Positions 1 to 64,000 of a DNA stretch of 64,000 bases are shown in pieces. The notes under the pieces were generated by a model. That model did not search any database, was not told the DNA's origin, and saw nothing but the letters and a program-made list of their open reading frames with translations. How positions within the stretch are numbered: position 1 is the first letter of the stretch; each line of letters begins with the position of its first letter. Origin of the DNA: Victivallaceae bacterium (lineage in GTDB: Bacteria; Verrucomicrobiota; Lentisphaeria; Victivallales; Victivallaceae); NCBI GenBank assembly GCA_021647315.1, contig JAKIUY010000006.1:1-64000 (forward strand), read 5' to 3'. Made by a program: the position numbers and the translations under genes.

Positions 1-183
1 GCAAATCTCCCGCAAACTGTTTGCATGAGCCAATTGGCAGAATATCATAGAAACAAAATGTCCCCAGCTGTCAAAACTCTGTTTATACTTGTTTCCATGA
101 TGTTCCATGATAATTTTTTCAAATTCATGCTTGGGAATTAGATTCAATACTTGACGAAACAAACTTAACGATGTATTTATCAT
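1..183 (-). mobile_element. IS4-type transposase, N-terminal part (runs off the window)
   Basis: This is the first 61 codons of a transposase; the rest lies beyond the left edge of the window. The start ATG at 183 is preceded by a strong ribosome-binding site (GGAGG, 188-192 on the complement). The translation begins MINTSLSLFRQVLNLIPKHE and continues with an SFDSWGHFVSMIFCQLAHA stretch and SLREIC, the pattern of the DUF4372 N-terminal domain of IS4-type transposases. The terminal inverted repeat could not be placed because only one end is in the window. A 6-bp inverted repeat (CCGTAA..TTACGG) at 209-226 lies just upstream. Family call is by pattern recognition; whether the element is intact cannot be seen. 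Confidence 0.75.
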
Positions 184-361
184 TGTGGAGCCTCCTTTTT
201 TTGAGCTACCGTAATATACTTTACGGATAAGGTTGCTCCACTCTCTTTTTACTCTTTTTCAAAAATTGTTAGGACACATGTGACTCTATTTAGAATATAT
301 GTAACATTGTAGTCGTGTCAATTGAATTCATTGAATAATCGGAAAAATACGTATTAATAAG

Positions 362-390
362 TTGTTATTTGCATTGAAATTGGTTATAAT
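362..390 (+). promoter_or_regulatory. Candidate sigma70-type promoter for clpS-clpA
   Basis: TTGTTA (362-367), a 17-bp spacer and a perfect TATAAT (385-390). It lies about 180 bp before clpS with the long inverted repeat at 428-550 in between, so the leader transcript would contain a stable hairpin. Prediction only. Confidence 0.4.
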
Positions 391-427
391 TAGAATGTGT
401 TAAGAATATTGTTTATTTAAATAGTGC

Positions 428-550
428 CTGAATGAAAACGCCGTGTAATTGCGTTGCATTGTCGGAGTTCACAGCTTCAGCGTGTTTTTTGAGCGTAATG
501 ATTGCACGCTGAAGCTGTGAACTCCGACAAAAGTAACGTTTTCGTTCAGT
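428..550. repeat. Long inverted repeat (26-bp perfect stem) of a dispersed family
   Basis: Arms 459-484 and 505-530 are perfectly complementary (TTGTCGGAGTTCACAGCTTC and six more bases) around a 20-nt loop. Outer arms near 429-441 (TGAATGAAAACG) and 537-549 (CGTTTTCGTTCAG) pair with one mismatch. An inner-arm relative with one mismatch over 18 bp lies at 31211-31228; outer-end relatives lie at 27689-27708 and 56148-56165. It sits in the leader of clpS. It looks like a small non-coding mobile or REP-type repeat rather than a simple terminator, since no T-run follows. Confidence 0.75.
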
Positions 551-569
551 CACTGAATAGGGAAATATA

Positions 570-872
570 ATGGCAGAGTTTGAAGAAAAATATATTGAGA
601 AAGTTATTGACCAGTTGAAAGAGCCTAAACTTTATAAGGTTTTTCTGGTTAATGATGATTATTCGACGATGGATTTTGTCATTATGGTTTTGATGTCGAT
701 ATTTCATAAAAGTCAGTCTGAAGCGAATAGTTTGATGGCTACCATTCATAAAACCGGTCACGGCGTGTGTGGAGTTTATCCGTTTGAAGTGGCTGAAACC
801 AAGGTTGCTCAAGTGGCGGTAATGGCAGAAAAATACCGTTTCCCACTGCAAGGCAAACTTGAGGAGGACTGA
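570..872 (+). CDS. clpS: ATP-dependent Clp protease adaptor ClpS
   Basis: ClpS delivers N-end-rule substrates to the ClpA unfoldase in the cytoplasm. The 100-residue protein has the usual ClpS size and its hallmark sequences: YKVFLVNDDYSTMDFV in the substrate-binding pocket region, then the helix with MATIHKTGHGVCGVYPFEVAE and AEKYRFPL near the end. The order NDD-(Y/F)-(S/T)TMDFV matches the residues known to bind the N-terminal amino acid and ClpA. Only a weak ribosome-binding site (AGGGA) precedes the ATG. clpA starts two bases after the stop, so the pair is one transcription unit. Confidence 0.93.
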   Translation: MAEFEEKYIEKVIDQLKEPKLYKVFLVNDDYSTMDFVIMVLMSIFHKSQSEANSLMATIHKTGHGVCGVYPFEVAETKVAQVAVMAEKYRFPLQGKLEED

Positions 873-874
873 TT

Positions 875-3256
875 TTGCCTCAACTACCTGACATTACGAC
901 CGAACTCCATGGATTGCTCTGCCGGACGGCTGAACTGGCTGCCGAACGGCGACATGAATTTATTCTGCCTGAACATCTGTTGCGTATAATGCTTGATAAT
1001 GAAAAGATTAGCCATCTTTTTGACGAACTGGATATTGAGTTTTCGTCTGTACTTGCCGACGTTGAGCAGTTTTTAAAAGAAAAAATCGAAAGTTTCGCTC
1101 ATGCACCGATGGCGGTGGAGTCGATTGCGATCAGCAGAATAGTTAACCGCGCTGTTTACCAGGGCGGGGCGGCTGATAAAAACAGTATCGGCGTGGTTGA
1201 GGTATTTGTTTCCTTGCTTGAAGAGAAACAGTCGCATGCCTGTTATTATCTCAGTAAAGCCGGGGTGCATCATTATGATGTTATCCGGGCCATTTCCTGG
1301 GATGACTATTTTTTCGATCGTGATGATAAAGCATCGCTTGATGAACTTGAATCTATGTTTAATGCCCCGTTTTTTATGAAGTTCAACGCACTTGACCCGG
1401 TGGCATTTTTTGAGCACGAGCATGAGGATGATGATGAGCCTGAAGTTGAAGAATGGATTGCAGAAGGTGAAGAATTGCCAGAACAGCAGGATGAGAAGAA
1501 GAAAAAAAAGTGTAACGATAAATATTTGCGCCGATTTACGGTTAATTTGACCGAAATGGCGGCGTCGGGGAAAGTAGACCCGATTATTGGTCGTCAATCT
1601 GAACTTACCCGGGTAATGCAGGTGCTGAGTCGGCGCAAGAAAAATAATCCGGTTTTAGTCGGTGAAGCGGGAGTGGGCAAGACGGCGATAATCGAGGGGT
1701 TGGCACGTAATATTGCGTTGGGGGATGTGCCGGAACGATTACGGCAGTATCAGATATGGGCATTGGATGTCGGCGGACTTATTGCCGGAACCAAATTTCG
1801 CGGTGAGTTTGAAGAGCGGCTGAAAAAGATTGTCAACGAAATTACTGCAATGGATAAAGCGATTCTTTTTGTTGATGAAATTCATATTATTGTCGGAGCC
1901 GGTGCGGTCAGTTCAGGCTCGCTTGATGCTTCAAATATTCTTAAACCTGCTCTGAATGCCGGTGATATTAAATGTATCGGTGTAACTACTTACGATGATT
2001 ACCGTAATCATATTTTGAAAGATAAAGCGTTCAGTCGCCGTTTTCAGAAGATTGATGTGGCTGAACCGACCGAAAATGAAGCAGAGGCAATTCTGCTTGG
2101 ATTGCGACCATATTATGAGGAACATTATCAGGTTAAATTTTCACTGGCCGCTATATCGCAGGCAGTAAAACTTTCAGCCCGCTATATCAATGAACGTTTC
2201 CTGCCTGACAAGGCAATTGATGTTATTGATGAAGCCGGTGCCCGTAACTCTATTAATGATAAGAACCGCAAGAAAAATATTTCGGTTCGAGATATTCAGG
2301 CAGTAGTTTCGTCAATGGCAAATATTCCGTCAAGCCGGCTGAGCTCGTCAGATATTGATGGTCTGAGGATTTTGGAACAACAGCTTAAAAGTGAGGTTTT
2401 CGGACAGGACGATGCGGTGGCAAATATTGCCAGAGCAGTGAGAGTGGCGCGGGCCGGGATTGGTAATAAAGGTAAACCGGTCGGCTCATTTTTGTTCTGC
2501 GGTCCGACCGGTTGCGGTAAAACTGAACTGGCAAAACAGCTGGCGGCAAAGCTCGGCACAGCATTTATTCGTTTTGATATGAGTGAATATGCGGAAAAAC
2601 ATACGGTTTCCAAACTGATTGGCAGTCCTCCGGGGTATGTTGGCTTTGAACAGGCTGGGTTATTGACAGAAGCATTGATTAAGACTCCTCATGCGGTTGT
2701 GCTGCTGGATGAACTGGAAAAGGCACATGCTGATATTTATAATATTCTGTTGCAGATTATGGATTATGGAATATTGACTGACAATAACGGGCGTAAGGCT
2801 GATTTCCGCAACGCGATTATTATTATGACCAGTAATATCGGGGCAAAACAGCTTGATGTTAATGAGATCGGTTTTGGTAATGACCGGCAGCCGGAACTGC
2901 GTACGCAACGGGAAGTGGAAAAATATTTCAACCCGGAATTTCGCAACCGGCTTGATAATATTGTCTATTTCAATCGTCTTGACCTGCAGGTGATGAAACT
3001 TATTGCCGGTAAATTCATCAATCAACTGGTGCTTGAATTACAACAGCGTAAAATCGAGCTGAAACTTTCGCCTGCGGCATTCGAATGGTTCGCGGTTAAT
3101 GGTTTTGACCCTAAAATGGGTGCCCGTCCGCTGGAACGTCTGGTACGAAAACAGCTTCAGGTACCATTGGCAGATGAAATTCTATTTGGGAAGTTGTCTG
3201 GTGGTGGAATAGTTAAGGTTGGGGTCAAAAATGGTCAGCCGCTACTGAACTACTAA
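875..3256 (+). CDS. clpA: ATP-dependent Clp protease ATP-binding subunit ClpA
   Basis: Two-AAA+-domain unfoldase that partners ClpP and ClpS to degrade cytoplasmic proteins. The 793-residue protein has an N-terminal Clp_N repeat domain (about 5-150), an acidic/lysine-rich linker (about 178-212), NBD1 with Walker A GEAGVGKT (about 263) and Walker B ILFVDEI, and NBD2 with GPTGCGKT (about 543) and [10 protein letters not shown]. There is no long middle coiled coil, so it is ClpA rather than ClpB. The start is TTG, chosen because GAGGAGG (861-867) sits seven bases upstream and the reading frame opens directly after clpS. The linker is unusually charged, ending in a run of five lysines. Confidence 0.94.
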
Positions 3257-3265
3257 CCTGACGCT

Positions 3266-3288
3266 GCTCCCACCTTAAATGTGGGAGC
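3266..3288 (+). terminator. Hairpin after clpA
   Basis: GCTCCCAC (3266-3273) pairs with GTGGGAGC (3281-3288) just after the clpA stop. There is no clean T-run, so it may be a repeat-derived hairpin; GTGGGAGC recurs near 26605. Confidence 0.4.
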
Positions 3289-3426
3289 GACGCCCCCATC
3301 GCGAATGTTTTTAGTGTCAACTCTATTTCCTACGCATCAAGATTTCTGAAATTACTGCTTGTATCTTGCTTCGGCTTGCAGTATATTATTTTTTAAACTA
3401 TTAACTATAAATATCTGGATAATACC

Positions 3427-3515
3427 GTTTTGCGATCTAAAAGCTATTCAAAGAGCTACGCAGTTGAACTTAAATAGGCGCAGTAAACTAGCTAAAAGAA
3501 TGCACTTGTGTATAA
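3427..3515 (+). repeat. Dispersed 85-bp repeat, copy 1
   Basis: The block from GTTTTGCGATCTAAAAGC to GCACTTGTGTATAA recurs at 27312-27391 (inverted) and 40127-40213. All three share GATCTAAAAGCTATT (or GATCTGAAAGCTATT) followed by an imperfect GAATKCACTKGTGTAT end. This copy ends 14 bp before the start of the next gene. Confidence 0.7.
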
Positions 3516-3529
3516 AATAATTATTAAAA

Positions 3530-4522
3530 ATGAAAATTGTAAATTATAAAAATTATCTGCTATTGCTTGTTTTCATGTTATGCAGCAGTATGTTTGGGGT
3601 AACTTCATATAGCAGTCAGAGTAAAATGCCAATTTTCAGGTCTGAACTGCGAACTTTGAGCGATAAGGCGATTCTGTTGGCAGAAAGCCGTTTGGCTGAA
3701 AATCCCAAAGACAATACCGGGCTGATGCTACTCAAGTTTGCCGGATATTTTTCGCCTGACAATAGGAAAGTGCTGTTATTGCGCGGCAAGCTTCACTACA
3801 AGGTAAAGATGACGAAGCCAAAGACTAAAGCATCTGATAAAGAATTTCTCATATTGCTTAAAAACGCGCTTAAGCGCGTAAAAGGCAAAAACAGTGTAAT
3901 TTCCCGTCATCTTACGGCTATTTTCTGTTCGATGATCAGGCTTTTTGACCCCGCAGATGAAAATGCTATTGTTACTTTAACAACCTACAGAGACAAAGGT
4001 TTTACCACTGAACTTGAACCGCTTTTTGCTCGTGATTTACAACAGGCTCGTGATATTCAATATGACGAAAAAGATCCGCGTTATGTGGTATCGAATATCA
4101 AAAAAGCAATTATGGTGCCGGCGGATCAACCATGGACTGATACCTTTGTGAAAGTGGAGGCGGGTAAATTTGTCAGAGTCAAAGCTTTCAGAGTCTGGGA
4201 AATGGGCGATGTCGGGAAGAATATTCCGGCCTGTGATGCGGACGGCTATGCTGATTTTAATCCACTTGACCCAAACAGAAAAAAAGTGACCAAGAAAAAG
4301 AAAGGCAAAAAAGTTGTAGTTAAGAAGTATTATAAAAGTAATCTTCAGGCATTTCCTGGCAGTCTGTTGGCCAAGATTGGTAAAAAAAGCTATCCAGTGG
4401 GACGGGAAGCTGTCTTCAGAGCTGAAACCAGCGGTATTCTATACTTCGGTCCCTATGAATGGGCAGACTATTCCGACAACTCAGGCGCACTTCAGGTTTC
4501 ATTCGAAATTTCCGATAAGTAA
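3530..4522 (+). CDS. Secreted protein with a C-terminal LecA-like domain
   Basis: The protein (330 aa) begins with a signal peptide (hydrophobic LLLLVFMLCSSMFG, about 10-23). The middle (about 40-200) is helical with tetratricopeptide-like spacing (AILLAESRLAENPKD) but I see no clear repeat unit. The C-terminal 120 residues, from PWTDTFVKVEAGKFVRVKA to SDNSGALQVSFEI, follow the order of PA-I galactophilic-lectin (LecA)-like beta-sandwiches: start strand, GDV-G loop, DADGY, SLLAKIG, ILYFGPYEW, DNSG-L-V. Known LecA-type proteins bind galactosides through calcium. A lysine-rich insertion (KKVTKKKKGKKVVVKK) interrupts the domain. The function as a whole is unknown; sugar binding at the cell surface is inference. 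Confidence 0.6.
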   Translation: MKIVNYKNYLLLLVFMLCSSMFGVTSYSSQSKMPIFRSELRTLSDKAILLAESRLAENPKDNTGLMLLKFAGYFSPDNRKVLLLRGKLHYKVKMTKPKTKASDKEFLILLKNALKRVKGKNSVISRHLTAIFCSMIRLFDPADENAIVTLTTYRDKGFTTELEPLFARDLQQARDIQYDEKDPRYVVSNIKKAIMVPADQPWTDTFVKVEAGKFVRVKAFRVWEMGDVGKNIPACDADGYADFNPLDPNRKKVTKKKKGKKVVVKKYYKSNLQAFPGSLLAKIGKKSYPVGREAVFRAETSGILYFGPYEWADYSDNSGALQVSFEISDK

Positions 4523-4610
4523 TATTTTTCGCTTCGCGAGAAATCGTAATGAATGATATTTCACAGTAACATTCTTTTGTCATGATAATAAGTTTTCTCT
4601 ACATCAATAG

Positions 4611-4640
4611 TGTCAATTAGTGTTAATTAGTGTTAATTGG
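4611..4640. repeat. Three 10-bp direct repeats
   Basis: TGTCAATTAG, TGTTAATTAG and TGTTAATTGG follow each other without gaps between two convergent genes. The period equals about one DNA turn. No function is evident. Confidence 0.6.
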
Positions 4641-4653
4641 TGGCTGAATAAAG

Positions 4654-5655
4654 CTATTTCAACAGTTTATTTACTGCATTGCAGACTTCACTGACCGGGA
4701 TTGAATTCATTCTTTTGTCAGGGGCGTGGATGTCAATGCGGGGCACTGCTATTTCTGCCGGCTTCCAGCGGCGATAATCGGCGGGGCCGTAAAGAACGAC
4801 TGCTGGAGTTTCCACGGCAGTCGCCAAGAATGCCGGGCCTGAATCGGGACCGGTAAACAATCGGGCAAGTTTTATGATATAGGCTGATTCGGTTAAAGAG
4901 AGTTCGCCTGCCAGCGAAACAATGTTATCATTGTCGATGGTGCTCAGTTTACTGCATGGTTCAGCTTCAGGGTTTCCGCCGATCAGAATAATTTTATAGC
5001 CTTGGTTGATGATAGTTTTGCATAATTCTGTCCAATTCTCTTTAGCCCAGTTTTTATTGGATTGTTTGGAATAGGGCGCGATGGCGACAAATTTATTTGG
5101 TAAGATGTTCAGTTCAGCTAATCGGTTTTTTGCTGCCTGAATGGTTGTTTTGGTAAACCAGCTGTACTCGAGCTTTAGTCCCTTGCTCATGATCGGTTTC
5201 AGGTTTAATTCTTCAAACAGGGCATTAACCAAGGTGGCGCAGTTTTCAGTTTCAGTTTTTTCTATATTAAATTCAGGGGCAAAGTTAATCATAAACGGCA
5301 GTTTTTCTTTTTTCCACTTACCCTTATTGAATACTTTCTGGTAGCCGATGATTTTCTTGGCTCCGCCCATCAGCGCCCAGGGAACTCGGCCTAAATCCTG
5401 AGGAGAAATAATAAAATAGTCAATTTTTATTTTTCTGAATTTACGCAGCAACCTGATTTTTTCTTTCAGTGAACGGTTGCGGACGATGATAATGTCATCG
5501 AAATAGGGACAGTTTTTGACAATCTCAACTCCCCCGGCATGTTTGGTCAGCAGGGTGATTTTAGCTTCCGGCAGAGTTTCTCGCAGGATTCTCAGAGCTG
5601 GAATAAATGCCAGCATATCGCCGATATTCTGAAGCCGGGTAATTAAAATATTCAT
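4654..5655 (-). CDS. Glycosyltransferase family 9 (heptosyltransferase-like)
   Basis: GT9 enzymes transfer heptose or related sugars from ADP-sugars to lipopolysaccharide core at the inner face of the cytoplasmic membrane. The protein (333 aa) opens with the family signature MNILITRLQNIGDMLAFIPA, has the central strand KFVAIAPYS and NKNWAKENW typical of the sugar-nucleotide half, and ends with the GPDSGPAFLATA and VVLYGP loops. Length is normal for WaaF/WaaC/WaaQ relatives. The next gene upstream on the same strand is another glycosyltransferase, separated by a short stretch of AATCTAG repeats, so the pair is probably one envelope-polysaccharide unit. The exact acceptor cannot be read from sequence. 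Confidence 0.85.
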   Translation of the reverse strand: MNILITRLQNIGDMLAFIPALRILRETLPEAKITLLTKHAGGVEIVKNCPYFDDIIIVRNRSLKEKIRLLRKFRKIKIDYFIISPQDLGRVPWALMGGAKKIIGYQKVFNKGKWKKEKLPFMINFAPEFNIEKTETENCATLVNALFEELNLKPIMSKGLKLEYSWFTKTTIQAAKNRLAELNILPNKFVAIAPYSKQSNKNWAKENWTELCKTIINQGYKIILIGGNPEAEPCSKLSTIDNDNIVSLAGELSLTESAYIIKLARLFTGPDSGPAFLATAVETPAVVLYGPADYRRWKPAEIAVPRIDIHAPDKRMNSIPVSEVCNAVNKLLK

Positions 5656-5687
5656 CTATTGCTCTTTTTTATTAAAGAATCTAGAAT

Positions 5688-5724
5688 TTAGGAGTTAGAA
5701 TCTAGAATCTAGAATCTAGAATAG
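5688..5724. repeat. AATCTAG tandem microsatellite
   Basis: About four near-perfect AATCTAG units lie in the 82-bp gap between the two glycosyltransferase genes. Such tracts can vary in copy number. Confidence 0.6.
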
Positions 5725-5737
5725 TTAATTTCGTAAT

Positions 5738-6904
5738 TTATTTTTCTTGTTTTTTGAGTTCAACGACTTCATAGAAAAGTGCTTCGAGTTGTTTGATATG
5801 TTTTTCCCAGGTGAAATCCTTGACTGAGGCGGCGGCGGCAAGCGCAAAATTATGCCGGTCGCCCTGTGGTAATTCGAGAAATACACTCAGAAAATGTGAC
5901 ATTTCATCAACATTATCGCTGGTATTCACCGAAAATCCATTGACGGCCTCATCAATAAGTTCATAAGCGCCTATTTGCCGAGTGGTTATAACCGGCAGGC
6001 CGCAGCCCAGTGACTCCAGGCAGACATTTGAAAAAGTTTCATAGCGGCTGGGATAGAGCAGAATATCAGAGGCGATATAATAATCACGCATATTTTTCTG
6101 CGCACCGGCGAAAACAATATTTTTGGCAATACCATATTCTTCGGCCAGTTTGATGAATGGAGCTGCTTTGTCGCCGCCGACGACTAACAGCAACGTGTTA
6201 TTACGCAGTTTTTCCTTGAGTGAGGCAATTACTTCAATTGCTTCCGCCAAACCCTTTATTTTGAAATTTCCTGCACAAAACAGACAGATATTACGCTGTG
6301 GGTCAATATTTATTTTTTTTCTGGCTTCAATTTTATCATCAGCACTGGCAGGATAAAATTTATCATGGTTCATGCCATTATAGATCACCCGAATATTTTC
6401 TGCAGGGTAGTCAAAATCTTCAATAATCTGCCGTTTGATAAATTTAGAACTTGCCACAACTATTTTTGTTTGTTTGGTGGTAAAACTTTTTTTCTCCAGT
6501 TTCAGAATGCCGCGATGTCGTGGATTAAACCTGGCTAGACTTGAATAGCCGATGGGTAACCATTTTGAATGTAACTGTTCGGTGACCCGGAAGATATCCA
6601 CGGGGTAGGTTCTGCACATCGAATAGACGATGTCAAAGCTGTCACGCAGATTGTTCTGTGAGAGTAATTTTTGTGTCTGGCGATGAAACGCGGCGGTGCG
6701 ACAAAAGCTTGGCTTGGTGCTTTTGGGAACTTTGAACCATTTCAGGTTATCAGTTTCGGCAGCTCCGAAGATCTCTGAAAACAGTGATACGTTATGACCG
6801 TTGGCAGTAAAATTTTCAACAAAACGAGCCGCGGTTTTTTCCGCGCCTCCTTTATCCGGCAGATATTTCTTGCGGATAAGAGCTATTTTAAGGTTCTTTT
6901 TCAT
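5738..6904 (-). CDS. Glycosyltransferase family 4 (WaaG-like)
   Basis: A GT-B fold retaining glycosyltransferase (388 aa). The N-terminal half has the donor-acceptor loop KKYLPDKGGAEKTAARF and GHNVSLFSE, as in WaaG-type enzymes. The C-terminal half has NICLFCAGNFKIKGLAEAIE (sugar-nucleotide binding, about 205) and the E-x7-E motif in SRYETFSNVCLESLGCGLPV (about 290-310). It is known for this family that the two glutamates contact the UDP-sugar. It is transcribed with the GT9 gene downstream, consistent with assembly of a lipopolysaccharide core or another surface glycan. The particular sugar is not predictable. Confidence 0.85.
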   Translation of the reverse strand: MKKNLKIALIRKKYLPDKGGAEKTAARFVENFTANGHNVSLFSEIFGAAETDNLKWFKVPKSTKPSFCRTAAFHRQTQKLLSQNNLRDSFDIVYSMCRTYPVDIFRVTEQLHSKWLPIGYSSLARFNPRHRGILKLEKKSFTTKQTKIVVASSKFIKRQIIEDFDYPAENIRVIYNGMNHDKFYPASADDKIEARKKINIDPQRNICLFCAGNFKIKGLAEAIEVIASLKEKLRNNTLLLVVGGDKAAPFIKLAEEYGIAKNIVFAGAQKNMRDYYIASDILLYPSRYETFSNVCLESLGCGLPVITTRQIGAYELIDEAVNGFSVNTSDNVDEMSHFLSVFLELPQGDRHNFALAAAASVKDFTWEKHIKQLEALFYEVVELKKQEK

Positions 6905-6924
6905 AAATTTTTAACTTCTAACTT

Positions 6925-7728
6925 CTATTCCCATCCTCGTTGTCGGGCTGCTTCGTAGAGTAATATAGTGGCTGCTGTCGCAACATTCAATGAGTCTATC
7001 TTACCCAGCATAGGAATTTTTATCTTTAGTTCTGCCTGAGCAAGCCATTTTTCAGAGAGCCCGTATTGTTCGGCTCCGACAATAATTGCAATTGGCTGAG
7101 TCAGATCAATGTCGCTGTAGAGGCTGTCGGTGTGTGGTGTTGCCGCCAGTGCTTTTATCTTATTTGCTTTCAGCCAGGCAATGGTTTCTGTAGTATCTGC
7201 TTCAGCTAGCGGCACTGAAAAAAGTGCACCGGTGCTGGCTCTGATAACATTGGGGTTATAGATATCGGTTCGTTTGTCGCAGACGATGACCCCGTCCACG
7301 CCGGCGGCATCGGCTGAGCGAAGAATAGCTCCAAGATTACCCGGTTTCTCCACTGCTTCCGCAATCAAGTACAAGCCGTTCTTTTTCAGCGGAATATCAT
7401 CAAGTGAATGACGAATGATTTTGGCGATGGCCATTAATCCTTCCGGCCGGTCACGGTATGACATCTTCTCCAGTAAATGCGGAGCTACTTCACTGCATCG
7501 TACTCCGGCGGCGGAAAGTTTAGCTATCAGTGGCAGTTCATTTTTGCCGAGAAACATTTCAGGACAGTAAAAACATTCTTTCATCGACATACCGAAATCA
7601 AAGGCACGGGTCAGTTCACGGTAGCCTTCCAGCAGTGTAAGCTGCTCTTTTTCGCGTTCACGGCGGTTGCGTAACCGGCAGGCCAGTTTGATTAGCGGAT
7701 TTTTTGTACTGGTTAAAATTGTGTTCAT
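6925..7728 (-). CDS. TrmH/SpoU-family RNA 2'-O-methyltransferase
   Basis: Uses S-adenosylmethionine to methylate a ribose 2'-OH in rRNA or tRNA. The 267-residue protein has the N-terminal substrate-binding domain (KNPLIKLACRLRNRRERE, LLEGYRELTRA) and the three SPOUT motifs: NLGAILRSADAAG (motif 1, about 131), IVGAEQYGL (motif 2, about 218) and LNVATAATILLYE (motif 3, about 247) that form the trefoil knot. Length and layout fit the RlmB/TsnR group. It is 20 bp upstream of the glycosyltransferase on the same strand, probably by chance grouping. The RNA target is not known. Confidence 0.88.
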   Translation of the reverse strand: MNTILTSTKNPLIKLACRLRNRREREKEQLTLLEGYRELTRAFDFGMSMKECFYCPEMFLGKNELPLIAKLSAAGVRCSEVAPHLLEKMSYRDRPEGLMAIAKIIRHSLDDIPLKKNGLYLIAEAVEKPGNLGAILRSADAAGVDGVIVCDKRTDIYNPNVIRASTGALFSVPLAEADTTETIAWLKANKIKALAATPHTDSLYSDIDLTQPIAIIVGAEQYGLSEKWLAQAELKIKIPMLGKIDSLNVATAATILLYEAARQRGWE

Positions 7729-7970
7729 TAATAATTAAATTGTTAAATGGTTAGTATATCGCTTCTTCAATGCTTACTGTAACTCTTAATTACCGTGTTG
7801 ACAAGCCGTTTTTAGTGCTTTATTGCTTCATTAGGGCTCACAAAAAGCTCCAATCTGTTTTTGAGTGAACCTTTTAGGGGTTGCCGGTCTTGAAAACTGC
7901 TCTTGAACGATTAAATTTATTTGCGTGGAAAGGTTTTGGCTATGAATATTGTCTGAGCTTTGAACAGGTA
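7729..7970. other. Gene-free stretch with a candidate forward promoter
   Basis: No credible reading frame. A forward TTGACA (7798-7803) with a 17-bp spacer and a poor -10 (TATTGC, 7821-7826) precedes a hairpin made by GGCTCACAAAAA (from about 7836) and TTTTTGAGTGAACC. It could be a further small RNA converging on the two minus-strand candidates, but the support is weak. Confidence 0.2.
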
Positions 7971-7974
7971 CTGA

Positions 7975-8069
7975 GAATGGAGAAGGCAACCCTGAAAACA
8001 GGTTGCCTTCTAGTGATCTACTGATTGTTGCGCTTAAGCCATTAAGTAATGGCGTACCTCGTAGATCCT
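7975..8069 (-). ncRNA. Candidate small RNA, paralogue 1
   Basis: A strong minus-strand promoter (TTGACA at 8099-8104, 16-bp spacer, TATACT at 8077-8082) is followed by a compact structured stretch of about 95 nt. A closing stem GATCTAC/GTAGATC encloses the hairpin GCCATT-ACTT-AATGGC; then comes a strong 10-bp hairpin GAAGGCAACC/GGTTGCCTTC (8001-8010 with 7982-7991). The tail after the last hairpin is only moderately T-rich (TCTCCATTCT). A paralogue with compensatory changes lies 190 bp upstream at 8163-8264. No start codon with a ribosome-binding site gives a meaningful peptide. I do not recognise the family. Confidence 0.65.
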
Positions 8070-8162
8070 ATTAAATAGTATAATGTCAATGGTAACTTTG
8101 TCAAACGTTTTATCATAAAGAAAAAATTTGGAACGTCGTTTTATCGTTGACGCGACACTGGA

Positions 8163-8264
8163 TTAAAATAGAGAAGGCAACCTAAACTCAGGTTGCCTTC
8201 GAGTGATCTGCCGGTAATAATCTTTATAGCCAATTAGGTAGTGGCGCTCCTTGCAGATCCTAAT
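8163..8264 (-). ncRNA. Candidate small RNA, paralogue 2
   Basis: Same layout as the copy at 7975-8069: promoter TTGACA (8292-8297), 16-bp spacer, TATACT (8270-8275), then GGATCTGC pairing with GCAGATC, an internal GCCA/TGGC hairpin, and the same 10-bp terminator-like hairpin (8173-8182 with 8191-8200) followed by TCTATTTT. The closing stem changes from A-T to G-C at the matching position on both sides relative to paralogue 1. Outside the promoter, stems and last hairpin the two copies differ freely. The pair lies between proS (divergent) and the TrmH-family gene. Confidence 0.65.
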
Positions 8265-8390
8265 TATAGAGTATAATGTAAATGGTGATTTTGTCAACTG
8301 TTTTTATGTGATATTATACGCTATATTTTTTTATTTTTATTTTTGTTTTTATTTTGAGCTTAAATTATTGAAAATCAGAGGTTTTATATT

Positions 8391-10118
8391 ATGAGAATGA
8401 GTAAACTTGTCGGACGACGCATTAAAGAAGATCCGAAAGATGCGGTTACGGTCAGCCATAAACTGTTAATCCGTGGTGGTTATATCCGTCCGGTTGCCGC
8501 CGGAATATATTCAATGCTGCCGCTGGCTAAGCGGATTATTGATAAAATAGAAGGTATTATCCGGGACGAAATGAATAAGATTGACGGTCAGGAAGTTTTG
8601 ATGCCGGTGGTGTTGCCTGCGGAGCTGTGGGAAGAGTCCGGGCGTTATAACTCTATTGGGCAGGAACTGTTGCGTTTTGAGGACCGTGGTGGCAAAAAGA
8701 TGTTATTGGCAATGACCCACGAGGAAGCGGTGGTGCATCTGCTGAGAACTGAAGTCAACAGTTACAAACAGCTGCCGGTTATGCTTTATCAGATTCAGAC
8801 AAAATACCGTGATGAAGCCCGGGCCCGCGGCGGTCTGATCAGAGTGCGTGAATTTACTATGAAGGATGCCTATTCATTTCATCAAACTCAGGAATCGCTG
8901 GAAGAGTATTATCAACGTGCCCATCAGGCTTATGAGAATATTTTCAAGCGGATCGGCATGAAAAATGTACTGTCAATTGAATCCAACTCCGGTATGATGG
9001 GTGGTAAGGTTTCGCATGAATTTATGGCAGTTGCTGAATCCGGTGAGGATACTATTTTTGTCTCCCCGGATTACTCTTATCGGGCAAACCGGGAAATTGC
9101 GGTGGCAGCATGGAAATTTGAATCATCAGCTGAGGTGGAATTGGACAAAGTTCACACCCCGGGGAAGGAAAGTATTGAAGAGGTTGCCGACTTTCTGGGA
9201 ATTAAAGCTGAAAACACCGGGAAAGTGGTCTTTTATCAGGATGAGCAAGGCAAGTTGATTTGTGCGATGATTCGCGGAGACTTTGACGTTAATGAGAGTA
9301 AATTGCAAAATCATTTGCAAGTTGCCGAACTTACTTTTGCCACTGATGAGGCGATTCGCAAAGCCGGTTGTGAACCGGGGTTTGCTTCACCGATGGCGGT
9401 CAAACATGATGAAATCAGAATAGTCGTGGATCGTTCGGTGGCAGAGTCATCAAATCTGGTGGTCGGTGCCAATGAACCGGACTATCATTACAAAAACTTT
9501 AACTTTGCCCGTGATCTCGGTGAAGCGGAGATTGTTGATATCGCGACCGTGCGTAACGGTGATCCGTGTCCGTTGACCGGTGAGCCGTTGCAGGAACTGC
9601 GCGGCATCGAAGTCGGTAATATTTTCCAGCTCGGCACCAAATATTCCGAGGCGATGAATTGTACCTATCTGGATCAGAACGGCAAGTCCCAGACCATGAT
9701 TATGGGTTGTTATGGTATCGGAGTGGGACGTTCTATGGCTTCCGTTATCGAGCAGTCGAATGACAAATGGGGGCCGATCTGGCCGATTACCATCGCGCCT
9801 TACGAGCTGCATATTTGCGCGTTGAATCCGAAACGTGATGGAGTCGGCGAGTCTGCTGAGAAGATTTATGCTGAACTTGTTGATGCTGGTATTGAAGTAC
9901 TGTTTGACGACCGTGGCGAAAAAGCCGGTTTTATGTTCAACGATGCTGACCTGATCGGTATTCCGTTTCGTATAATTATTTCACCGAAAACCTTGGCGGA
10001 AGGAATGGTAGAATTCAAACGGCGTGGCGAGAAAGAGGCAAAACTGATTGCGATTACTGAATTAGCGACCGCAGTAAATGAAGTGATCAGGGCTGAATAC
10101 CGGAAGTTTTCTGACTAA
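8391..10118 (+). CDS. proS: Prolyl-tRNA synthetase, bacterial type
   Basis: Charges tRNA-Pro with proline and edits mischarged Ala-tRNA-Pro. The 575-residue protein has class II motif 1 (PLAKRIIDKIEGIIRDEM), motif 2 (TKYRDEARARGGLIRVREF, about 140) and motif 3 (GCYGIGVGRSMASVIEQ, about 440). Between motifs 2 and 3 lies the YbaK-like editing insertion (about 235-385; FYQDEQGKLICAMIRGD), so this is the E. coli-type enzyme. The C-terminal anticodon-binding domain follows (IAPYELHICALNP to the end). ATG codons lie at 8391 and 8397; AGAGG at about 8377 favours 8391. A member of the 165-bp repeat family follows the stop codon. Confidence 0.96.
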   Translation: MRMSKLVGRRIKEDPKDAVTVSHKLLIRGGYIRPVAAGIYSMLPLAKRIIDKIEGIIRDEMNKIDGQEVLMPVVLPAELWEESGRYNSIGQELLRFEDRGGKKMLLAMTHEEAVVHLLRTEVNSYKQLPVMLYQIQTKYRDEARARGGLIRVREFTMKDAYSFHQTQESLEEYYQRAHQAYENIFKRIGMKNVLSIESNSGMMGGKVSHEFMAVAESGEDTIFVSPDYSYRANREIAVAAWKFESSAEVELDKVHTPGKESIEEVADFLGIKAENTGKVVFYQDEQGKLICAMIRGDFDVNESKLQNHLQVAELTFATDEAIRKAGCEPGFASPMAVKHDEIRIVVDRSVAESSNLVVGANEPDYHYKNFNFARDLGEAEIVDIATVRNGDPCPLTGEPLQELRGIEVGNIFQLGTKYSEAMNCTYLDQNGKSQTMIMGCYGIGVGRSMASVIEQSNDKWGPIWPITIAPYELHICALNPKRDGVGESAEKIYAELVDAGIEVLFDDRGEKAGFMFNDADLIGIPFRIIISPKTLAEGMVEFKRRGEKEAKLIAITELATAVNEVIRAEYRKFSD

Positions 10119-10123
10119 CGAGT

Positions 10124-10205
10124 CAATTGTAAAAGTCCAACACTCAAAATCAAAAGATGCCGTTCAAAATTAAAAATCTGCCGTGGAGAGTTTTGAAATT
10201 GCCTC
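10124..10205 (-). repeat. MITE-like repeat, partial copy A
   Basis: Reading the complement, GAGGCAATTTCAAAACTCTC opens the element, followed by CACGGCAGATTTTTAATTTT and ATCTTTTGATTTTGAG, then directly the opposite end (GGACTTTTACAATTG). The middle 80 bp of the full copies (10892-11057, 62311-62475) are missing. It follows proS. Confidence 0.75.
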
Positions 10206-10284
10206 TGTAATTAATACTTTCGTGGCACTTTCGGCGAAAGAGCCATACTTATATGCTGGTTTAGTAAGATTAGGATAGAGAATT

Positions 10285-10893
10285 ATGAAAATTTATGTTA
10301 TAGGTGATAGTATATCGATTCATTATGGCCCCTATTTGCAAAGTTACCTGCACAATACTATGGGATATTCGAGAAAAGAAGGTGAAGATGAAGCTTTACT
10401 CAATCTGGATAATCCGCAGGGGGCAAATGGCGGTGATTCATCTATGGTGCTGTTATTTATGCAGGAAAAAGCTAAATCAGGCGGCATTGACGCCGATTTG
10501 CTGCTCGTTAATTGCGGACTGCATGATATTAAAACTGACCCGGTTACAGGCTTGCGTCAGGTATCAATTGAAGATTATACTGAAAACCTGCACGCGATAG
10601 TGAAAACAGCTGAAAAAATGAGACCTGATTTGGTTTGGATTAGAACAACTCCGTGCGATGAGGCTGTTCACAACAAGGCTGGCAGCAGTTTTTACCGTTT
10701 TAAGGCTGACTGTGATGCTTATAACCAGGTAGCTGATCAGATTATGACAAAATCCGGCGTGCCAATTATTGATCTCCACACCTTCACCAATAATTTAGGG
10801 CCGGATCTTTATTGTGACCATGTCCATTTTTATGAGCATATTCGAGCCTTACAGGCCGCATTTATTGTCGGTTGGCTTAGTGCTTATAATTGA
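10285..10893 (+). CDS. SGNH/GDSL-family hydrolase
   Basis: A 202-residue single-domain esterase-type protein. Block I is seen in MKIYVIGDSISIHYGPYL (nucleophile Ser in GDS), a glycine/asparagine region in LLLVNCGLHDIK (block III), and the catalytic pair in DHVHFYEHIRAL (block V, D-x-x-H). A usable Gly in GANGGDSSM may serve as block II. No signal peptide is present, so it acts in the cytoplasm. In this family known substrates are acyl or acetyl esters, often on sugars; the substrate here is unknown. The stop codon TGA overlaps the start of a 166-bp MITE-like repeat. Confidence 0.75.
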   Translation: MKIYVIGDSISIHYGPYLQSYLHNTMGYSRKEGEDEALLNLDNPQGANGGDSSMVLLFMQEKAKSGGIDADLLLVNCGLHDIKTDPVTGLRQVSIEDYTENLHAIVKTAEKMRPDLVWIRTTPCDEAVHNKAGSSFYRFKADCDAYNQVADQIMTKSGVPIIDLHTFTNNLGPDLYCDHVHFYEHIRALQAAFIVGWLSAYN

Positions 10894-11057
10894 GGAAATT
10901 TCAAAAGTCTCCACGGCAGGTTTTTTATTTTGGACGGCATCTTTTGATTTTGAGCTCATTTACATACCTACCGGTATGCTCAATCGCTAAAAAATTAAAA
11001 TCTACTCGCCCAAAATGATAAAAGATCATGCTCGCGTTGGACTTTTGAAATCACCTC
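10892..11057 (+). repeat. MITE-like repeat, full copy B
   Basis: A 166-bp element bounded by GAGGAAATTTCAAAAGTCTC and, in complement, GAGGTGATTTCAAAAGTCCA, i.e. imperfect terminal inverted repeats of about 18 bp. Internal sequence (TTTTGATTTTGAGCTC, TACCGGTATG, AATCGCTAAAAAAT, ATCATGCTCGCG) is shared with copy D at 62311-62475. No coding capacity. Confidence 0.85.
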
Positions 11058-11093
11058 AATCTATCTAAACCCTGACCTTGGCGAACCTTTCTT

Positions 11094-11900
11094 TCATGTC
11101 TTCATTAGTTTTATCATTTCATCCAGACCGGTAAAAATATGTTTTGGGCGGTAGGCGAATTGTTTTGGGGTATTAATGTCACTGACACCGCTCAAAACTA
11201 AAACGGTATCTACTTCGGCTTCAACTCCAGCGATAATATCGGTATCCATGCGGTCGCCGATAATAACGGTTTCAGCACTGTGACAGCCTAATTTTTTCAC
11301 CGCCCGCCGCATCATTAACGGATTGGGTTTGCCGACAAAATATGCTTTACAATTTGATGCCAGTTCGATTGGTGCAATGAGCGCGCCGGTCGCAGGAATA
11401 ATACCTTTTTCGGTCGGCCCGGTTAAATCAGGGTTCGCGCCGATGAGTTTCGCGCCGCGTTGGACTAATAAGGTCGCATGTTCAATGCGCTCAAAACCAT
11501 AGGTGCGGGTTTCGCCGACCACGACATAATCAGGGTTGGTGTCGTTCATTGAAATACCCTTTTCGTAAAGCGCGTTAATCAGTCCGGCGTCGCCAATAAC
11601 GTATGCGGTGCAGTTTGGATGTTGCCGGCTGAGAAAATCCGCAGTCGCCAAGGCACTGGTGTAAAAGTGTTTTTTATCAACATTGATGCCTAACCGTAAG
11701 AGTTTCTCGTGCAGTTCCTGCGGTGAACGTTCACTGCTATTGGTCAGAAACAGGTATTTTTTATCATTTTCGTTCAACCATTCAACAAATTCAGCGGCAC
11801 CCGGCAGGAGATTATTGCCGTGATAAATTACGCCGTCCATATCTGAAACGAAGCCTTTTTTCCCTATTAAACTTTTAATTTTGGCTGAATTATGAGCCAT
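11094..11900 (-). CDS. HAD-IIA family sugar phosphatase (NagD-like)
   Basis: Phosphatase of the haloacid dehalogenase superfamily, subclass IIA (268 aa). Motif I is FVSDMDGVIYHG (about 17; nucleophile Asp), motif II lies in FLTNSSERSP, and motif IV is IGDRMDTDIIAG (about 215). The C2-type cap between motifs II and III is present (YFVGKPNPLMMRRAVKKLG). NagD and relatives dephosphorylate nucleoside and sugar phosphates in the cytoplasm. The gene stands alone; upstream on the same strand is only a short doubtful reading frame. Confidence 0.85.
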   Translation of the reverse strand: MAHNSAKIKSLIGKKGFVSDMDGVIYHGNNLLPGAAEFVEWLNENDKKYLFLTNSSERSPQELHEKLLRLGINVDKKHFYTSALATADFLSRQHPNCTAYVIGDAGLINALYEKGISMNDTNPDYVVVGETRTYGFERIEHATLLVQRGAKLIGANPDLTGPTEKGIIPATGALIAPIELASNCKAYFVGKPNPLMMRRAVKKLGCHSAETVIIGDRMDTDIIAGVEAEVDTVLVLSGVSDINTPKQFAYRPKHIFTGLDEMIKLMKT

Positions 11901-11939
11901 ATTTTATTTCCTTGTTTTATGTTCTGGGACATAGTAGAA

Positions 11940-12080
11940 CTATATAAATATTTTCGTAACGCAGAGCAGCTGTTTGCAATCAAGCGAAACCCCCAAGTTA
12001 TTTTTTGTGAGTCCATAATAGACGACTGCCTGTTCTGAAACCTGACTGCTCGTCTTGATGAAATTCTCAAATTTGACCAT
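11940..12080 (-). CDS. Short reading frame, 46 aa, unknown
   Basis: An ATG at 12080 has a good ribosome-binding site (AAGGAG ten bases upstream) and opens a frame starting MVKFENFIKTSSQVSEQAVV that stops after 46 codons. The good initiation site but short, featureless product suggest a small peptide gene or the decayed 5' end of a longer gene. I do not recognise it. Confidence 0.3.
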   Translation of the reverse strand: MVKFENFIKTSSQVSEQAVVYYGLTKNNLGVSLDCKQLLCVTKIFI

Positions 12081-12263
12081 AATATAACAACTCCTTATTA
12101 TTAAGAATAATGTTAAATAATAATTAAGAATATAGGGCTTTACTGATGAAAGTAAAGCAATAGGGCTTTCAAACAGTTTTAACCAGTTGCAAAATAGAGA
12201 AATAATCCATACGTCAATTAAAAAATATAATATATAATTAATTAATCGTTCTGAGCCGAAAAA

Positions 12264-12446
12264 ATGGATACAATGACAACAATTTTTGATATAGTGTTTT
12301 ATCTCATAATGGGCTATGGAGTATATGTTTGCTGGACTGCATATAGAGCAAACAAAAAGAAAGCATGGTTATTGATTTGTATTTTCTGTTTATATCCATA
12401 TTATTGTACTCGGGTTGAGATCTGGGGTAAAAGCAATTTTCCATGA
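12264..12446 (+). CDS. Small membrane protein, 60 aa, unknown
   Basis: The reading frame MDTMTTIFDIVFYLIMGYGV contains a first hydrophobic helix (about 7-27), a short basic loop (RANKKKAW) and a second hydrophobic stretch (LLICIFCLYPYYC). The basic loop would stay inside the cell. No convincing ribosome-binding site precedes the ATG. It lies upstream of an attC-like hairpin (12565-12641) and might be a cassette-type gene, but it could also be an unused open frame. Confidence 0.35.
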   Translation: MDTMTTIFDIVFYLIMGYGVYVCWTAYRANKKKAWLLICIFCLYPYYCTRVEIWGKSNFP

Positions 12447-12564
12447 ACAGAATCAACAGAACAAGCAGAAAACATATACTACTGGTGAGAATGGGGAAAA
12501 GATAAAAGTTACACAGCGCATAATAAATTTACCCATTATCAACGTCTTGTAAATAGAAGAAAAG

Positions 12565-12641
12565 GTGCCAACAAGAGCACTTCATGTAATCAGCCATCCG
12601 CTGCCGCTACTGGCTGATACATGAGCTTTATGTTAGTGGCA
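12565..12641. other. attC-like imperfect hairpin
   Basis: CATGTAATCAGCCA (12583-12596) pairs with TGGCTGATACATG (12611-12623), with a single unpaired A in one arm. The outer ends are TGCCAACAAG (12566-12575) and GTTAGTGGCA (12632-12641). This resembles an integron attC: an AAC-side box, a GTT-side box, a paired core and one extrahelical base. It departs from the RYYYAAC/GTTRRRY consensus in the outermost bases. GTTAG is followed at once by GGCAAGGAG, a possible ribosome-binding site. Confidence 0.35.
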
Positions 12642-12939
12642 AGGAGACTTGAGTGACCATCAAAGTAACATTCTCCATATCTTCAATATTACAGATTACG
12701 GTGACTTCATAATATAGGTTGCTGATTGTGATTCATCTTAAAATTACCCCTAAATTTGCTGACGGTTAGATTTTGATAACAAGTAGATTTATTAAATGAT
12801 ACTTTATTTATATCATTTAGCTTTTTATTATTATTCTGGCTTGGATATTTGCGTTATAGCACTACATTATAATGCTTATATAGCTAATAAGGCTTAATTG
12901 TAACAAATAAAAAAACATCATATTAATATGACGCATGAA
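12642..12939. other. Gene-free AT-rich stretch with palindromes
   Basis: After the attC-like hairpin a GTG at about 12653, preceded by AAGGAG, opens only a 19-codon frame (VTIKVTFSISSILQITVTS). Further on lie a 9-bp stem TAAATGATA/TATCATTTA (12793-12801, 12811-12819) followed by GCTTTTTATT, and an imperfect 20-bp palindrome near 12874. No gene is credible here. Confidence 0.3.
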
Positions 12940-13036
12940 CATAACCGGCTCTGCCGGAACTTTTTAGACAGGCTTAACAAGATTGACATGATTTTTTTTA
13001 CTTTATCCTGTTTTATCATGTTCATCCTGTCAAAAT
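12940..13036 (+). repeat. GACAGGAT-type palindromic repeat, copy 1
   Basis: The stretch from CATAACCGGCTCTGCCGGAA to ATCCTGTCAAAAT recurs inverted at 25112-25201. It contains an ACCGGC/GCCGGA hairpin and diverged GACAGG..CCTGTC arms. It precedes nifU by about 40 bp. Confidence 0.75.
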
Positions 13037-13074
13037 ACAATTTCCTGTTAAATTAAAATAATAAGGTAAATACT

Positions 13075-13923
13075 ATGTGGGACTATACAGATAAAGTAAT
13101 GGATCATTTTCTCAATCCGCGGAATGTCGGAGAGGTTGAGAATCCTGACGGTACCGGCGATGTCGGCAATATGAGTTGTGGCGATGCGCTGAAACTGACT
13201 TTCAAGATTGATGCTGAAGGGCGGATTATCGAGGCAAAATTTAAGACATTTGGCTGTGCCAGTGCGATTGCTTCTTCCAGCGCGTTGACGGAATTGATTA
13301 TCGGCATGACGATTGAAGAGGCAAAAAATGTCACCAATCAGGATATTGTTAAAATTCTTGGTGAACTGCCGGAAGAGAAGATGCATTGTTCAGTGATGGG
13401 CATGGAAGCTTTACAGGCTGCGATTGCGGATTATCGCGGTGAGACGGTAGAAGAAGCCGATGATGATCATGAAGGGAGGATTGTCTGCCACTGTTTCGGC
13501 GTTACTGATACAAAAATACGCAATGTTGCCAAAGCTAACAAACTGAAAACTGCGGCAGAAATAACCAACTACTGCAAAGCCGGGGGTGGCTGTGGAGTCT
13601 GTCTTGACGATATTCAGGATATTCTTGACGGTGTGTGGCAGGAACATTCAGCGGCAGCGGAACAGGCTGCTGATGCATTCGCCGGGCTGTCAATTGTTCA
13701 GAAAGTCATAAAAGTTCAAGAGGTTATAGACAAAGAGATCAAACCGATTCTTGAACAGGATGGTGGCAGTATTGAACTATTTGATGTCGCAGGCAATGTG
13801 ATTAAAGTTAAGCTTAAAGGACGTTGCGCTACCTGTCCGTCGGCACTGGTTACGCTTGAACATACGGTAGCAGAAAAACTCCGAGAGTTTATTGCACCTG
13901 AATTGACAGTGGAACGGGTGTAG
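13075..13923 (+). CDS. nifU: Fe-S cluster assembly scaffold NifU, three-domain
   Basis: Scaffold on which [2Fe-2S] and [4Fe-4S] clusters form with sulfur from NifS. All three NifU domains are present in 282 residues: IscU-like N-terminal domain with Cys35 (NMSCGD), Cys61 (FGCASA) and Cys105 (MHCSVMG); a central Bfd-like [2Fe-2S] domain, CHCFGVTD with CKAGGGCGVC (about 145-185); and a C-terminal Nfu domain with CATCPSALVTLEHTV (about 245-260). The scaffold Cys, Asp and Lys residues are intact. nifS starts two bases after the stop. No nitrogenase gene is in view, so the pair is probably the housekeeping system, as in epsilonproteobacteria. Confidence 0.95.
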   Translation: MWDYTDKVMDHFLNPRNVGEVENPDGTGDVGNMSCGDALKLTFKIDAEGRIIEAKFKTFGCASAIASSSALTELIIGMTIEEAKNVTNQDIVKILGELPEEKMHCSVMGMEALQAAIADYRGETVEEADDDHEGRIVCHCFGVTDTKIRNVAKANKLKTAAEITNYCKAGGGCGVCLDDIQDILDGVWQEHSAAAEQAADAFAGLSIVQKVIKVQEVIDKEIKPILEQDGGSIELFDVAGNVIKVKLKGRCATCPSALVTLEHTVAEKLREFIAPELTVERV

Positions 13924-13925
13924 GG

Positions 13926-15119
13926 ATGAACAGTAAAAAGCTAATATATGTTGATAATAATGCGACAACGGCAGTTGATCCAGAAGTTTTTGCCGCAATG
14001 AAACCTTTTTTCTGTGAACAATACGGCAATCCATCAAGTATTCATTCTTTTGGTGGCAGTGTTGCTGCTCATATAAACAAAGCACGTGAACAGGTCGCGG
14101 ATCTACTTGGAATTACAAATCGCAATAAACTTGGTGAAGTAACCGAGCTGATTTTCACCAGTTGTGGAACCGAAAGTGATAGCGCGGCTATTTATAATGC
14201 CTTGCAGATCTGTCCTAAAAAGAAAAAAGTGGTGATGTCAAAGGTTGAACATCCTGCGGTATTGAATGTCGGCAAAGAGCTCGAACGGCGTGGTTATCAT
14301 GTGGAATATGTGCCGGTAGACAAGAAAGGTCGATTGGACATGGAACGTTTGGGCGAAATGGTTGATGATAATACCGCTCTGGTTTCGGTGATGTGGGCAA
14401 ATAACGAGACGGGGAATATCTACCCGGTGGAAAAGATTGCGGAGATTGCCCATCTGCATGGAGCACTATTTCATACTGACGCAGTACAGGCAGTTGGGAA
14501 AATACCAATAAACTTGAGTGAATCAGCAATTGACATGCTTAGTCTGTCAGGTCATAAACTGCATGCGCCGAAGGGGGTAGGGGCACTCTATATTAAACGC
14601 GGCATTAGGTTCAGACCGTTTATTACCGGTGGACACCAGGAAAAAGGTCGCCGTGGCGGTACCGAGAATGTCGCATCAATTATTGCGCTCGGCAAAGCAT
14701 GTGAATTAGCGGGCAAATACATTGGGGCTGAAAACAGTTTTGTCCGGGAACTGCGTGATCGGCTTGAAAAAACTATTATTGCCACCATGCCGGATATCAG
14801 AGTCAACGGTGATATTGAAAACCGTCTACCCAATACCACCTGTATCAGTTTTGAATATATTGAAGGTGAATCCATTCTAATGTTATTGGATCGGCACGGC
14901 ATTTGCGCGTCAAGCGGTAGTGCCTGTACCACCGGCAGCTTAGAACCATCGCACGTGCTCAGAGCGATGGGTGTACCCTATACCGCAGCTCATGGCGCAA
15001 TCAGATTCAGTTTTTCCCGTTTTAACACTGAAGATGATGTTGATAAAATTATTGAAGCCCTGCCGCCGATTATTGCATGGCTCAGAGAGATGTCGCCATT
15101 CTGGAATAAAGATAAGTAA
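13926..15119 (+). CDS. nifS: Cysteine desulfurase NifS
   Basis: PLP enzyme that removes sulfur from L-cysteine and passes it as a persulfide to NifU. The 397-residue protein has YVDNNATTAVDPEV at the start, the PLP lysine in LSGHKLHAPKGVG (about 205) and the active-site cysteine in ASSGSACTTGSLEPSHVLRA (about 328). The SGSAC-TTGSLEPSH loop and the IRFSFSRFNTEDDVD tail match NifS rather than SufS. It is translated directly after nifU (GTGTAGGGATG junction). A modest insertion near residue 60-70 (NRNKLGEVTE) is found in some NifS proteins. Confidence 0.95.
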   Translation: MNSKKLIYVDNNATTAVDPEVFAAMKPFFCEQYGNPSSIHSFGGSVAAHINKAREQVADLLGITNRNKLGEVTELIFTSCGTESDSAAIYNALQICPKKKKVVMSKVEHPAVLNVGKELERRGYHVEYVPVDKKGRLDMERLGEMVDDNTALVSVMWANNETGNIYPVEKIAEIAHLHGALFHTDAVQAVGKIPINLSESAIDMLSLSGHKLHAPKGVGALYIKRGIRFRPFITGGHQEKGRRGGTENVASIIALGKACELAGKYIGAENSFVRELRDRLEKTIIATMPDIRVNGDIENRLPNTTCISFEYIEGESILMLLDRHGICASSGSACTTGSLEPSHVLRAMGVPYTAAHGAIRFSFSRFNTEDDVDKIIEALPPIIAWLREMSPFWNKDK

Positions 15120-15217
15120 AAGTGGTGGGGGACTTTTGCCCTTTATTACAATCATCGTAAAAAACGCTAAGGCAGTTTCTGGGCGTGGTCGTTTTCATTC
15201 TACATTAACATAAAAAC

Positions 15218-15377
15218 ATGCAGCAGAACAATATGAATCTTTGAAGCTAAAACTAAATTAGCCGAAATGTGTCGTCAAGTAATGACATTAAATGAACCGG
15301 TGATTATAATCAAACGCGGTGCGCCACTGATGCGTATTGCTTGCAAACGTTCAATACCGCTGGAATGCTCTTGGTGA
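15218..15377 (+). pseudogene. Remnant of a Phd/YefM-type antitoxin
   Basis: The frame EAKTKLAEMCRQVMTLNEPV, then IIIKRGAPLMRIACKRS, is the DNA-binding half of a prevent-host-death antitoxin. Its start is broken: the ATG at 15218 (MQQNNMNL) is in another frame, and one extra T near 15240 separates the two. The frame also ends early at 15377, and DDALGISIF continues in a third frame. No toxin gene is beside it. A decayed toxin-antitoxin module is the simplest reading. Confidence 0.55.
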
Positions 15378-15410
15378 CGATGCCCTCGGGATCTCTATTT
15401 TTTGTGAGGT

Positions 15411-16886
15411 TTATAAACAGCGTTTAACTGCGTTCTGCCAGCCTTGATATAATGTGTTGCGTTTATTGGCTGTCATTTGGGGCGTAAAAACTCGGGTTTG
15501 CTGTTTTATTGTTCTTAATTCGTCGCTGTTTTCCCAGAAGCCTACAGCCAGGCCGGCGGCAAAGGCTATCCCCATTGCGGTTGATTCAATATTCTGCGGC
15601 CTGATAATGGACAGATTGCTGATATCCGCCTGAAATTGAAGCAGAAAATTATTCATAGCGGCTCCGCCATCAACCAACATGTCATTTAAATCCATCTCTG
15701 TGTCATGTTGCATGACTGACAGTACATCATTGGTCCGATAGGCTATCGCTTCCAGAGCCGCTCTGACAATATGGGCACGTTGCGCTCCACGGGTAAGGCC
15801 GGAAATGAGTGCTGTTGTTTCCATATTCCAGTACGGGGTGCCGAGTCCCTGAAAGGCCGGCACAAAATATACGCCTGCACTGTCTTCAACCGAAGCGGCC
15901 AGAGTTTCACTCTCTGCCGCATCTTTTATCAGGCCGAGATTATCTCTTAACCACTGAATGGTTGCGCCGGCCATAAAAATAGTGCCTTCAAGGGCATAGA
16001 TGGTTTCTTTATTTATCTGCCAGGCGATTGTGGTTAACAGTCCATCTTGAGAAAAAAATGGCCGGTTTCCCGTATTCATGAGCAGGAATGCTCCTGTGCC
16101 GTAGGTGTTTTTGACCGTTCCCGGCTCTAAGCACAAATTACCGAAAAGCGCGGCCTGTTGATCGCCGAGGATAGCACTGATTGGAATGCTTCTTCCCAAT
16201 ATAGCCTGTTCTGTATGACCGTAAATCATACTTGAAGAATGTACTTCAGGCAGCATTGCCGCCGGAATCTTCATAAGTTCAAGCAACTCTTCATCCCAGG
16301 TAAGCGTGTTTATGTTAAACAACATTGTTCTTGAGGCATTTGAATAGTCGGTAATGTGGTATTTGCCACCGGTAAGGTTCCAGATAAGCCAGCTGTCGAC
16401 GGTCCCAAACAATAGGTCGCCTTGTTCGGCAGCTTGCCGGGCTCCCTTGATATTATCCAGGATCCATTTTATTTTAGGTCCTGAAAAATATGCATCAACA
16501 ACGAGGCCGGTTTTGCGATGTATTGTTTCAGTATAATCATTATCACGCAGGAAATTACAATATTCAGCACTGCGTTGACACTGCCAGACAATGGCATTGT
16601 AAACCGGGTTGCCGGTATGTTTATTCCAGACAATTACTGTTTCTCGCTGATTAGTTATGCCTAAACCGATAATTTCGTCATCAGGATTGCATATTTTGTT
16701 AATCAAATCACGGGTGACTGTCAGCTGGCTGTTCAGGATATCAGTGGGGTCATGCTCAACCCAGCCTGTTCGGGGAAATATCTGCGGAAACTCCTGTTGT
16801 CTGACTCCGCAAATCTGTCCTGCGTGATTAACTAAGAGGGCTCTTGAACTGGTTGTTCCCTGATCTAAAGCAAGAATATATTTCAT
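15411..16886 (-). CDS. glpK: Glycerol kinase
   Basis: Phosphorylates glycerol to sn-glycerol 3-phosphate with ATP in the cytoplasm. The 491-residue length is normal. FGGY-family features are all present: ALDQGTTSSRALLV at the N-terminus (phosphate 1 loop), WVEHDPTDIL, NQRETVIVWNK, the central ILGDQQAALFGNLC, and GAAMNNFLLQFQADI and MGIAFAAGLAVGFW in the C-terminal domain. No glpF or glpD lies next to it. It is convergent with the decayed antitoxin region and divergent from the MalK-like ATPase gene, with about 200 bp of AT-rich DNA between them in which I see no clear operator. Confidence 0.95.
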   Translation of the reverse strand: MKYILALDQGTTSSRALLVNHAGQICGVRQQEFPQIFPRTGWVEHDPTDILNSQLTVTRDLINKICNPDDEIIGLGITNQRETVIVWNKHTGNPVYNAIVWQCQRSAEYCNFLRDNDYTETIHRKTGLVVDAYFSGPKIKWILDNIKGARQAAEQGDLLFGTVDSWLIWNLTGGKYHITDYSNASRTMLFNINTLTWDEELLELMKIPAAMLPEVHSSSMIYGHTEQAILGRSIPISAILGDQQAALFGNLCLEPGTVKNTYGTGAFLLMNTGNRPFFSQDGLLTTIAWQINKETIYALEGTIFMAGATIQWLRDNLGLIKDAAESETLAASVEDSAGVYFVPAFQGLGTPYWNMETTALISGLTRGAQRAHIVRAALEAIAYRTNDVLSVMQHDTEMDLNDMLVDGGAAMNNFLLQFQADISNLSIIRPQNIESTAMGIAFAAGLAVGFWENSDELRTIKQQTRVFTPQMTANKRNTLYQGWQNAVKRCL

Positions 16887-17090
16887 GGATAAACGTTTCC
16901 CTGGTTTTTCAAGTTTTATAGATTCACAGATATATTTATAATACCATCATCTCCGAAATTTAACAAATAAAGATTTAAAACTTTTGTAAGTTGCTCTAGT
17001 AAAAAGGGGAAAAAAGGTTATATTAATAGATTATTCTCTCATGATTTCGTTTAAGTTTAAAGTTTACATAAAAGTTTAAGGAGCATTATA

Positions 17091-18188
17091 ATGGCTGGAG
17101 TGTCAATTCAAGGTGTTACCAAAATCTATCCTGGTAACGTTACGGCTGTCGATAGTATTGATCTGGAAATTAAAGATCGTGAGTTTATGGTATTGGTAGG
17201 TCCTTCAGGTTGTGGTAAATCAACTACTTTGCGGATGATTGCCGGTCTCGAAGAGATATCTAAAGGTACGGTGAAAATCGGTGATCGGATAGTGAATGAT
17301 ATTCCACCTAAAGATCGTGACATTGCCATGGTTTTTCAGAATTATGCGCTCTACCCCCACATGTCAGTGTACGATAATATGGCGTTTGGTCTGAAACTGC
17401 GTAAATATAAGAAGGCCGAAATTAAGCGTCGGGTTGAAGAAGCAGCCAGGATTCTCAGTATTGAAGATTTCCTTGAACGTCGTCCGAAAGCACTGTCCGG
17501 TGGTCAGCGTCAGCGGGTTGCTGTTGGTCGGGCGATTGTCCGTAAGCCTGAAGCGTTCCTGTTTGATGAGCCATTGTCAAATCTTGATGCGAAGATGCGG
17601 GTCCAGATGCGGACTGAAATCAGTAAACTGCATACTCAGCTTGAAACAACTATGATCTATGTGACCCATGATCAGGTTGAAGCGATGACCATGGGCGACC
17701 GGATTTGCGTAATGAAAGATGGTCTGATTCAGCAGGTTGCTGATCCAATTACACTGTATGATAAACCTGTCAACTTGTTTGTTGCCGGTTTTATCGGCAC
17801 TCCGCCGATGAATTTCTTCCACGGTGGTTTAAGTGCCAATGGCGATGACCTCACATTCAAAGAAGATACTTTCGAGGTTAACTTGCCGGTAGAGTGGAAA
17901 GAACTCATGACACCGTACGTGGGTAAAAAAGTTACTTTTGGCATCCGACCGGAAGATATCGGTTCAGAACAGGCCGAAAGTGGAGATTTTCCTAAGATCA
18001 AAGCGGTTGTTGAAGTTGTCGAACCAATGGGAGCTGAAACCTATCTTTATATGAATACCGGCAAGCACCCGTTTATTGCCAGAGTTGATGCGCATCTCGC
18101 TTTCAAAGTAGGGCAGGAGATTGAACTGGCGCTTTATATGCCGAAAGCGCATATGTTTGATACCACAAGTGAGAATATAATTCTTTAA
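17091..18188 (+). CDS. Sugar ABC transporter ATPase (MalK/UgpC/MsmK type)
   Basis: Cytoplasmic ATP-binding subunit of a CUT1-type carbohydrate importer (365 aa). Walker A is GPSGCGKST (about 37), Q-loop [13 protein letters not shown], signature [14 protein letters not shown], Walker [13 protein letters not shown], and the H-loop VTHDQVEAM. The C-terminal OB-fold regulatory domain (TOBE; about 240-365, FGIRPEDI) is complete. No permease or binding-protein gene is adjacent; orphan ATPases of this group are known to serve several importers. AAGGAG precedes the ATG. A 45-bp deletion derivative of the MITE-like repeat lies just after the stop and could act as a terminator hairpin. Confidence 0.92.
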
Positions 18189-18193
18189 CTAAA

Positions 18194-18238
18194 GAGGCAA
18201 TTTTAAAACTCTGCTGTGAAGAGTTTTGAAATCACCTC
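18194..18238. repeat. MITE-like repeat, deletion copy C
   Basis: Only the two terminal inverted repeats remain: GAGGCAATTTTAAAACTC and, after nine bases, GAGTTTTGAAATCACCTC. The result is a stable hairpin directly after the ABC ATPase gene. Confidence 0.75.
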
Positions 18239-18288
18239 TAAAAATTATGGACTGGTCGTGGTTATCCATGACCGGTATTTAGTAAAAA

Positions 18289-18440
18289 ATCTTCAGGGCA
18301 AGGTAACTTCGAGATACTTTAAGCTTTTAAAGTATAAACGAAGGATTCCTGACCGGCGGTAACAGTCCGCGACTCTTTTTTCGGAAAGACTGACATGGTG
18401 AAATTCCATGACCGACAGTATAGTCTGGATGCAAGAAGAT
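18289..18440 (+). promoter_or_regulatory. FMN riboswitch (RFN element) with an enlarged P2
   Basis: The conserved FMN aptamer is clear: ATCTTCAGGGCAAGGT opens it, GACCGGCGGT and CAGTCCGCGAC follow, then CATGGTGAAATTCCATGACC (P6), GACAGTATAGTCTGGATG and the closing GAAGAT. Unusually the P2 loop, normally a short TGAAA-type loop, holds about 37 extra bases that form their own hairpin (CTTCG..CGAAG enclosing ATACTTTAA..TTTAAAGTAT, roughly 18307-18343). A terminator (18473-18500) follows, so it likely controls ribBA-ribH by transcription attenuation when FMN is abundant. Confidence 0.93.
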
Positions 18441-18472
18441 TGTCAACTGATATAAAATTATCATTGATTTTC

Positions 18473-18500
18473 AGCCCTGATTTTTTCAGGGCTTTTTTTT
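18473..18500 (+). terminator. Riboswitch-associated intrinsic terminator
   Basis: AGCCCTGA (18473-18480) pairs with TCAGGGCT (18486-18493) and is followed by a T-run. It lies between the FMN aptamer and ribBA, the expected place for the expression platform. Confidence 0.9.
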
Positions 18501-18547
18501 GTAAAATATTCAAGCAGGATGCTTGAACTACATTGAGAAAATTAATT

Positions 18548-19744
18548 ATGACAGTTAAATTTGATCCGATAGAAGAGGTGGTTGCTGCAATTGAGCGTGG
18601 CGAAATAGTTGTGGTCACCGATGATGAAAATCGTGAAAATGAAGGTGACCTGATTGCGGCTGCCGCCAAAATATCACCGGAAATTATTAACTTCATGGCA
18701 ACGCACGGGCGCGGATTGATCTGTGTGCCGATCAGTGAGGCGCGTGGGCGTGAATTGGATCTGGCATCTATGGCGCAGGATAATGACCCGTTTAAAACCG
18801 CGTTTACGATGAGTATTGATGTCAAAAAAGGTACCACAACCGGAATCTCTGCTTTTGACCGAGCGGCAACCATCAAAGCAATGCTGGATCCTGCCTCCGG
18901 TATAGGGGATTTTATTTCTCCGGGACACGTTTTCCCGCTGGTCGCACGTGACGGGGGAGTATTGCGTCGTGCCGGGCATACTGAAGCTGCCGTCGATTTG
19001 GCTCAGATTGCCGGATTGGCACCTGCCGGAGTTATTTGTGAAATAATGAATGACGACGGAACCATGGCCAGAGTTCCTCAGCTTGACGCGTTCAGACGCA
19101 AACATAATTTGAAATGGTGTTCGATTGCCGAACTTATTGCATTCCGGCGGAAAAATGAAATTTTAATTGAAAAAGGTCATATCGCCAAATTGCCGACCAG
19201 TTTCGGTGAATTTAAGATTCAGATATACAAATCAAGAATTGATGGTCTTGAACATCTGGCTTTAATCAAGGGCGATGTCAGTGGCTGCGAAAATGTTCTG
19301 GTTAGAGTTCATAGTGAATGTTTGACCGGAGATGTTTTCGGTTCAGAACGCTGTGACTGCGGGGAGCAGTTGCATACCGCGATGCAGATGATTGCCGAAG
19401 AGGAATGCGGCATGGTTGTCTACATGCGGCAGGAAGGACGCGGGATTGGCCTTGGTAATAAGATTCATGCCTATCGACTTCAGGATGAAGGTGCTGATAC
19501 GGTTGAGGCTAATGAACAGCTGGGTTTTGCCGCTGATCTGCGTGATTACGGCATCGGGGTTCAGATATTACTTGACCAGGGGGTGAAATCAATTCGCCTG
19601 CTGACTAATAACCCTCGGAAAATTGTCGGTCTTTCAGGTTACGGCCTGAAGGTAAAGGAGCGGGTGCCGCTGATAATTGAACCGCGTGAACATAATGAAC
19701 GATATTTAATGGCGAAAAAGAAAAAACTTGGACATATGTTTTAA
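18548..19744 (+). CDS. ribBA: Bifunctional DHBP synthase / GTP cyclohydrolase II
   Basis: Makes both riboflavin precursors: 3,4-dihydroxy-2-butanone 4-phosphate from ribulose 5-phosphate, and the pyrimidine precursor from GTP. The N-terminal half (about 1-205) has [12 protein letters not shown] and [11 protein letters not shown] of RibB; the C-terminal half (about 206-398) has the zinc cysteines in [27 protein letters not shown], and [15 protein letters not shown] of RibA. The ATG at 18548 is preferred over the upstream in-frame TTG at 18533 because [10 protein letters not shown] is the usual beginning; the ribosome-binding site is weak either way. It is controlled by the FMN riboswitch upstream and followed by ribH. 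Confidence 0.95.
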
Positions 19745-19782
19745 AGTGTCCAGTAATCTTACACGAAAAGTTTTTAATCAAT

Positions 19783-19799
19783 TTACCCGTCACGGGTAA
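19783..19799. promoter_or_regulatory. Palindrome in the ribBA-ribH gap
   Basis: TTACCCGT and ACGGGTAA form a perfect 8-bp inverted repeat around one base, ten bases before the ribH ribosome-binding site (GGAGG). It could affect ribH translation or be an operator; nothing decides between these. Confidence 0.35.
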
Positions 19800-19817
19800 T
19801 AAACGGAGGATGTAATA

Positions 19818-20294
19818 ATGAAAACAGGCACAATCTACGAAGGTAATTTGCAAGCGGATGGGCTTAAATTTGGTATTGTCTGCGGCCGCTTTAATGAATT
19901 TTTTGTCAGTAAACTGCTTGATGGCGCGATTGATACAGTTGTTCGTCATGGCGGCACTGCTAAAGCAATTGATGTGGCCTGGGTGCCTGGAGCTTATGAA
20001 GTTCCATTTGCCGCTAAAAAATTTATCGAAAAGGGTGGCTACGATGCAATTATCGCTCTTGGCGTGGTTATTCAGGGCTCAACTCCGCATGCTGGTTATA
20101 TTAATGCTGAAGTCTCCAAGGCGCTGGCTCAGCTTTCCTTGGGAAGTGGTGTGCCAGTCGCTTATGGTATGGTTACTGCGGATAATATTGAACAGGCGAT
20201 TGAGCGCAGTGGGACCAAAGCGGGCAACAAGGGTGCGGATGCGGCAATGGCAGCGATGGAAATGGCTAATTTAAATCAGGCATTTGCCAAATGA
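19818..20294 (+). CDS. ribH: 6,7-dimethyl-8-ribityllumazine synthase
   Basis: Condenses the two RibBA-derived intermediates to lumazine, the last step before riboflavin synthase. The 158-residue protein shows [26 protein letters not shown], the active-site loop [14 protein letters not shown] with the catalytic His, [20 protein letters not shown] and the GNKGADAAM end, all typical. A GGAGG ribosome-binding site precedes the ATG. Its last codons overlap the start of nusB by four bases, a ribH-nusB order common in bacteria. Confidence 0.95.
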
Positions 20295-20791
20295 GTTTGA
20301 CAACAAAAAAATCTCAGGTTCATTACCGGCATCTCGGACGTGAAATGGCTCTGCAGTTTATGTTTCAGTGCGATGTGGTAGAGTGCGACGATGATAATTC
20401 AGTTATGGAGCGCTTTTGGGAACAGTTGAAAAGCTCAATTGATGAATGTGATGAACGGCTCTTTCGGCGTGGCCGCAGATATGCTGAATCATTGATTGCC
20501 AGTGTTAAGAATGAACAGATATTGATTGATGAGAAAATTAGTAAGTTTTCTGAAAGCTGGGATATTGACCGGATGACAGTTGTTGATCGTAATATTGTCA
20601 GAATTGCAGTTGATGAAATGCTTTTCGTGCCGGAGATACCGCCGGTCGTGAGTATTGATGAAGCCGTGACGCTGGCACTTGAGTTCAGCGACGAACGGGC
20701 AATGATATTTATTAACGGTATCCTCAATGCTTTGAAAGATAGTTTGAAACGTCCGCCGAGAGAGAAGGTCGAATCTCTTGGCAAGATTTGA
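20291..20791 (+). CDS. nusB: Transcription antitermination factor NusB
   Basis: RNA-binding all-helical protein that, with NusE (S10), supports rRNA antitermination. The 166-residue product has the family's opening [18 protein letters not shown], the middle [20 protein letters not shown] and the late [19 protein letters not shown] followed by FINGILNAL. It starts inside the end of ribH (ATGA overlap), so it is translationally coupled. A slight C-terminal extension ([16 protein letters not shown]) is unremarkable. Confidence 0.93.
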
Positions 20792-20897
20792 GGTTTCACT
20801 TCCGCTTCCGCCTGCCTGTGGCAGACAGGTAGCGATGTAGGAGCGGAGTTTTAAGCGGCATCTGCCTTCAGGTGCCATCTGATTAGGAATATTTATT

Positions 20898-21821
20898 ATG
20901 AAGACAATTTTTTCAGTATTTAAACGAGGTTTACAGAAGACGACAACTTCGATGTCGCGTTCTCTTGCTTCGGTGTTTTCCGGAACTGCGGTATGGGATG
21001 ATGAAACGTTTGAAGATCTTGAGGCAATGCTGATTTCAGCTGATTTCGGCGTCAAAGCTGCTTTAAATATCGTTGATGATATTCGTGATCGCTATTCGCG
21101 CGGTATGATTGAGACTTCAGATGATATTTTCAAAGTTGCCGCAGAAGATGTCTGCACTATTTTACAACGCAATATCCGCCCGGTAAATTATCAGTCTGGC
21201 GCACCGACAATTATAATGATGATCGGAGTTAACGGTAGTGGTAAGACGACAACGGCGGGGAAACTTGCCGCACGCTGGGTCGGTGATAATAGAAAAGTTA
21301 TGCTTGCCGCATGTGATACGTTTCGGGCAGCCGCGGTTGAACAGTTAACCTTATGGAGTGAACGCACTGGCTCGTCGATGATTTCTGCTCTGCATGGTGC
21401 AGATCCGGCTTCAGTCGCTTTTGATGCCACTAAGGCAGCCATTGCCAGAAATATGGATGTACTACTGCTTGATACTGCTGGACGTCAGCATAATAACAAG
21501 GGGTTGATGGAGGAGCTGGCGAAAATGCGGCGTTCAATTGTCAAGGCATGTCCTGGAGCTCCGCATGAAGTGTGGCTGACGGTGGATGCCAGTCTGGGTT
21601 CCAATGCGGTCAATCAGGCGCGGGAATTTTCACGTTTTGCAGATATAACCGGGCTGATATTGACCAAGCTTGACGGTACTGGTAAAGGCGGAATGGCGGT
21701 AGCATTGCAACAGGAATTTTCCTTGCCGGTCTTTTTTGTCGGGCTTGGCGAACAACCTGATGACCTGCAGCCGTTTGACCCCGGTTTTTACTCATCAGCA
21801 CTGTTCGGTGTAGGTAAATGA
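20898..21821 (+). CDS. ftsY: Signal recognition particle receptor FtsY
   Basis: SRP GTPase that docks ribosome-nascent-chain complexes at the membrane for SecYEG insertion. The 307-residue protein consists of the N domain (about 30-105) and the G domain: GVNGSGKTTTAGKLAA (G1, about 111), CDTFRAAAVEQL, LLLDTAGRQHNN (G3), LTKLDGTGKGGMA (G4/closing loop) and FVGLGEQPDDLQPF (end). The acidic A domain of E. coli FtsY is absent, leaving a short basic, amphipathic start (FKRGLQKTTTSMSRSL), as in many bacteria. The next gene overlaps its stop codon by four bases. Confidence 0.95.
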   Translation: MKTIFSVFKRGLQKTTTSMSRSLASVFSGTAVWDDETFEDLEAMLISADFGVKAALNIVDDIRDRYSRGMIETSDDIFKVAAEDVCTILQRNIRPVNYQSGAPTIIMMIGVNGSGKTTTAGKLAARWVGDNRKVMLAACDTFRAAAVEQLTLWSERTGSSMISALHGADPASVAFDATKAAIARNMDVLLLDTAGRQHNNKGLMEELAKMRRSIVKACPGAPHEVWLTVDASLGSNAVNQAREFSRFADITGLILTKLDGTGKGGMAVALQQEFSLPVFFVGLGEQPDDLQPFDPGFYSSALFGVGK

Positions 21822-23158
21822 GGTTTCGGTTCGCAAGCGTTAAAATATTATTGATATTGATGCTGTCATTGCCGGTATTGCTGATTAATGCTGCTGATTT
21901 TAAATTAGATCAACTACTTGCTGAACAGAATAAATTATGGCAAAACTCGCCGAAGACTTTTGTCGCAAAATGTGGCTGGACGAAGTTCAAATGGAACAGT
22001 GCAAAAAAAAATTCACTCTACTATTCTGCGGTCAAAGGCGGCAAGCTTATGCTCGGAAAATCGCGGATAATCGAAATTGTCGCGCGGTTTAGCGATAAGA
22101 GGTTGCAACGGCTTGAAATCTCCCTCTATAATCGCGGGGATGCCGGTGACGTGACGGTAAAAGTTTTTGAGCATAAACTTATGACAGTGAGAACCTACCT
22201 AAATCAGCTTTTGGATTATGACCGAACCCCGGAGAAACTTCGCAAACGTCTCGCAGGCAGCAAAATTTTTCATTCAATCTGGGAAACTAAATTTGCTGTG
22301 GCTAAATTGCGATGGAGTTTAAGTAAATTTAATAGAACAGAACGTCCGGAGTTTATTTCGCTTTATCTTTATTCTCCAAATGGTAAAATGCAGTCAGCAA
22401 AAGCTTCAGTCAGTAAGAAATTATTGCCGGAACGGGTTCAACATGATAAGGATGGCGGTAAATATCTTGAATTGCCGATGGTTGACCAAGGTGCTAAAGG
22501 GTACTGTGTGGTCGCAGTTCTGGAACGGGTTATGAAGTATTACGGTTCGGATATTGATCAGCATATGCTTGCTGAACTGGTCAGTGCTTCGGCGGCATAC
22601 GGCACTAGTCTCAAGGAAATGGTTAATGCGCTGAAAGAGGCTGATCATAAACTGGGGGTTAAATTCAAACTGCTCTATCAAAATCAGGCGATAAGCGAAT
22701 ATTCAAGTTTTACCACACTGATAAAACGGTATAATAAACTGGCACGCAAAGCCGGGAATAAACGGCTTAAAATAGACAAGTTTACCGCGAGTTACGAGAA
22801 GCAAAGATATTATGACCCGTTGAAGTTTCTTCATGTTGTAAATCCAGACATTTATGCGGATGTGCGCATGAAATATTACCGTTCTGATAGCAAACGTTTT
22901 TTCCGTGATATTGAAAAATATATTACGCTTGGTATTCCAGTACTGTGGAGTGTGCAACTCGGAATTTTTCCTGAACAGGGCAAAAAGCAGTCGAACGGTG
23001 GACATCTGCGACTGATTGTCGGCTTTAATAAAGCTACTGAAACCATTTTTTATTCCGATACATGGGGCAAAGGGCATGAATTGAAAAAGATGCCATACAA
23101 ACAGGCGTGGGCGATGAGTACAGGTCTCTATCTGATGCCGCCAAGGTTTCAACGTTAA
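21818..23158 (+). CDS. Secreted C39-like cysteine peptidase family protein
   Basis: A 446-residue protein with a signal peptide (VKILLILMLSLPVLLINAA, about 8-26). The N-terminal 190 residues resemble no domain I know. The C-terminal 250 residues match the C39-like papain fold: LPMVDQGAKGYCVVAVLERV with the presumed nucleophile Cys (about 228) and Gln of the oxyanion hole, then GGHLRLIVGFN with the His and an Asp in YSDTWG. An insertion of about 100 residues separates the two halves. It would act outside the cytoplasm on peptides or cell-wall material; the substrate is unknown. The start overlaps the ftsY stop (ATGA), which implies translational coupling to an unrelated housekeeping gene. Confidence 0.7.
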   Translation: MRFRFASVKILLILMLSLPVLLINAADFKLDQLLAEQNKLWQNSPKTFVAKCGWTKFKWNSAKKNSLYYSAVKGGKLMLGKSRIIEIVARFSDKRLQRLEISLYNRGDAGDVTVKVFEHKLMTVRTYLNQLLDYDRTPEKLRKRLAGSKIFHSIWETKFAVAKLRWSLSKFNRTERPEFISLYLYSPNGKMQSAKASVSKKLLPERVQHDKDGGKYLELPMVDQGAKGYCVVAVLERVMKYYGSDIDQHMLAELVSASAAYGTSLKEMVNALKEADHKLGVKFKLLYQNQAISEYSSFTTLIKRYNKLARKAGNKRLKIDKFTASYEKQRYYDPLKFLHVVNPDIYADVRMKYYRSDSKRFFRDIEKYITLGIPVLWSVQLGIFPEQGKKQSNGGHLRLIVGFNKATETIFYSDTWGKGHELKKMPYKQAWAMSTGLYLMPPRFQR

Positions 23159-23362
23159 TTTACTTTGTTACGCAAGCGAATATATAGTGCACTGCACTGG
23201 AAATCTCAATTTTATTCGTCTGATAAAGGATTTTTTTTCTTGCAGGGTTGAAATTTTGCTTTTCAGGTGTTAATTTTAACAGATAGTCTTGTATAGAAAA
23301 GAGGCATAGTGAAAATAAGTTTAAATCATACAGGTTTTTAATCATAAAAGTTTGAGGTATTC

Positions 23363-24964
23363 ATGTTTAAGAAAATCCAGGGTGTGCTGCTCGTAAGTGT
23401 CGTTGTGATGTTGTTTGGCTGCTATAGCAGTGAAGAAGAATTCCGTGACGAGCGCGTTAAAAAAGCCAAGAAACATTACGAAGAGATTAACAAAAAAGTA
23501 ATTCCTGCGGGCAAAATATTTACGTTGCCGGAATGTATTAGGCTGGCACTTGAGCAGAATCTTGATTTGAAAGTATTTGAATTACGTGAAGCGGTTAATC
23601 GTGAACGCAAAACTGCCGCAATGCTCGGTATGCTGCCTGAACTTAATGTAAGCATGGATGCAACCCATCGTAATAATGAACCGGGTTCAAGCAGTGAAAA
23701 TATTAAAACCGGTGCTCAAACTTTTGCGCCGAGTAAAAGTTCTGAAAAAGATGAAGTTGCTTTTAAACTTGAGATGGCACTTAGTACGCTTGACTTTGGT
23801 TTGGCATACTTTAATTCATCGCAAGCACATGACCGGATGATTCTTACCAGGCAACAGACCAGACGCGCGGCGCAAAATCTGAAACTTGATGTGGTTAAAA
23901 CTTATCTTAAAGTAGCAGCAGCGCAGGATGCGATTGAGACCACTGAAGCACTGATTAAGAAATGTCATAATATTCAGAAAGTTATTACAGAGTTGATGAA
24001 GTCGAAACGTGTCTCCGCAATGCGTCTGCTGGATGAACGTAAACGTTTCATCAGACTTGAAAAACGCTTGATGACTTATCGGCGCAGTTATAATAATGCC
24101 TGCATCGAACTTCGGGCTTTGATGGGCTATCTGCCGATTAATGATATTCGGGTCGATACTAGTGCTTTGAAAGAGATTACCGTGGTTGATTTGCCGAGTA
24201 TTGATACTTTGGAAAAAATCGCTCTGGTTGAACGTCCTGAGCTTTATCAGCTTGATATTCAAGTCAGTATCACAGTGACTGAAGCACGTAAAACTATTCT
24301 GATGATGTTCCCCAACGTTCGGATCTTTGCTGATTTTAACAATTCTTCCAATAAATTTCTCTACCACCAGAGTTGGTGGGAAATAGGGATAAGAGCTGCT
24401 TATAACCTGCTTAAACTTCCTGAACAGGTTGCCAAATATTATGCAATTGAAACCGAAGCTGATGAGCTGGCGATGCGTACTTTGGCACTCTCAATCGGGG
24501 TCATGTCGCAGGTGCGGATTGCTCAGGCCAATATTGATGATGTTCGGGAACGTTATGAACTTGATAATAAAGTTTACCAGGCTTATGCTGATCATTTGAA
24601 AGTTGCGTTGGGTAACTATCAAGCTGGTGGTGCCCTGTCAAAACTTGAAATCAATCGGCTTGAACTCGAAACTGCTGAAACCGAAATTGATCGCCTTTTA
24701 GCATTGAGCAATTACTACCTTTCATACTATCGTCTGCTGAATACTGTCGGTGTTACTTCACTTGACAAGGAGACAGTAAAAACTATTATGGCTGAAATTC
24801 AACGTTCAGATAGGTTGAAAGCGGAGAAAAAAGAGCAGTTGGTCAGGGCAAGAGAAGCGATAAAAGATACTTCTGATACTTTCAACGGTGTAGATCTGAG
24901 AGATAACACTACGACCGAGAACGAGCGGGCTAAGCTTGATGCTTTGCTTGCAGATGCAAAATAA
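23363..24964 (+). CDS. TolC-family outer membrane efflux lipoprotein
   Basis: Outer-membrane channel component of the OEP/TolC type (533 aa). A lipoprotein signal ends in LFGC (Cys about 20), so it is lipid-anchored. Two homologous halves follow, each with the TolC layout: FTLPECIRLALEQNLDLKVF (start of repeat 1), long helices with heptads, and in the second half VYQAYADHLKVALGNYQAGG and LETAETEIDRLL. A charged C-terminal tail (about 480-533) extends past the family core. No adaptor or pump gene is next to it, so the partner is unknown. GAGG precedes the ATG. Confidence 0.82.
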   Translation: MFKKIQGVLLVSVVVMLFGCYSSEEEFRDERVKKAKKHYEEINKKVIPAGKIFTLPECIRLALEQNLDLKVFELREAVNRERKTAAMLGMLPELNVSMDATHRNNEPGSSSENIKTGAQTFAPSKSSEKDEVAFKLEMALSTLDFGLAYFNSSQAHDRMILTRQQTRRAAQNLKLDVVKTYLKVAAAQDAIETTEALIKKCHNIQKVITELMKSKRVSAMRLLDERKRFIRLEKRLMTYRRSYNNACIELRALMGYLPINDIRVDTSALKEITVVDLPSIDTLEKIALVERPELYQLDIQVSITVTEARKTILMMFPNVRIFADFNNSSNKFLYHQSWWEIGIRAAYNLLKLPEQVAKYYAIETEADELAMRTLALSIGVMSQVRIAQANIDDVRERYELDNKVYQAYADHLKVALGNYQAGGALSKLEINRLELETAETEIDRLLALSNYYLSYYRLLNTVGVTSLDKETVKTIMAEIQRSDRLKAEKKEQLVRAREAIKDTSDTFNGVDLRDNTTTENERAKLDALLADAK

Positions 24965-25111
24965 GTTTCGGTACGGAATAATTTTTCTATGTACTGTGAA
25001 ATAAGGCGGATTCATTTGATTGATGAATTCGTCTTTTTCATTTTTGTCGGTTGTGAAAACGACTCGGTGCATGCTATATTACATGATATTTTTTTATCTA
25101 ATAGAAATTAT

Positions 25112-25201
25112 ATTTTTGACAGGATAACAGGATTAGACAGGATAAAAAAATCTTGTCCATCCTGTTATCCTGTCTGAAAAGTTCCGGCAAAGCCGGTTAT
25201 G
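25112..25201 (-). repeat. GACAGGAT-type palindromic repeat, copy 2
   Basis: GACAGGATAACAGGAT (25118-25133) and ATCCTGTTATCCTGTC (25159-25174) are perfect 16-bp inverted repeats, followed by a TTCCGGC/GCCGGTT hairpin. The element is the inverted relative of 12940-13036. It makes up most of the 308-bp gap before dapL. Confidence 0.85.
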
Positions 25202-25272
25202 TTTATAATTTGCATAAACTACCCCAAAACGGGTTAGTGGTTCGCACAAAAATAACGAGGAATTTTAATATT

Positions 25273-26508
25273 ATGGAAAGCTTTTTACAGACAAACTTTG
25301 CTGAACGCATCGGTGGTGATAAATTTGGCAAAGATACGGCAGTTTATAAATTTGAAAAAATTAAACGGGCAAAACGGGCCGCAATGGAAGCCAACCCGGA
25401 TATCGAACTGATTGATATGGGGGTAGGGGAACCGGATGATATGGCTTTCCCGAAAGTAATCGAAACTTTAATCCGTGAAGCGGCTGATTGGAATAACCGT
25501 ACTTATGCTGATAACGGAATTGATGAGTTTAAACAGGCCGCCGCAACTTACATGGATGAACTTTATGGAGTGAAACTTAATCCTGTGACTGAGGTTGTTC
25601 ATGCGGTCGGTAGTAAATCCGCCCTGGCGATGTTGCCGGCAGTTTTTATTAACCCCGGCGATATTACTATTATGACGATTCCAGGCTACCCGGTTATGGG
25701 AACTTGGACCAAATATTTTGAAGGTGAAGTAGTCAATCTGCCACTGCTTGAAGAAAATGGGTTTAAACCGGATTTGGATAGCCTGACTGCCGATCAGTGT
25801 AAACGGGCCAAACTGCTTTATCTTAATTATCCCAATAATCCGACCGGTGCTTCAGCAGATAGAGCATTTTTTGCTAAAGCGATCAGTTTTGCCAAAGCCA
25901 ATGATATTCTGATTGTTTCTGATGCCGCTTATGCGCCACTCAATTTCAAAGGTGATCCGCTCAGTATTCTTTCATTACCGGGTGGTATGGATGTTGCGGT
26001 TGAACTGCACAGTATGTCTAAGGGATTCAATATGACCGGCTGGCGGTTGAGCTGGGTATGTGGTAATGAACTTGCGGTGAAGGCGTTTGCCAGCGTTAAG
26101 GATAATGCTGACAGCGGACAGTTCGCGGCAATTCAGAAAGCCGCAGCCGTTGCTTTGGCAAATCAGGCTGAAATTACCCCGAAGATTTGTGATAAATATG
26201 AACGTCGGCTGAAAAGTATGGCCGCTTCGTTGCATAAAATCGGTTTCCCGGCAAAAGTTCCGGAAGGTTCTTTTTACCTCTATGTGAAAGCACCGAAAGG
26301 GATAAAAGGCGGCGAAACATTCAATTCCGGTGAAGATTTCAGTCAATGGCTGATTAAAGAAAAACTGATCAGTTCTGTGCCGTGGGATGATGCCGGTAAC
26401 TTTGTCCGGTTCGGTGCTACATTTGTTGCCCGTGGCGGTATTGAAGAAGAACAGCAGGTGCTTGATGAATTCGGTAAACGTTTCAGTGGACTTGAGTTTG
26501 TCTGGTAA
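25273..26508 (+). CDS. dapL: LL-diaminopimelate aminotransferase (DapL-type)
   Basis: PLP aminotransferase that converts tetrahydrodipicolinate directly to LL-diaminopimelate for lysine and peptidoglycan synthesis in plants, chlamydiae and several bacterial groups. The 411-residue protein has the family opening FAERIGGDKFGKDTAVYKFE, then IDMGVGEPDDMAFP, the PLP-binding YLNYPNNPTGA and SDAAYAPL, the Schiff-base lysine in HSMSKGFNMTGWRLSWV, and a late FVRFGATFVARGG. The start at 25273 follows CGAGGAAT; an in-frame extension of 40 codons upstream runs through a dispersed repeat and is not used. Other class I aminotransferase roles cannot be fully excluded. Confidence 0.82.
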   Translation: MESFLQTNFAERIGGDKFGKDTAVYKFEKIKRAKRAAMEANPDIELIDMGVGEPDDMAFPKVIETLIREAADWNNRTYADNGIDEFKQAAATYMDELYGVKLNPVTEVVHAVGSKSALAMLPAVFINPGDITIMTIPGYPVMGTWTKYFEGEVVNLPLLEENGFKPDLDSLTADQCKRAKLLYLNYPNNPTGASADRAFFAKAISFAKANDILIVSDAAYAPLNFKGDPLSILSLPGGMDVAVELHSMSKGFNMTGWRLSWVCGNELAVKAFASVKDNADSGQFAAIQKAAAVALANQAEITPKICDKYERRLKSMAASLHKIGFPAKVPEGSFYLYVKAPKGIKGGETFNSGEDFSQWLIKEKLISSVPWDDAGNFVRFGATFVARGGIEEEQQVLDEFGKRFSGLEFVW

Positions 26509-26563
26509 ATTTGCAGGATGTAATTTTATTGATGAATTACTAAGGTTATAAAGCCTGCAAATT
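26508..26563 (+). terminator. Nested hairpin after dapL
   Basis: AATTTGCAGG (26508-26517) pairs with CCTGCAAATT (26554-26563), and inside it GTAATT pairs with AATTAC. It overlaps the dapL stop codon. No T-run follows, so it may be a processing or stability element rather than an intrinsic terminator. Confidence 0.4.
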
Positions 26564-26714
26564 GTGATGCTTCGCACCGGGAAAAATGTGGGTGCGGCGA
26601 ATAATATAATGTGGGAGCCGATCTCCGAGCGGCGAATGTCTTTTAAAATGATGGAAAAAATCTGCCCATTACGGGCATTAACCCTTCGCAATATGCGGAA
26701 AAGGAGTACGAATA

Positions 26715-26936
26715 ATGGAAAATAAAATTAGAGAAAAACTTGAGTCGCTGCGAGTTCACCTGCAGGCGGATGGTGGTGATATGGAAATTGTTGAGATTGA
26801 AGGTAAGACTGTGAGACTCAGACTTCAGGGAGCATGTGGTACTTGTCCGCATGCAACTATGACCATAAAGGACGGGCTCGAACGTATTCTGCGTGAAGAA
26901 ATTGATCCTGAAATCCTTATTGAACGGGTAATGTAG
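26715..26936 (+). CDS. NifU C-terminal-domain (Nfu) Fe-S carrier
   Basis: A 73-residue stand-alone Nfu domain that carries and delivers [4Fe-4S] clusters. It contains HLQADGGDMEIVEIEG and the cluster-binding CGTCPHATMTIKDGLE (C-x-x-C, about 42-45), nearly the same as the last domain of the NifU encoded at 13075-13923. The start has AAGGAG upstream. Two small hairpins (TGCCC/GGGCA and TTCGC/GCGGA) precede it. It converges with a lipoprotein gene whose last codon is only one base away. Confidence 0.9.
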   Translation: MENKIREKLESLRVHLQADGGDMEIVEIEGKTVRLRLQGACGTCPHATMTIKDGLERILREEIDPEILIERVM

Positions 26937-27278
26937 TTAAAATAATTTGAAAATATTGCGCTTTTTCTTACTGTCCTGTTCTTTGTAGTATTCATTGAGG
27001 TATTGCTGTTCATAACTGTTGAGAGATGAATTGAGGTTGCTTTTTGTCGCTCCTTTATCAGGTTTCAAACCGAATACGGTATTTTTTAACTGGCGTTGGC
27101 GTTTTTGATGTGGCGTAAGCTTGGCTTCTCGCTCTGCCTCTATTAACTCAGCCTCTATTAACTCAGCCTCTGGATTCTTTTTCTTGGGTGCTGGGTTAAA
27201 GTAGGTGCGAAAACTTTTGCAGCTGGTCAGCGAAACAATTATCAGAGCACCGCTGATTAATATCAATAACTTGTTCAT
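26937..27278 (-). CDS. Small lipoprotein of unknown function
   Basis: A 113-residue predicted lipoprotein. The start at 27278 is chosen because AAGGAA lies nine bases upstream and it opens directly with the signal peptide LLILISGALIIVSLTSC (lipobox LTSC, Cys about 19); a longer frame upstream runs into a dispersed repeat. The mature part is charged and probably disordered/helical, with a tandem duplication giving EAELIEAELIEAE (from the repeated DNA TTAACTCAGCCTC), and ends in KKKRNIFKLF. I do not recognise it. Confidence 0.7.
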   Translation of the reverse strand: MNKLLILISGALIIVSLTSCKSFRTYFNPAPKKKNPEAELIEAELIEAEREAKLTPHQKRQRQLKNTVFGLKPDKGATKSNLNSSLNSYEQQYLNEYYKEQDSKKKRNIFKLF

Positions 27279-27311
27279 TGCAGAATTCCTTATTTTTATA
27301 AAATATAAATT

Positions 27312-27391
27312 AATACACAAGTGCATTCTTTTAGCTAGTTTTCTGTGCGTAATCAAGATTAACTGCGCAGCTTTTTAATAGCTTTCAGATC
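27312..27391 (-). repeat. Dispersed 85-bp repeat, copy 2
   Basis: The complement reads GATCTGAAAGCTATT to CTAGCTAAAAGAATGCACTT and GTGTATTAA, the same order as at 3427-3515. Relative to the downstream lipoprotein gene it has the same orientation as copy 1 has to its own downstream gene. Confidence 0.75.
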
Positions 27392-27445
27392 ACACAATGG
27401 TATAAACCTTACTCGAATGGGTATAACATAACCTCGGTTTATGGA

Positions 27446-27691
27446 ATGTTCAATTTTGATATTACAATTGATTTGCATGGTTGTGTGGTTGAAGAGGCAC
27501 TCGTTATGCTGGAAGAGCGATGTTTTGTTGAACACTCACGCAGTATTATGATTATCCATGGACGCGGTGATGGCGCCCTTAAAAGTGCGGTTAGAGATTT
27601 TGTTCTGCAATGTTCCGACATCAAAGACTATGACTGGGGCGAAGATTTGAACCTGCCCGGCACGGACGGTATTACGATTGTTTATACCTAG
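27446..27691 (+). CDS. Smr-domain protein
   Basis: A stand-alone small MutS-related (Smr) domain of 81 residues. The two signatures are present: DLHGCVVEEALVML at the start and IIHGRGDGALKSAVRDFV in the middle. Smr domains are known to bind and often nick nucleic acids (branched DNA or mRNA on collided ribosomes). The protein lacks the long linker found in SmrA/SmrB, so its partner or target is unknown. No good ribosome-binding site is seen. The TAG stop codon is the beginning of a short dispersed repeat (TAGTGTCTGAACTAAAACGC). Confidence 0.78.
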   Translation: MFNFDITIDLHGCVVEEALVMLEERCFVEHSRSIMIIHGRGDGALKSAVRDFVLQCSDIKDYDWGEDLNLPGTDGITIVYT

Positions 27692-27708
27692 TGTCTGAAC
27701 TAAAACGC
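27689..27708 (+). repeat. Solo end of the clpS-leader repeat family
   Basis: TAGTGTCTGAACTAAAACGC matches TAGTGCCTGAATGAAAACGC at 422-441 with few changes. The first three bases are the stop codon of the Smr gene. Confidence 0.55.
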
Positions 27709-27739
27709 CGGTTATGTTCACTATTTATCAGGAGTTTAA

Positions 27740-28543
27740 ATGAATTGCAATAGAGAAAAAGTTGCTGCGGCCACGATTAGAATGGTTGAGACTATTGAAC
27801 GCCTCAGAGCACCGGACGGTTGTCCCTGGGATCAAGAACAGACCCATGAATCACTGAAGGAGTGTCTAGTTGAAGAGTGTGCTGAACTGCTTGATGATAT
27901 CGATGATGGTAACTATGAAGGGATGCTGGGTGAAATCGGTGATGTGATGCTCAACGTGGTCATGCAGTCGGTTATTGCTGCTGAAAATGATAAATTCAAC
28001 TTTGTTGACGTGATGGAAAATTTGAGCAATAAGCTGGTTAGACGCCATCCACATGTTTTCGGTGATGCACAGGCTGCTAACCCGGACGAAGTTAAAGTGT
28101 TGTGGGATGCCGTAAAAAAGAGTGAAAACAGTCATGTCGAAAAATCTATTCTGCCTAACGGTCCCCGCAATGTCTCTGCGTTGCTGGCGGCACGCAAAAT
28201 CCAACGTAAAGCGGCTAAACAGGGTTTTGACTGGCGTGACCAAAATGAAATAATTGTCAAGATCCATGAAGAACTGGAAGAGGTTAAACAGGCGATAGCC
28301 AATGGCGATGATGTTGAAACTGATCGTGAAATTGGGGATCTGTTATTTGCTGTGGTTAATCTTGCCCGCTTCAGAGAACGTCAGCCAGCTGAAGATCTGT
28401 TGCGTAATACCATTAGAAAGTTTATCCGGCGTTTCCGTTATATCGAGGGACAGTTTGATTATGACCATAAACAACTAAGTTCCGCTGGCATTGAACGCCT
28501 CGAAGCGTTATGGCAGGAAGCTAAAAAATTTGATGTCTGTTAG
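27740..28543 (+). CDS. mazG: Nucleoside triphosphate pyrophosphohydrolase MazG
   Basis: Hydrolyses canonical and aberrant NTPs to NMP and pyrophosphate. The 267-residue protein carries the two tandem MazG domains: the first (about 10-120) with RAPDGCPWDQEQTHESLKEC, EECAELLDDID and EIGDVMLNVV, the second (about 150-260) with NEIIVKIHEELEEVKQAI and REIGDLLFAVVNLAR. The E-x-x-E-(12-28)-E-x-x-D metal-binding pattern is intact in both. GGAG precedes the ATG. It follows the Smr gene on the same strand. Confidence 0.93.
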   Translation: MNCNREKVAAATIRMVETIERLRAPDGCPWDQEQTHESLKECLVEECAELLDDIDDGNYEGMLGEIGDVMLNVVMQSVIAAENDKFNFVDVMENLSNKLVRRHPHVFGDAQAANPDEVKVLWDAVKKSENSHVEKSILPNGPRNVSALLAARKIQRKAAKQGFDWRDQNEIIVKIHEELEEVKQAIANGDDVETDREIGDLLFAVVNLARFRERQPAEDLLRNTIRKFIRRFRYIEGQFDYDHKQLSSAGIERLEALWQEAKKFDVC

Positions 28544-28669
28544 AGTAACAATTGATTTTAAATAGGTTGCAGGCAGTGCGTGCCTGTTAAAGTGGGATTG
28601 ACCTCCTGGTCAGGAAGAGAATTATTTTATTCATCTGCTACAATGTTAAATTAAAATGAGGAATATTCA

Positions 28670-29836
28670 ATGAACAGCAAATTTTTTACCTTAATGACAT
28701 TATTACTGATTTCTACTCTGACACTGACAGCTTACTCAGCCACAAAAAAAACAATTACAGCGAAAAAATATCAACTCTATTTCGGCACGGGCTCTATGGG
28801 GAGTCAGGCCGGTATATTCAGCAGTACTCTGGATATGGAAATCGGGAAACTGACCAAACCCAAATTGGTAGCCAAGGCAATGCGTACAGGGATTCTTGCT
28901 ATTGATCCGTCAGGAACTTTCCTTTATACTTCCGGCAAACCGGCAGGGGCTAGACGGGCACGTGGCGGGTCAATTTGTGCTTTTAAGATTGATCAGGACA
29001 GCGGAAAACTTACACTGCTGAACTCGCAGGCAAGTCATGGTATTGGCCCCTGTTATCTTTTAATTGATCCCAAACGGCGTAATTTATTGGTTGTTCATTA
29101 TCGGGGTGGAAATTGTGTTGTGTTGCCGATTGCCAGAGACGGGTCGCTGAAAGCTGTTTCATCGGTGCAGCAACACACTGGTTCCAGTATCCATCCACAG
29201 CGGCAAGACGTTCCGCATCCTCATTCAATTATTCTTGACCCGGCGGGGCGTTATGTTTTTGTCGCTGACCTTGGGCTTGATAAGATGGTGATCTATAAGT
29301 TTAATTCAACGTCGGGAAAACTCACACCGAACAAACCACCATTCGTCAAGGTTAAAGCTGGCGGTGGCCCACGCCATTTTGTTTTTCATCCTTCGAGTAA
29401 ATTTGCCTATGTTAATCTTGAACTGACCTCGGAAGTAACAGCTTTCAAGTATGATGCTAAGCGGGGAAAGTTGAAACAATTTCAGACTATCACTACGTTG
29501 CCAAAAGATTTTTCAGGTAAGAATGCAAATGCAGGTATCTGTATTACCCCTGACGGGCGCTTTCTCTATGTTTCCAATCGCGGGCATAACAGTATTGCCA
29601 TCTTCTCGGTTGATGCTAAGAGTGGTAAATTGACTATGCTCAGCAGTGAATCTACTCGGGGTGATGTTCCGCAGGCGATCAAAATTGATCCTACAGGCAG
29701 TTATATTATTGTTACCGACAAACGTGCCGGTCATGTCAGTGTCTTCAGGATTAACCAAAAAACGGGCCTGCTTTCGTATACCGACAGCATCAACATTGCC
29801 AAAGTCGGTACAGTTGAATTCCGCAAAATCAATTAG
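28670..29836 (+). CDS. Secreted lactonase-family beta-propeller protein
   Basis: A seven-bladed propeller of the 6-phosphogluconolactonase (YbhE/Pgl)/carboxy-muconate lactonizing type (388 aa) with a signal peptide (LMTLLLISTLTLTAYSA, about 5-22). Repeated blade strands are visible: YFGTGSMGSQAGIF, GTFLYTSGKPAG, PHPHSIILDPAGRYVFVADL, GGGPRHFVFHPSSKFAYV, CITPDGRFLYVSNRG, and PQAIKIDPTGSYIIV. The His and Asp/Glu typical of the propeller's central cavity lie in PHPHS and GPRH. Export argues against a role in the pentose phosphate pathway; a periplasmic sugar-lactone hydrolase is likely but unproven. It is convergent with the ROK gene and overlaps its last four bases. Confidence 0.8.
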   Translation: MNSKFFTLMTLLLISTLTLTAYSATKKTITAKKYQLYFGTGSMGSQAGIFSSTLDMEIGKLTKPKLVAKAMRTGILAIDPSGTFLYTSGKPAGARRARGGSICAFKIDQDSGKLTLLNSQASHGIGPCYLLIDPKRRNLLVVHYRGGNCVVLPIARDGSLKAVSSVQQHTGSSIHPQRQDVPHPHSIILDPAGRYVFVADLGLDKMVIYKFNSTSGKLTPNKPPFVKVKAGGGPRHFVFHPSSKFAYVNLELTSEVTAFKYDAKRGKLKQFQTITTLPKDFSGKNANAGICITPDGRFLYVSNRGHNSIAIFSVDAKSGKLTMLSSESTRGDVPQAIKIDPTGSYIIVTDKRAGHVSVFRINQKTGLLSYTDSINIAKVGTVEFRKIN

Positions 29837-31002
29837 CATTGTTTTCTAATAAGTAATGAATTGCGGTTTATCATGGCTACGCCTTTGGCGGTGGCATAGC
29901 TGTCCAGTTCGGAAATTTTAATTTCCAGTTTTTTCAGAGCCCGGGGATGACAATTCATTTTCAGGGTCTGTTCGATGGAATTGGTCAGATAACTGCCCAT
30001 GCCGGTCAACTCTCCGCTTAAAATTATTAGCGCTGGATTCAGTAACGCTACGACATTGACTAACGCTAGACCGATTTTGTCGGCAATTTTAAAGGCCATG
30101 GTTGTGGCAACCTTATCGCCACTGTTGACACAGTCGATAAATGACTGAATAGAGATATTTTTGGTCAGCGACGTGATGACCTCCCTGGAAAGCATGGCAT
30201 TCACCTGACGTCTGATGCCGGCTTCGCCGGCGACAGCTTCAAGACAGCCTTTGTTGCCGCATTGACATAACGGTCCATCGGGCTCAACAATCACATGACC
30301 AATTTCCATGCCGCAACCGCTGTCGCCATAAAAAACTGCTCCAGATTTGATAAAACTGCCGCCGATTCCGGTGCCGAGCTCCATATGAAAAATGCTTTGC
30401 GGTGCAGTTTGGCCCAGCGCATTGGCTTCGATAAATATTCTGGCGGCTGCTGACGTAGTGACATTCAGATGTTCAATGCCAAAATTATTATTCAACCATG
30501 CGGTAATATCAAAATCATGCCAGCCTGGTAGGTTTACTGCAACTAAAGATATGCCACTACCCTGATCCACCAAACCAGGATCAGCAAAACCCAAACCGAG
30601 AATAGGTGGATGGTCTGTTCCCAGTTGCCGCTTTAAATTTTCAATGCATTCAGCTATTTCACTGCGGGCAATGTTGGCATTTTTCTCTGTTTCAGAACGG
30701 ATAAACGCTTCAGCCAGAAGATTCCCAGTCAAATCCATAATAACCCCGGCAGTATAATGAATATGCAGATCAATCCCGATAAAACAGCCATATTCACTGT
30801 TCAATACCAGCTCAGAAGCTCGGCGCCCGGTTTTCTTGCCTTTACGGTTCGGTTCCATAATCAATCCGTCGATTTTTAAAGCATCAACTGCTTTCAATAA
30901 AGTTCCGGGGCGGATCTGCCATTGTTCGATAAGTTCGCTGCGGGTTGTTGTGCCGGCAAATAACCAGTGAATAATTTTCTGTTGTAATTCATTTTTTTTC
31001 AT
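29833..31002 (-). CDS. ROK-family transcriptional repressor 1
   Basis: NagC/XylR-type regulator (389 aa). The N-terminal winged helix (about 1-70) includes TTRSELIEQWQIRPGTLLKAVDAL. The ROK domain follows, with IGIDLHIHYTAGVIMDL (ATP/phosphate loop), LGLGFADPGLVD, ELGTGIGGSFIKSG and the zinc motif CQCGNKGCLE (about 250). The sugar-binding acidic residues appear kept (EIGHVIVEPDG). It is divergent from the aminotransferase gene; a 13-bp sequence in inverted orientation at 31048 and 31143 fits its operator. The ligand is probably a sugar or sugar phosphate metabolised by the genes next to it. Confidence 0.88.
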   Translation of the reverse strand: MKKNELQQKIIHWLFAGTTTRSELIEQWQIRPGTLLKAVDALKIDGLIMEPNRKGKKTGRRASELVLNSEYGCFIGIDLHIHYTAGVIMDLTGNLLAEAFIRSETEKNANIARSEIAECIENLKRQLGTDHPPILGLGFADPGLVDQGSGISLVAVNLPGWHDFDITAWLNNNFGIEHLNVTTSAAARIFIEANALGQTAPQSIFHMELGTGIGGSFIKSGAVFYGDSGCGMEIGHVIVEPDGPLCQCGNKGCLEAVAGEAGIRRQVNAMLSREVITSLTKNISIQSFIDCVNSGDKVATTMAFKIADKIGLALVNVVALLNPALIILSGELTGMGSYLTNSIEQTLKMNCHPRALKKLEIKISELDSYATAKGVAMINRNSLLIRKQC

Positions 31003-31047
31003 AGCTATATCTCATATCTGAATAATTCGTAATTATATATAATACAC

Positions 31048-31060
31048 TTTTGTTTTATAA
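31048..31060 (-). promoter_or_regulatory. Candidate ROK 1 operator, left site
   Basis: On the complement TTATAAAACAAAA lies directly after a TTGACT -35 (31061-31066) and before a TTATAT-like -10 of the ROK gene, that is within its promoter spacer. The same 13 bases occur on the other strand at 31143-31155. Confidence 0.5.
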
Positions 31061-31106
31061 AGTCAATAAAAATAACTAAAAAAGTTTATAATAAGATTAT
31101 TATGTC

Positions 31107-31135
31107 TTGCAAAGGAGAAATAAATAGACTATAAT
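31107..31135 (+). promoter_or_regulatory. Candidate promoter of the aminotransferase gene
   Basis: TTGCAA (31107-31112), 17-bp spacer, TATAAT (31130-31135). The expected transcription start falls on the right-hand 13-bp operator-like site. Confidence 0.5.
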
Positions 31136-31142
31136 ATCATTA

Positions 31143-31155
31143 TTATAAAACAAAA
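31143..31155 (+). promoter_or_regulatory. Candidate ROK 1 operator, right site
   Basis: TTATAAAACAAAA overlaps the predicted start of transcription of the 31253 gene and is an exact inverted match to 31048-31060, 95 bp away centre to centre (about nine DNA turns). Confidence 0.5.
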
Positions 31156-31252
31156 AATATTTATTGATAGTGCATTAGACCGTTAAGTAAAAAGTCAACA
31201 GGAGTATTTGTTGTCGGAGTCCACAGCTAAAATGTAAAAAATGGAGTCAATT

Positions 31253-32581
31253 ATGAAAGATCAAGCAAATATTACAGCAGGCGAACAGGCAAAACACATT
31301 ACCGGTGGCGAAACAGATGGTGGCATTACCAGTTCTTATGCTACAGATGATGGCGTTAAATTGAAAGTTCCCTATTCGTTTATGGGAACGATCTATGATG
31401 AAGCTGAAGAGCAGGCGGTGTTGGCGGCGATGAAACAGGATACGTTGACTATGGGACCTAAAACTGCGGAGTTTCAGGAAAAATTTGCTGAGCTTTGCGG
31501 GGTGAAGCATGCATTTGCGGTTTCCAATTGTACCACTGGCATGCATGTCGCAACCCAGTTGTTTGATATTAAGAAAGGCGACGAAGTAATTGTGACGCCA
31601 AATACCTTTATTGCGACTTCTCTGGTTATTCTTAAAGAGGGCGCGATTCCGGTTTATGCTGACATAGATCCTGATACCTATAATATCGATCCGGAATGCG
31701 TCGCAAAACTGGTTACTGAAAAAACCAAAGCTATTTATGTGGTTCATTACGGTGGCTTAATGGTTGACATGGATCCGATTATGGAGATTGCGAAAAAGCA
31801 TAACCTGTTTGTACTGGAAGATTGTGCACATGCACACAATGCTGAATACAAAGGGCGCAAAGCCGGTTCAATCGGTGATATCGGGGTCTTCTCTTTTCAT
31901 TCACTGAAGAATATGACAACTTGTGGCGAAGGCGGCATGATGACGACTAATAATGATGAGTTCGGCAAGGGCATGGAAGCGTTGCGCTGTATGAATCTTA
32001 CGCAGTGGAAACCTGAAGATAAAAGCTGGAAGTTTGGTGGAATTGAGTGTAATAAAGCTAGTGATTTGGAATACTGGCTACCGTCACATTTTGATGTTGA
32101 TGACTGGAATGGACATTGGGGTAATAACTACCGGATGAATGAAATTCAGGCTGCAGTTGGTTGCTGTCAGGTGGATAAAGCTGATATGCTGACTGATAAA
32201 CGGCGTGCCATCGGGCACAAACTTACTGCCGGATTGCAGGGTATAAAAGGTATTACTCCAGTATTTGAATCGGCAGACTGCAAACATGTTTTCCATCTTT
32301 ACACGGTCTGTGTTGAAGAGGCGGAACTCGGTGCGACTAGGGATGAATTTATGAAAGTGCTTTATGAGGAAGAGGGTATTCAGGGCATTCTGCATTATCA
32401 GCCGACCTATCATTTTACTGGATTGAAAAAAATGGGTTATGATCCAGATCAATGCCCGAATGCTAATGCATTTTTTTATAAACGTGAATTGAATCTGCCG
32501 ATGCACCCGAAACTTACCGATGAAGATGTCGAAATGATGATTGCCGGTATTCGTAATGCGGCTGAAAAGGTTAGGAAATAA
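31253..32581 (+). CDS. DegT/DnrJ/EryC1/StrS-family aminotransferase
   Basis: PLP enzyme of the sugar-aminotransferase family (442 aa from the ATG at 31253; GGAG seven bases upstream favours this over the ATG at 31241). Seen are FMGTIYDEAEEQAVLAAMKQ, the FAVSNCTTGMHVA loop, EVIVTPNTFIATSL, VLEDCAHAHNAEYKG and the PLP lysine in FSFHSLKNMTTCGEGGMMTT (about 225). An N-terminal extension of about 40 residues and an inserted stretch around 260-290 (DKSWKFGGIECNKASDLEYW) are longer than usual. Family members form amino sugars or aminocyclitols such as scyllo-inosamine; in a catabolic setting the reverse reaction is possible. It heads the gene cluster with the Gfo/Idh/MocA gene four bases behind. Confidence 0.85.
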   Translation: MKDQANITAGEQAKHITGGETDGGITSSYATDDGVKLKVPYSFMGTIYDEAEEQAVLAAMKQDTLTMGPKTAEFQEKFAELCGVKHAFAVSNCTTGMHVATQLFDIKKGDEVIVTPNTFIATSLVILKEGAIPVYADIDPDTYNIDPECVAKLVTEKTKAIYVVHYGGLMVDMDPIMEIAKKHNLFVLEDCAHAHNAEYKGRKAGSIGDIGVFSFHSLKNMTTCGEGGMMTTNNDEFGKGMEALRCMNLTQWKPEDKSWKFGGIECNKASDLEYWLPSHFDVDDWNGHWGNNYRMNEIQAAVGCCQVDKADMLTDKRRAIGHKLTAGLQGIKGITPVFESADCKHVFHLYTVCVEEAELGATRDEFMKVLYEEEGIQGILHYQPTYHFTGLKKMGYDPDQCPNANAFFYKRELNLPMHPKLTDEDVEMMIAGIRNAAEKVRK

Positions 32582-32585
32582 GCGT

Positions 32586-33629
32586 ATGCAACAGATTAAT
32601 TATGTATTGGTCGGCTTCGGTGGCATTGCGGAAAACCGCATTGCCAAAGAAGGTTTCGCGCTTGATGTTGAACGTTTCACGCCACTTGACGGTATTAAGT
32701 TGATTGGTGCCACGGATATTAATCCGGCACGGCGCGAAGCGGCAGAAGCGCTTGGCTTGAAGTGGTATGATTCACTTGAAGCGGTGCTTGCAGATCAATC
32801 AGTTCAGGCAGTGTTTATTGCAACTAACAACAGCAGTCATGCCGCAATAGCCAAACAGGCAATTGCTGCCGGTAAACATTGTTTGATTGAAAAACCGCTG
32901 GCAACGACACTCGAAGATGCTGCAGTAGTGAAAAAACTGGCTCAGGAACAGGGTGTTTGTGTATCAGTCGATCACATGATGGTCTGTAATGCCTATAATA
33001 TTAAAGCCCGCGAACTGATCATCGATGGTTCATTGGGTGAAGTTAATGACATGGTCTTGCACATGGAATTTCTCTATGGCAGCACGCCTGAAGAGGCTGC
33101 ATCATGGCGCTGTTCGCAACCGTCAGAATTGGGTGGACCAATAGGCGATGTCGCCAGTCACTGTTTTTATATGGCGGAATTTCTCGGGAACAGCAAAATC
33201 ACTTCGATGAGTTGCAGTTATCAGGCGCCAAAACTGGATATCAAGGTAGAAAATGGTGCTCAGATCAAATTCACCTTGGAAAATGGTTTAACTGGAACTA
33301 TATTGGTTTCTTTCGCTGAACCGCGTGGCGGTTTGGTCGGAACACTGTCAAATTTAGGTTATGAAATTTATGGCAGCAAAGCTATTTGCCGGAGTTACGG
33401 GACAATGTTCCAGCTCTCCGGTTATGATGATGAACCGATAAAAATACGTTTAGATATTGATAATGGTAAAAGTGTTGAGCATATATCAATTGCAAATCCA
33501 GACAACATCTATCAAGGCGTTATTATAGAACATGCTGAGGCAATCAGGCAGGGCAAACCAGGTTCCGTTGGTGATGGCTATCGTAATCTTGAACTGATAA
33601 TGGAAGCGCATCGTCTGGCAAAGGAATAA
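32586..33629 (+). CDS. Gfo/Idh/MocA-family oxidoreductase 1
   Basis: NAD(P)-dependent sugar or cyclitol dehydrogenase (347 aa). The Rossmann domain shows VLVGFGGIAENRIAKE, LIGATDINPARREAA and VFIATNNSSHAAIAKQAI, then the catalytic EKPLATTLED (Lys about 97). The C-terminal domain has the GGPIGDVASHCFYMAEFL region that holds the catalytic Asp/His. The start at 32586 is chosen since it follows the aminotransferase stop by four bases and begins the nucleotide-binding strand. A dehydrogenase next to a DegT aminotransferase is the usual pair for 3-amino-sugar or inosamine chemistry. Confidence 0.88.
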   Translation: MQQINYVLVGFGGIAENRIAKEGFALDVERFTPLDGIKLIGATDINPARREAAEALGLKWYDSLEAVLADQSVQAVFIATNNSSHAAIAKQAIAAGKHCLIEKPLATTLEDAAVVKKLAQEQGVCVSVDHMMVCNAYNIKARELIIDGSLGEVNDMVLHMEFLYGSTPEEAASWRCSQPSELGGPIGDVASHCFYMAEFLGNSKITSMSCSYQAPKLDIKVENGAQIKFTLENGLTGTILVSFAEPRGGLVGTLSNLGYEIYGSKAICRSYGTMFQLSGYDDEPIKIRLDIDNGKSVEHISIANPDNIYQGVIIEHAEAIRQGKPGSVGDGYRNLELIMEAHRLAKE

Positions 33630-33684
33630 ATTCAGATTGATGATTTTATATTGCTGAGTCTTGAACACCCTGAGAACGCAAGCA

Positions 33685-33760
33685 TCCTGGGAACGCAGGC
33701 GTCCCGCCTGCAAAAAGCCTGCAAGGCGTGTCCTGGGAACGCAGGCGTCTCGTCGCAGAA
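33685..33760. repeat. Dispersed GCAGGCGTCtCGCCTGC-type repeat pair
   Basis: CTGGGAACGCAGGCGTCCCG (33688 on) and CTGGGAACGCAGGCGTCTCG (33733 on) are tandem relatives; the first forms the palindrome GCAGGCGTCCCGCCTGC. Shorter relatives, TAGGCGTCACGCCTGTGT (34688-34705), TAGGCGTCTCGCCTGTGT (34791-34808) and CGAGCGTCTCGCTTGAG (42532-42548), lie in neighbouring gaps. Confidence 0.65.
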
Positions 33761-33829
33761 AATAGCTCCAAAGCGGGACGCTTATGTTGCTTTGTGTACA
33801 ATCGTTATCTGTAAAGAGAGAGTTAATAT

Positions 33830-34678
33830 ATGAAAACTGTAAAAATGGGCGAAATGACCGTATTAGAAATACGGGAATACCTGAAAACAAATAAGACGAT
33901 AATTCTACCTTATGGTGTGGTTGAGCAGCATGGCTATCATCTGCCACTAGATACCGATATTCGCAATGCTGAAGTTATGGGTAAAAAATTGGCTGAACAA
34001 CTCGGTTGTATTATTGCCCCCACGTTAAACTACTGTTTTTCCGGTGGAATGCTCGAAGGTACCATAAATGTTCGCCCAAATACATTTTCAACAATGGTTT
34101 GTGAAATAGTTGAATCATTGACGATGCAGGGGTTTGAAAATATTATCATTCTTCCAGGGCACGGTGGCAGTGAAAGTATGCTCCATCTCAAAGAATCTTT
34201 ACGCGTTATGAAATGGCTGAATGATAGCACTAAGGATATTCTGCTCATGCTGTTGCCGCTATGGGATTTTTCGCCGACTTGGTTGGAATTGTTCAATAAC
34301 CGTGACTATCATGGTGCCAAAGCTGAGACTTCACTGATGATGTATTGGCATCCGGAAGTTGTCAGGCCGGGAATCGCTCTGGACAGTGATGAGATAGCCG
34401 AGATGATGCGTAATGATCCTGATGCGTTTCAGCTGTGCACCAGATTTACTGAGTTGGAACAGGAAATTGTGACAACGGTTCAGGATCCGCGAATCGAAGT
34501 GGGAATAATGGGTTATCCGCATGAAGCATCAGTTGAATTGGGTGAAAAGATTACCCATGAAATCCTGGATAATGCAGTTCCAGCATTACAGGCTGCGATT
34601 ACCCAGGCAAGCGAAGCTCGTAAAACTGGTGAACGCATAATAGTTAAAGATGATGATAAACTGAAGATATTGAATTAA
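33830..34678 (+). CDS. Creatininase-family amidohydrolase
   Basis: Metal-dependent cyclic-amide hydrolase fold (282 aa). The metal ligands are in place: LPYGVVEQHGYHLPLDTDI (Glu, His, Asp, about 24-42), LPGHGGSES (about 110) and NRDYHGAKAETSLMM (about 160-172). Known relatives open creatinine, formylated pyrimidines, or mycofactocin precursors, and others deformylate or deamidate. The surrounding dehydrogenases and kinases suggest a lactam, lactone or N-acyl sugar intermediate as substrate here. A perfect intrinsic terminator (34707-34729) follows the gene. Confidence 0.85.
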   Translation: MKTVKMGEMTVLEIREYLKTNKTIILPYGVVEQHGYHLPLDTDIRNAEVMGKKLAEQLGCIIAPTLNYCFSGGMLEGTINVRPNTFSTMVCEIVESLTMQGFENIIILPGHGGSESMLHLKESLRVMKWLNDSTKDILLMLLPLWDFSPTWLELFNNRDYHGAKAETSLMMYWHPEVVRPGIALDSDEIAEMMRNDPDAFQLCTRFTELEQEIVTTVQDPRIEVGIMGYPHEASVELGEKITHEILDNAVPALQAAITQASEARKTGERIIVKDDDKLKILN

Positions 34679-34706
34679 AAAATAGCATAGGCGTCACGCC
34701 TGTGTA

Positions 34707-34729
34707 AGTAACGGTTTCCGTTACTTTTT
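34707..34729 (+). terminator. Intrinsic terminator after the creatininase gene
   Basis: AGTAACGG (34707-34714), TTT loop, CCGTTACT (34718-34725) and a run of T. Confidence 0.85.
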
Positions 34730-34812
34730 GACAGCGCAGGAGCATCTGTCATACTGGCAAGCATGTAATCGGGCACGAGCAAAGTAGGGGTAGGCGTCTC
34801 GCCTGTGTAAAA

Positions 34813-34829
34813 CAGTTTCGGAGAAACTG
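34813..34829 (+). promoter_or_regulatory. Hairpin holding the ribosome-binding site of the cyclase gene
   Basis: CAGTTTC and GAAACTG pair around GGA, so the GGAG ribosome-binding site of the gene at 34836 sits at the top of a 7-bp stem. It may tune translation. Confidence 0.4.
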
Positions 34830-34835
34830 GAATCT

Positions 34836-35489
34836 ATGAATGTAAAAATAATTGATTTAACCCGCGATATGCGTGATACGCTGTTTGTTGATGTGCCTGA
34901 AGCAAAAATTGCTGAAGTTGCACTACAGTCAGCCAATGTTGCCTATACTGGCATGGTTTATAATTTTTCCCATAGTTCAATGGCAGGAACTTACATTGAT
35001 TTTCCCGGACATATCAAAGAGTGTGCTGACGGCAATGATGCCGGTAACTATCCCATAGAATATTTATATCGTCAGGATGCTGATATTATCCATCTTGATC
35101 GCGTCAGTGGTTCGAGCGGCGTAAGTGCGGTTGAATTAGAAGCCGCACGATCTTCCAAAAACAGTGGTAATAAACTATTAATTATTAATGCACTCGGTGT
35201 TCTTGATTCTGGTGATATTGAAGAACGGACGGTTTTTCTCGATTCCAGTGCGGTGAAATGGATTATCAGGAACGGTTATCGTATTGTGATTTCTGATATT
35301 TATGAAAGTCGTGAATTGAATGGAGTTTTTTATGAACTGTTTAATGCGGGGATTATCACGGTTTGTGAACCGGCAAACCTGAATGCGATCAAAGGTGAAA
35401 CGGTGAAAATTTCTATTTTTCCATTACGCTATGCTGGGATTACGCAATTACCCTGCCGTTTAATAGCAGAAACGGTAGTTTATGATTAA
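34836..35489 (+). CDS. Cyclase-family (kynurenine-formamidase-like) protein, altered metal site
   Basis: The 217-residue protein follows the Cyclase/KynB fold: IIDLTRDMRDTLFVDVPEA at the start, the metal-site region HSSMAGTYIDFPGHIKE (about 48-64), LLIINALG, RIVISDIYES and FPLRYAGITQLPCRLIAE. The family motif H-x-G-T-H-x-D-x-P-x-H is only partly kept: the two histidines of H-x-G-T-H read M-A-G-T-Y, while the Asp and last His remain. It may use another ligand set or have lost catalysis. Relatives hydrolyse N-formyl or cyclic amide/lactone bonds. Neighbours on both sides also handle amide-type bonds. Confidence 0.7.
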   Translation: MNVKIIDLTRDMRDTLFVDVPEAKIAEVALQSANVAYTGMVYNFSHSSMAGTYIDFPGHIKECADGNDAGNYPIEYLYRQDADIIHLDRVSGSSGVSAVELEAARSSKNSGNKLLIINALGVLDSGDIEERTVFLDSSAVKWIIRNGYRIVISDIYESRELNGVFYELFNAGIITVCEPANLNAIKGETVKISIFPLRYAGITQLPCRLIAETVVYD

Positions 35490-35572
35490 TGCTTAACGAT
35501 TCAGGATTTTTAACAGAATCATTTAGTAACAGAATCATTTTTAATAGTGAATAAATTGAAGGTAAATAACAG

Positions 35573-37012
35573 ATGAATAAATCAGCAATAAAAGATGGGT
35601 TGAAAAAATTAGGACTGAAAACCGGAGATGTTGTGCTGTTGCATAGTTCTCTGCCAAGCCTGGGACAGGTTGATGGCGGTGGCGAAGCGGTCGTTGACGC
35701 ATTTTTAGAGGTGATTGGCAAGGATGGAACTTTAGTTGCGCCGGTTTTCGGTAAACTGGGCATTCTTACCGCGGTGATTAAAAATCATCCCGAAGCTGAG
35801 GTCAGTGATTGTCCGTTTGGAACAGTTGCGGCAATTGGTCGACAGGCGAAAGAATTTTGTCAGAATCATTGGCAGGCTGACACGGTACACGGTGAAAATA
35901 CACCATATCTTAAGATTGCCGATGCCGGCGGTTATATCTGTCTATTGGGCGTTGATCAGGATCGTAACACGACCATGCACTCGGTTGAAGCTCTGTTGCA
36001 ACTGCCCTATTTGCAGGAGTCCGGTGAAAGAACATTCTCAACCTCTGAAGGCGAACAGTGCAAGCGCTGGAAACATTATCCCGGGCCGCATCGTGATTTT
36101 ATCAATCTTGACAGTTTACTGTTAGAAGCTGAAATTATGAAAATGGGTCGAATTGGCAACGCCCAAGTGCGGCTGATTGACAGCAGAGCTATGCTTGACC
36201 TATGTTGTGCTGTTGGCGAGGAGGACCCGGCATTTGTACTGTGTGATAACCCGAACTGCAAGGATTGTCTAACGCAACGCGCGGCAATTTCCGCCAGTGA
36301 ACTTGAATGCGAATCTTTTTCTTTAGTTACTTCAGCGTTATTGGCTGGACGTTATGTTCCAGAAATGATCGAAAATATGCAGGAGAGTGGTATTTCGCAA
36401 ATCGAATTGGATTATATTCAGGGACAACCTATTCAGAATGTCAGTAAAGAAAAACTTGCTCAGGCGGTTAAAGAACTGCGGGATAATGGCTGTGAAGTCG
36501 TTTCGCTACGCAGTAGTTGTCTCGATGCAGATATTAGCAAATTGCTTGAAATGGCAGTTGAAAACAATATTCAGAATCTTGTAATACCATTTAATGCTGA
36601 TGTCGCAAAATATAGTGAACAAGCTGCGGCGTGCAAAGTGAACATAGCTTTTTATAATACTGTACAAAGTTCAGAGTATGTCAAGACGATATTGAAAAAA
36701 GCAAAAAGTGCTGGTCGCGTTGCCTGTCTGGCTTTCAGTGCGGTAAACTTTGCAATGACCGGCGAAAAGCCGTTCTTGACCAGCTATCGTAACGGGTTGC
36801 GGTCGTTTATCGTTCAGTTGGATCTCGAAGATATGACCCATGCTGGGAGCCCGACAGGATTGGCTGAAGGCAATGCCGAAGTTAAAGAGTTGATTTCAAT
36901 TTTAAGATGTCGTAATTTCTCCGGGCGGATTGTCCTGGGAGCAAAAAATCGTTTTACTGCCACGCTTCAGGAAAGCGCTGCGGAATTTAAATATTTATTG
37001 GAAACTATGTGA
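35573..37012 (+). CDS. AAC(3)-like acyltransferase fused to a TIM-barrel isomerase-like domain
   Basis: A 479-residue two-domain protein. Residues 1-265 match the aminoglycoside 3-N-acetyltransferase/FrbF family: KKLGLKTGDVVLLHSSLPSL, DGTLVAPVFG, and the active-site NTTMHSVEALLQLPYL with His and Glu kept. Two cysteine pairs (CDNPNCKDC, about 225) follow. Residues 270-479 resemble AP-endonuclease/xylose-isomerase-type barrels: EMIENMQESGISQIELDYIQ, CEVVSLRSSCLDADI, FVVQL-type strands and a late GRIVLGAKN, although a full metal site is not visible. Stand-alone AAC(3) enzymes use acetyl-CoA to acylate an amino group on an aminocyclitol. Here an N-acyl transfer in amino-sugar metabolism is more likely than drug resistance. 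Confidence 0.75.
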   Translation: MNKSAIKDGLKKLGLKTGDVVLLHSSLPSLGQVDGGGEAVVDAFLEVIGKDGTLVAPVFGKLGILTAVIKNHPEAEVSDCPFGTVAAIGRQAKEFCQNHWQADTVHGENTPYLKIADAGGYICLLGVDQDRNTTMHSVEALLQLPYLQESGERTFSTSEGEQCKRWKHYPGPHRDFINLDSLLLEAEIMKMGRIGNAQVRLIDSRAMLDLCCAVGEEDPAFVLCDNPNCKDCLTQRAAISASELECESFSLVTSALLAGRYVPEMIENMQESGISQIELDYIQGQPIQNVSKEKLAQAVKELRDNGCEVVSLRSSCLDADISKLLEMAVENNIQNLVIPFNADVAKYSEQAAACKVNIAFYNTVQSSEYVKTILKKAKSAGRVACLAFSAVNFAMTGEKPFLTSYRNGLRSFIVQLDLEDMTHAGSPTGLAEGNAEVKELISILRCRNFSGRIVLGAKNRFTATLQESAAEFKYLLETM

Positions 37013-37092
37013 TAGTTATACTTGTTTAGGTTGATATTTAAACTTTTATTTTTTACTTTTGGGCTTAAATAGCCAAATAAACGAACTGAAAA

Positions 37093-37953
37093 CTACCCAT
37101 AATGGGTATGTTTTTTTCTGAAATTATCTCGATAGGCGGTTGGGGGGATGCCGCGATATTTTTTGTAGAGACGCGAGAAATAGAATTGATCATTAAAGCC
37201 TAATTGGAATGCGACAGCTTCGATTGTCAGCCATGGCGAGGCGCGGAAAATATCATCGGCCCGTTTGAGTTTTGCTTCAATAACATATTGTTTGAATGAT
37301 ATACCAAGTGATTTTTTGAAAAGGTGTGAGATGGTTGAACGACTTTTGCCGAGCAGATCAGCTATTTCATCTAATGCTATATTACGGGTAACATTATCTT
37401 CGATATAGGCGGTTGCTCGACTTAACAGACGTTTGCCGCTTACTGTAACAATTTCCCGAGCGATAATATAATCTACCAAGACCGTAAAAAGCCCAAGAAT
37501 ATTTTTAAGTTTTTCCTTTGAAAAATAGGGTAGTTTATAAAATGCCTTACTTATTGCTGTTTCCATACCATTCTCCTGAGCATCCTTTTTTACCTTTTCA
37601 GGTAACTCTTTTGTCAAACGGTATTGGCCGATCATGGCATAGCCCACCAACTGTTTTTCAATGCTGATTGGTATAATCACTTCACCGATACCAGCGTGAC
37701 AGATATAGCTTACCGTATTCATGGTATGCTGACATTCACGACATTTTTCATTATCCATTGTCAGGCATGGTTCACGACCGTAAAATTTTTCCTGAATTAA
37801 ATGGCAGTAGTCAGAGTTGCTGCGATTAAGACCGCGTTTAAGGATTTTCCGGTCAAGTGAATAAAAGACAACCATGACTTCCGATACAAAGGCGAAATTA
37901 TCGAATATCTGCTGGATCTCATCATGGAGAATAATGTTGATTACTTTTTTCAT
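37093..37953 (-). CDS. AraC-family activator with PocR sensor domain
   Basis: Regulator of 286 residues from the start at 37953. The N-terminal PocR domain (about 1-170) has IQQIFDNFAFVSEVMVVFYS, the cysteine set REPCLTMDNEKCRECQHTM and YICHAGIGEVIIPISIEKQL; known PocR domains sense small hydrocarbon-type ligands such as propanediol. The C-terminal pair of helix-turn-helices shows TRNIALDEIADLLGKSRSTI and TIEAVAFQLGFNDQFYFSRL. An in-frame extension of 43 codons lacks a ribosome-binding site and is left out, though no start has a good one. It is divergent from the dehydrogenase gene at 38155, its probable target. Confidence 0.82.
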   Translation of the reverse strand: MKKVINIILHDEIQQIFDNFAFVSEVMVVFYSLDRKILKRGLNRSNSDYCHLIQEKFYGREPCLTMDNEKCRECQHTMNTVSYICHAGIGEVIIPISIEKQLVGYAMIGQYRLTKELPEKVKKDAQENGMETAISKAFYKLPYFSKEKLKNILGLFTVLVDYIIAREIVTVSGKRLLSRATAYIEDNVTRNIALDEIADLLGKSRSTISHLFKKSLGISFKQYVIEAKLKRADDIFRASPWLTIEAVAFQLGFNDQFYFSRLYKKYRGIPPTAYRDNFRKKHTHYG

Positions 37954-38154
37954 AATATGAATAAATATAGTATTAATTGCATAAAAGTCCATTGATTTGC
38001 ATTTTAAACTATTCAAAAAGGCATATTTATATTGTATTATATAAAATAGACGATATTCGAAAAGTGTTTCCTTTTCGTGCAACGTTTAATTAGGCTATTT
38101 ATATTATGTAAAACATAGGGACTAAAAGTTTAAAAATAAACCAAAGGATTTCTG

Positions 38155-39216
38155 ATGAGCAAAAAAGTAAAAGTTGGTATTATCGGGCTCGGTTTTATGG
38201 GGACAACTCACCTTGATATTTATCGTAATAATGACAAAGCAGAGGTTGTTGCAATTGCAGATATCAATCCGGCAAAATTAGCTGGTGATATTAGTTCTGT
38301 CTTTGCTAACATCGGTGGTGGGGACAATAGTATCCCGCTGGATTTACAGGGAATTGCCACTTATAGCGATGGCATGGATTTAATTGCGGATCTGAATGTT
38401 GATCTGGTCGACATTTGCGTGCCAACTTTTCTGCATCATAAATATGCAATGGCGACATTCGCAGCCGACAAACACCTGATGCTTGAAAAACCTATTGGGC
38501 GCACCAGTGAAGAGGCAAAGGAAATTGTTGAAACTGCTGGCAAAAGTGACAAATGTTTCACGGTAGGTATGTGTGTTCGTGCCTGGCCTGAATATCGTTA
38601 TGTTTATGAACAGTTCACTGCTGGGAAATATGGTAAATTGGTGAATGCCTTCTTCAAACGTGTCTCGCCTACTTTAGCTGGTAAGTCATGGGAAGACTGG
38701 TTTTCTGACGAGTCGCGTTCCGGCGGTGCATTGCTCGATCTACATCTCCACGATATTGATGAAGTGCTCTATCTCTTTGGCCGCCCCCGTGCGGTAACCT
38801 CCACCGGCAGTCGCGATTTCCGCGGTCAAGGTTCTGTCGATCACGTTTTTACCTTTTATGATTTTGATGATGGGAAAACAGTCGTTGCCGAAGGTGGTTG
38901 GTCGCCGAATGAAAATGTGCCGTTTGAAATGAGTTTTCAGTTAGTCTGTGAACAGGCAACAGTTATTTTTAATGCGGCTGGGTTGAATGAATATTTTGAA
39001 GATGGTAGAGTGGTCAAGCCGGATCTTTCAGCTTATCCTGGCCCTACCGGTTGGCATCAGGAACTTGACAGCCTGTTAGTTGCAATTCAAGCTGGAGGTA
39101 TCGCTGAAAAATATATCACTCCGGTTGAAATGGTTGATGGGATCTGTATCGCTGAAGCCGAACGTAAATCAATTGATAATAACAGTAATAAAGTAATAGT
39201 TGAATATTCAAAATAA
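38155..39216 (+). CDS. Gfo/Idh/MocA-family oxidoreductase 2
   Basis: A 353-residue NAD(P)-dependent dehydrogenase. KVGIIGLGFMGTTHLDIYRN starts the Rossmann fold; VDICVPTFLHHKYAMA, LEKPIGRTSEEAKEI (catalytic Lys about 112) and GGALLDLHLHDIDEVLYLFG (catalytic His/Asp about 190-205) follow. Overall closer to the inositol 2-dehydrogenase/GFO group than to the paralogue at 32586. Only 15 bp precede the isomerase gene at 39232, with which it must be co-transcribed. Inositol-type catabolic operons couple just such a dehydrogenase with a TIM-barrel isomerase or dehydratase. Confidence 0.88.
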   Translation: MSKKVKVGIIGLGFMGTTHLDIYRNNDKAEVVAIADINPAKLAGDISSVFANIGGGDNSIPLDLQGIATYSDGMDLIADLNVDLVDICVPTFLHHKYAMATFAADKHLMLEKPIGRTSEEAKEIVETAGKSDKCFTVGMCVRAWPEYRYVYEQFTAGKYGKLVNAFFKRVSPTLAGKSWEDWFSDESRSGGALLDLHLHDIDEVLYLFGRPRAVTSTGSRDFRGQGSVDHVFTFYDFDDGKTVVAEGGWSPNENVPFEMSFQLVCEQATVIFNAAGLNEYFEDGRVVKPDLSAYPGPTGWHQELDSLLVAIQAGGIAEKYITPVEMVDGICIAEAERKSIDNNSNKVIVEYSK

Positions 39217-39231
39217 AATAGGAACAGATGG

Positions 39232-40116
39232 ATGAAATATTACACAGCATTGAATTATTGGGTTTTAGGTGGATTTGCCGGAGAACTGTCACCGCAGGAT
39301 GCTATTCTGGCGGTAAAAGCTATGGGACTTGACGGTATTGAGTTTACTTTCGGCGACAGTTTAGATGAAGATATTACTCAGAACGAATGTGAAGCAATTG
39401 CCACTTTTGCGGCAGCACAGGGTGTTGGCCTGCGTTCATTAGCCACCGGTAGTTATTGGGGTTGTGCATTTGGTACGGATAATGTGGAAGAAAGAAATAG
39501 AGCGATAGCCTTTACTGAGAAATATCTGCATGTTGCGGCTTGGCTTGGAGCTGAACATATTTTGGTTGTACCAGGTGCGGTAGATGTTGCCTGGGATGAA
39601 TCACGTCCGGTAGTTCCCTATGAAACAGTATGGGATAATGCGACTTCAGCATTAAAAGAGTTATTGCCATTGGCAGAAAGCCTTAAGGTCAACATTTGTC
39701 TGGAAAACGTCTGGAATAAATTTCTATTATCGCCGATGGAGATGAAACTTTTCATTGATCAGTTTGATTCTGAATATATAGGCTCCTATTTTGACATCGG
39801 TAATGCGTTACTGAACGGCTATCCTGAACATTGGATTGAACTGCTCGGTTCTAGAATCAAAGCGGTTCACTTTAAGAATTTTTCCCGTGAAGATTGCGGT
39901 GGTGGTATCCATGGTTTCGGTGATGACCTAATCTCGGGCGATATTGACTTTACAAAAGTTATTGCTGCATTGAATAGTATCAATTTCACCGGGCCAATCA
40001 GTGCTGAAATGATTCCGTTCTGTCGCTTACCCGATTTGGTATTACCGGATGAAGCGTTGGCACGGGATACAGCAGAAAAACTTATTGCCATTTTGAAGCA
40101 AGATACTGTCAATTAG
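39232..40116 (+). CDS. Sugar phosphate isomerase/epimerase-type TIM barrel
   Basis: An AP-endonuclease-2-family barrel of 294 residues. Metal ligands are seen in AAWLGAEHILVVPGAV, NICLENVWNKFLLSP (Glu about 156), GSYFDIGNALLNGYPEHW (Asp about 186), KAVHFKNFSRED (His about 212) and GPISAEMIPF (Glu about 264). These match D-tagatose 3-epimerase/IolE/IolI-like proteins. It probably isomerises, epimerises or dehydrates the keto product of the dehydrogenase encoded just upstream. Confidence 0.85.
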   Translation: MKYYTALNYWVLGGFAGELSPQDAILAVKAMGLDGIEFTFGDSLDEDITQNECEAIATFAAAQGVGLRSLATGSYWGCAFGTDNVEERNRAIAFTEKYLHVAAWLGAEHILVVPGAVDVAWDESRPVVPYETVWDNATSALKELLPLAESLKVNICLENVWNKFLLSPMEMKLFIDQFDSEYIGSYFDIGNALLNGYPEHWIELLGSRIKAVHFKNFSREDCGGGIHGFGDDLISGDIDFTKVIAALNSINFTGPISAEMIPFCRLPDLVLPDEALARDTAEKLIAILKQDTVN

Positions 40117-40126
40117 CAATAATAGC

Positions 40127-40213
40127 GTTTTGCGATCTAAAAGCTATTAAAGAGCTGAGCAAATGAACTTAAACATGCACTGAAAACTATCTATAAGAAT
40201 TCACTGGTGTATA
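40127..40213 (+). repeat. Dispersed 85-bp repeat, copy 3
   Basis: GTTTTGCGATCTAAAAGCTA opens the same block as at 3427-3515, here more diverged in the middle and ending GAATTCACTGGTGTATAA. It fills the gap between two convergent genes. Confidence 0.7.
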
Positions 40214-40231
40214 ACTTCGCAAATGCACACC

Positions 40232-41407
40232 TTATTTATTGACTGCACCTAAAAGATATTTTTCCCGTGCCAGCAGGGCTGCCCCCTGCGAGGTCGCGAA
40301 CTGATCAAGCGATGAGAGTTTAATCTTTATCTGTGAAATTGCTGCAGGTTGACAGTTTAGTTCGAGGTATTGCCGGATATTGTTCAGCATCATGTCACCC
40401 AGTCCGGTCAGTTTGCCGCTGATAATAATAATTTCAGGATTAATCAGGGCAACAACAGCCTGTAATGCGATGGCAATATTGGCACATAATTCAGCGGCAA
40501 TTGATAATGCGCCTTTATCATTGCATTTGACTGCATCAATAAACTTCTCTATGGAGAAATTGCCCGATGTCAGCGTTGAGTTGACGCGGTGTTCAATAAG
40601 TGTTTCGATCTTTTTTTCAATGGTGGGTGTTGAAATTACCGTTTCCAGACAGCCACGGTTACCGCACTGACAAAGCGTGCCACCAGGATTAATGATCAGA
40701 TGACCGATTTCCATTCCACTATTGGTCGCGCCGAAAAAAAGTTGACCATTTTTTATCAATCCGCTACCTACACCATCGCCAATTGCCAAATTAAATAGGC
40801 TTTCCGGTAAATGGGGCTTTATCATAGAATACTCCATAAATGTTCCGGCATTAGCGCCTGACTCAATGATAATATTACTGATGCCGGTATGCTTTGCAAT
40901 AATTTGCCCGGTTGGAACATTGCGCCAGTTATCAATCGTCACCGCAATAACTGAAACCAAATTGTGACGGTCAACTAATCCCGGATCCGCTAACGCCAGA
41001 CCTTGAAGCTTTTCCCTGTCTAAATTGCTTTTTATGATTAATTCATCAATAAAAGCCAATAGCGCGGCAACCAGCTGTTCGCTTGAGCCGGTCGGATCAA
41101 ATTCACTGTATAAAGTTGTTGTAATATTACCCGAAAGATCTATAATTGAACCGAAAATTTTCCTGGGACGTAAATCTATGCCGATAAAATAGGCATGTTT
41201 GCTGTTGAATTTCAGGCTTGAAGCTTTGCGCCCTGTCCGCTTGCCCACCCGTTCCGGTTCATGCAACAGACCACTGGACTTTAATGCGTCTATTGCACTG
41301 TAAAGCGATGCAGGCCTAATATTGAACAGTTTAACCAAATCTTTTCTAGTTATTGCATTATTCAATAAAAGTTGCTCAATTATACTATTATGTAAATTTG
41401 TTTTCAT
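40232..41407 (-). CDS. ROK-family transcriptional repressor 2
   Basis: A 391-residue paralogue of the ROK repressor at 29833-31002, with the same layout: winged helix (ITRKDLVKLFNIRPASLYSA), FIGIDLRPRKIFGSIIDLSG, QGLALADPGLVDRHN, AIGDGVGSGLIKNG, and the zinc motif CQCGNRGCLE (about 254). Divergence is spread along the chain, so the two probably sense different ligands. It is divergent from the NagB-like gene at 41566; a perfect 24-bp palindrome (41412-41435) lies in its own 5' end and fits an autoregulatory operator. Confidence 0.88.
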   Translation of the reverse strand: MKTNLHNSIIEQLLLNNAITRKDLVKLFNIRPASLYSAIDALKSSGLLHEPERVGKRTGRKASSLKFNSKHAYFIGIDLRPRKIFGSIIDLSGNITTTLYSEFDPTGSSEQLVAALLAFIDELIIKSNLDREKLQGLALADPGLVDRHNLVSVIAVTIDNWRNVPTGQIIAKHTGISNIIIESGANAGTFMEYSMIKPHLPESLFNLAIGDGVGSGLIKNGQLFFGATNSGMEIGHLIINPGGTLCQCGNRGCLETVISTPTIEKKIETLIEHRVNSTLTSGNFSIEKFIDAVKCNDKGALSIAAELCANIAIALQAVVALINPEIIIISGKLTGLGDMMLNNIRQYLELNCQPAAISQIKIKLSSLDQFATSQGAALLAREKYLLGAVNK

Positions 41408-41411
41408 CTAG

Positions 41412-41435
41412 TTATTATACATTTAAGTATAATAA
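41412..41435. promoter_or_regulatory. Candidate ROK 2 operator
   Basis: TTATTATAC and GTATAATAA are perfect inverted repeats around ATTTAA, five bases from the ROK 2 start codon. A second palindrome, CAATATATATTG (41473-41484), overlaps the -35 of the opposite promoter. Confidence 0.5.
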
Positions 41436-41481
41436 AATGCAAATTAAATCATAGAAAAACTCGTTTAATATACAATATATA

Positions 41482-41509
41482 TTGAAAATATTAAAATAAT
41501 GTGTATAAT
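41482..41509 (+). promoter_or_regulatory. Candidate promoter of the NagB-like gene
   Basis: TTGAAA (41482-41487), 16-bp spacer, TATAAT (41504-41509), about 57 bp before the start codon. Confidence 0.45.
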
Positions 41510-41565
41510 TATTAGTTATAAGATGGAAAAGTATTTTAATACAATAATAACCAAGGAACAAGATT

Positions 41566-42492
41566 ATGAGAGCAATTAGTAAAGTCGCCCCTGGATGGTG
41601 GGATTATACCACTTTGGATCGTGAAATTCTTGATGATGCAGCTAAGATTAATATTGATAATTTACAGAGTTTTGCCCGTGATGGATTTAAAATCAATATC
41701 TATGATACGGTACAGGAGCTCTATTGTGCTGAAGCGTTGGAGTATATCACTGCCTGGCAACAGGCAACTGAAGAGCGTCCTGCCGGCATTTGCGGACCAA
41801 TTGGGCCGACTGAACAGTTACCGTTAGTTGCCCAGATGGTTAACGCGATGAATTTAAAACTTGAGCATTGTCATTTCTGGGGGATGGATGAATGGATTAT
41901 TGATGGCAAAGAGGTTGCGATTGATTTCCCGCTAGGGTTTGCCAAGGCAGATATGGACTTGTGTTTTAACCAGATTCGACCGGAGTTGCGGATGCCGATG
42001 GCAAATATGCATTTCCCGGGTGTTGATGCCAGTGCCTATAGTGACAGTTATGATCAATTCCGTTGCGTGCTGATGCAGGGTGGGCAGGGTGAAACCAAAC
42101 ATTGGGCTTTTAATGATCCACTTAAACGCGAAGGTAAATACAGAGATAATCCCCCGACCCCGGCAGAATATCGTCAGCTGGGAACCAGAGTGGTTGAACT
42201 TCACCCAATGACCCTGATTCAGAATGCCAGAACTTCCGGTGGTGGGACGGTACAGAATGTCCCTGGTCAAGCCGTTACAGTTGGTCCACGCGAAACTTGG
42301 AAAGCTGAAAAAGTATCTATCTGGCATCCAGGGCATCATGATAATCCATTCGGTATGCGTTTGACGACATTGATGATTTCCAAAGGACTTGCAGATGCCG
42401 CAGTGCCAATGTCACTGCTGGCTGAGCATCCCAATGTTCAGTTTAACTTTTTACGTAGTGGTTTCGGGGTCTGTGATGTTGAGATGCATTAA
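41566..42492 (+). CDS. NagB/6-phosphogluconolactonase-like isomerase
   Basis: A 308-residue protein of the NagB/RpiA fold. The family's catalytic Asp loop is seen as [12 protein letters not shown] (compare NMDEY in glucosamine-6-phosphate deaminase), with the phosphate/sugar loop [16 protein letters not shown] before it and [20 protein letters not shown] near the end. Spacing differs from NagB by several insertions (for example [19 protein letters not shown]), so it forms a separate subgroup. Known relatives interconvert amino-sugar phosphates with release of ammonia or open sugar lactones. With a PIG-L deacetylase following, a deacetylase-deaminase pair for an N-acetylated sugar phosphate is plausible. 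Confidence 0.75.
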
Positions 42493-42807
42493 GTAATTTT
42501 AGAATTATGAATGCAGATTGATGATGTAGCTCGAGCGTCTCGCTTGAGAAAAAAAACACAACCGGGACTGTACTCTAGTTAGAGCATATATGAGAAGGGT
42601 GTAAACTAGTAGTTTGCGATCTCCGAGCGCAAGTAGTAACGCATAGGTCAAGCTTAAATGCTTGAGTTGTCATGTTGTTTTAGCTGAACCGTAAAACCTT
42701 TTCGAATAGGGTCTAGTTAGATGCTGCTCAAAAGGATTTTCGAAATGCCGAAAATAAAGGCTTTTCGAGTACCGTCCAGTCATTAATAGAAGGATTTAAG
42801 AGAAAAT
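42493..42807. other. Gene-free gap between the NagB-like and PIG-L genes
   Basis: No reading frame of note. It holds a GAGCGTCTCGC palindrome (42532-42548) of the dispersed family and a symmetric run, CTTTTCGAATAGG with AAGGATTTTCGAAATGC, near 42700-42760. No promoter stands out. Confidence 0.3.
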
Positions 42808-43554
42808 ATGAAAAAAATAGCATTTGCTGTTGGCTGCCATCCGGATGATATTGAGTTTATGATGTCCGGTACTTTAATGCGTCTGAAAGCCGCCGGTTAT
42901 GAAATTCACTATATGAATGTGGCTAACGGCTCCTGCGGTTCTGATACACTGCCGGCAGCAGAAATTATTCGTATCAGGCGAGATGAGTCTATCGAAGCTG
43001 CCGCTTCAATTGGTGCAGTATATCATGAAAGTATCGCCAATGATCTGGAGGTGTTTTATGAACGTGATCTGCTGTTCAAACTTGGTGCGATTATGCGGGA
43101 AGTTGAACCGGATATTATTCTGACTCATTCGCCGGTTGAATATATGGAGGATCATTCAAATACCTGCCGACTGGCAGTCTCTGCGGCATTTACCCGTGGC
43201 ATGAAAAACTTCCCTACAATTCCGGCAACCGCTACGATCGCAAAACCGGTTACCCTTTATCACTGTCTGCCTTATGGCTTGCAGACCCCGCTATGCGAAC
43301 CGGTTACGGCTGATGTTTATATTGACGTAACAGCTGTGATGGACAAAAAGGCTCAAATGCTCAGTTGTCATAAAAGCCAGAAAGAGTGGCTTGATGTTAG
43401 TCAGGGGATGGATTCATATTTGACCACGATGGCTGAACAGTGTCAGGCAATTGGGCAGATGTCCGGTAAGTTTAATTATGCCGAGGGCTGGCGGCGCCAC
43501 CTCCACTTAGGTTTCTGCAATATCGCTGCCGATCCTCTGGCAGTATTGAATTAA
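42808..43554 (+). CDS. PIG-L/LmbE-family deacetylase
   Basis: Zinc-dependent N-deacetylase of the GlcNAc-PI de-N-acetylase superfamily (248 aa). The zinc and catalytic residues are clear: AVGCHPDDIEFMMSGT (His-Pro-Asp-Asp, about 10-13) and THSPVEYMEDHSNT (His and Asp-His, about 109-118). Known members remove acetyl from GlcNAc-phosphatidylinositol, GlcNAc-inositol (MshB), GlcNAc-malate (BshB) or chitooligosaccharides. The free amino sugar produced could be the substrate of the NagB-like enzyme encoded just upstream. Confidence 0.9.
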   Translation: MKKIAFAVGCHPDDIEFMMSGTLMRLKAAGYEIHYMNVANGSCGSDTLPAAEIIRIRRDESIEAAASIGAVYHESIANDLEVFYERDLLFKLGAIMREVEPDIILTHSPVEYMEDHSNTCRLAVSAAFTRGMKNFPTIPATATIAKPVTLYHCLPYGLQTPLCEPVTADVYIDVTAVMDKKAQMLSCHKSQKEWLDVSQGMDSYLTTMAEQCQAIGQMSGKFNYAEGWRRHLHLGFCNIAADPLAVLN

Positions 43555-43702
43555 ATAACCCAACCCAGTATCGGGCGGAGAATATAAGCTCTCGCCCTTG
43601 CTTAAATCGTCTTTCTTTTTTAGCAATATGAGATTGCAAAGTGGATTTTTAACAGTAGCTTAAAAGATATCTTATTCATACTCAAAAATAGGAAAAGTTT
43701 AG

Positions 43703-45094
43703 ATGTTAATTATTTTAGGAAAAAGATTTTATCAAATGTCATTATTTATGGTTCTTGCAATCTACTGCCAAAAATTGCCAGCTTTATCCAAAAAGTCTGA
43801 TGGGGCAAGCATAATAAAACTGGCAATTGCCAAAAAAAGAACAATAACATCCAGCATTAGCGACTCCGATCAAAAGCAGTTTAATGATGACATGACGCAA
43901 CTTTTAAGCAAGGGGACTGTAACGTTTTCTAAATCAACTTGCCGAATATTAAAAATGGATGCTCCGCTCTTTCGACTGATAGAAAAAGCTACGACTGCCG
44001 ATTATTTTGAGTTTTATAATCCTAAAACTAGAACTCTGGATGATTGTTTTTTCACAGAAGAAGAGTATGGAGAGTTTACAAAAATAATATTTTTCCCTAG
44101 ATTATTTGTCCCGTTGAATGAGAAAAATTATTTGTCCATTGTTGAATTATATGCAAAATCAAACAGAATATTATTTAACTATTACAGCCAAGGCGGACTG
44201 CTTGATTTTTTGAGAATGTTTTCTGAGCTTGAGATAACAAAACTCAAAATCGCTACTTATGCAGTGGATAATTTATCGCATGACGAAGCCTTGCAGGCAT
44301 TGAAGCTTTACGCACAAGTTTATCCGATATATCCAACTTTTACCGATATCCTGAAAAATGAACGAACAATGTGGCTTAACACGATAAAACGTTCAATGAA
44401 AGAAGCAGAAAAAGGTACAGCCATAACGCGTGAGAAAATTGTTACCCTTTTTGAGAAAAAAGGAGCAGATCCAGTTCAGATAGAAAAAATCAGATCGGGG
44501 AAATTGTTGTCTGTTACTTTATGGCGGGAAAAATCTTGTACCGCGATCATTAAAGAATTCGATTTCATGATTCGAACATTTGATACTTATGATATGAAAA
44601 AATACCAAAATTTAGATAAAATACAACAAGCTAAAGCTGCCACTATTTACAATAAAACACTCGATGATTATTTCAATGTTTTAAAGAATCTTGTAACGAC
44701 TATAGTCAAAAAGAACATAACCTTGCCAGAAGCTGTTGAAACATGGAATGGTCTAGCTACTGGAATTGCAAATACTTTCCTTGCCTCATTGCTCAATCTA
44801 CAGACAACTCAAATAAAATTTAGCCATACACTATATTCAACAGTTAACCGTTTGATTTTTATTCGTATCGCAAGAAAAGCTCTTGGCCATAAAACAACTA
44901 CACCATTAGCAGATATTTTAAAAGCAGGACTGGTACCTGAAGAGGTATTGATAGATCCTTTTTCAGGGAAAAGATTCAATTGTATTAAAGATAAATCGGG
45001 TGAAATTATAGTTTATAGTGTTTTCAGTAATCAAATAGATAACCACGGAAACGGCGACGATGTCGCCTTGGACTATATTAAACTTACTTTTTGA
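43703..45094 (+). CDS. Exported protein of unknown function
   Basis: A 463-residue protein with an N-terminal hydrophobic stretch (MSLFMVLAIYCQKLPALS, about 12-29) that may be a signal peptide. The body is helical and lysine-rich and matches nothing I know. The last 60 residues contain IDPFSGKRFNCIKDKSGE and IIVYSVFSNQIDNHGNGDD, a pattern (DPFSGK..F; YSVG.N..D.GG..DD) common at the C-terminus of exported proteins in planctomycetes and relatives. It interrupts the sugar cluster; its codon use and lack of catalytic motifs suggest an envelope role. Confidence 0.6.
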   Translation: MLIILGKRFYQMSLFMVLAIYCQKLPALSKKSDGASIIKLAIAKKRTITSSISDSDQKQFNDDMTQLLSKGTVTFSKSTCRILKMDAPLFRLIEKATTADYFEFYNPKTRTLDDCFFTEEEYGEFTKIIFFPRLFVPLNEKNYLSIVELYAKSNRILFNYYSQGGLLDFLRMFSELEITKLKIATYAVDNLSHDEALQALKLYAQVYPIYPTFTDILKNERTMWLNTIKRSMKEAEKGTAITREKIVTLFEKKGADPVQIEKIRSGKLLSVTLWREKSCTAIIKEFDFMIRTFDTYDMKKYQNLDKIQQAKAATIYNKTLDDYFNVLKNLVTTIVKKNITLPEAVETWNGLATGIANTFLASLLNLQTTQIKFSHTLYSTVNRLIFIRIARKALGHKTTTPLADILKAGLVPEEVLIDPFSGKRFNCIKDKSGEIIVYSVFSNQIDNHGNGDDVALDYIKLTF

Positions 45095-45152
45095 CCCAGA
45101 GGCGTTTCTCGCTTTAGTTGTGGATTTTGATTAATAATAAAGAATATAACTA

Positions 45153-46346
45153 ATGGAAAAAGAACTTACGGTTTCCTGTGCCGGCTGTTGCCTGGCAGAC
45201 TACCTTTATGCCGGTATTGACGTTAGTAAAACTAACGTGAAAAAATACCTTTCTGTCAAGAATGGCGATGGGGGCATTACGCCCGGTAAATTGATTTTCA
45301 CTGATGACTTAGAACGCTTTGCCGATGAGAAAATTGATGATATTATTAATGATATCACTGAATATAAATCACCGGATGTCTTTAACCTTGGCGGGCCGGC
45401 GATTGTTGCGCTGGCCGGTGCGGCACAACTGTTAGCTGATCAGCCGGTTGAATGTAATTTTTATGGCGTTGCCGGAGATGATGATGCCGGTGAAAAACTT
45501 TATGAATTAATGAAAAAGCTCCCAGTTAAGCTTGATAATTATCATTTTAAACCCGGCGCAACCTCCAGTACCATTGTACTTTCTGATCCAAGCTTGAATA
45601 ATGGTAAAGGTGAACGGGCTTTTATCAACAATCTTGGCGTCAGCCGTGACTATCAGCCTGAAGGTCTAGGTGAAGAGTTCTTTGATGCTGATGTGATTAT
45701 CTACGGTGCGACAGCATTGGTGCCGCAACTGCACACGAATTTGACTTCATTGCTCCGTAAGGGGCGAGACCTTGGGCGGGTGAATATTGTTACTACAGTA
45801 TATGATTTTATCAATGAAAAAGCAAATCCTGACCAAGCTTGGCCATTAGGTGAAAGTGATGAAAGCTATCGGCTGCTTGACCTGTTACTGGTCGATTATG
45901 AAGAGGCGATGCGGCTGAGTAACAGCTCTACGCTCACGCAGGCGATTGAATTTTTTATGGACCGGGGCGTGGCTGCCATGGTGATTACTCATGGCAGTAA
46001 GCCGGTTACCTTTTTCAGTAATGGCTCATTATTTAAAGCAACTGCCCCGGCTGAACTGCCGATATGCAAAGCAACTGACCGGGAGTTGGAACGTCACCCC
46101 GAAATTAATGGTGATACTACCGGTTGTGGAGATAATTTTGCCGGTGGCGTAATTTATTCATTGCTCAGTCAACTTGCAAACCGGGGGCGTGGTGAACTTG
46201 ATCTGGCGGAGGCCGTCAGTTGGGGTGCGGTTGCCGGTGGCTTCACCCGTTTTTATATTGGCGGCACCTATTTTGAACAAAAACCCGGTGAAAAATTAAC
46301 AAAATTAACCAACTTTTACAAAGCATACCGGGCAGAAACAGAATGA
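45153..46346 (+). CDS. PfkB-family carbohydrate kinase
   Basis: A ribokinase-type sugar kinase of 397 residues. VFNLGGPAIVALAGAAQLL and FYGVAGDDDAGEKLYELM form the first PfkB signature region, FKPGATSSTIVLSDP the substrate lid, and NGDTTGCGDNFAGGVIYSLL (about 325-343) the second signature with the catalytic Asp. The chain is about 80 residues longer than ribokinase, with extra sequence near the N-terminus (VSKTNVKKYLSVKNGDGGI). It would phosphorylate a sugar or cyclitol of the pathway. It is convergent with the GntR gene, whose end lies six bases away. Confidence 0.85.
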   Translation: MEKELTVSCAGCCLADYLYAGIDVSKTNVKKYLSVKNGDGGITPGKLIFTDDLERFADEKIDDIINDITEYKSPDVFNLGGPAIVALAGAAQLLADQPVECNFYGVAGDDDAGEKLYELMKKLPVKLDNYHFKPGATSSTIVLSDPSLNNGKGERAFINNLGVSRDYQPEGLGEEFFDADVIIYGATALVPQLHTNLTSLLRKGRDLGRVNIVTTVYDFINEKANPDQAWPLGESDESYRLLDLLLVDYEEAMRLSNSSTLTQAIEFFMDRGVAAMVITHGSKPVTFFSNGSLFKATAPAELPICKATDRELERHPEINGDTTGCGDNFAGGVIYSLLSQLANRGRGELDLAEAVSWGAVAGGFTRFYIGGTYFEQKPGEKLTKLTNFYKAYRAETE

Positions 46347-46352
46347 TTTTTT

Positions 46353-47459
46353 TTATGAGTCCTGAAGTGTAGTTGATCTTTTTATTAATTCACCGTAGAT
46401 GCTGATGGTCTTAGCACTGTTTTTATCTGCCTGTTTATTATTGATTTGTTCCATTAGCGATATGAAAGCATTGGTTACCAGCCTTTTACGGTCGGTTTTA
46501 AAAGCGGTAATTGGAATCGGTGCTGCGCTTAATGCTTCGGTGTCAACAGCTCCAATCAAGGATAGCTTGTCAGGTACTGAGAGCTGATTATTATGACAGT
46601 AGTTGATAAGATGGATTAAGGGCCAGTTAAAATATGAAAAAACAGCGCATTTGCTGTGTTGTGCAATTTGCGCGTAAACTTCATCAAGAGATTTCAGATA
46701 ATTCTGTTGCCTTTCTGAAGGCATAAAAAATATTTGATTGTTATCTAAGCTTTTGCCATGACAGTGATGGGCATAATTAAACCCATCAAGAATCATATTG
46801 TCTATGGGCTTAAAGAATGATCTGTCGTTCAATAAGACGAGCTGATGATCAAAACCTGTTTCGAACATCAGACAGGCTGCTTCGTAGGCTATCCAACGCC
46901 AATTAATGTTGAATGATGGAATTCCGGTCGTGGAAAAATCATGATAAACAGCCACAATTGGCACATAACGGTTCCATTCGATGATCTGACTACCGAGAAT
47001 CTCCTGACAAAGAATTATTATTCCGGATATATCTTCATTGGACATTTGCTGCAGTTGCTGGGTTAATGATTCATTGGATGTTATTTCCTGGAGTAAATAC
47101 AAATGTACCTGATAGCCCTGTTTTTCTGCAAGGGCATGAATCACATCTACTTCTCCGTATGAGCTGCCGAACTGATTACAGATAATACCAATGGATTTTG
47201 ATTTTTTTCTGACGGCAGGAATTTTGGCAACAATACGCCCGGAACCTTGGCGAGCAACAATTATCTTGTCATCCTCAAGTTGTTTCAAAGCTTTGCGAAT
47301 CGTTATGCGTGATACTCCGTATTTTGCCGCCAAGACCATTTCTGTCGGAATTTTTTCTCCATGCCGCCACTCTTGTTTTTTTATCAGGTTCAGCATATCT
47401 TCTCTTATTCTTTGATATGGAGTAAATACACCTAATTGTTGAATTCTGGTTATCTGCAT
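46353..47459 (-). CDS. GntR-family regulator with sugar-binding LacI-type domain
   Basis: AraR-like chimera of 368 residues. The N-terminal GntR winged helix (about 12-80) has KKQEWRHGEKIPTEMVLAAK and YGVSRITIRKALKQLEDDKI, then RQGSGRIVAK. The C-terminal part (about 90-368) is a periplasmic-binding-protein-like effector domain as in LacI: KSIGIICNQFGSSYGEVDV, DISGIIILCQ, LVLLNDRSF, DKLSLIGAVD. Such proteins are known repressors released by a free sugar. A TGTATA-TAC-TATACA palindrome at 47643-47657 resembles an AraR box and lies upstream of its start. Confidence 0.85.
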   Translation of the reverse strand: MQITRIQQLGVFTPYQRIREDMLNLIKKQEWRHGEKIPTEMVLAAKYGVSRITIRKALKQLEDDKIIVARQGSGRIVAKIPAVRKKSKSIGIICNQFGSSYGEVDVIHALAEKQGYQVHLYLLQEITSNESLTQQLQQMSNEDISGIIILCQEILGSQIIEWNRYVPIVAVYHDFSTTGIPSFNINWRWIAYEAACLMFETGFDHQLVLLNDRSFFKPIDNMILDGFNYAHHCHGKSLDNNQIFFMPSERQQNYLKSLDEVYAQIAQHSKCAVFSYFNWPLIHLINYCHNNQLSVPDKLSLIGAVDTEALSAAPIPITAFKTDRKRLVTNAFISLMEQINNKQADKNSAKTISIYGELIKRSTTLQDS

Positions 47460-47936
47460 TTTTCACCTGTTATTAGATCCGTTAAAATTCAGGTCTTCAG
47501 TTATCGGTCTTCAGCCCTCATTTAAATTGCCGAAGACCGAAGACGGTGGACTGATGACACCACTCGTCGCCATGTATCCTGCTGGCTAAAATATTTTTTG
47601 TGCTCAGTTATGATGGTGAGTCATAACAAAATATCTTATATTTGTATATACTATACATTTTAATAAAATCAACTGTTAAATCAATATTTTTTAGATTTTA
47701 TTCAAGGTATAAGTAATGCCTCACTCTAATTTTTACTCGTTGTGCTTGGATGCATCTTTGCCCAGTATGACAGTTCTTTCAGGCTGTCTTTAGTTGCTTA
47801 TGACAGCGCCACGTGACTTTGAACGTGTCTTACAGGAGCATCTGTCCTACTGAAAATTATACTGAGGTCTTACAAGGTATAACTGATTTTTATTTGAGAA
47901 CAGTCATTTTTTATTGTGAAAATTCATATACAGGGG
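47460..47936. other. Regulatory gap between the GntR and prepilin-like genes
   Basis: No gene. It contains a GTCTTCGG-type inverted sequence near 47480-47530 (GGTCTTCAGTTATCGGTCTT with CCGAAGACCGAAGACGG), the palindrome TGTATATACTATACA (47643-47657, candidate GntR operator) and a stretch (GACAGCGC..AGGAGCATCTGTCCTACTG, 47801-47853) also found in shorter form at 34731-34757. Confidence 0.4.
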
Positions 47937-47965
47937 TTGACAATTTATCCTGATTGTGTTATAAT
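47937..47965 (+). promoter_or_regulatory. Perfect consensus sigma70 promoter
   Basis: TTGACA (47937-47942), 17-bp spacer, TATAAT (47960-47965). It points at the prepilin-like gene and predicts a leader of about 120 nt. High expression is expected. Confidence 0.85.
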
Positions 47966-48091
47966 GGAGTTATTAAAGCCTTTTCAGTGTTGTTAAGGCA
48001 TTAACTTTTTAATCCAAAGGAGAGTCGTTTAATGAATGGGCAATTTGCAAGTCAATCTTCAATCAAAAATCAACCACAAGGAGAATTAGTT

Positions 48092-48832
48092 ATGAAAACC
48101 CAATCCAGCGCAAAATGTAATTTCACATTAATAGAATTATTGGTTGTTGTAGCTATTATTGCAATTCTTGCCAGTATGTTGTTACCGGCTTTAAATCAGG
48201 CACGGGAGAAGGCACGGGCGATCAGTTGTCTTTCTAATCTCAAACAACTGGGCACGGTAATAATAATGTATGCTGGCGATAATGGTGATAATATTGCACC
48301 GTACAAAAGCAGAGGGCCGGTTAGATTTTACTGGTATGGAACAACCGCTACTAATGGTTATTACATGTCATACCTGCCTAATCTTAAACAGAAAGCCGGT
48401 GAACCTAATATTTCTATTGGTTTTGTTGGTATTAAATGGAGTAAAATGGTTCGTTCTCCTTTGAGTTGTCCCTCTGTTTCGATGGCGGAAGGAGCTGCTG
48501 ACGCCAGTAATAATTATCTCTATACTTATGGGTATAATGCCATTTTTTATTTTGGTGCAGTTCCAAGTGATCATGGGGGTGAGAGAAAATTGACGCGTTT
48601 TAAAAGAGCTTCAAGTACAATGCTGATTAGTGATATTAAAACCAATATTCCTCAGAGTAATTACCAGACTTGGCCGGTAAACTACAGTGTCTTCTATAGT
48701 CATGGTGATCGAGCTAATTTTATTTTTGGTGATGGTCATGCAGCCAGCAAAGGCACCAGAGAAGTTCCTACCAACCCTCGCGATAACTGGACTTATATTT
48801 GGTATACTAGTCATTTTTGGAATCCGCTTTAA
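48092..48832 (+). CDS. Type IV prepilin-like (H-X9-DG) protein
   Basis: A 246-residue protein with a class III leader and pilin helix: [20 protein letters not shown], cleaved by prepilin peptidase before the Phe, then [20 protein letters not shown]. The C-terminus has the H-x9-DG motif [14 protein letters not shown]. Many paralogues of this type occur in Lentisphaerae and Planctomycetes; their roles (pseudopili, S-layer-like or secretion structures) are mostly unproven. ATG codons at 48032 and 48092 each have a strong AAGGAG; the second gives the usual short leader. A perfect consensus promoter lies upstream, so it is probably abundant. It precedes a secreted glycosidase. Confidence 0.88.
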
Positions 48833-48953
48833 TTACTGTTAAAGAGTAATATAAGTTGTGACGGTAACGTCGCAGTGTCCTTTTGTATTTCCTGAACCAA
48901 TAATGTATAATAAAAGTTACTATTTTAATAAAAAAATCATTCAAGGAACTGTT

Positions 48954-51503
48954 ATGGGCGTAAAGTCATATTTTATATTTTTTGTAACCTTGTTTTTGTT
49001 GGCATGTCAGCTTGTTGCTATTGAAAAATCACTTGATCGATATTTAGTTGCGGATAATAAAGATTTTTCTGTTTATTATCAGGTAACGACTAAAAAACTT
49101 TGGGCTGATGATAAAACATCAGTTGTTTATGCTGAACCTCAGGTCATAACGCTTAACGCCTGTAAAGGAGAGACTGAAGTTTTTATACTGTTTTTTGAAC
49201 TTAAAAAAAGTTTAGAGCAGATTAATATCACTGTTTCTGATTTGAAAAACAGTGTTAATCAATCAATTATTAAAAAGGATATTTTCACCGTTCACCTGCT
49301 GGGCAAGGTTGCGGCTTTGGATGCAAGAGGTAAAAAGCGGTTGGCTTTTGATAAAATATATAATGTTAACGAATACGATCTGAAAAATGGTAAAAGATCA
49401 GCTTTTATGATAAAATTCAGGATTCCTTATGAGGTTGAAACCGGATATTATCGTGCAACCATTTTTATTGCGGCCGCTGAAAAGCAATTGACGCAGATTC
49501 CGATAAAAATTAAAGTTTATGATTTCAGTTTATCAAAAAAGGTGAATCTGCGTTTCTCGGCAGGTTTTCCCAAGTATAAGACTTCAACAAATCCTTTGAA
49601 AAGAAAACCGGATGATCAAACGTTGCCGGTTGATATGGCAAAAGTTAGGTCTATATGGATTAAACAGCTTAATAATGATCGGTTATCTACACAGAATACT
49701 AGCATTCCAACCCCTGGATTAACCAAAGAAAATGGTAAGTATATTCTTGATTTCACTCAGTTTGATAAAAGAATTGATGAATTAATCAAACAAAAAGTAC
49801 TGTTTAGAGCCCGGACTCCGTTTTTATATTTTTTAGGTGGTCATTACTGGTACCCATTGGAGAGATATTTCGGTGACATTACTTCACCAGCTGGTGATAA
49901 AACCAAAAGACCCGGTTCGACATACCTGGAGAATACCAATTTACGCCCTGAATTCTTAACCGGTTATTTAGATGTTGCTAAACAGGTTAATGAACATATT
50001 AATAAAAAAGGGTATCGTCCACACTTTTTTGATGTGCTTTGTGATGAACCGGCAATACAATTAAAAGGACTGGTTGGTAGACTTGGCAAGGCATTGGTGG
50101 AAACTGTTCCGGATATTCAACTGTCAATGCTTGGAATGCCCTCATCAGCATCTGAATTCAAGGAATATCGTGGCATTCAAACCCACCTGTTCATTTCGGA
50201 TGCTGCCTTTGAGATGGTTTTCCCAAAAGGTTTTGTTGATAAAAAATCGAATGAAATCTTTGAAGTTTATTCTCTCTATTCGGCATTGCAGCTGGATAAA
50301 GAACCGCTCTTCGCTCGTTTGATGTTCTGGTGGGCATGGAAAATTAGAGCCGACAGTATGTGGTATTGGGTAATTGCGGAATGGTCACGGCCGACCCCGT
50401 TGACTTGTTATGGCGGTAATGGTGGATTTTATGTTGTTTATCCTGATGAAAAAAACGTTAATTCAGCATTTTTAACCGGCATTCGTTATGAACAGTTCCG
50501 TGAAGGACTAGAAGATTATGAATATTTATTAGAGTTGTCAAAACGCTCTGAAGCTGTAAGAAAAAAACTTAATGGGGCTCGTGAAAATTTCCCGGACAGG
50601 CGACGGAGTGATGAGCTTGTCGGACAGTTGATTATATCGCGTGGGTTTCTTGATGGCTGGGTTAGTGACAGCAATAAATATATAACTGTTAAACAGCAGC
50701 TATTTGATGAAATTACTGCAATTAATCAGGAACCGTTGGTTTTAATCACCTCAGATCTGTTTGATGGTGCAAAAACCGAAGCCAATAAAGTAACTCTAAA
50801 AGGATTGGCCGATTCTAAGGCAGTTATAAGCATCAATGGTAAGTTGGTTGAAAATACCAACGGTCATTTTGAATTTAGCCAAAACTTAAAAAATGGTGCG
50901 AATATCGTAACAATTTTGGTTAAACAGGGCTCGAAGCAGAAACAGCTGATACGAGTTTATCATAGGCAAAAGCAGCAACGCTTCAAAACTATAATTAATG
51001 ACGATTTTACGTTTAAAAACGGTTCATATAATGGTTTAGATAATTGGCAGTGCTATGACTGGGGACGTGGACTTGGACTTGGGCAATTTAAACCAGCAGA
51101 AATTACGACAAATGGTCAGGTGAAAGCCACTGGTGATCCCAGTCTTAAATCCGGGCATATCCGCCCGGCTGCGACTCATTCCGGCCTGAGCAGGCAATGT
51201 GAACTGACTCCGCCAGCTGATGGTAGAATATCCTTTAACTTCTATACGCTTAATGATATTCAATTTAAATTGAAAATAGAAGTTTTCGGCAAACTTAACG
51301 GTAAAAAAGTTAAGATGCAAAAATGGTTCCCGTCGGAAGAGACTGGGATGTTTAACCGCTATACCGTTAAATTTGATCAGTTATCTAAATATCAGCCCGG
51401 CGTAGTTGTTAATGGTATGGCAATTTTTGTAATTGAGACTAAAGAGACCAGGCAAGATTGGCGTTATTGGATTGATGATTTCAAAGTTGAGTATCCGCTT
51501 TAA
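48954..51503 (+). CDS. Secreted DUF4091 glycosidase-like protein
   Basis: An 849-residue exported enzyme candidate; the ATG at 48954 has AAGGAA upstream and begins the signal peptide (FIFFVTLFLLACQLVA; LLAC could be a lipobox). An N-terminal beta domain (about 25-190) is followed by a TIM barrel (about 200-560) with HFFDVLCDEPAIQL (likely acid pair near residue 365), LSMLGMP and ARLMFWWAWKIRADSMWYW, then the DUF4091 hallmark GFYVVYP and FREGLEDYEYLLEL. An Ig-like segment (about 600-680) and a jelly-roll-like end (about 690-849) complete it. DUF4091 proteins are related to GH123 N-acetylgalactosaminidases. Target glycan unknown. Confidence 0.75.
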   Translation: MGVKSYFIFFVTLFLLACQLVAIEKSLDRYLVADNKDFSVYYQVTTKKLWADDKTSVVYAEPQVITLNACKGETEVFILFFELKKSLEQINITVSDLKNSVNQSIIKKDIFTVHLLGKVAALDARGKKRLAFDKIYNVNEYDLKNGKRSAFMIKFRIPYEVETGYYRATIFIAAAEKQLTQIPIKIKVYDFSLSKKVNLRFSAGFPKYKTSTNPLKRKPDDQTLPVDMAKVRSIWIKQLNNDRLSTQNTSIPTPGLTKENGKYILDFTQFDKRIDELIKQKVLFRARTPFLYFLGGHYWYPLERYFGDITSPAGDKTKRPGSTYLENTNLRPEFLTGYLDVAKQVNEHINKKGYRPHFFDVLCDEPAIQLKGLVGRLGKALVETVPDIQLSMLGMPSSASEFKEYRGIQTHLFISDAAFEMVFPKGFVDKKSNEIFEVYSLYSALQLDKEPLFARLMFWWAWKIRADSMWYWVIAEWSRPTPLTCYGGNGGFYVVYPDEKNVNSAFLTGIRYEQFREGLEDYEYLLELSKRSEAVRKKLNGARENFPDRRRSDELVGQLIISRGFLDGWVSDSNKYITVKQQLFDEITAINQEPLVLITSDLFDGAKTEANKVTLKGLADSKAVISINGKLVENTNGHFEFSQNLKNGANIVTILVKQGSKQKQLIRVYHRQKQQRFKTIINDDFTFKNGSYNGLDNWQCYDWGRGLGLGQFKPAEITTNGQVKATGDPSLKSGHIRPAATHSGLSRQCELTPPADGRISFNFYTLNDIQFKLKIEVFGKLNGKKVKMQKWFPSEETGMFNRYTVKFDQLSKYQPGVVVNGMAIFVIETKETRQDWRYWIDDFKVEYPL

Positions 51504-51529
51504 ATACCAGAGAAAAAAAGGAAATAATC

Positions 51530-52096
51530 ATGTTGAATATGACAAAAAGAATCATAGTTGGCTTCTTAATCGCAAGTGGTGCAATGTATTGTAACGCAGA
51601 TGCTATCAAGGAGAGTAATAATGATGATAAAATTGAGAACTTGATTGGAGGTGCAGATTTTGCTGAAGGTTTTGATGGCTGGTATGTGTCATGCAAGGAG
51701 GCATTTTCTCTAAATAAAGTAGATGGTGAAAATATCCTGATAGTAAAAAGAAATCCTGAATTAAAGAAAAATAATTATGTAAAATGTTCAAAGGGGATAA
51801 AATTATCTAAAGATAATGTTACTGGTAAAAAATTTACGTTTGGCGTAACCTTGAAAGCAATCAATGTTTCAGGGAAGGCTTATTTTGCCATTCGTGAAAT
51901 TGATGCCAATAGGAAAACGGTAAGTTATCAGAAAATTAACCTGAAAAAACGTGATAAATACGACTGGAAAAAATTTACAAAAACATTTACTACATCACCA
52001 AAAACTGTTAAATTGGCTATCTATGTTGTCGCGCGTTATCTGGGCAAGGATGATGAAATTCAAGCAAAAAATATCTACCTTTATCGGGAAAAGTAA
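51530..52096 (+). CDS. Secreted carbohydrate-binding-like protein
   Basis: A 188-residue exported protein with a signal peptide (RIIVGFLIASGAMYCNA, about 7-23). The mature part looks like a CBM4/9-type jelly roll: NLIGGADFAEGFDGWYV near the start, then alternating strands with KFTFGVTLKAINVSGKAYF and KLAIYVVARYLGKDDEIQA before the last strand KNIYLYREK. AAGGAA precedes the ATG at 51530. It follows the DUF4091 gene by 27 bp and probably binds the same polysaccharide. No catalytic residues are apparent. Confidence 0.65.
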   Translation: MLNMTKRIIVGFLIASGAMYCNADAIKESNNDDKIENLIGGADFAEGFDGWYVSCKEAFSLNKVDGENILIVKRNPELKKNNYVKCSKGIKLSKDNVTGKKFTFGVTLKAINVSGKAYFAIREIDANRKTVSYQKINLKKRDKYDWKKFTKTFTTSPKTVKLAIYVVARYLGKDDEIQAKNIYLYREK

Positions 52097-52131
52097 TTGT
52101 CACCCCTGATAAAAAATAAAAGAGAATAAAT

Positions 52132-52812
52132 ATGAGAATATATGTAACACGTCATGGTCAGCCAGTCATTGGTGATTTGCCGGCAGGAGCCAATCACGAA
52201 TTTCCTCCCGGCGATCCAAGTTTAACTGAATTGGGAACTGTGCAAGCTACCTATTTGGGCAATTATTTGAAATTGCGAAATTTTAAGGGGAAAGTTTACT
52301 CTTCACCTTACCGGCGCACACTCTATACAGCACAGGAGGTCGCACAGATAACAGAGACAAACATATACCCTGAAAAAATGCTTCAGGAATATGTTACTAA
52401 AGCAGGTAAACCAGATATAAAAACGTCAAATTTGCCAAGCATCAAGCAATTAATTACGAATATTGCTACTGATTCAAACCTTGATGACGAGTGGTTATTT
52501 GCAGGGCCGGAAAGCGTAAATGATGTTAAAAAGCGAGTAAAGCCTTTTATTGATTATTTATTAAATTCAAATGAGGATGAGGCGTTACTAGTAGGACATG
52601 GTGCTTCAGTCGGAGCGTGTAAAGTATTGCTGTTTGAGGCTGGCGAGATTCCTTATATTGACGAATATAACTGGAATTGTTCACTCTCCGAGTTTGTTAT
52701 TGAACAGGGCAAAACTACTGCCGTTGAACTTAACTGTGATATATCATTTATGCCTGAAAAAATTATAACATCCAATCTGATGAAGTATAATGAACGTGAG
52801 GGTATCAGATGA
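52132..52812 (+). CDS. Histidine-phosphatase-family protein
   Basis: A 226-residue member of the phosphoglycerate-mutase-like superfamily. The phosphohistidine motif is YVTRHGQPVIGD (about 4-9), the conserved Arg lies in YSSPYRRTLYTAQEV (about 65), and the second His in LLVGHGASVGACK (about 158). These are the four core residues of the family (RHG, R, H). Its size fits cobC/sugar-phosphate phosphatases. It ends in a four-base overlap with the next gene, so the two are coupled. The substrate is unknown. Confidence 0.85.
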   Translation: MRIYVTRHGQPVIGDLPAGANHEFPPGDPSLTELGTVQATYLGNYLKLRNFKGKVYSSPYRRTLYTAQEVAQITETNIYPEKMLQEYVTKAGKPDIKTSNLPSIKQLITNIATDSNLDDEWLFAGPESVNDVKKRVKPFIDYLLNSNEDEALLVGHGASVGACKVLLFEAGEIPYIDEYNWNCSLSEFVIEQGKTTAVELNCDISFMPEKIITSNLMKYNEREGIR

Positions 52813-53264
52813 GAATATTGACATTTTCAGATCTACATCTGGGGGATTACAGATCCTCGCCGGAATATGATGCAGATAACCTGGCAAATTTTAAAAAACT
52901 GGCTGGGCTGAAAATGATCTTTAACTCTCATGTGCCTACTGCCCAGACCACGATTGCCCGAGCAATTGAACCTGGAATTTATCTTATCCAAAGTAACTTG
53001 ATCAAAGAATTAGCCGAAGAATATGCTGAATTTGCAATATTCCTGGGTGGACATTTTCATGTGCCACCAGAATTGCCAAGGCAGGAATCTGAAATATTGA
53101 TGTTGATGGCTGGATGTTATAAAATTGATCCGACGAAAAGCTTCGAATCATATTTCAGAATTATTGATATTGACGATTCCAATATAACAGTACAGACAAT
53201 TAATAACTCAATGCAGAATATTTTGCCGGTCTTTGAAACAACACACAAGTCAATGCTGAAATAA
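52809..53264 (+). CDS. Metallophosphoesterase with an internal deletion
   Basis: The 151-residue frame starts like a calcineurin-type phosphoesterase (MRILTFSDLHLGDYRSS, the D-x-H motif) and ends like one (LKMIFNSHVP, LGGHFHVPPEL, the H and GHxH motifs). The middle of the fold, which should carry GD-x-x-D and GNHD/E, is absent: residues 31 and 33 jump from one end to the other. Two of the five metal-ligand motifs are therefore missing and catalysis is doubtful. Either an in-frame deletion or a diverged short family. It is coupled to the histidine phosphatase upstream (ATGA overlap) and precedes an amidohydrolase by two bases. Confidence 0.55.
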   Translation: MRILTFSDLHLGDYRSSPEYDADNLANFKKLAGLKMIFNSHVPTAQTTIARAIEPGIYLIQSNLIKELAEEYAEFAIFLGGHFHVPPELPRQESEILMLMAGCYKIDPTKSFESYFRIIDIDDSNITVQTINNSMQNILPVFETTHKSMLK

Positions 53265-53266
53265 GG

Positions 53267-54100
53267 ATGAATGAGCTGATGTTTTTAGATGGACATATAC
53301 ATATTACCGGTAAGTCGCCTCAAAAAAGAAATTTTTTAAAGCTATTGAAAGCAAGTGGGATTAATGGGGGGGCAGTTATCTCATTGCATCCTGACTCTTT
53401 TTATCCACATGAAGACAATGTCTCATCACAAAAACGGCTGGATGATGTCATGTGGCTCTGTGAAGGCGAAGAACATTTATTTCCCTTCTTTTTTATCGAT
53501 CCTATTGCAGAGGCAGCTGAAATAGAGATCACAATGGCGGTTAATGCAGGGATTGCGGGGTTTAAAGTGATTTGCGATAGATTTTATCCAGAGGATTCAC
53601 GAGCCATGAAAACCTTTCAGCTTATTGCTGATACCGGTAGACCTATTTTATTTCATTCTGGTACGCTCTGGGATGGTAAACCATCATCAAAGTATAATCA
53701 GCCGGTAAATTTTGAAGCACTGCTTGATATTAAAAATTTGCGATTTTCCCTTGCCCATATCTCTTGGCCTTGGACTGATGGTTGCATCGCACTTTATGGT
53801 AAATTCTACTCATCTCTTCAGCGGAATCCAGCAGTGTCGTGTAAAATGTTTATTGACATAACACCGGGCACCCCAGCAATTTATCGAGAAAATGCTTTAC
53901 GAACACTGTACACTGTTGGTTATGATATTGAAAATAATGTTATATTTGGTTCAGATGCTAAAGTTGAAGATTATGGTATTTACCACGTGCATGATAAAAT
54001 CGATAGGGATGTCGCAATATTAAAATCGCTTCATCAGTCTGAAATGAGTTTAAATAAACTGTTTGCTGATAATTTGATTAGTTTTATCAGTGGAGATTAA
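53267..54100 (+). CDS. Amidohydrolase-2-family metal-dependent hydrolase
   Basis: TIM-barrel hydrolase of 277 residues. The first strand carries FLDGHIHITGKS (H-x-H), a middle strand RPILFHSGTLWDG (His about 127), then RFSLAHISWPW (His about 165) and the last metal Asp in VIFGSDAKVEDYG (about 226). This is the order of Amidohydrolase_2 proteins, which hydrolyse or decarboxylate lactones and cyclic acids. AAGG lies right before the ATG, inside the end of the preceding gene. The next gene encodes a Gfo/Idh/MocA dehydrogenase, so a sugar-lactone step is a fair guess. Confidence 0.8.
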   Translation: MNELMFLDGHIHITGKSPQKRNFLKLLKASGINGGAVISLHPDSFYPHEDNVSSQKRLDDVMWLCEGEEHLFPFFFIDPIAEAAEIEITMAVNAGIAGFKVICDRFYPEDSRAMKTFQLIADTGRPILFHSGTLWDGKPSSKYNQPVNFEALLDIKNLRFSLAHISWPWTDGCIALYGKFYSSLQRNPAVSCKMFIDITPGTPAIYRENALRTLYTVGYDIENNVIFGSDAKVEDYGIYHVHDKIDRDVAILKSLHQSEMSLNKLFADNLISFISGD

Positions 54101-54105
54101 TAAAT

Positions 54106-55308
54106 ATGAAAAAAATAAGCTTAGGTATTATCGGGGTAAATGGGCGTGGGCGCCTGTGGCGTTTCTGGCATAAACCGGAGAATGGGGTTGTTGTGGCTGG
54201 CGGAGCCGATATATCGATGGATAATTTGCAGAAATTTAAAGAACGCTGCAATCCTGAAGCTTTCATTACTACCGATTACCGGGAGCTGGTTGAACGTGAT
54301 GACCTCGACGCAATCGTGGTCGCAACCCCGGATAGGTTTCATGCCGAACAGGTTATTGTCGCCCTGGAAGCCGGGAAGCATGTCTATTGTGAAAAACCAT
54401 TGGCTACTTCGATTGAGGATTGTGATCGTATCCTTTCATGTGCAGAAACGAGTAAAGGCAAGTTGATGGTTGGTTTCAATATGCGTTATATGCCGTTCGT
54501 CAGGAAGATGAAAGAGATTGTTGACAGCGGGCGTATTGGGCAAATAAAAGCCGTTTGGGTCAGACATTTTGTCGGCATGGGGAGTATCTATTATTTTCAC
54601 GGCTGGCATGGCAAACGTGAAAATGCCGCTTCACTGTTGCTGCAAAAAGGTTCGCATGATATTGATGCGGTGCATTACATTACCGGTCAATATTCGGTAA
54701 AAGCTGCGGCGTTTGGCGGCCGGGATTTTTTTGGCGGCAACAAAGCCAACGATCTTGAATGTGCAGTATGTGAACAACGTGACAGTTGCACTGATTCGAT
54801 AGTTGATCACCTTGATCTTGACCGGAAACCGGAACGCAAATACTGTGCATTCCGGCAGGAGATTGATATGCCGGATAATTATATCTGTATGTTTGAGCTG
54901 GGCAATGGCATAAAGTTTTCTTATAACGAATGTCATTTTACTCCGGATTATCACCGGAATTACACTTTTATCGGCACGAAAGGACGTTTGGAAAACAGTG
55001 AAATAGATAATACCATCCGTATCTGGGATCGAAAAATTGGCAGAAATGATCAACCTGACGAAATCATCGATATGAAGCAGAATATTTCTCCCGAGGAGCT
55101 GGAACTTGGCCATGGTGGTGCGGATCCGTTGATCTGTGATGATTTTATCAAAATGATCCGTGAAAACAGTGAACCCCCAGTGCCCGCTCTGGCTGGCAGA
55201 ATGGCTGTCGCCGCCGGCTTGTGTGCCCAGCATTCACTGGACAATGGCAGCATCCCGGTAGAACTCCCCCCTGGGAACAGAATAATTTGTGACAGCATGA
55301 TTTTTTAA
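54106..55308 (+). CDS. Gfo/Idh/MocA-family oxidoreductase 3
   Basis: A 400-residue NAD(P)-dependent dehydrogenase. LGIIGVNGRGRLWRFW begins the Rossmann fold, with VVATPDRFHAEQVIVALEAG and CEKPLATSIEDCDRIL (catalytic Lys about 98) following, and LLLQKGSHDIDAVHYITG (catalytic His/Asp about 182-186) in the second domain. A cysteine-rich insert, ECAVCEQRDSC with a later KYCAFRQ (about 220-250), is present, as in some members acting on oligosaccharides or N-acetyl sugars. It ends the gene run that starts with the prepilin-like gene. Confidence 0.88.
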   Translation: MKKISLGIIGVNGRGRLWRFWHKPENGVVVAGGADISMDNLQKFKERCNPEAFITTDYRELVERDDLDAIVVATPDRFHAEQVIVALEAGKHVYCEKPLATSIEDCDRILSCAETSKGKLMVGFNMRYMPFVRKMKEIVDSGRIGQIKAVWVRHFVGMGSIYYFHGWHGKRENAASLLLQKGSHDIDAVHYITGQYSVKAAAFGGRDFFGGNKANDLECAVCEQRDSCTDSIVDHLDLDRKPERKYCAFRQEIDMPDNYICMFELGNGIKFSYNECHFTPDYHRNYTFIGTKGRLENSEIDNTIRIWDRKIGRNDQPDEIIDMKQNISPEELELGHGGADPLICDDFIKMIRENSEPPVPALAGRMAVAAGLCAQHSLDNGSIPVELPPGNRIICDSMIF

Positions 55309-55526
55309 CCTAATAATTATTACGCTACGCTTCATCTGTCACTGCGTTCGGGTAGGTATTTTTTAGTATTTTGCGACATCCTGGCGACACTTGTAGAGGA
55401 CAACGTAAACAATTTCTGATCTCCAAAGGAGATCATTGCCTATGCGCCTAGAAGTCGCAGGCTACTATTTAGTTCCGGCGTTGTCGAGCGAAGCGACACC
55501 TGAAAGAACCCGGTTATATTTTAAAC
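55309..55526. other. Gene-free gap before the cold-shock gene terminator
   Basis: No reading frame of note. A GATCTCC-AAA-GGAGATC hairpin (about 55420-55436) and GTCGAGCGAAGCGAC (about 55483-55497) are visible. Confidence 0.3.
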
Positions 55527-55562
55527 AAAAAAAAACGCAAAGCTCCAACGGAGCTTTGCGTT
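55527..55562 (-). terminator. Intrinsic terminator of the cold-shock gene
   Basis: AACGCAAAGCTCC (55534-55546) pairs with GGAGCTTTGCGTT (55550-55562); on the minus strand a run of T follows the stem, right after the cold-shock gene. Confidence 0.92.
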
Positions 55563-55584
55563 ATAGTTTTCCACGTCAGATGCT

Positions 55585-55791
55585 TTAGACTGGGACAACT
55601 TCAGTAGCACATGGACCTTTCTGGCCTTGACCTACTTCGTATGCCACTGCCTGTCCATCATTCAGTGTTGTGCGGCCGCCATTGCTTTTGATACCTGTGT
55701 GATGAACGAAAAGATCCTGTCCACCGCCATCAGGAGTAATAAAACCAAAACCTTTTTCTTCGTTGAACCACTTGACTGTACCTGTACTCAT
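55585..55791 (-). CDS. Cold-shock protein, CspA family
   Basis: A 68-residue single cold-shock domain that binds single-stranded RNA/DNA and melts mRNA structure. RNP1 is KGFGFI and RNP2 is DLFVHH, with the aromatic surface residues (W8, F-x-F, F, H) in place and the usual start [20 protein letters not shown] lies nine bases before the ATG. The 5' leader holds a 10-bp hairpin (55810-55850) and a strong terminator follows, so it is a single-gene transcript. Confidence 0.95.
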
Positions 55792-55809
55792 AATAACCTT
55801 CTTAACATT

Positions 55810-55850
55810 ATGGTGAATTGTAATAATTTTTCTACATTTGAATTCACCAT
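55810..55850 (-). promoter_or_regulatory. Hairpin in the cold-shock gene leader
   Basis: ATGGTGAATT (55810-55819) and AATTCACCAT (55841-55850) are a perfect 10-bp stem about 20 bp before the start codon. A TTGACA (about 55951-55956 on the complement) 100 bp further up could be the -35 of its promoter. Structured leaders that respond to temperature are known for cspA-type genes; this one is unproven. Confidence 0.5.
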
Positions 55851-56147
55851 TTCAAAGTAGAAATAAAATTTAAATTAAGCATTATGGCTTCAGTATTAAT
55901 CATACTTCCATCAAATTTTCGCTTAATTGGTTATTACAATAGCAGTTTATTGTAAAAATTCAATCCAACTGTCAATAAAATCAGCTATAGAGCAGGAAAA
56001 AAAATATTTTCACGTCTCCTGTTTGGGCTTTTAAAGATAGCATTCCTTGTTGTACTGGAGCTGTAAAACGTAAAGATTTTAGTTTTATAACCTTAAAAAA
56101 GTTTGATATATGGGTTTTTGATAATCTCGAAATTAACTTAATTGAGA

Positions 56148-56165
56148 GTTTTCGTTCAGGCGCTA
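56148..56165 (-). repeat. Solo end of the clpS-leader repeat family
   Basis: On the complement TAGCGCCTGAACGAAAAC matches TAGTGCCTGAATGAAAAC at 422-439. Its first three bases are the stop codon of the racemase gene. Confidence 0.6.
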
Positions 56166-57212
56166 AATAAACACTTTCTTCACATAAGGTGAAGTCGATA
56201 ACCGGAGCAGGGCTGAATAGTTAATATCAAATTTTATTTCGCTTCCTGGTTCAAGATGGGTTTTAGAATGTAAAATTAAATGATCGCTGCTTGCTCCAAT
56301 AACTTTAGCATTTATTCTGGGCGTTATAGCTTTAGTATCAACATCTTGTTCGCCAATGCCAAGTATTACTCGATTGATATTGCCAACATCTGTAAACGCT
56401 GGGGTCTCTCCAAGTGCATTTTGACATATTTCTCCATAAGGTAGTGACGGCTTTAATTTGCTTTCTATAACCTCACATATCAAAGTAAATGCGTCAATAT
56501 ATAAATGGGGGATTTTATTTCTGCTTAGAGTTTCCCTGCCTAATAAAATAGCTTCTCCAATTCTTAAATTATTGATATTCCCAAATTTATCCTGCTGTAA
56601 AAACCATTCGTAATTTGCCGAATTTCCACCTGATACCATTTGTAGTTTTATGTCATACTTGCCCTGAATACGATCTACTGTTTGAGACAATTCTGTCATA
56701 CTTTTCTCTGATGGTCTTATACCGCCAAAGCAGGCAAAATTTACTCCAAGGCCATATAATTCAATACCTTTTAATGGAATTATTTGTTCAATAACAGCGT
56801 CCAGGTCTTCCGGTAATATACCTTCTCTTAAATCACCGAGTTCTAACATTAAAACTACTTTATGTCTTTTACCTTGTTTAACCGCATGTTCAGACAGTAA
56901 TTTAATTGTTGATATTTCCGAGTTTAAGCTTATATCGGCATACTTGACAACATCTGGAACTTCGGAGTGCGTCGGTAAGCGTGTAAGCAAAAAATTTGCT
57001 TTCACTCCAAACGCTTTCATTTTTTTAATGTTCTGAACCAGAGAAACTGCTATTGTTGTGATTCCACACTCAAGTATTGCATTCGCAATTTCAGAAGATC
57101 CTGTTACGCCCTTTATTACAGCAGTAACAGATATCCCTTTTGCAGCAAATAATTCTTTTAATATTTTAGCATTATGCTTTATTTTGTTTATATCTATTTC
57201 TAATCTTGGCAT
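56163..57212 (-). CDS. Alanine/ornithine racemase-family PLP enzyme
   Basis: Amino-acid racemase of the fold-III PLP family (349 aa), closest in pattern to ornithine racemase (Orr) of clostridia. PRLEIDINKIKHNAKIL opens the barrel, the PLP lysine is in VTAVIKGVTGSSEIA (about 34), and KYADISLNSEISTIKLLSEH, LMLELGDLREGILPEDL, VSGGNSANYEWF, LRIGEAILLGRETL and ASSDHLILHS follow in the Orr order. A D-amino acid (perhaps D-ornithine, D-alanine or a related residue) would be the product. The start abuts the end of the ATP-grasp gene, so it is the last gene of the four-gene operon. The stop codon TAG belongs to a dispersed repeat. Confidence 0.85.
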   Translation of the reverse strand: MPRLEIDINKIKHNAKILKELFAAKGISVTAVIKGVTGSSEIANAILECGITTIAVSLVQNIKKMKAFGVKANFLLTRLPTHSEVPDVVKYADISLNSEISTIKLLSEHAVKQGKRHKVVLMLELGDLREGILPEDLDAVIEQIIPLKGIELYGLGVNFACFGGIRPSEKSMTELSQTVDRIQGKYDIKLQMVSGGNSANYEWFLQQDKFGNINNLRIGEAILLGRETLSRNKIPHLYIDAFTLICEVIESKLKPSLPYGEICQNALGETPAFTDVGNINRVILGIGEQDVDTKAITPRINAKVIGASSDHLILHSKTHLEPGSEIKFDINYSALLRLSTSPYVKKVFI

Positions 57213-59285
57213 TTAAATTATCTTATATCTTTTTAACGCTGATTTTACAATTTTATCGATCAATTCCGCTGAATTCATCCCACCGGCGACAGCCATAAAT
57301 CCGATATAACTATGCGGTTTTTCTATGGGTGTACACATTAAGCCTGCAAAAGAGTTGCCTTCTAAAAGATAAGGACCTTCTTTGGTTAATATGGTATCAA
57401 TGCGGCCGTAATCTTTAAAGCCAATAGCATGGTAAGCGTTTTTAGCAAATTCTTTAACGCGGTTCATCGCTTCATCATTCAACCTGGCAGGACAGTGAAA
57501 GCTGTCATTATCCATTTCTTTTTTATCAAAAGTTAAAAAACGTGCTTCCCCGCCAAAAGAAATTTCAAGCGGTGGCAGCACCTCAGTATCATTTCCATTG
57601 CATATAATGCCCAAAGTTATTTCGGTCCCCTGTAAGAACTTTTCAATTAAAACGGGTTGTTTAATTGTCTTTAATCTTTCTTCAACACCTTTTAAAAGTT
57701 GGTCATAGTTTTCGATAATTGAGTTGTCGTCAATTCCGGCACTCCCCCTGCCGGCGACCGGTTTAATAAATAATGGATAATCAAAAGGGGGATTATTTTT
57801 AAACACGGAACAATCTTCCACAGATTTTGCCACAATAAAAGGAGAGGTTTGCAGACCTTCACTTTCCCATATTTTTTTAGCTAATGATTTATCAGTTGCA
57901 ACAGCAATTGAAGCCGAATCCGACCCAACAAAAGGAATTTCAAGCTCTTCTAATATAGCGGCTTCAGCCATGCTCGAAACATTAAATACCAAATCGACAT
58001 TGCTGTCCTGTAAATCTTTGATGAAGGATTCCCCCCAACATATAGTGCATACGTCATATCCGGCGTCAATGAGCGCCTGTTTATGATGAGCAACTTCTTT
58101 ATATGTTTCGTCTACCACATTATCCGCACCTATAAACTTTTCCTGAATTTTAAAATTTCCTCTTTTTTTGTTCAATAAACCAATTTTAATTTTTGTCATC
58201 AAGCCACCCTCTCTCGTAAATCCTGTTCTTTCTTTGGTTAATAACATGCTACTATCAATCAATATTGTTTCAGATGATTTATGTATTTCCTTTTGCGTTT
58301 TGGTGGAAATCTCATTCATTTTTTGAGTAGGTTTCATTTTATATCTCAAAATTGCACTATTAACAATCATGTTAATTAATTTATCGAATCCAATATTATT
58401 AAAATTCAGAGCTCTTCTCAAATAACTATCATCTCCAAGTCCTGGAAATAGATTAATCTCAAGTACATAAAAATTACTACCATCATATCGTATGTCCACT
58501 CTTCCCACATCTTTACCATCTACGGATTGCATAGTTTTCAAAGCAATACTTCTTAGTTTTTCTCTAATTAATGAATCATTGACTTCGGTTATCCTGTCGG
58601 TTTCCTGATTATTTTTAACTTTTTCAGTCAACAATTTTACACCATTTTTTTCAGGAATAATTATTTCTGAAAAAATTGCAACTCTGTTCCCATCATTGTT
58701 TAACACACCTACTGTATATTCTCTGCAATTTATGCCGCCAATATATTCTTCAACCATGACAGGCTGTTTGAATTCAGCAAGTAAATCTTTTGCTGTTTTC
58801 TCAAATTGGTTCTGATTATGCGCAATACTAACCCCTTCACTGCACCCACTACTTCGCGGTTTCAACACTACAGGAAATTCAAGAGAACATTTATTTATAT
58901 CTTCATGAGATGCTACCATGAAAAATGCGGGAGTTGGAATTCCATCCTTTATAAAAAATGCTTTTGCTTTTTCTTTTAGAAGTGCATTACAGACAGCGTC
59001 AGAACCTGAACCAACGAATGGAATTCCCAGTTCTTCTAATATGCTGGAAACAAATCTCTCTCTGTTGTCATCTACATATTCGGATAAAGTCAAAACTATT
59101 GATTCATCAGATTTGATTTTTATCAACTCCTGATAAAATTGCTTCAGATTATGAAACTTGATAAACGACACATTGTTTTCTGTTTTTTCGAGTGCTTTAG
59201 AAATTTCAATTTCCAGCTTTTTCGTCCGCCAAGTTTTAAATTCTTCAGGTTTAAAATCATCTCCATTAAAAATAATTATGTTCAT
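57213..59285 (-). CDS. Duplicated D-Ala-D-Ala-ligase-type ATP-grasp protein
   Basis: A 690-residue protein of two full ATP-grasp modules (about 1-320 and 363-690) joined by a 40-residue polar linker. Each has the Ddl layout: LEELGIPFVGSGSDAV and LEELEIPFVGSDSASI, the ATP-binding strands FPVVLKPRSSGCSEGVS and YPLFIKPVAGRGSAGI, and the metal loop VLEINLFPGLG and YLLEGNSFAGL. Ddl enzymes join two D-amino acids using ATP through an acyl phosphate. Here one protein could perform two ligations or keep one half for regulation. Met363 (58199) has GAGAGGGTGG upstream, so the second module might also be made separately. It overlaps the mutase gene by 20 bases and is translated with it. Confidence 0.85.
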   Translation of the reverse strand: MNIIIFNGDDFKPEEFKTWRTKKLEIEISKALEKTENNVSFIKFHNLKQFYQELIKIKSDESIVLTLSEYVDDNRERFVSSILEELGIPFVGSGSDAVCNALLKEKAKAFFIKDGIPTPAFFMVASHEDINKCSLEFPVVLKPRSSGCSEGVSIAHNQNQFEKTAKDLLAEFKQPVMVEEYIGGINCREYTVGVLNNDGNRVAIFSEIIIPEKNGVKLLTEKVKNNQETDRITEVNDSLIREKLRSIALKTMQSVDGKDVGRVDIRYDGSNFYVLEINLFPGLGDDSYLRRALNFNNIGFDKLINMIVNSAILRYKMKPTQKMNEISTKTQKEIHKSSETILIDSSMLLTKERTGFTREGGLMTKIKIGLLNKKRGNFKIQEKFIGADNVVDETYKEVAHHKQALIDAGYDVCTICWGESFIKDLQDSNVDLVFNVSSMAEAAILEELEIPFVGSDSASIAVATDKSLAKKIWESEGLQTSPFIVAKSVEDCSVFKNNPPFDYPLFIKPVAGRGSAGIDDNSIIENYDQLLKGVEERLKTIKQPVLIEKFLQGTEITLGIICNGNDTEVLPPLEISFGGEARFLTFDKKEMDNDSFHCPARLNDEAMNRVKEFAKNAYHAIGFKDYGRIDTILTKEGPYLLEGNSFAGLMCTPIEKPHSYIGFMAVAGGMNSAELIDKIVKSALKRYKII

Positions 59286-61143
59286 TTTTGTTAAGTTTCC
59301 TTAATATTAAATTCATTCTATCTTGTGCTGATATTATTTTATCATCAAGATAAATATCAACTCCACCGTTTCTTAATCTAGTCTCCCAGTTCACCGCTTG
59401 AGGAAAATCTGCTCTGCAATACATTAACTGCGGAACAGGCAAAAAACCCAGTTCAAAAATATCAAAAAAACCCTGCGGTGAATAGGTATTCTTAATTAAT
59501 GATTCAATTGCATCTATTACTATTTTAGCTTCGCTCAAGAGATGATCCATTCTATTGTTCACATCATCATTTTCATTTATATTATCTATCCAGCCTTTGT
59601 CCCGATACGCCCGATATTTATTGAGTGAGTGCAATGTTATCTTGATGCTTTCATCTATTATTGCCGGAGTCGCTAAATCATTACCTTCAGAATAACTGAC
59701 GACATGAATTATATCCGGGCTCTGACAGTTGAAAGGCTCAATGTCATCCATTAAGGCGGTAATTGATGCCAGCTGTTTTTTTGCTTTATCAATATCGTGC
59801 GATAAATAGCTCAACCCAACCCGGGTCTGTAAAAATACCTTAAAATTCGAATCTTCAAGGCTTTTTACTATATTTAATGTTGCTCTTGCCTTTGCCAGGT
59901 CATTAATTGCTGAAGTATGCTTGGGGTCATTTAACATTATTTGCAGAACAAAATGTTTTATCCCTAACTTTTTAGCAACTTTTGCTGCCAGAAAGGCTGA
60001 TGTTACATAACTCACATCATCTGCGGAGCGGAATGCAAAATGATGAGCGACATTGGCTTCATAAGGTTTACCGGTTTTGGCAATATATTTAATTGTCTCA
60101 AAATGTTCGGTTAAATTTTCAAGGAGATTTAACTCCCCGCGTCCATCTAGTTTAGAAAACCACCAAAGGGACAGGGCATGCCATGCGATATTTAATGATT
60201 TCTCATGTATTTCAGCCTGGTTGCGAATATTTTTTGTCCCGCAATACGTTCTTACCAGCATTGGTTTTGCAGCTTTATTAATAGATTCATATTCCACTGG
60301 TGAATTAATCCCTACACCACCACCATTAGGAAGATTATCCCAGTCTTCGCCAAATTTTGATTGCGTTAGTTGGGACGTTCCTATTGACAGTACATCCAAA
60401 TAGCCACTATGAGCCAATAAACGTGACCATTTGATAAATTGTTTTACCGATTCGTGTCTGTTTTCAATATAAGGGCCTGCATGAGCTCTTATTACTGGTG
60501 GTAAATTATGTTTTCTACCATCCCGGATGCGAGCAATTAAACCATCATTTGCTGTTCCGAAATTTTTATATCCACTTCTATCCACAGGCAATGTTGATAT
60601 ATAATATCTTTTATCAATGATCTCTTGACCAAAACTATCCAGGGTGTTTTTATATATGCTATCTTCTTTAAATCCTTTTGGAGCTTTTGAAGCGTCTATA
60701 CCCAACATGGTTAAAGTATCTGTAAATGATTCATCACCACAAAAAACAATTACATCTTTATATAAATATTTTATTTTATTGCAGGCTTCAGGTAATCCGG
60801 CAAACCAAATACTTTTCAGTTGCCCTCCATTTTTTACCAGAGTTTTCTTTGATTCCAATTGGTACATGAGTTTTTGGAATATCAATACTGCATCATCAAC
60901 ATTCAGACGGTAACTAAAGCCCAAAGCGTGTATATTATTCTCATGAATCCAGCTTTCGATTAATGATGAATTGTCTATATTTTGGGGATCCGTAATTGCT
61001 TTTGAAACATCATCGTCTGCAACAATAACGGTGAATCCACATTCATCAAGCAGCTCTTTAATTGCGGACACACCTAAGGTATGAGCATCAAAATATGTTT
61101 TCACCAATCCAATCGTATCACCTGATGTTATATTGCTGCACAT
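59266..61143 (-). CDS. Cobalamin-dependent mutase-like protein, single chain
   Basis: A 625-residue protein. Residues 1-150 are a B12-binding Rossmann domain: FDAHTLGVSAIKELLDECGF has the D-x-H-x-x-G motif (Asp19, His21, Gly24) whose His ligates cobalt, then HALGFSYRLNVDDAVLI. Residues about 210-520 form a TIM barrel like the glutamate-mutase (methylaspartate mutase) E subunit: PPVIRAHAGPYIENRHES, NGGGVGINSPVEYESI, MLVRTYCGTKNIRNQAEI and KPYEANVAHHFAFRSADDV. In known enzymes these two parts are separate subunits or arranged the other way round. It likely moves an amino, aminoalkyl or glycyl group by a radical route on an amino-acid substrate. It overlaps both neighbouring genes. Confidence 0.75.
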   Translation of the reverse strand: MCSNITSGDTIGLVKTYFDAHTLGVSAIKELLDECGFTVIVADDDVSKAITDPQNIDNSSLIESWIHENNIHALGFSYRLNVDDAVLIFQKLMYQLESKKTLVKNGGQLKSIWFAGLPEACNKIKYLYKDVIVFCGDESFTDTLTMLGIDASKAPKGFKEDSIYKNTLDSFGQEIIDKRYYISTLPVDRSGYKNFGTANDGLIARIRDGRKHNLPPVIRAHAGPYIENRHESVKQFIKWSRLLAHSGYLDVLSIGTSQLTQSKFGEDWDNLPNGGGVGINSPVEYESINKAAKPMLVRTYCGTKNIRNQAEIHEKSLNIAWHALSLWWFSKLDGRGELNLLENLTEHFETIKYIAKTGKPYEANVAHHFAFRSADDVSYVTSAFLAAKVAKKLGIKHFVLQIMLNDPKHTSAINDLAKARATLNIVKSLEDSNFKVFLQTRVGLSYLSHDIDKAKKQLASITALMDDIEPFNCQSPDIIHVVSYSEGNDLATPAIIDESIKITLHSLNKYRAYRDKGWIDNINENDDVNNRMDHLLSEAKIVIDAIESLIKNTYSPQGFFDIFELGFLPVPQLMYCRADFPQAVNWETRLRNGGVDIYLDDKIISAQDRMNLILRKLNKNEHNYF

Positions 61144-62291
61144 ATTCTCTTCTCTTCCCGGGATATATTTATTGATTCAACCTGCAACGTTTCTTCGCTA
61201 TTTGAAAATTTCCACAAATCCGCGACCAGATTATTGGCTGAAAGTCCAAATGCGGATAAAGTCCTACCTTCAGCACGAAAATCAATATTCAACAATTTAC
61301 TGCCTTCCTCTATAAAATAATCAATTGTCGGTGTCGGAATGCCTAAAACTTCCCCGCACAAAGCCATTGGCACTAATCCTGTGGGAATATCTTCCCAGAG
61401 ATATCGGTGATTTATTGTTGTAGGAGCCGGTATATCTTTATATGTAGGATTAGATTTTATCATTTCATAAATCGAAGTTTTAGGCAATCCATATCTTGAA
61501 TTTAACCAATCAACAACAGAAAATGAATTTAAGCCAATTGCTGATGCAATTGAATTAAATTCTAAATCCACTTTTTCAATATATTGAGCAACTTCTTGGG
61601 TAACACCATCCGTGTAAAAATTAAATATTTTTTTATTTAAAATATTTTCTTTATTTAAAAGAAAAATTACCGGATGAAATATGGCTCCAATATTACTGAA
61701 ACTGGTTTCTATAACCGTATCCGCTTTGATTATATTAGGGAATACATCTGAAAGAACATCTATCACATAATCAGTATCTCGGGAATATAATGCTGATATT
61801 GGTACTTTTTTCTTAATTCCTTTGATTTCAATCAAGGCAGGACTCTTTAGCCTTGCGGCAAAAAACAAAGTACTTGTTTCGGCAACAATAACATTTGCTT
61901 TGCACCCTGCTTTGTACAATGCTTGGCTAAATAATAAAGCCCCCAATGTTCTGCCGGGTGCAAGTAAAATTATTTGCCCATCTTCTAGATAAGGAGCAAT
62001 TTTTTCAGCAATATCACCATGGCCGTTTGCGGTTATTACAACAATTATTACAGCACTATGACGTATCGCCTCTGAAAGATTATCACCTATATAATTCAAC
62101 CTGATTTTATGCGATTTATCGCCGAACTTTATTTTATAATCATGGTCTTTAACATATTTAATGCGCTCCATGGTTCTATTGTATAAAGAAACCTCGTATT
62201 CTTTTAGAAAAATAAACCCTGCAGTACCCAATCCACCACTTCCGGCTCCAATTACAGTATATTTCTTTTTGCTCATTTTATATCCATTCAT
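61128..62291 (-). CDS. Opine/octopine-dehydrogenase-family enzyme
   Basis: NAD(P)-dependent enzyme of 387 residues. The N-terminal Rossmann fold shows KYTVIGAGSGGLGTAGFI and VIIVVITANGHGDIAEKI; the middle has QIILLAPGRTLGALLF and VIVAETSTLFFAARLKSP. The C-terminal NAD/NADP octopine-nopaline dehydrogenase domain has INHRYLWEDIPTGLVPMALC and GIPTPTIDYFIEEGSKLL, ending in GRTLSAFGL. Family members reductively join an alpha-keto acid and the amino group of an amino acid, or run in reverse. AAGGAA lies before the ATG at 62291. It is the first gene of the four-gene unit and overlaps the mutase gene by 16 bases. Confidence 0.82.
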   Translation of the reverse strand: MNGYKMSKKKYTVIGAGSGGLGTAGFIFLKEYEVSLYNRTMERIKYVKDHDYKIKFGDKSHKIRLNYIGDNLSEAIRHSAVIIVVITANGHGDIAEKIAPYLEDGQIILLAPGRTLGALLFSQALYKAGCKANVIVAETSTLFFAARLKSPALIEIKGIKKKVPISALYSRDTDYVIDVLSDVFPNIIKADTVIETSFSNIGAIFHPVIFLLNKENILNKKIFNFYTDGVTQEVAQYIEKVDLEFNSIASAIGLNSFSVVDWLNSRYGLPKTSIYEMIKSNPTYKDIPAPTTINHRYLWEDIPTGLVPMALCGEVLGIPTPTIDYFIEEGSKLLNIDFRAEGRTLSAFGLSANNLVADLWKFSNSEETLQVESINISREEKRICAAI

Positions 62292-62310
62292 TAAATTCCT
62301 TCTATCTTAT

Positions 62311-62475
62311 GAGGCAATTTCAAAACTCTCCACGGCAGATTTTTGATTTTGGACGGTATCTTTTGATTTTGAGCTCATTCACATACCCACGGGTATGATT
62401 AATCGCTAAAAAATCAAAATCTACTCGCCAAAAACAGTAAAAATCATGCTCGCGCTGGACTTTTGAAATCACCTC
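62311..62475 (+). repeat. MITE-like repeat, full copy D
   Basis: A 165-bp element with the same ends (GAGGCAATTTCAAAACTCTC and, in complement, GAGGTGATTTCAAAAGTCCA) and internal blocks as 10892-11057. It lies just upstream of the first gene of the racemase/mutase operon, 20 bp from its start codon, so it may carry or displace the promoter. Confidence 0.85.
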
Positions 62476-62823
62476 TTATATATTTCCGCCCTCCTTACAC
62501 GCACTCCGGATAGATTTGGGAGCTTCTGGCGCTTCCGTTACCTGCGGCTGCTTGCCGTCATACGGCTCAAGCCTCTTGTAAGTCCCCGCTTGACCACAGA
62601 CCGACAGTTATCTAAATTATTTTCTTAACGGGTAGTTGAATCGTTGAATTTTGCGTTTGCCGCTGCATTATACAATAGCACCTGTACGCAGGATTAAAAG
62701 GATTAAAGGATTGGGTTTCCCTTTTATCTTAAAATATCTATGGAGCTCAATGTCGAGTATTTTTGATATTGCTCTTAACAATTTAAATGTTTGTCGTCAA
62801 CGGGTTAATTCTGAAAAATAAGA
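62476..62823. other. Gene-free gap upstream of the tRNA
   Basis: No credible coding frame. GGCTGCTTGCCGTCATACGG and CTCAAGCCTCTTGTAAGTCC suggest decayed or repeat-derived DNA. No clear promoter for the minus-strand operon is visible. Confidence 0.3.
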
Positions 62824-62900
62824 TGGTGGATCCTGTAGGACTTGAACCTACGACCAGACGATTATGAGTCGTCTGCTCTAACCAACTGAGCTAAGGATCC
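62824..62900 (-). tRNA. tRNA with CAU anticodon (Ile2 or elongator Met)
   Basis: The complement folds into a full cloverleaf: acceptor GGATCCT/AGGATCC, D-arm TTAGCTCAGTTGGTTAGAGC, anticodon stem GACGA/TCGTC with loop CTCATAA (anticodon CAU), T-arm GTAGGTTCAAGTCCTAC, discriminator A and an encoded CCA. The D-arm, the ACTCATAATCG region and the T-arm resemble E. coli tRNA-Ile2, whose C34 is modified to lysidine; the acceptor stem (T4-A69) does not match that type fully. Elongator tRNA-Met is the alternative. Confidence 0.93.
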
Positions 62901-63089
62901 GTGGTAGTTTGCCAATTGTTAAATAATTGAACTGATAAGTTAATCATTTATGCGGAAAAGGCAAATCGTAAACAGATAAAAATTAAACAATTTATTTGAG
63001 GGGCATAATGTCATCCTATACAACCCAAGGTTTGAGCTTCAATAAGATGAAGCTAAATTGCGACAGTTTTGGCAAAACGGGCATACTTT

Positions 63090-64000
63090 TTAGAATCTGC
63101 TGATTGGCGGCATGCCTATTTTATTGTGACAGTGCTGGTAGCTGTAGCCCTGGGGGGCGATTTCAACATCGAGTTCAGGGATTGAGTCTATTTCACCGTC
63201 CAGTAGCTCTTTGATGCGCACTGCGACCTCCTGATAACGTCCAATAAGGGTGTCCAGTCTCGCTTGGATGATTTCGAAGCCGAACGGTTTGTTGCGACTC
63301 ATCCATTGCTGACGCAATGAATAGTGCAATATCTCGACACGTTCTATCATCTGTTCTGTAAGCTCTACTGCAATCTGATCCAATGCATCATTATCACGGG
63401 CTGAATAGGCGGCCATTAACTGTTGACGGTAGGAGATTTTCGCCAGCAGGGTATTCAGAATAATAATGGCATGTTCAAGGTTGCCGCAGCCGTTATCCGC
63501 TAACGCTTCCAGTTCGGTTTTCAATGCGGTCCACTCCGCTTTGATATTTGCTATTATTTTGTTTGATTGTTCACCGTAGCTGCGTTCAACTATTGCATAA
63601 AGCGGATCATCCCAGAGCATGGCCGGTGCTGATACTGGTTGCTTATCATCGATAACGGTTTGGCTTTCCATATTACCAGCTTTCAAACACGCGAGATAAT
63701 CGGCGTGGCAGACCGCGGCAAATCTAGCGGCAATAAGTTTATCATCGGCGACGGTATTATAACTGAGTTCTGCGCAGTAGGCGAGACCGGCGAGTGAAGA
63801 GTCAAATTCACAGTAGGCGCCGTCATCTCCCCAGAGGGTGAAAAAGAGTTCATCAACTTTTTCTTTTCGGCAGGCTTCGATGCATGGATCAACGGTTGCT
63901 TTGGTTTGCCGGTGGTCATACCACAACCGTCCCCAGGTCCAGACGCCGGAACCCATTGACGGCTTGAACCCGAGGTCACGGTGGCGCTTAATCCATTCGC
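63090..64000 (-). CDS. GH20-like N-acetylhexosaminidase, C-terminal part
   Basis: The frame runs off the right edge of the window; at least 303 codons are present, the first being EWIKRHRDLGFKPSMGSGVW. VWTWGRLWYDHRQTKAT and DELFFTLWGDDGAYCEFDSS resemble the end of the catalytic barrel in GH20 beta-N-acetylhexosaminidases from gut and rumen bacteria, where WTWGR and WGDDGA line the active-site side. A long helical domain (about 60-290) follows. It would remove terminal GlcNAc or GalNAc from glycans; this part has no export signal to judge. The catalytic Asp-Glu pair lies outside the window. Confidence 0.72.
   Translation of the reverse strand, partial: EWIKRHRDLGFKPSMGSGVWTWGRLWYDHRQTKATVDPCIEACRKEKVDELFFTLWGDDGAYCEFDSSLAGLAYCAELSYNTVADDKLIAARFAAVCHADYLACLKAGNMESQTVIDDKQPVSAPAMLWDDPLYAIVERSYGEQSNKIIANIKAEWTALKTELEALADNGCGNLEHAIIILNTLLAKISYRQQLMAAYSARDNDALDQIAVELTEQMIERVEILHYSLRQQWMSRNKPFGFEIIQARLDTLIGRYQEVAVRIKELLDGEIDSIPELDVEIAPQGYSYQHCHNKIGMPPISRF

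Follow-up and report, generated by a model that had tools for sequence, protein, structure and literature searches.

An opine dehydrogenase and a cobalamin mutase-like protein form a conserved pair in an operon predicted to make an amino-acid-derived metabolite

The window, by which we mean the whole 64,000-nucleotide stretch of Victivallaceae contig DNA that was analyzed, contains an operon of four open frames on the minus strand. The preliminary description had read these genes as one translated unit, and the overlaps of 16 bp and 20 bp and the one direct abutment were confirmed. The features of the operon and its flanks are the following:

62824–62900, minus strand: tRNA-Met (CAT), just upstream of the low-G+C operon
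61128–62291, minus strand: ODH, an opine-type dehydrogenase resembling CENDH (N-(1-D-carboxyethyl)-L-norvaline dehydrogenase); matches to PF02317 and 1bg6, with His211, Arg301 and Asp306 present
59266–61143, minus strand: MUT, a cobalamin mutase-like protein of an unnamed family; N-terminal B12-binding Rossmann domain (about residues 1–135) and (β/α)8 barrel (about residues 200–500)
57213–59285, minus strand: fused double Ddl-type ATP-grasp protein, with an N module (about residues 1–345) peculiar to the window
57213–58199, minus strand: C-terminal ATP-grasp module, the version kept by relatives, with its own ATG and a Shine-Dalgarno-like AGGGTGG inside the fused frame
56163–57212, minus strand: PLP amino-acid racemase, closest to ornithine racemase (Orr) but under the cut-off of the Orr model
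55534–55562, minus strand: strong intrinsic-terminator-like hairpin with a 13-bp stem and a T-run, about 600 bp past the last operon gene

The G+C content was 35% for the operon versus 41% for the window. The tRNA-Met gene is a possible insertion landmark; no att-type repeat of it was found in the window. A cobalamin riboswitch was looked for at the operon, and none was found. The second Met of ODH (MSKKK) may be an alternative start. Upstream of the operon, at 62313–62325, lies the 13-base string GGCAATTTCAAAA, which has one inverted repeat at 10191–10203, possibly by chance.

The gene families were as first assigned. ODH matched Octopine_DH (PF02317) of Pfam at 5e-41, the ligase contained two Dala_Dala_lig_C modules, and the racemase matched Ala_racemase_N and was nearest to Orr. 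The best PDB match of ODH was CENDH of Arthrobacter (1bg6; 9e-66 across 346 residues), an end-to-end homology; the genetic contexts of the two enzymes differ. His211, Arg301 and Asp306 of ODH align with CENDH residues that we take to be catalytic, and they were invariant in 69/69 sequences. Because this predicted catalytic set is invariant, ODH is probably an active enzyme.

No family in Pfam or NCBIfam was reached by MUT, the sole match being to B12-binding and under its cut-off, and single-sequence and profile searches against PDB sequences gave nothing relevant. An AlphaFold model made with only 4 MUT sequences had a pLDDT of 64; the model was rebuilt with 74 sequences, reached 91.8, and showed a Rossmann domain followed by an eight-stranded barrel. 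The top Foldseek match was the glutamate mutase subunit GlmE (1cb7_B, E 6e-11), followed by lysine 5,6- and ornithine 4,5-aminomutase. The MUT barrel is homologous to those of GlmE, KamD and OraE (Foldseek E 6e-11 to 1e-8, probability 1.00), with moderate TM-scores of 0.50 and 0.63 across the two domains. Because hhalign of MUT against the GlmE/MutE profile was marginal (E 0.016, probability 2.9%; 0.07 for the barrel only), its kinship with the glutamate-mutase family rests on the fold. Met_asp_mut_E (PF06368) was matched by 0/74 MUT members and by nothing in the window's own genome.

The cobalamin motif DxHxxG was kept, with Asp19 in 71/74 members and both His21 and Gly24 in 74/74. The rest of the motif was similarly conserved: Ser77 and Arg79 in 74/74, Gly107 in 73/74 and Gly106 in 66/74. 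Its SxL element is a SYRL variant with Arg as the third residue, and the Pfam B12-binding model at E 0.01 matched 21/74 members. The fold and this motif bear out the earlier description of MUT as a B12-mutase-like protein. We predict an AdoCbl-dependent mutase, and the window's own genome encodes a BtuR-type adenosyltransferase, with which the host can probably make AdoCbl from cobalamin.

In both aminomutases, a PLP-binding Lys lies 11 residues past the cobalt-ligating His (His133/Lys144 and His618/Lys629; PMC3958899). At this position all 74 MUT members lacked Lys and had Leu, Val or Ile instead. An aminomutase identity for MUT was rejected on this ground; because the Lys is missing in 74/74, a PLP-free mutase is likelier and an ornithine-aminomutase-like function unlikely. 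The proposed resemblance to the pathway of D-ornithine 4,5-aminomutase was therefore not upheld, glutamate mutase being also the best structural match. MUT shares with D-ornithine 4,5- and lysine 5,6-aminomutase the fold family and a DAHTLG-type motif, and the window operon has an Orr-type racemase; it differs from them in its N-terminal Rossmann domain and in the lack of OraS and Ord. Glutamate mutase (GlmS plus GlmE) likewise combines a barrel and a B12-binding Rossmann domain with DxHxxG and lacks the PLP Lys. Unlike that enzyme, MUT is a single chain with the Rossmann domain first and no PF06368 match, and its neighbors are an opine dehydrogenase and ligases rather than MutL and methylaspartase. 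MUT appears to represent a new branch within the glutamate-mutase fold; neither Pfam nor NCBIfam names the family, and its pathway has no description in the papers searched.

The predicted active site bears on the substrate. GlmE has an arginine claw of three Arg residues, and the free amino group of its substrate is held by Glu171, Tyr177 and Tyr181. In MUT, invariant residues lie at the ends of barrel strands 1 (Arg219), 3 (Arg298) and 8 (Glu486); judged by strand topology alone, these would occupy the places of GlmE Arg66, Arg149 and Glu330. Glu330 helps Co–C bond breakage in GlmE (PMC4413051). By the same topology-only alignment, two of the three claw Arg residues appear to be kept, the place of the strand-2 Arg appears to be taken by Gln258/Gln261, and the strand-4 Glu/Tyr places by His322/Trp327/Trp328. 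Three additional Arg residues (Arg335, Arg372 and Arg441) are invariant. The altered strand-2 and strand-4 positions and the added Arg residues suggest a substrate other, and more acidic, than free glutamate; the additional Arg residues would suit one with more carboxylates, such as an N-carboxyalkyl amino acid. If instead MUT acted first, it would convert free L-glutamate to 3-methylaspartate as glutamate mutase does, and ODH would then condense this amine with a keto acid. Glutamate mutase as top fold match and the Arg residues of strands 1 and 3 and Glu of strand 8, kept by topology, agree with that order, but the apparent replacement of the amino-group holders and the strand-2 Arg and the gain of Arg, as far as topology-only equivalences can tell, make it quite unlikely. 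We consider an opine the more likely substrate of MUT.

MUT relatives were found at 201 or more loci in GTDB genomes, a lower bound because the scan was pattern-based, and the best 80 of the 201 were analyzed. They span Bacteroidota, Bacillota, Spirochaetota, Verrucomicrobiota, Planctomycetota and Armatimonadota, among others, and occur also in Thermodesulfobacteriota, Latescibacterota and one archaeon; carriers include Bacteroides pyogenes, Prevotella and Acidaminobacter hydrogenoformans. Within its own phylum MUT is patchy (4/241 genomes, the window's own one counted), and none was found in the plasmids searched. An opine dehydrogenase adjoined MUT in 74/84 loci, on the same strand in 73 and usually with a gap of less than 200 bp; in four of the 10 loci without one (L016, L066, L075 and L084), MUT lay at or near a contig end. 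The distance matrices of ODH and MUT for 69 loci gave a Mantel r of 0.80, against a maximum of 0.08 in 1000 permutations, which reflects co-evolution and in part shared species history. This adjacency and correlation identify the ODH–MUT pair as the conserved core. The Aenigmatarchaeota MUT (L022:9974–11866) was split in two frames, with no opine dehydrogenase within 10 kb.

Co-conservation of all four genes across genomes, which the preliminary description had put forward as a check, held in part. The ODH–MUT–Ddl-like–Orr-like set was present in eight other loci (L009, L010, L011, L012, L013, L015, L016 and L018), with MUT identities of 59–84% and with ODH cut or missing in two of the eight contigs, there only at the contig end; the ligase and racemase, however, vary by lineage, and only ODH and MUT belong to the core. 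Because the set recurs in eight contigs and the pair in 74/84 loci, the arrangement is not due to chance. The double ATP-grasp ligase also stood only for the window: its two modules, 30% identical to each other, both have by eye the catalytic Arg/Asp/Glu/Asn motifs (GRVD...EIN and GRID...EGN), but the ligase of every relative with the set is a single ATP-grasp module of about 330 aa. The extra N-terminal module is fused ahead in the window genome. Because the C module retains its ATG at 58199, preceded by AGGGTGG, it might also be translated separately. The racemase fell short of the Orr model, its best in NCBIfam, with 389 bits against a cut-off of 480. In L009 (13907–15298) and L010 (6020–6877), a B12-binding radical SAM-like gene, recognized by eye, lies about 13 bp past the racemase; the window has no such gene.

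In the MUT tree, the window copy belonged to a clade of 10 rows that mixes eight named phyla, where it grouped with copies from Bacteroidales and Spirochaetales; the two relatives from its own phylum (G098 and G110) lay elsewhere, in a PVC-rich clade. This placement, the low G+C content of the operon and the upstream tRNA-Met gene point to horizontal acquisition. The four-gene set has apparently spread by horizontal transfer, and some single cases may be metagenome binning errors. In one contig from Planctomycetota (L056:11964–13283), the gene about 20 bp past MUT resembles alanine racemases by eye; racemase recruitment may have happened on two occasions.

An amide-forming ligase lay within 6 kb of MUT in 46/82 loci, of LAL-type ATP-grasp (19), Ddl (19) or asparagine-synthase type (9), one locus being counted under two types. 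Sugar clusters surrounded MUT within the same distance in 12/82 loci, and genes for MscS-like proteins, MscS or Na+/H+ exchangers lay within it in 13/82 (PVC, Spirochaetes, delta and WOR-3); the two contexts overlapped at no locus, and context type tracked the clades of the MUT tree. In many Clostridia and other Bacillota the pair stood alone, with no conserved partner. Clostridial glutamate mutase feeds amino-acid fermentation, and a catabolic use would have ODH oxidize opines and MUT pass the amino acid into such a pathway. The 20 Bacillota copies, several from amino-acid fermenters and mostly of the pair alone, are in keeping with this; yet ATP-consuming ligases adjoin the pair in most other clades and neither degradative genes nor transporters are conserved next to it, so that we regard catabolism as very improbable.

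For a biosynthetic operon, whose radical mutase and ODH together yield an unusual carboxylic amino acid for capping by the ligase, we judge the chances to be about even. The substrates, the order of steps and the final product are those that we infer. ODH would couple an amino acid and a keto acid by reductive amination; MUT would act as an AdoCbl-dependent, PLP-independent radical mutase of the glutamate-mutase type in a single chain; and their joint product would be a carboxylate-rich, opine-like amino acid with a rearranged skeleton. In the window operon a D-amino acid would come from the Orr-like racemase and be coupled to this product by the Ddl-like ATP-grasp ligase. The operon product is probably a small amino-acid-derived molecule, as was proposed earlier. 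Elsewhere, different ligases would cap the same core product, which would go into a surface polysaccharide or probably serve as a compatible solute. Because many Clostridia carry the pair without a nearby ligase, ligation of the end product is not a general feature.

Two purposes would fit this core. In the first, a compatible solute, the product would be an anionic osmolyte, or a neutral or zwitterionic one after amidation or coupling to a D-amino acid. In PVC, Spirochaetes and deltaproteobacteria the pair occurs with an asparagine-synthase-like enzyme and/or MscS-like proteins, and the 13 loci with MscS-type or exchanger genes often have that enzyme too. Two known solutes are N-acetylglutaminylglutamine amide, which is amidated, and N-acetyl-beta-lysine, which is derived by a mutase (PMC1224877); a ligase or amidotransferase yields the former and a radical mutase plus a capping enzyme the latter, although both pathways use other enzymes and have no opine step. 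Against this use, no MscS- or exchanger-type genes surround the window operon, the Bacteroidota copies sit in sugar clusters, and the role of the small MscS-like membrane protein is putative; we hold it to be possible, at somewhat less than an even chance.

In the second, decoration of a surface glycan, a capsule or O-antigen would bear an opine-like acid joined through an amide bond to one of its amino sugars. We know of no B12 mutase in opine-decorated O-antigen systems. The loci of Bacteroidota and Alkaliphilus place the pair within sugar-polymer gene clusters, with a sugar transferase, a DegT aminotransferase, an ATP-grasp enzyme, glycosyltransferases and a flippase. Known O-antigens carry alanopine on 4-amino-4,6-dideoxyglucose or N-(1-carboxyethyl)-lysine (PMC10609480); in those of Providencia alcalifaciens O35 and P. 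rustigianii O14 a carboxyethyl amino acid is amide-linked to a sugar, a structure of the kind that would be expected from the Bacteroidota loci. Because these compounds and the solutes above are known, both uses have precedent. The window operon, however, has no adjoining sugar-polymer genes, its clade having a Ddl-like ligase and a racemase instead, and decoration seems doubtful.

The broadest reading is tentative and on the unlikely side: a widespread radical pathway would use a fused B12 mutase to rearrange the carbon skeleton of an opine into one building block, which different phyla would cap with different ligases and employ as an osmolyte, as a substituent of capsules or in conjugates with D-amino acids. 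To our knowledge, the AdoCbl mutases of the carbon-skeleton and amino types fall into few described families, and MUT would add another, tied to an opine dehydrogenase. If the reading is true, anaerobes and gut bacteria would use B12 for osmoprotection or for their surface glycans, and the pathway would predict a new metabolite, directly searchable in cultured strains. In the papers searched, a partial and mostly non-subscription collection, we found neither a link between a B12 mutase and an opine dehydrogenase nor a description matching the gene set, in agreement with the preliminary description.

Two further observations concern EIIA domains. Directly downstream of MUT in L007 (3651–5357) is the gene for a Na+/H+ exchanger whose C-terminal part is an EIIA domain. 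In L025 (8304–9974), ODH carries an N-terminal PTS EIIA-2 domain (Pfam), and by eye L024 and L043 are alike, a fusion hinting at nitrogen-PTS control.
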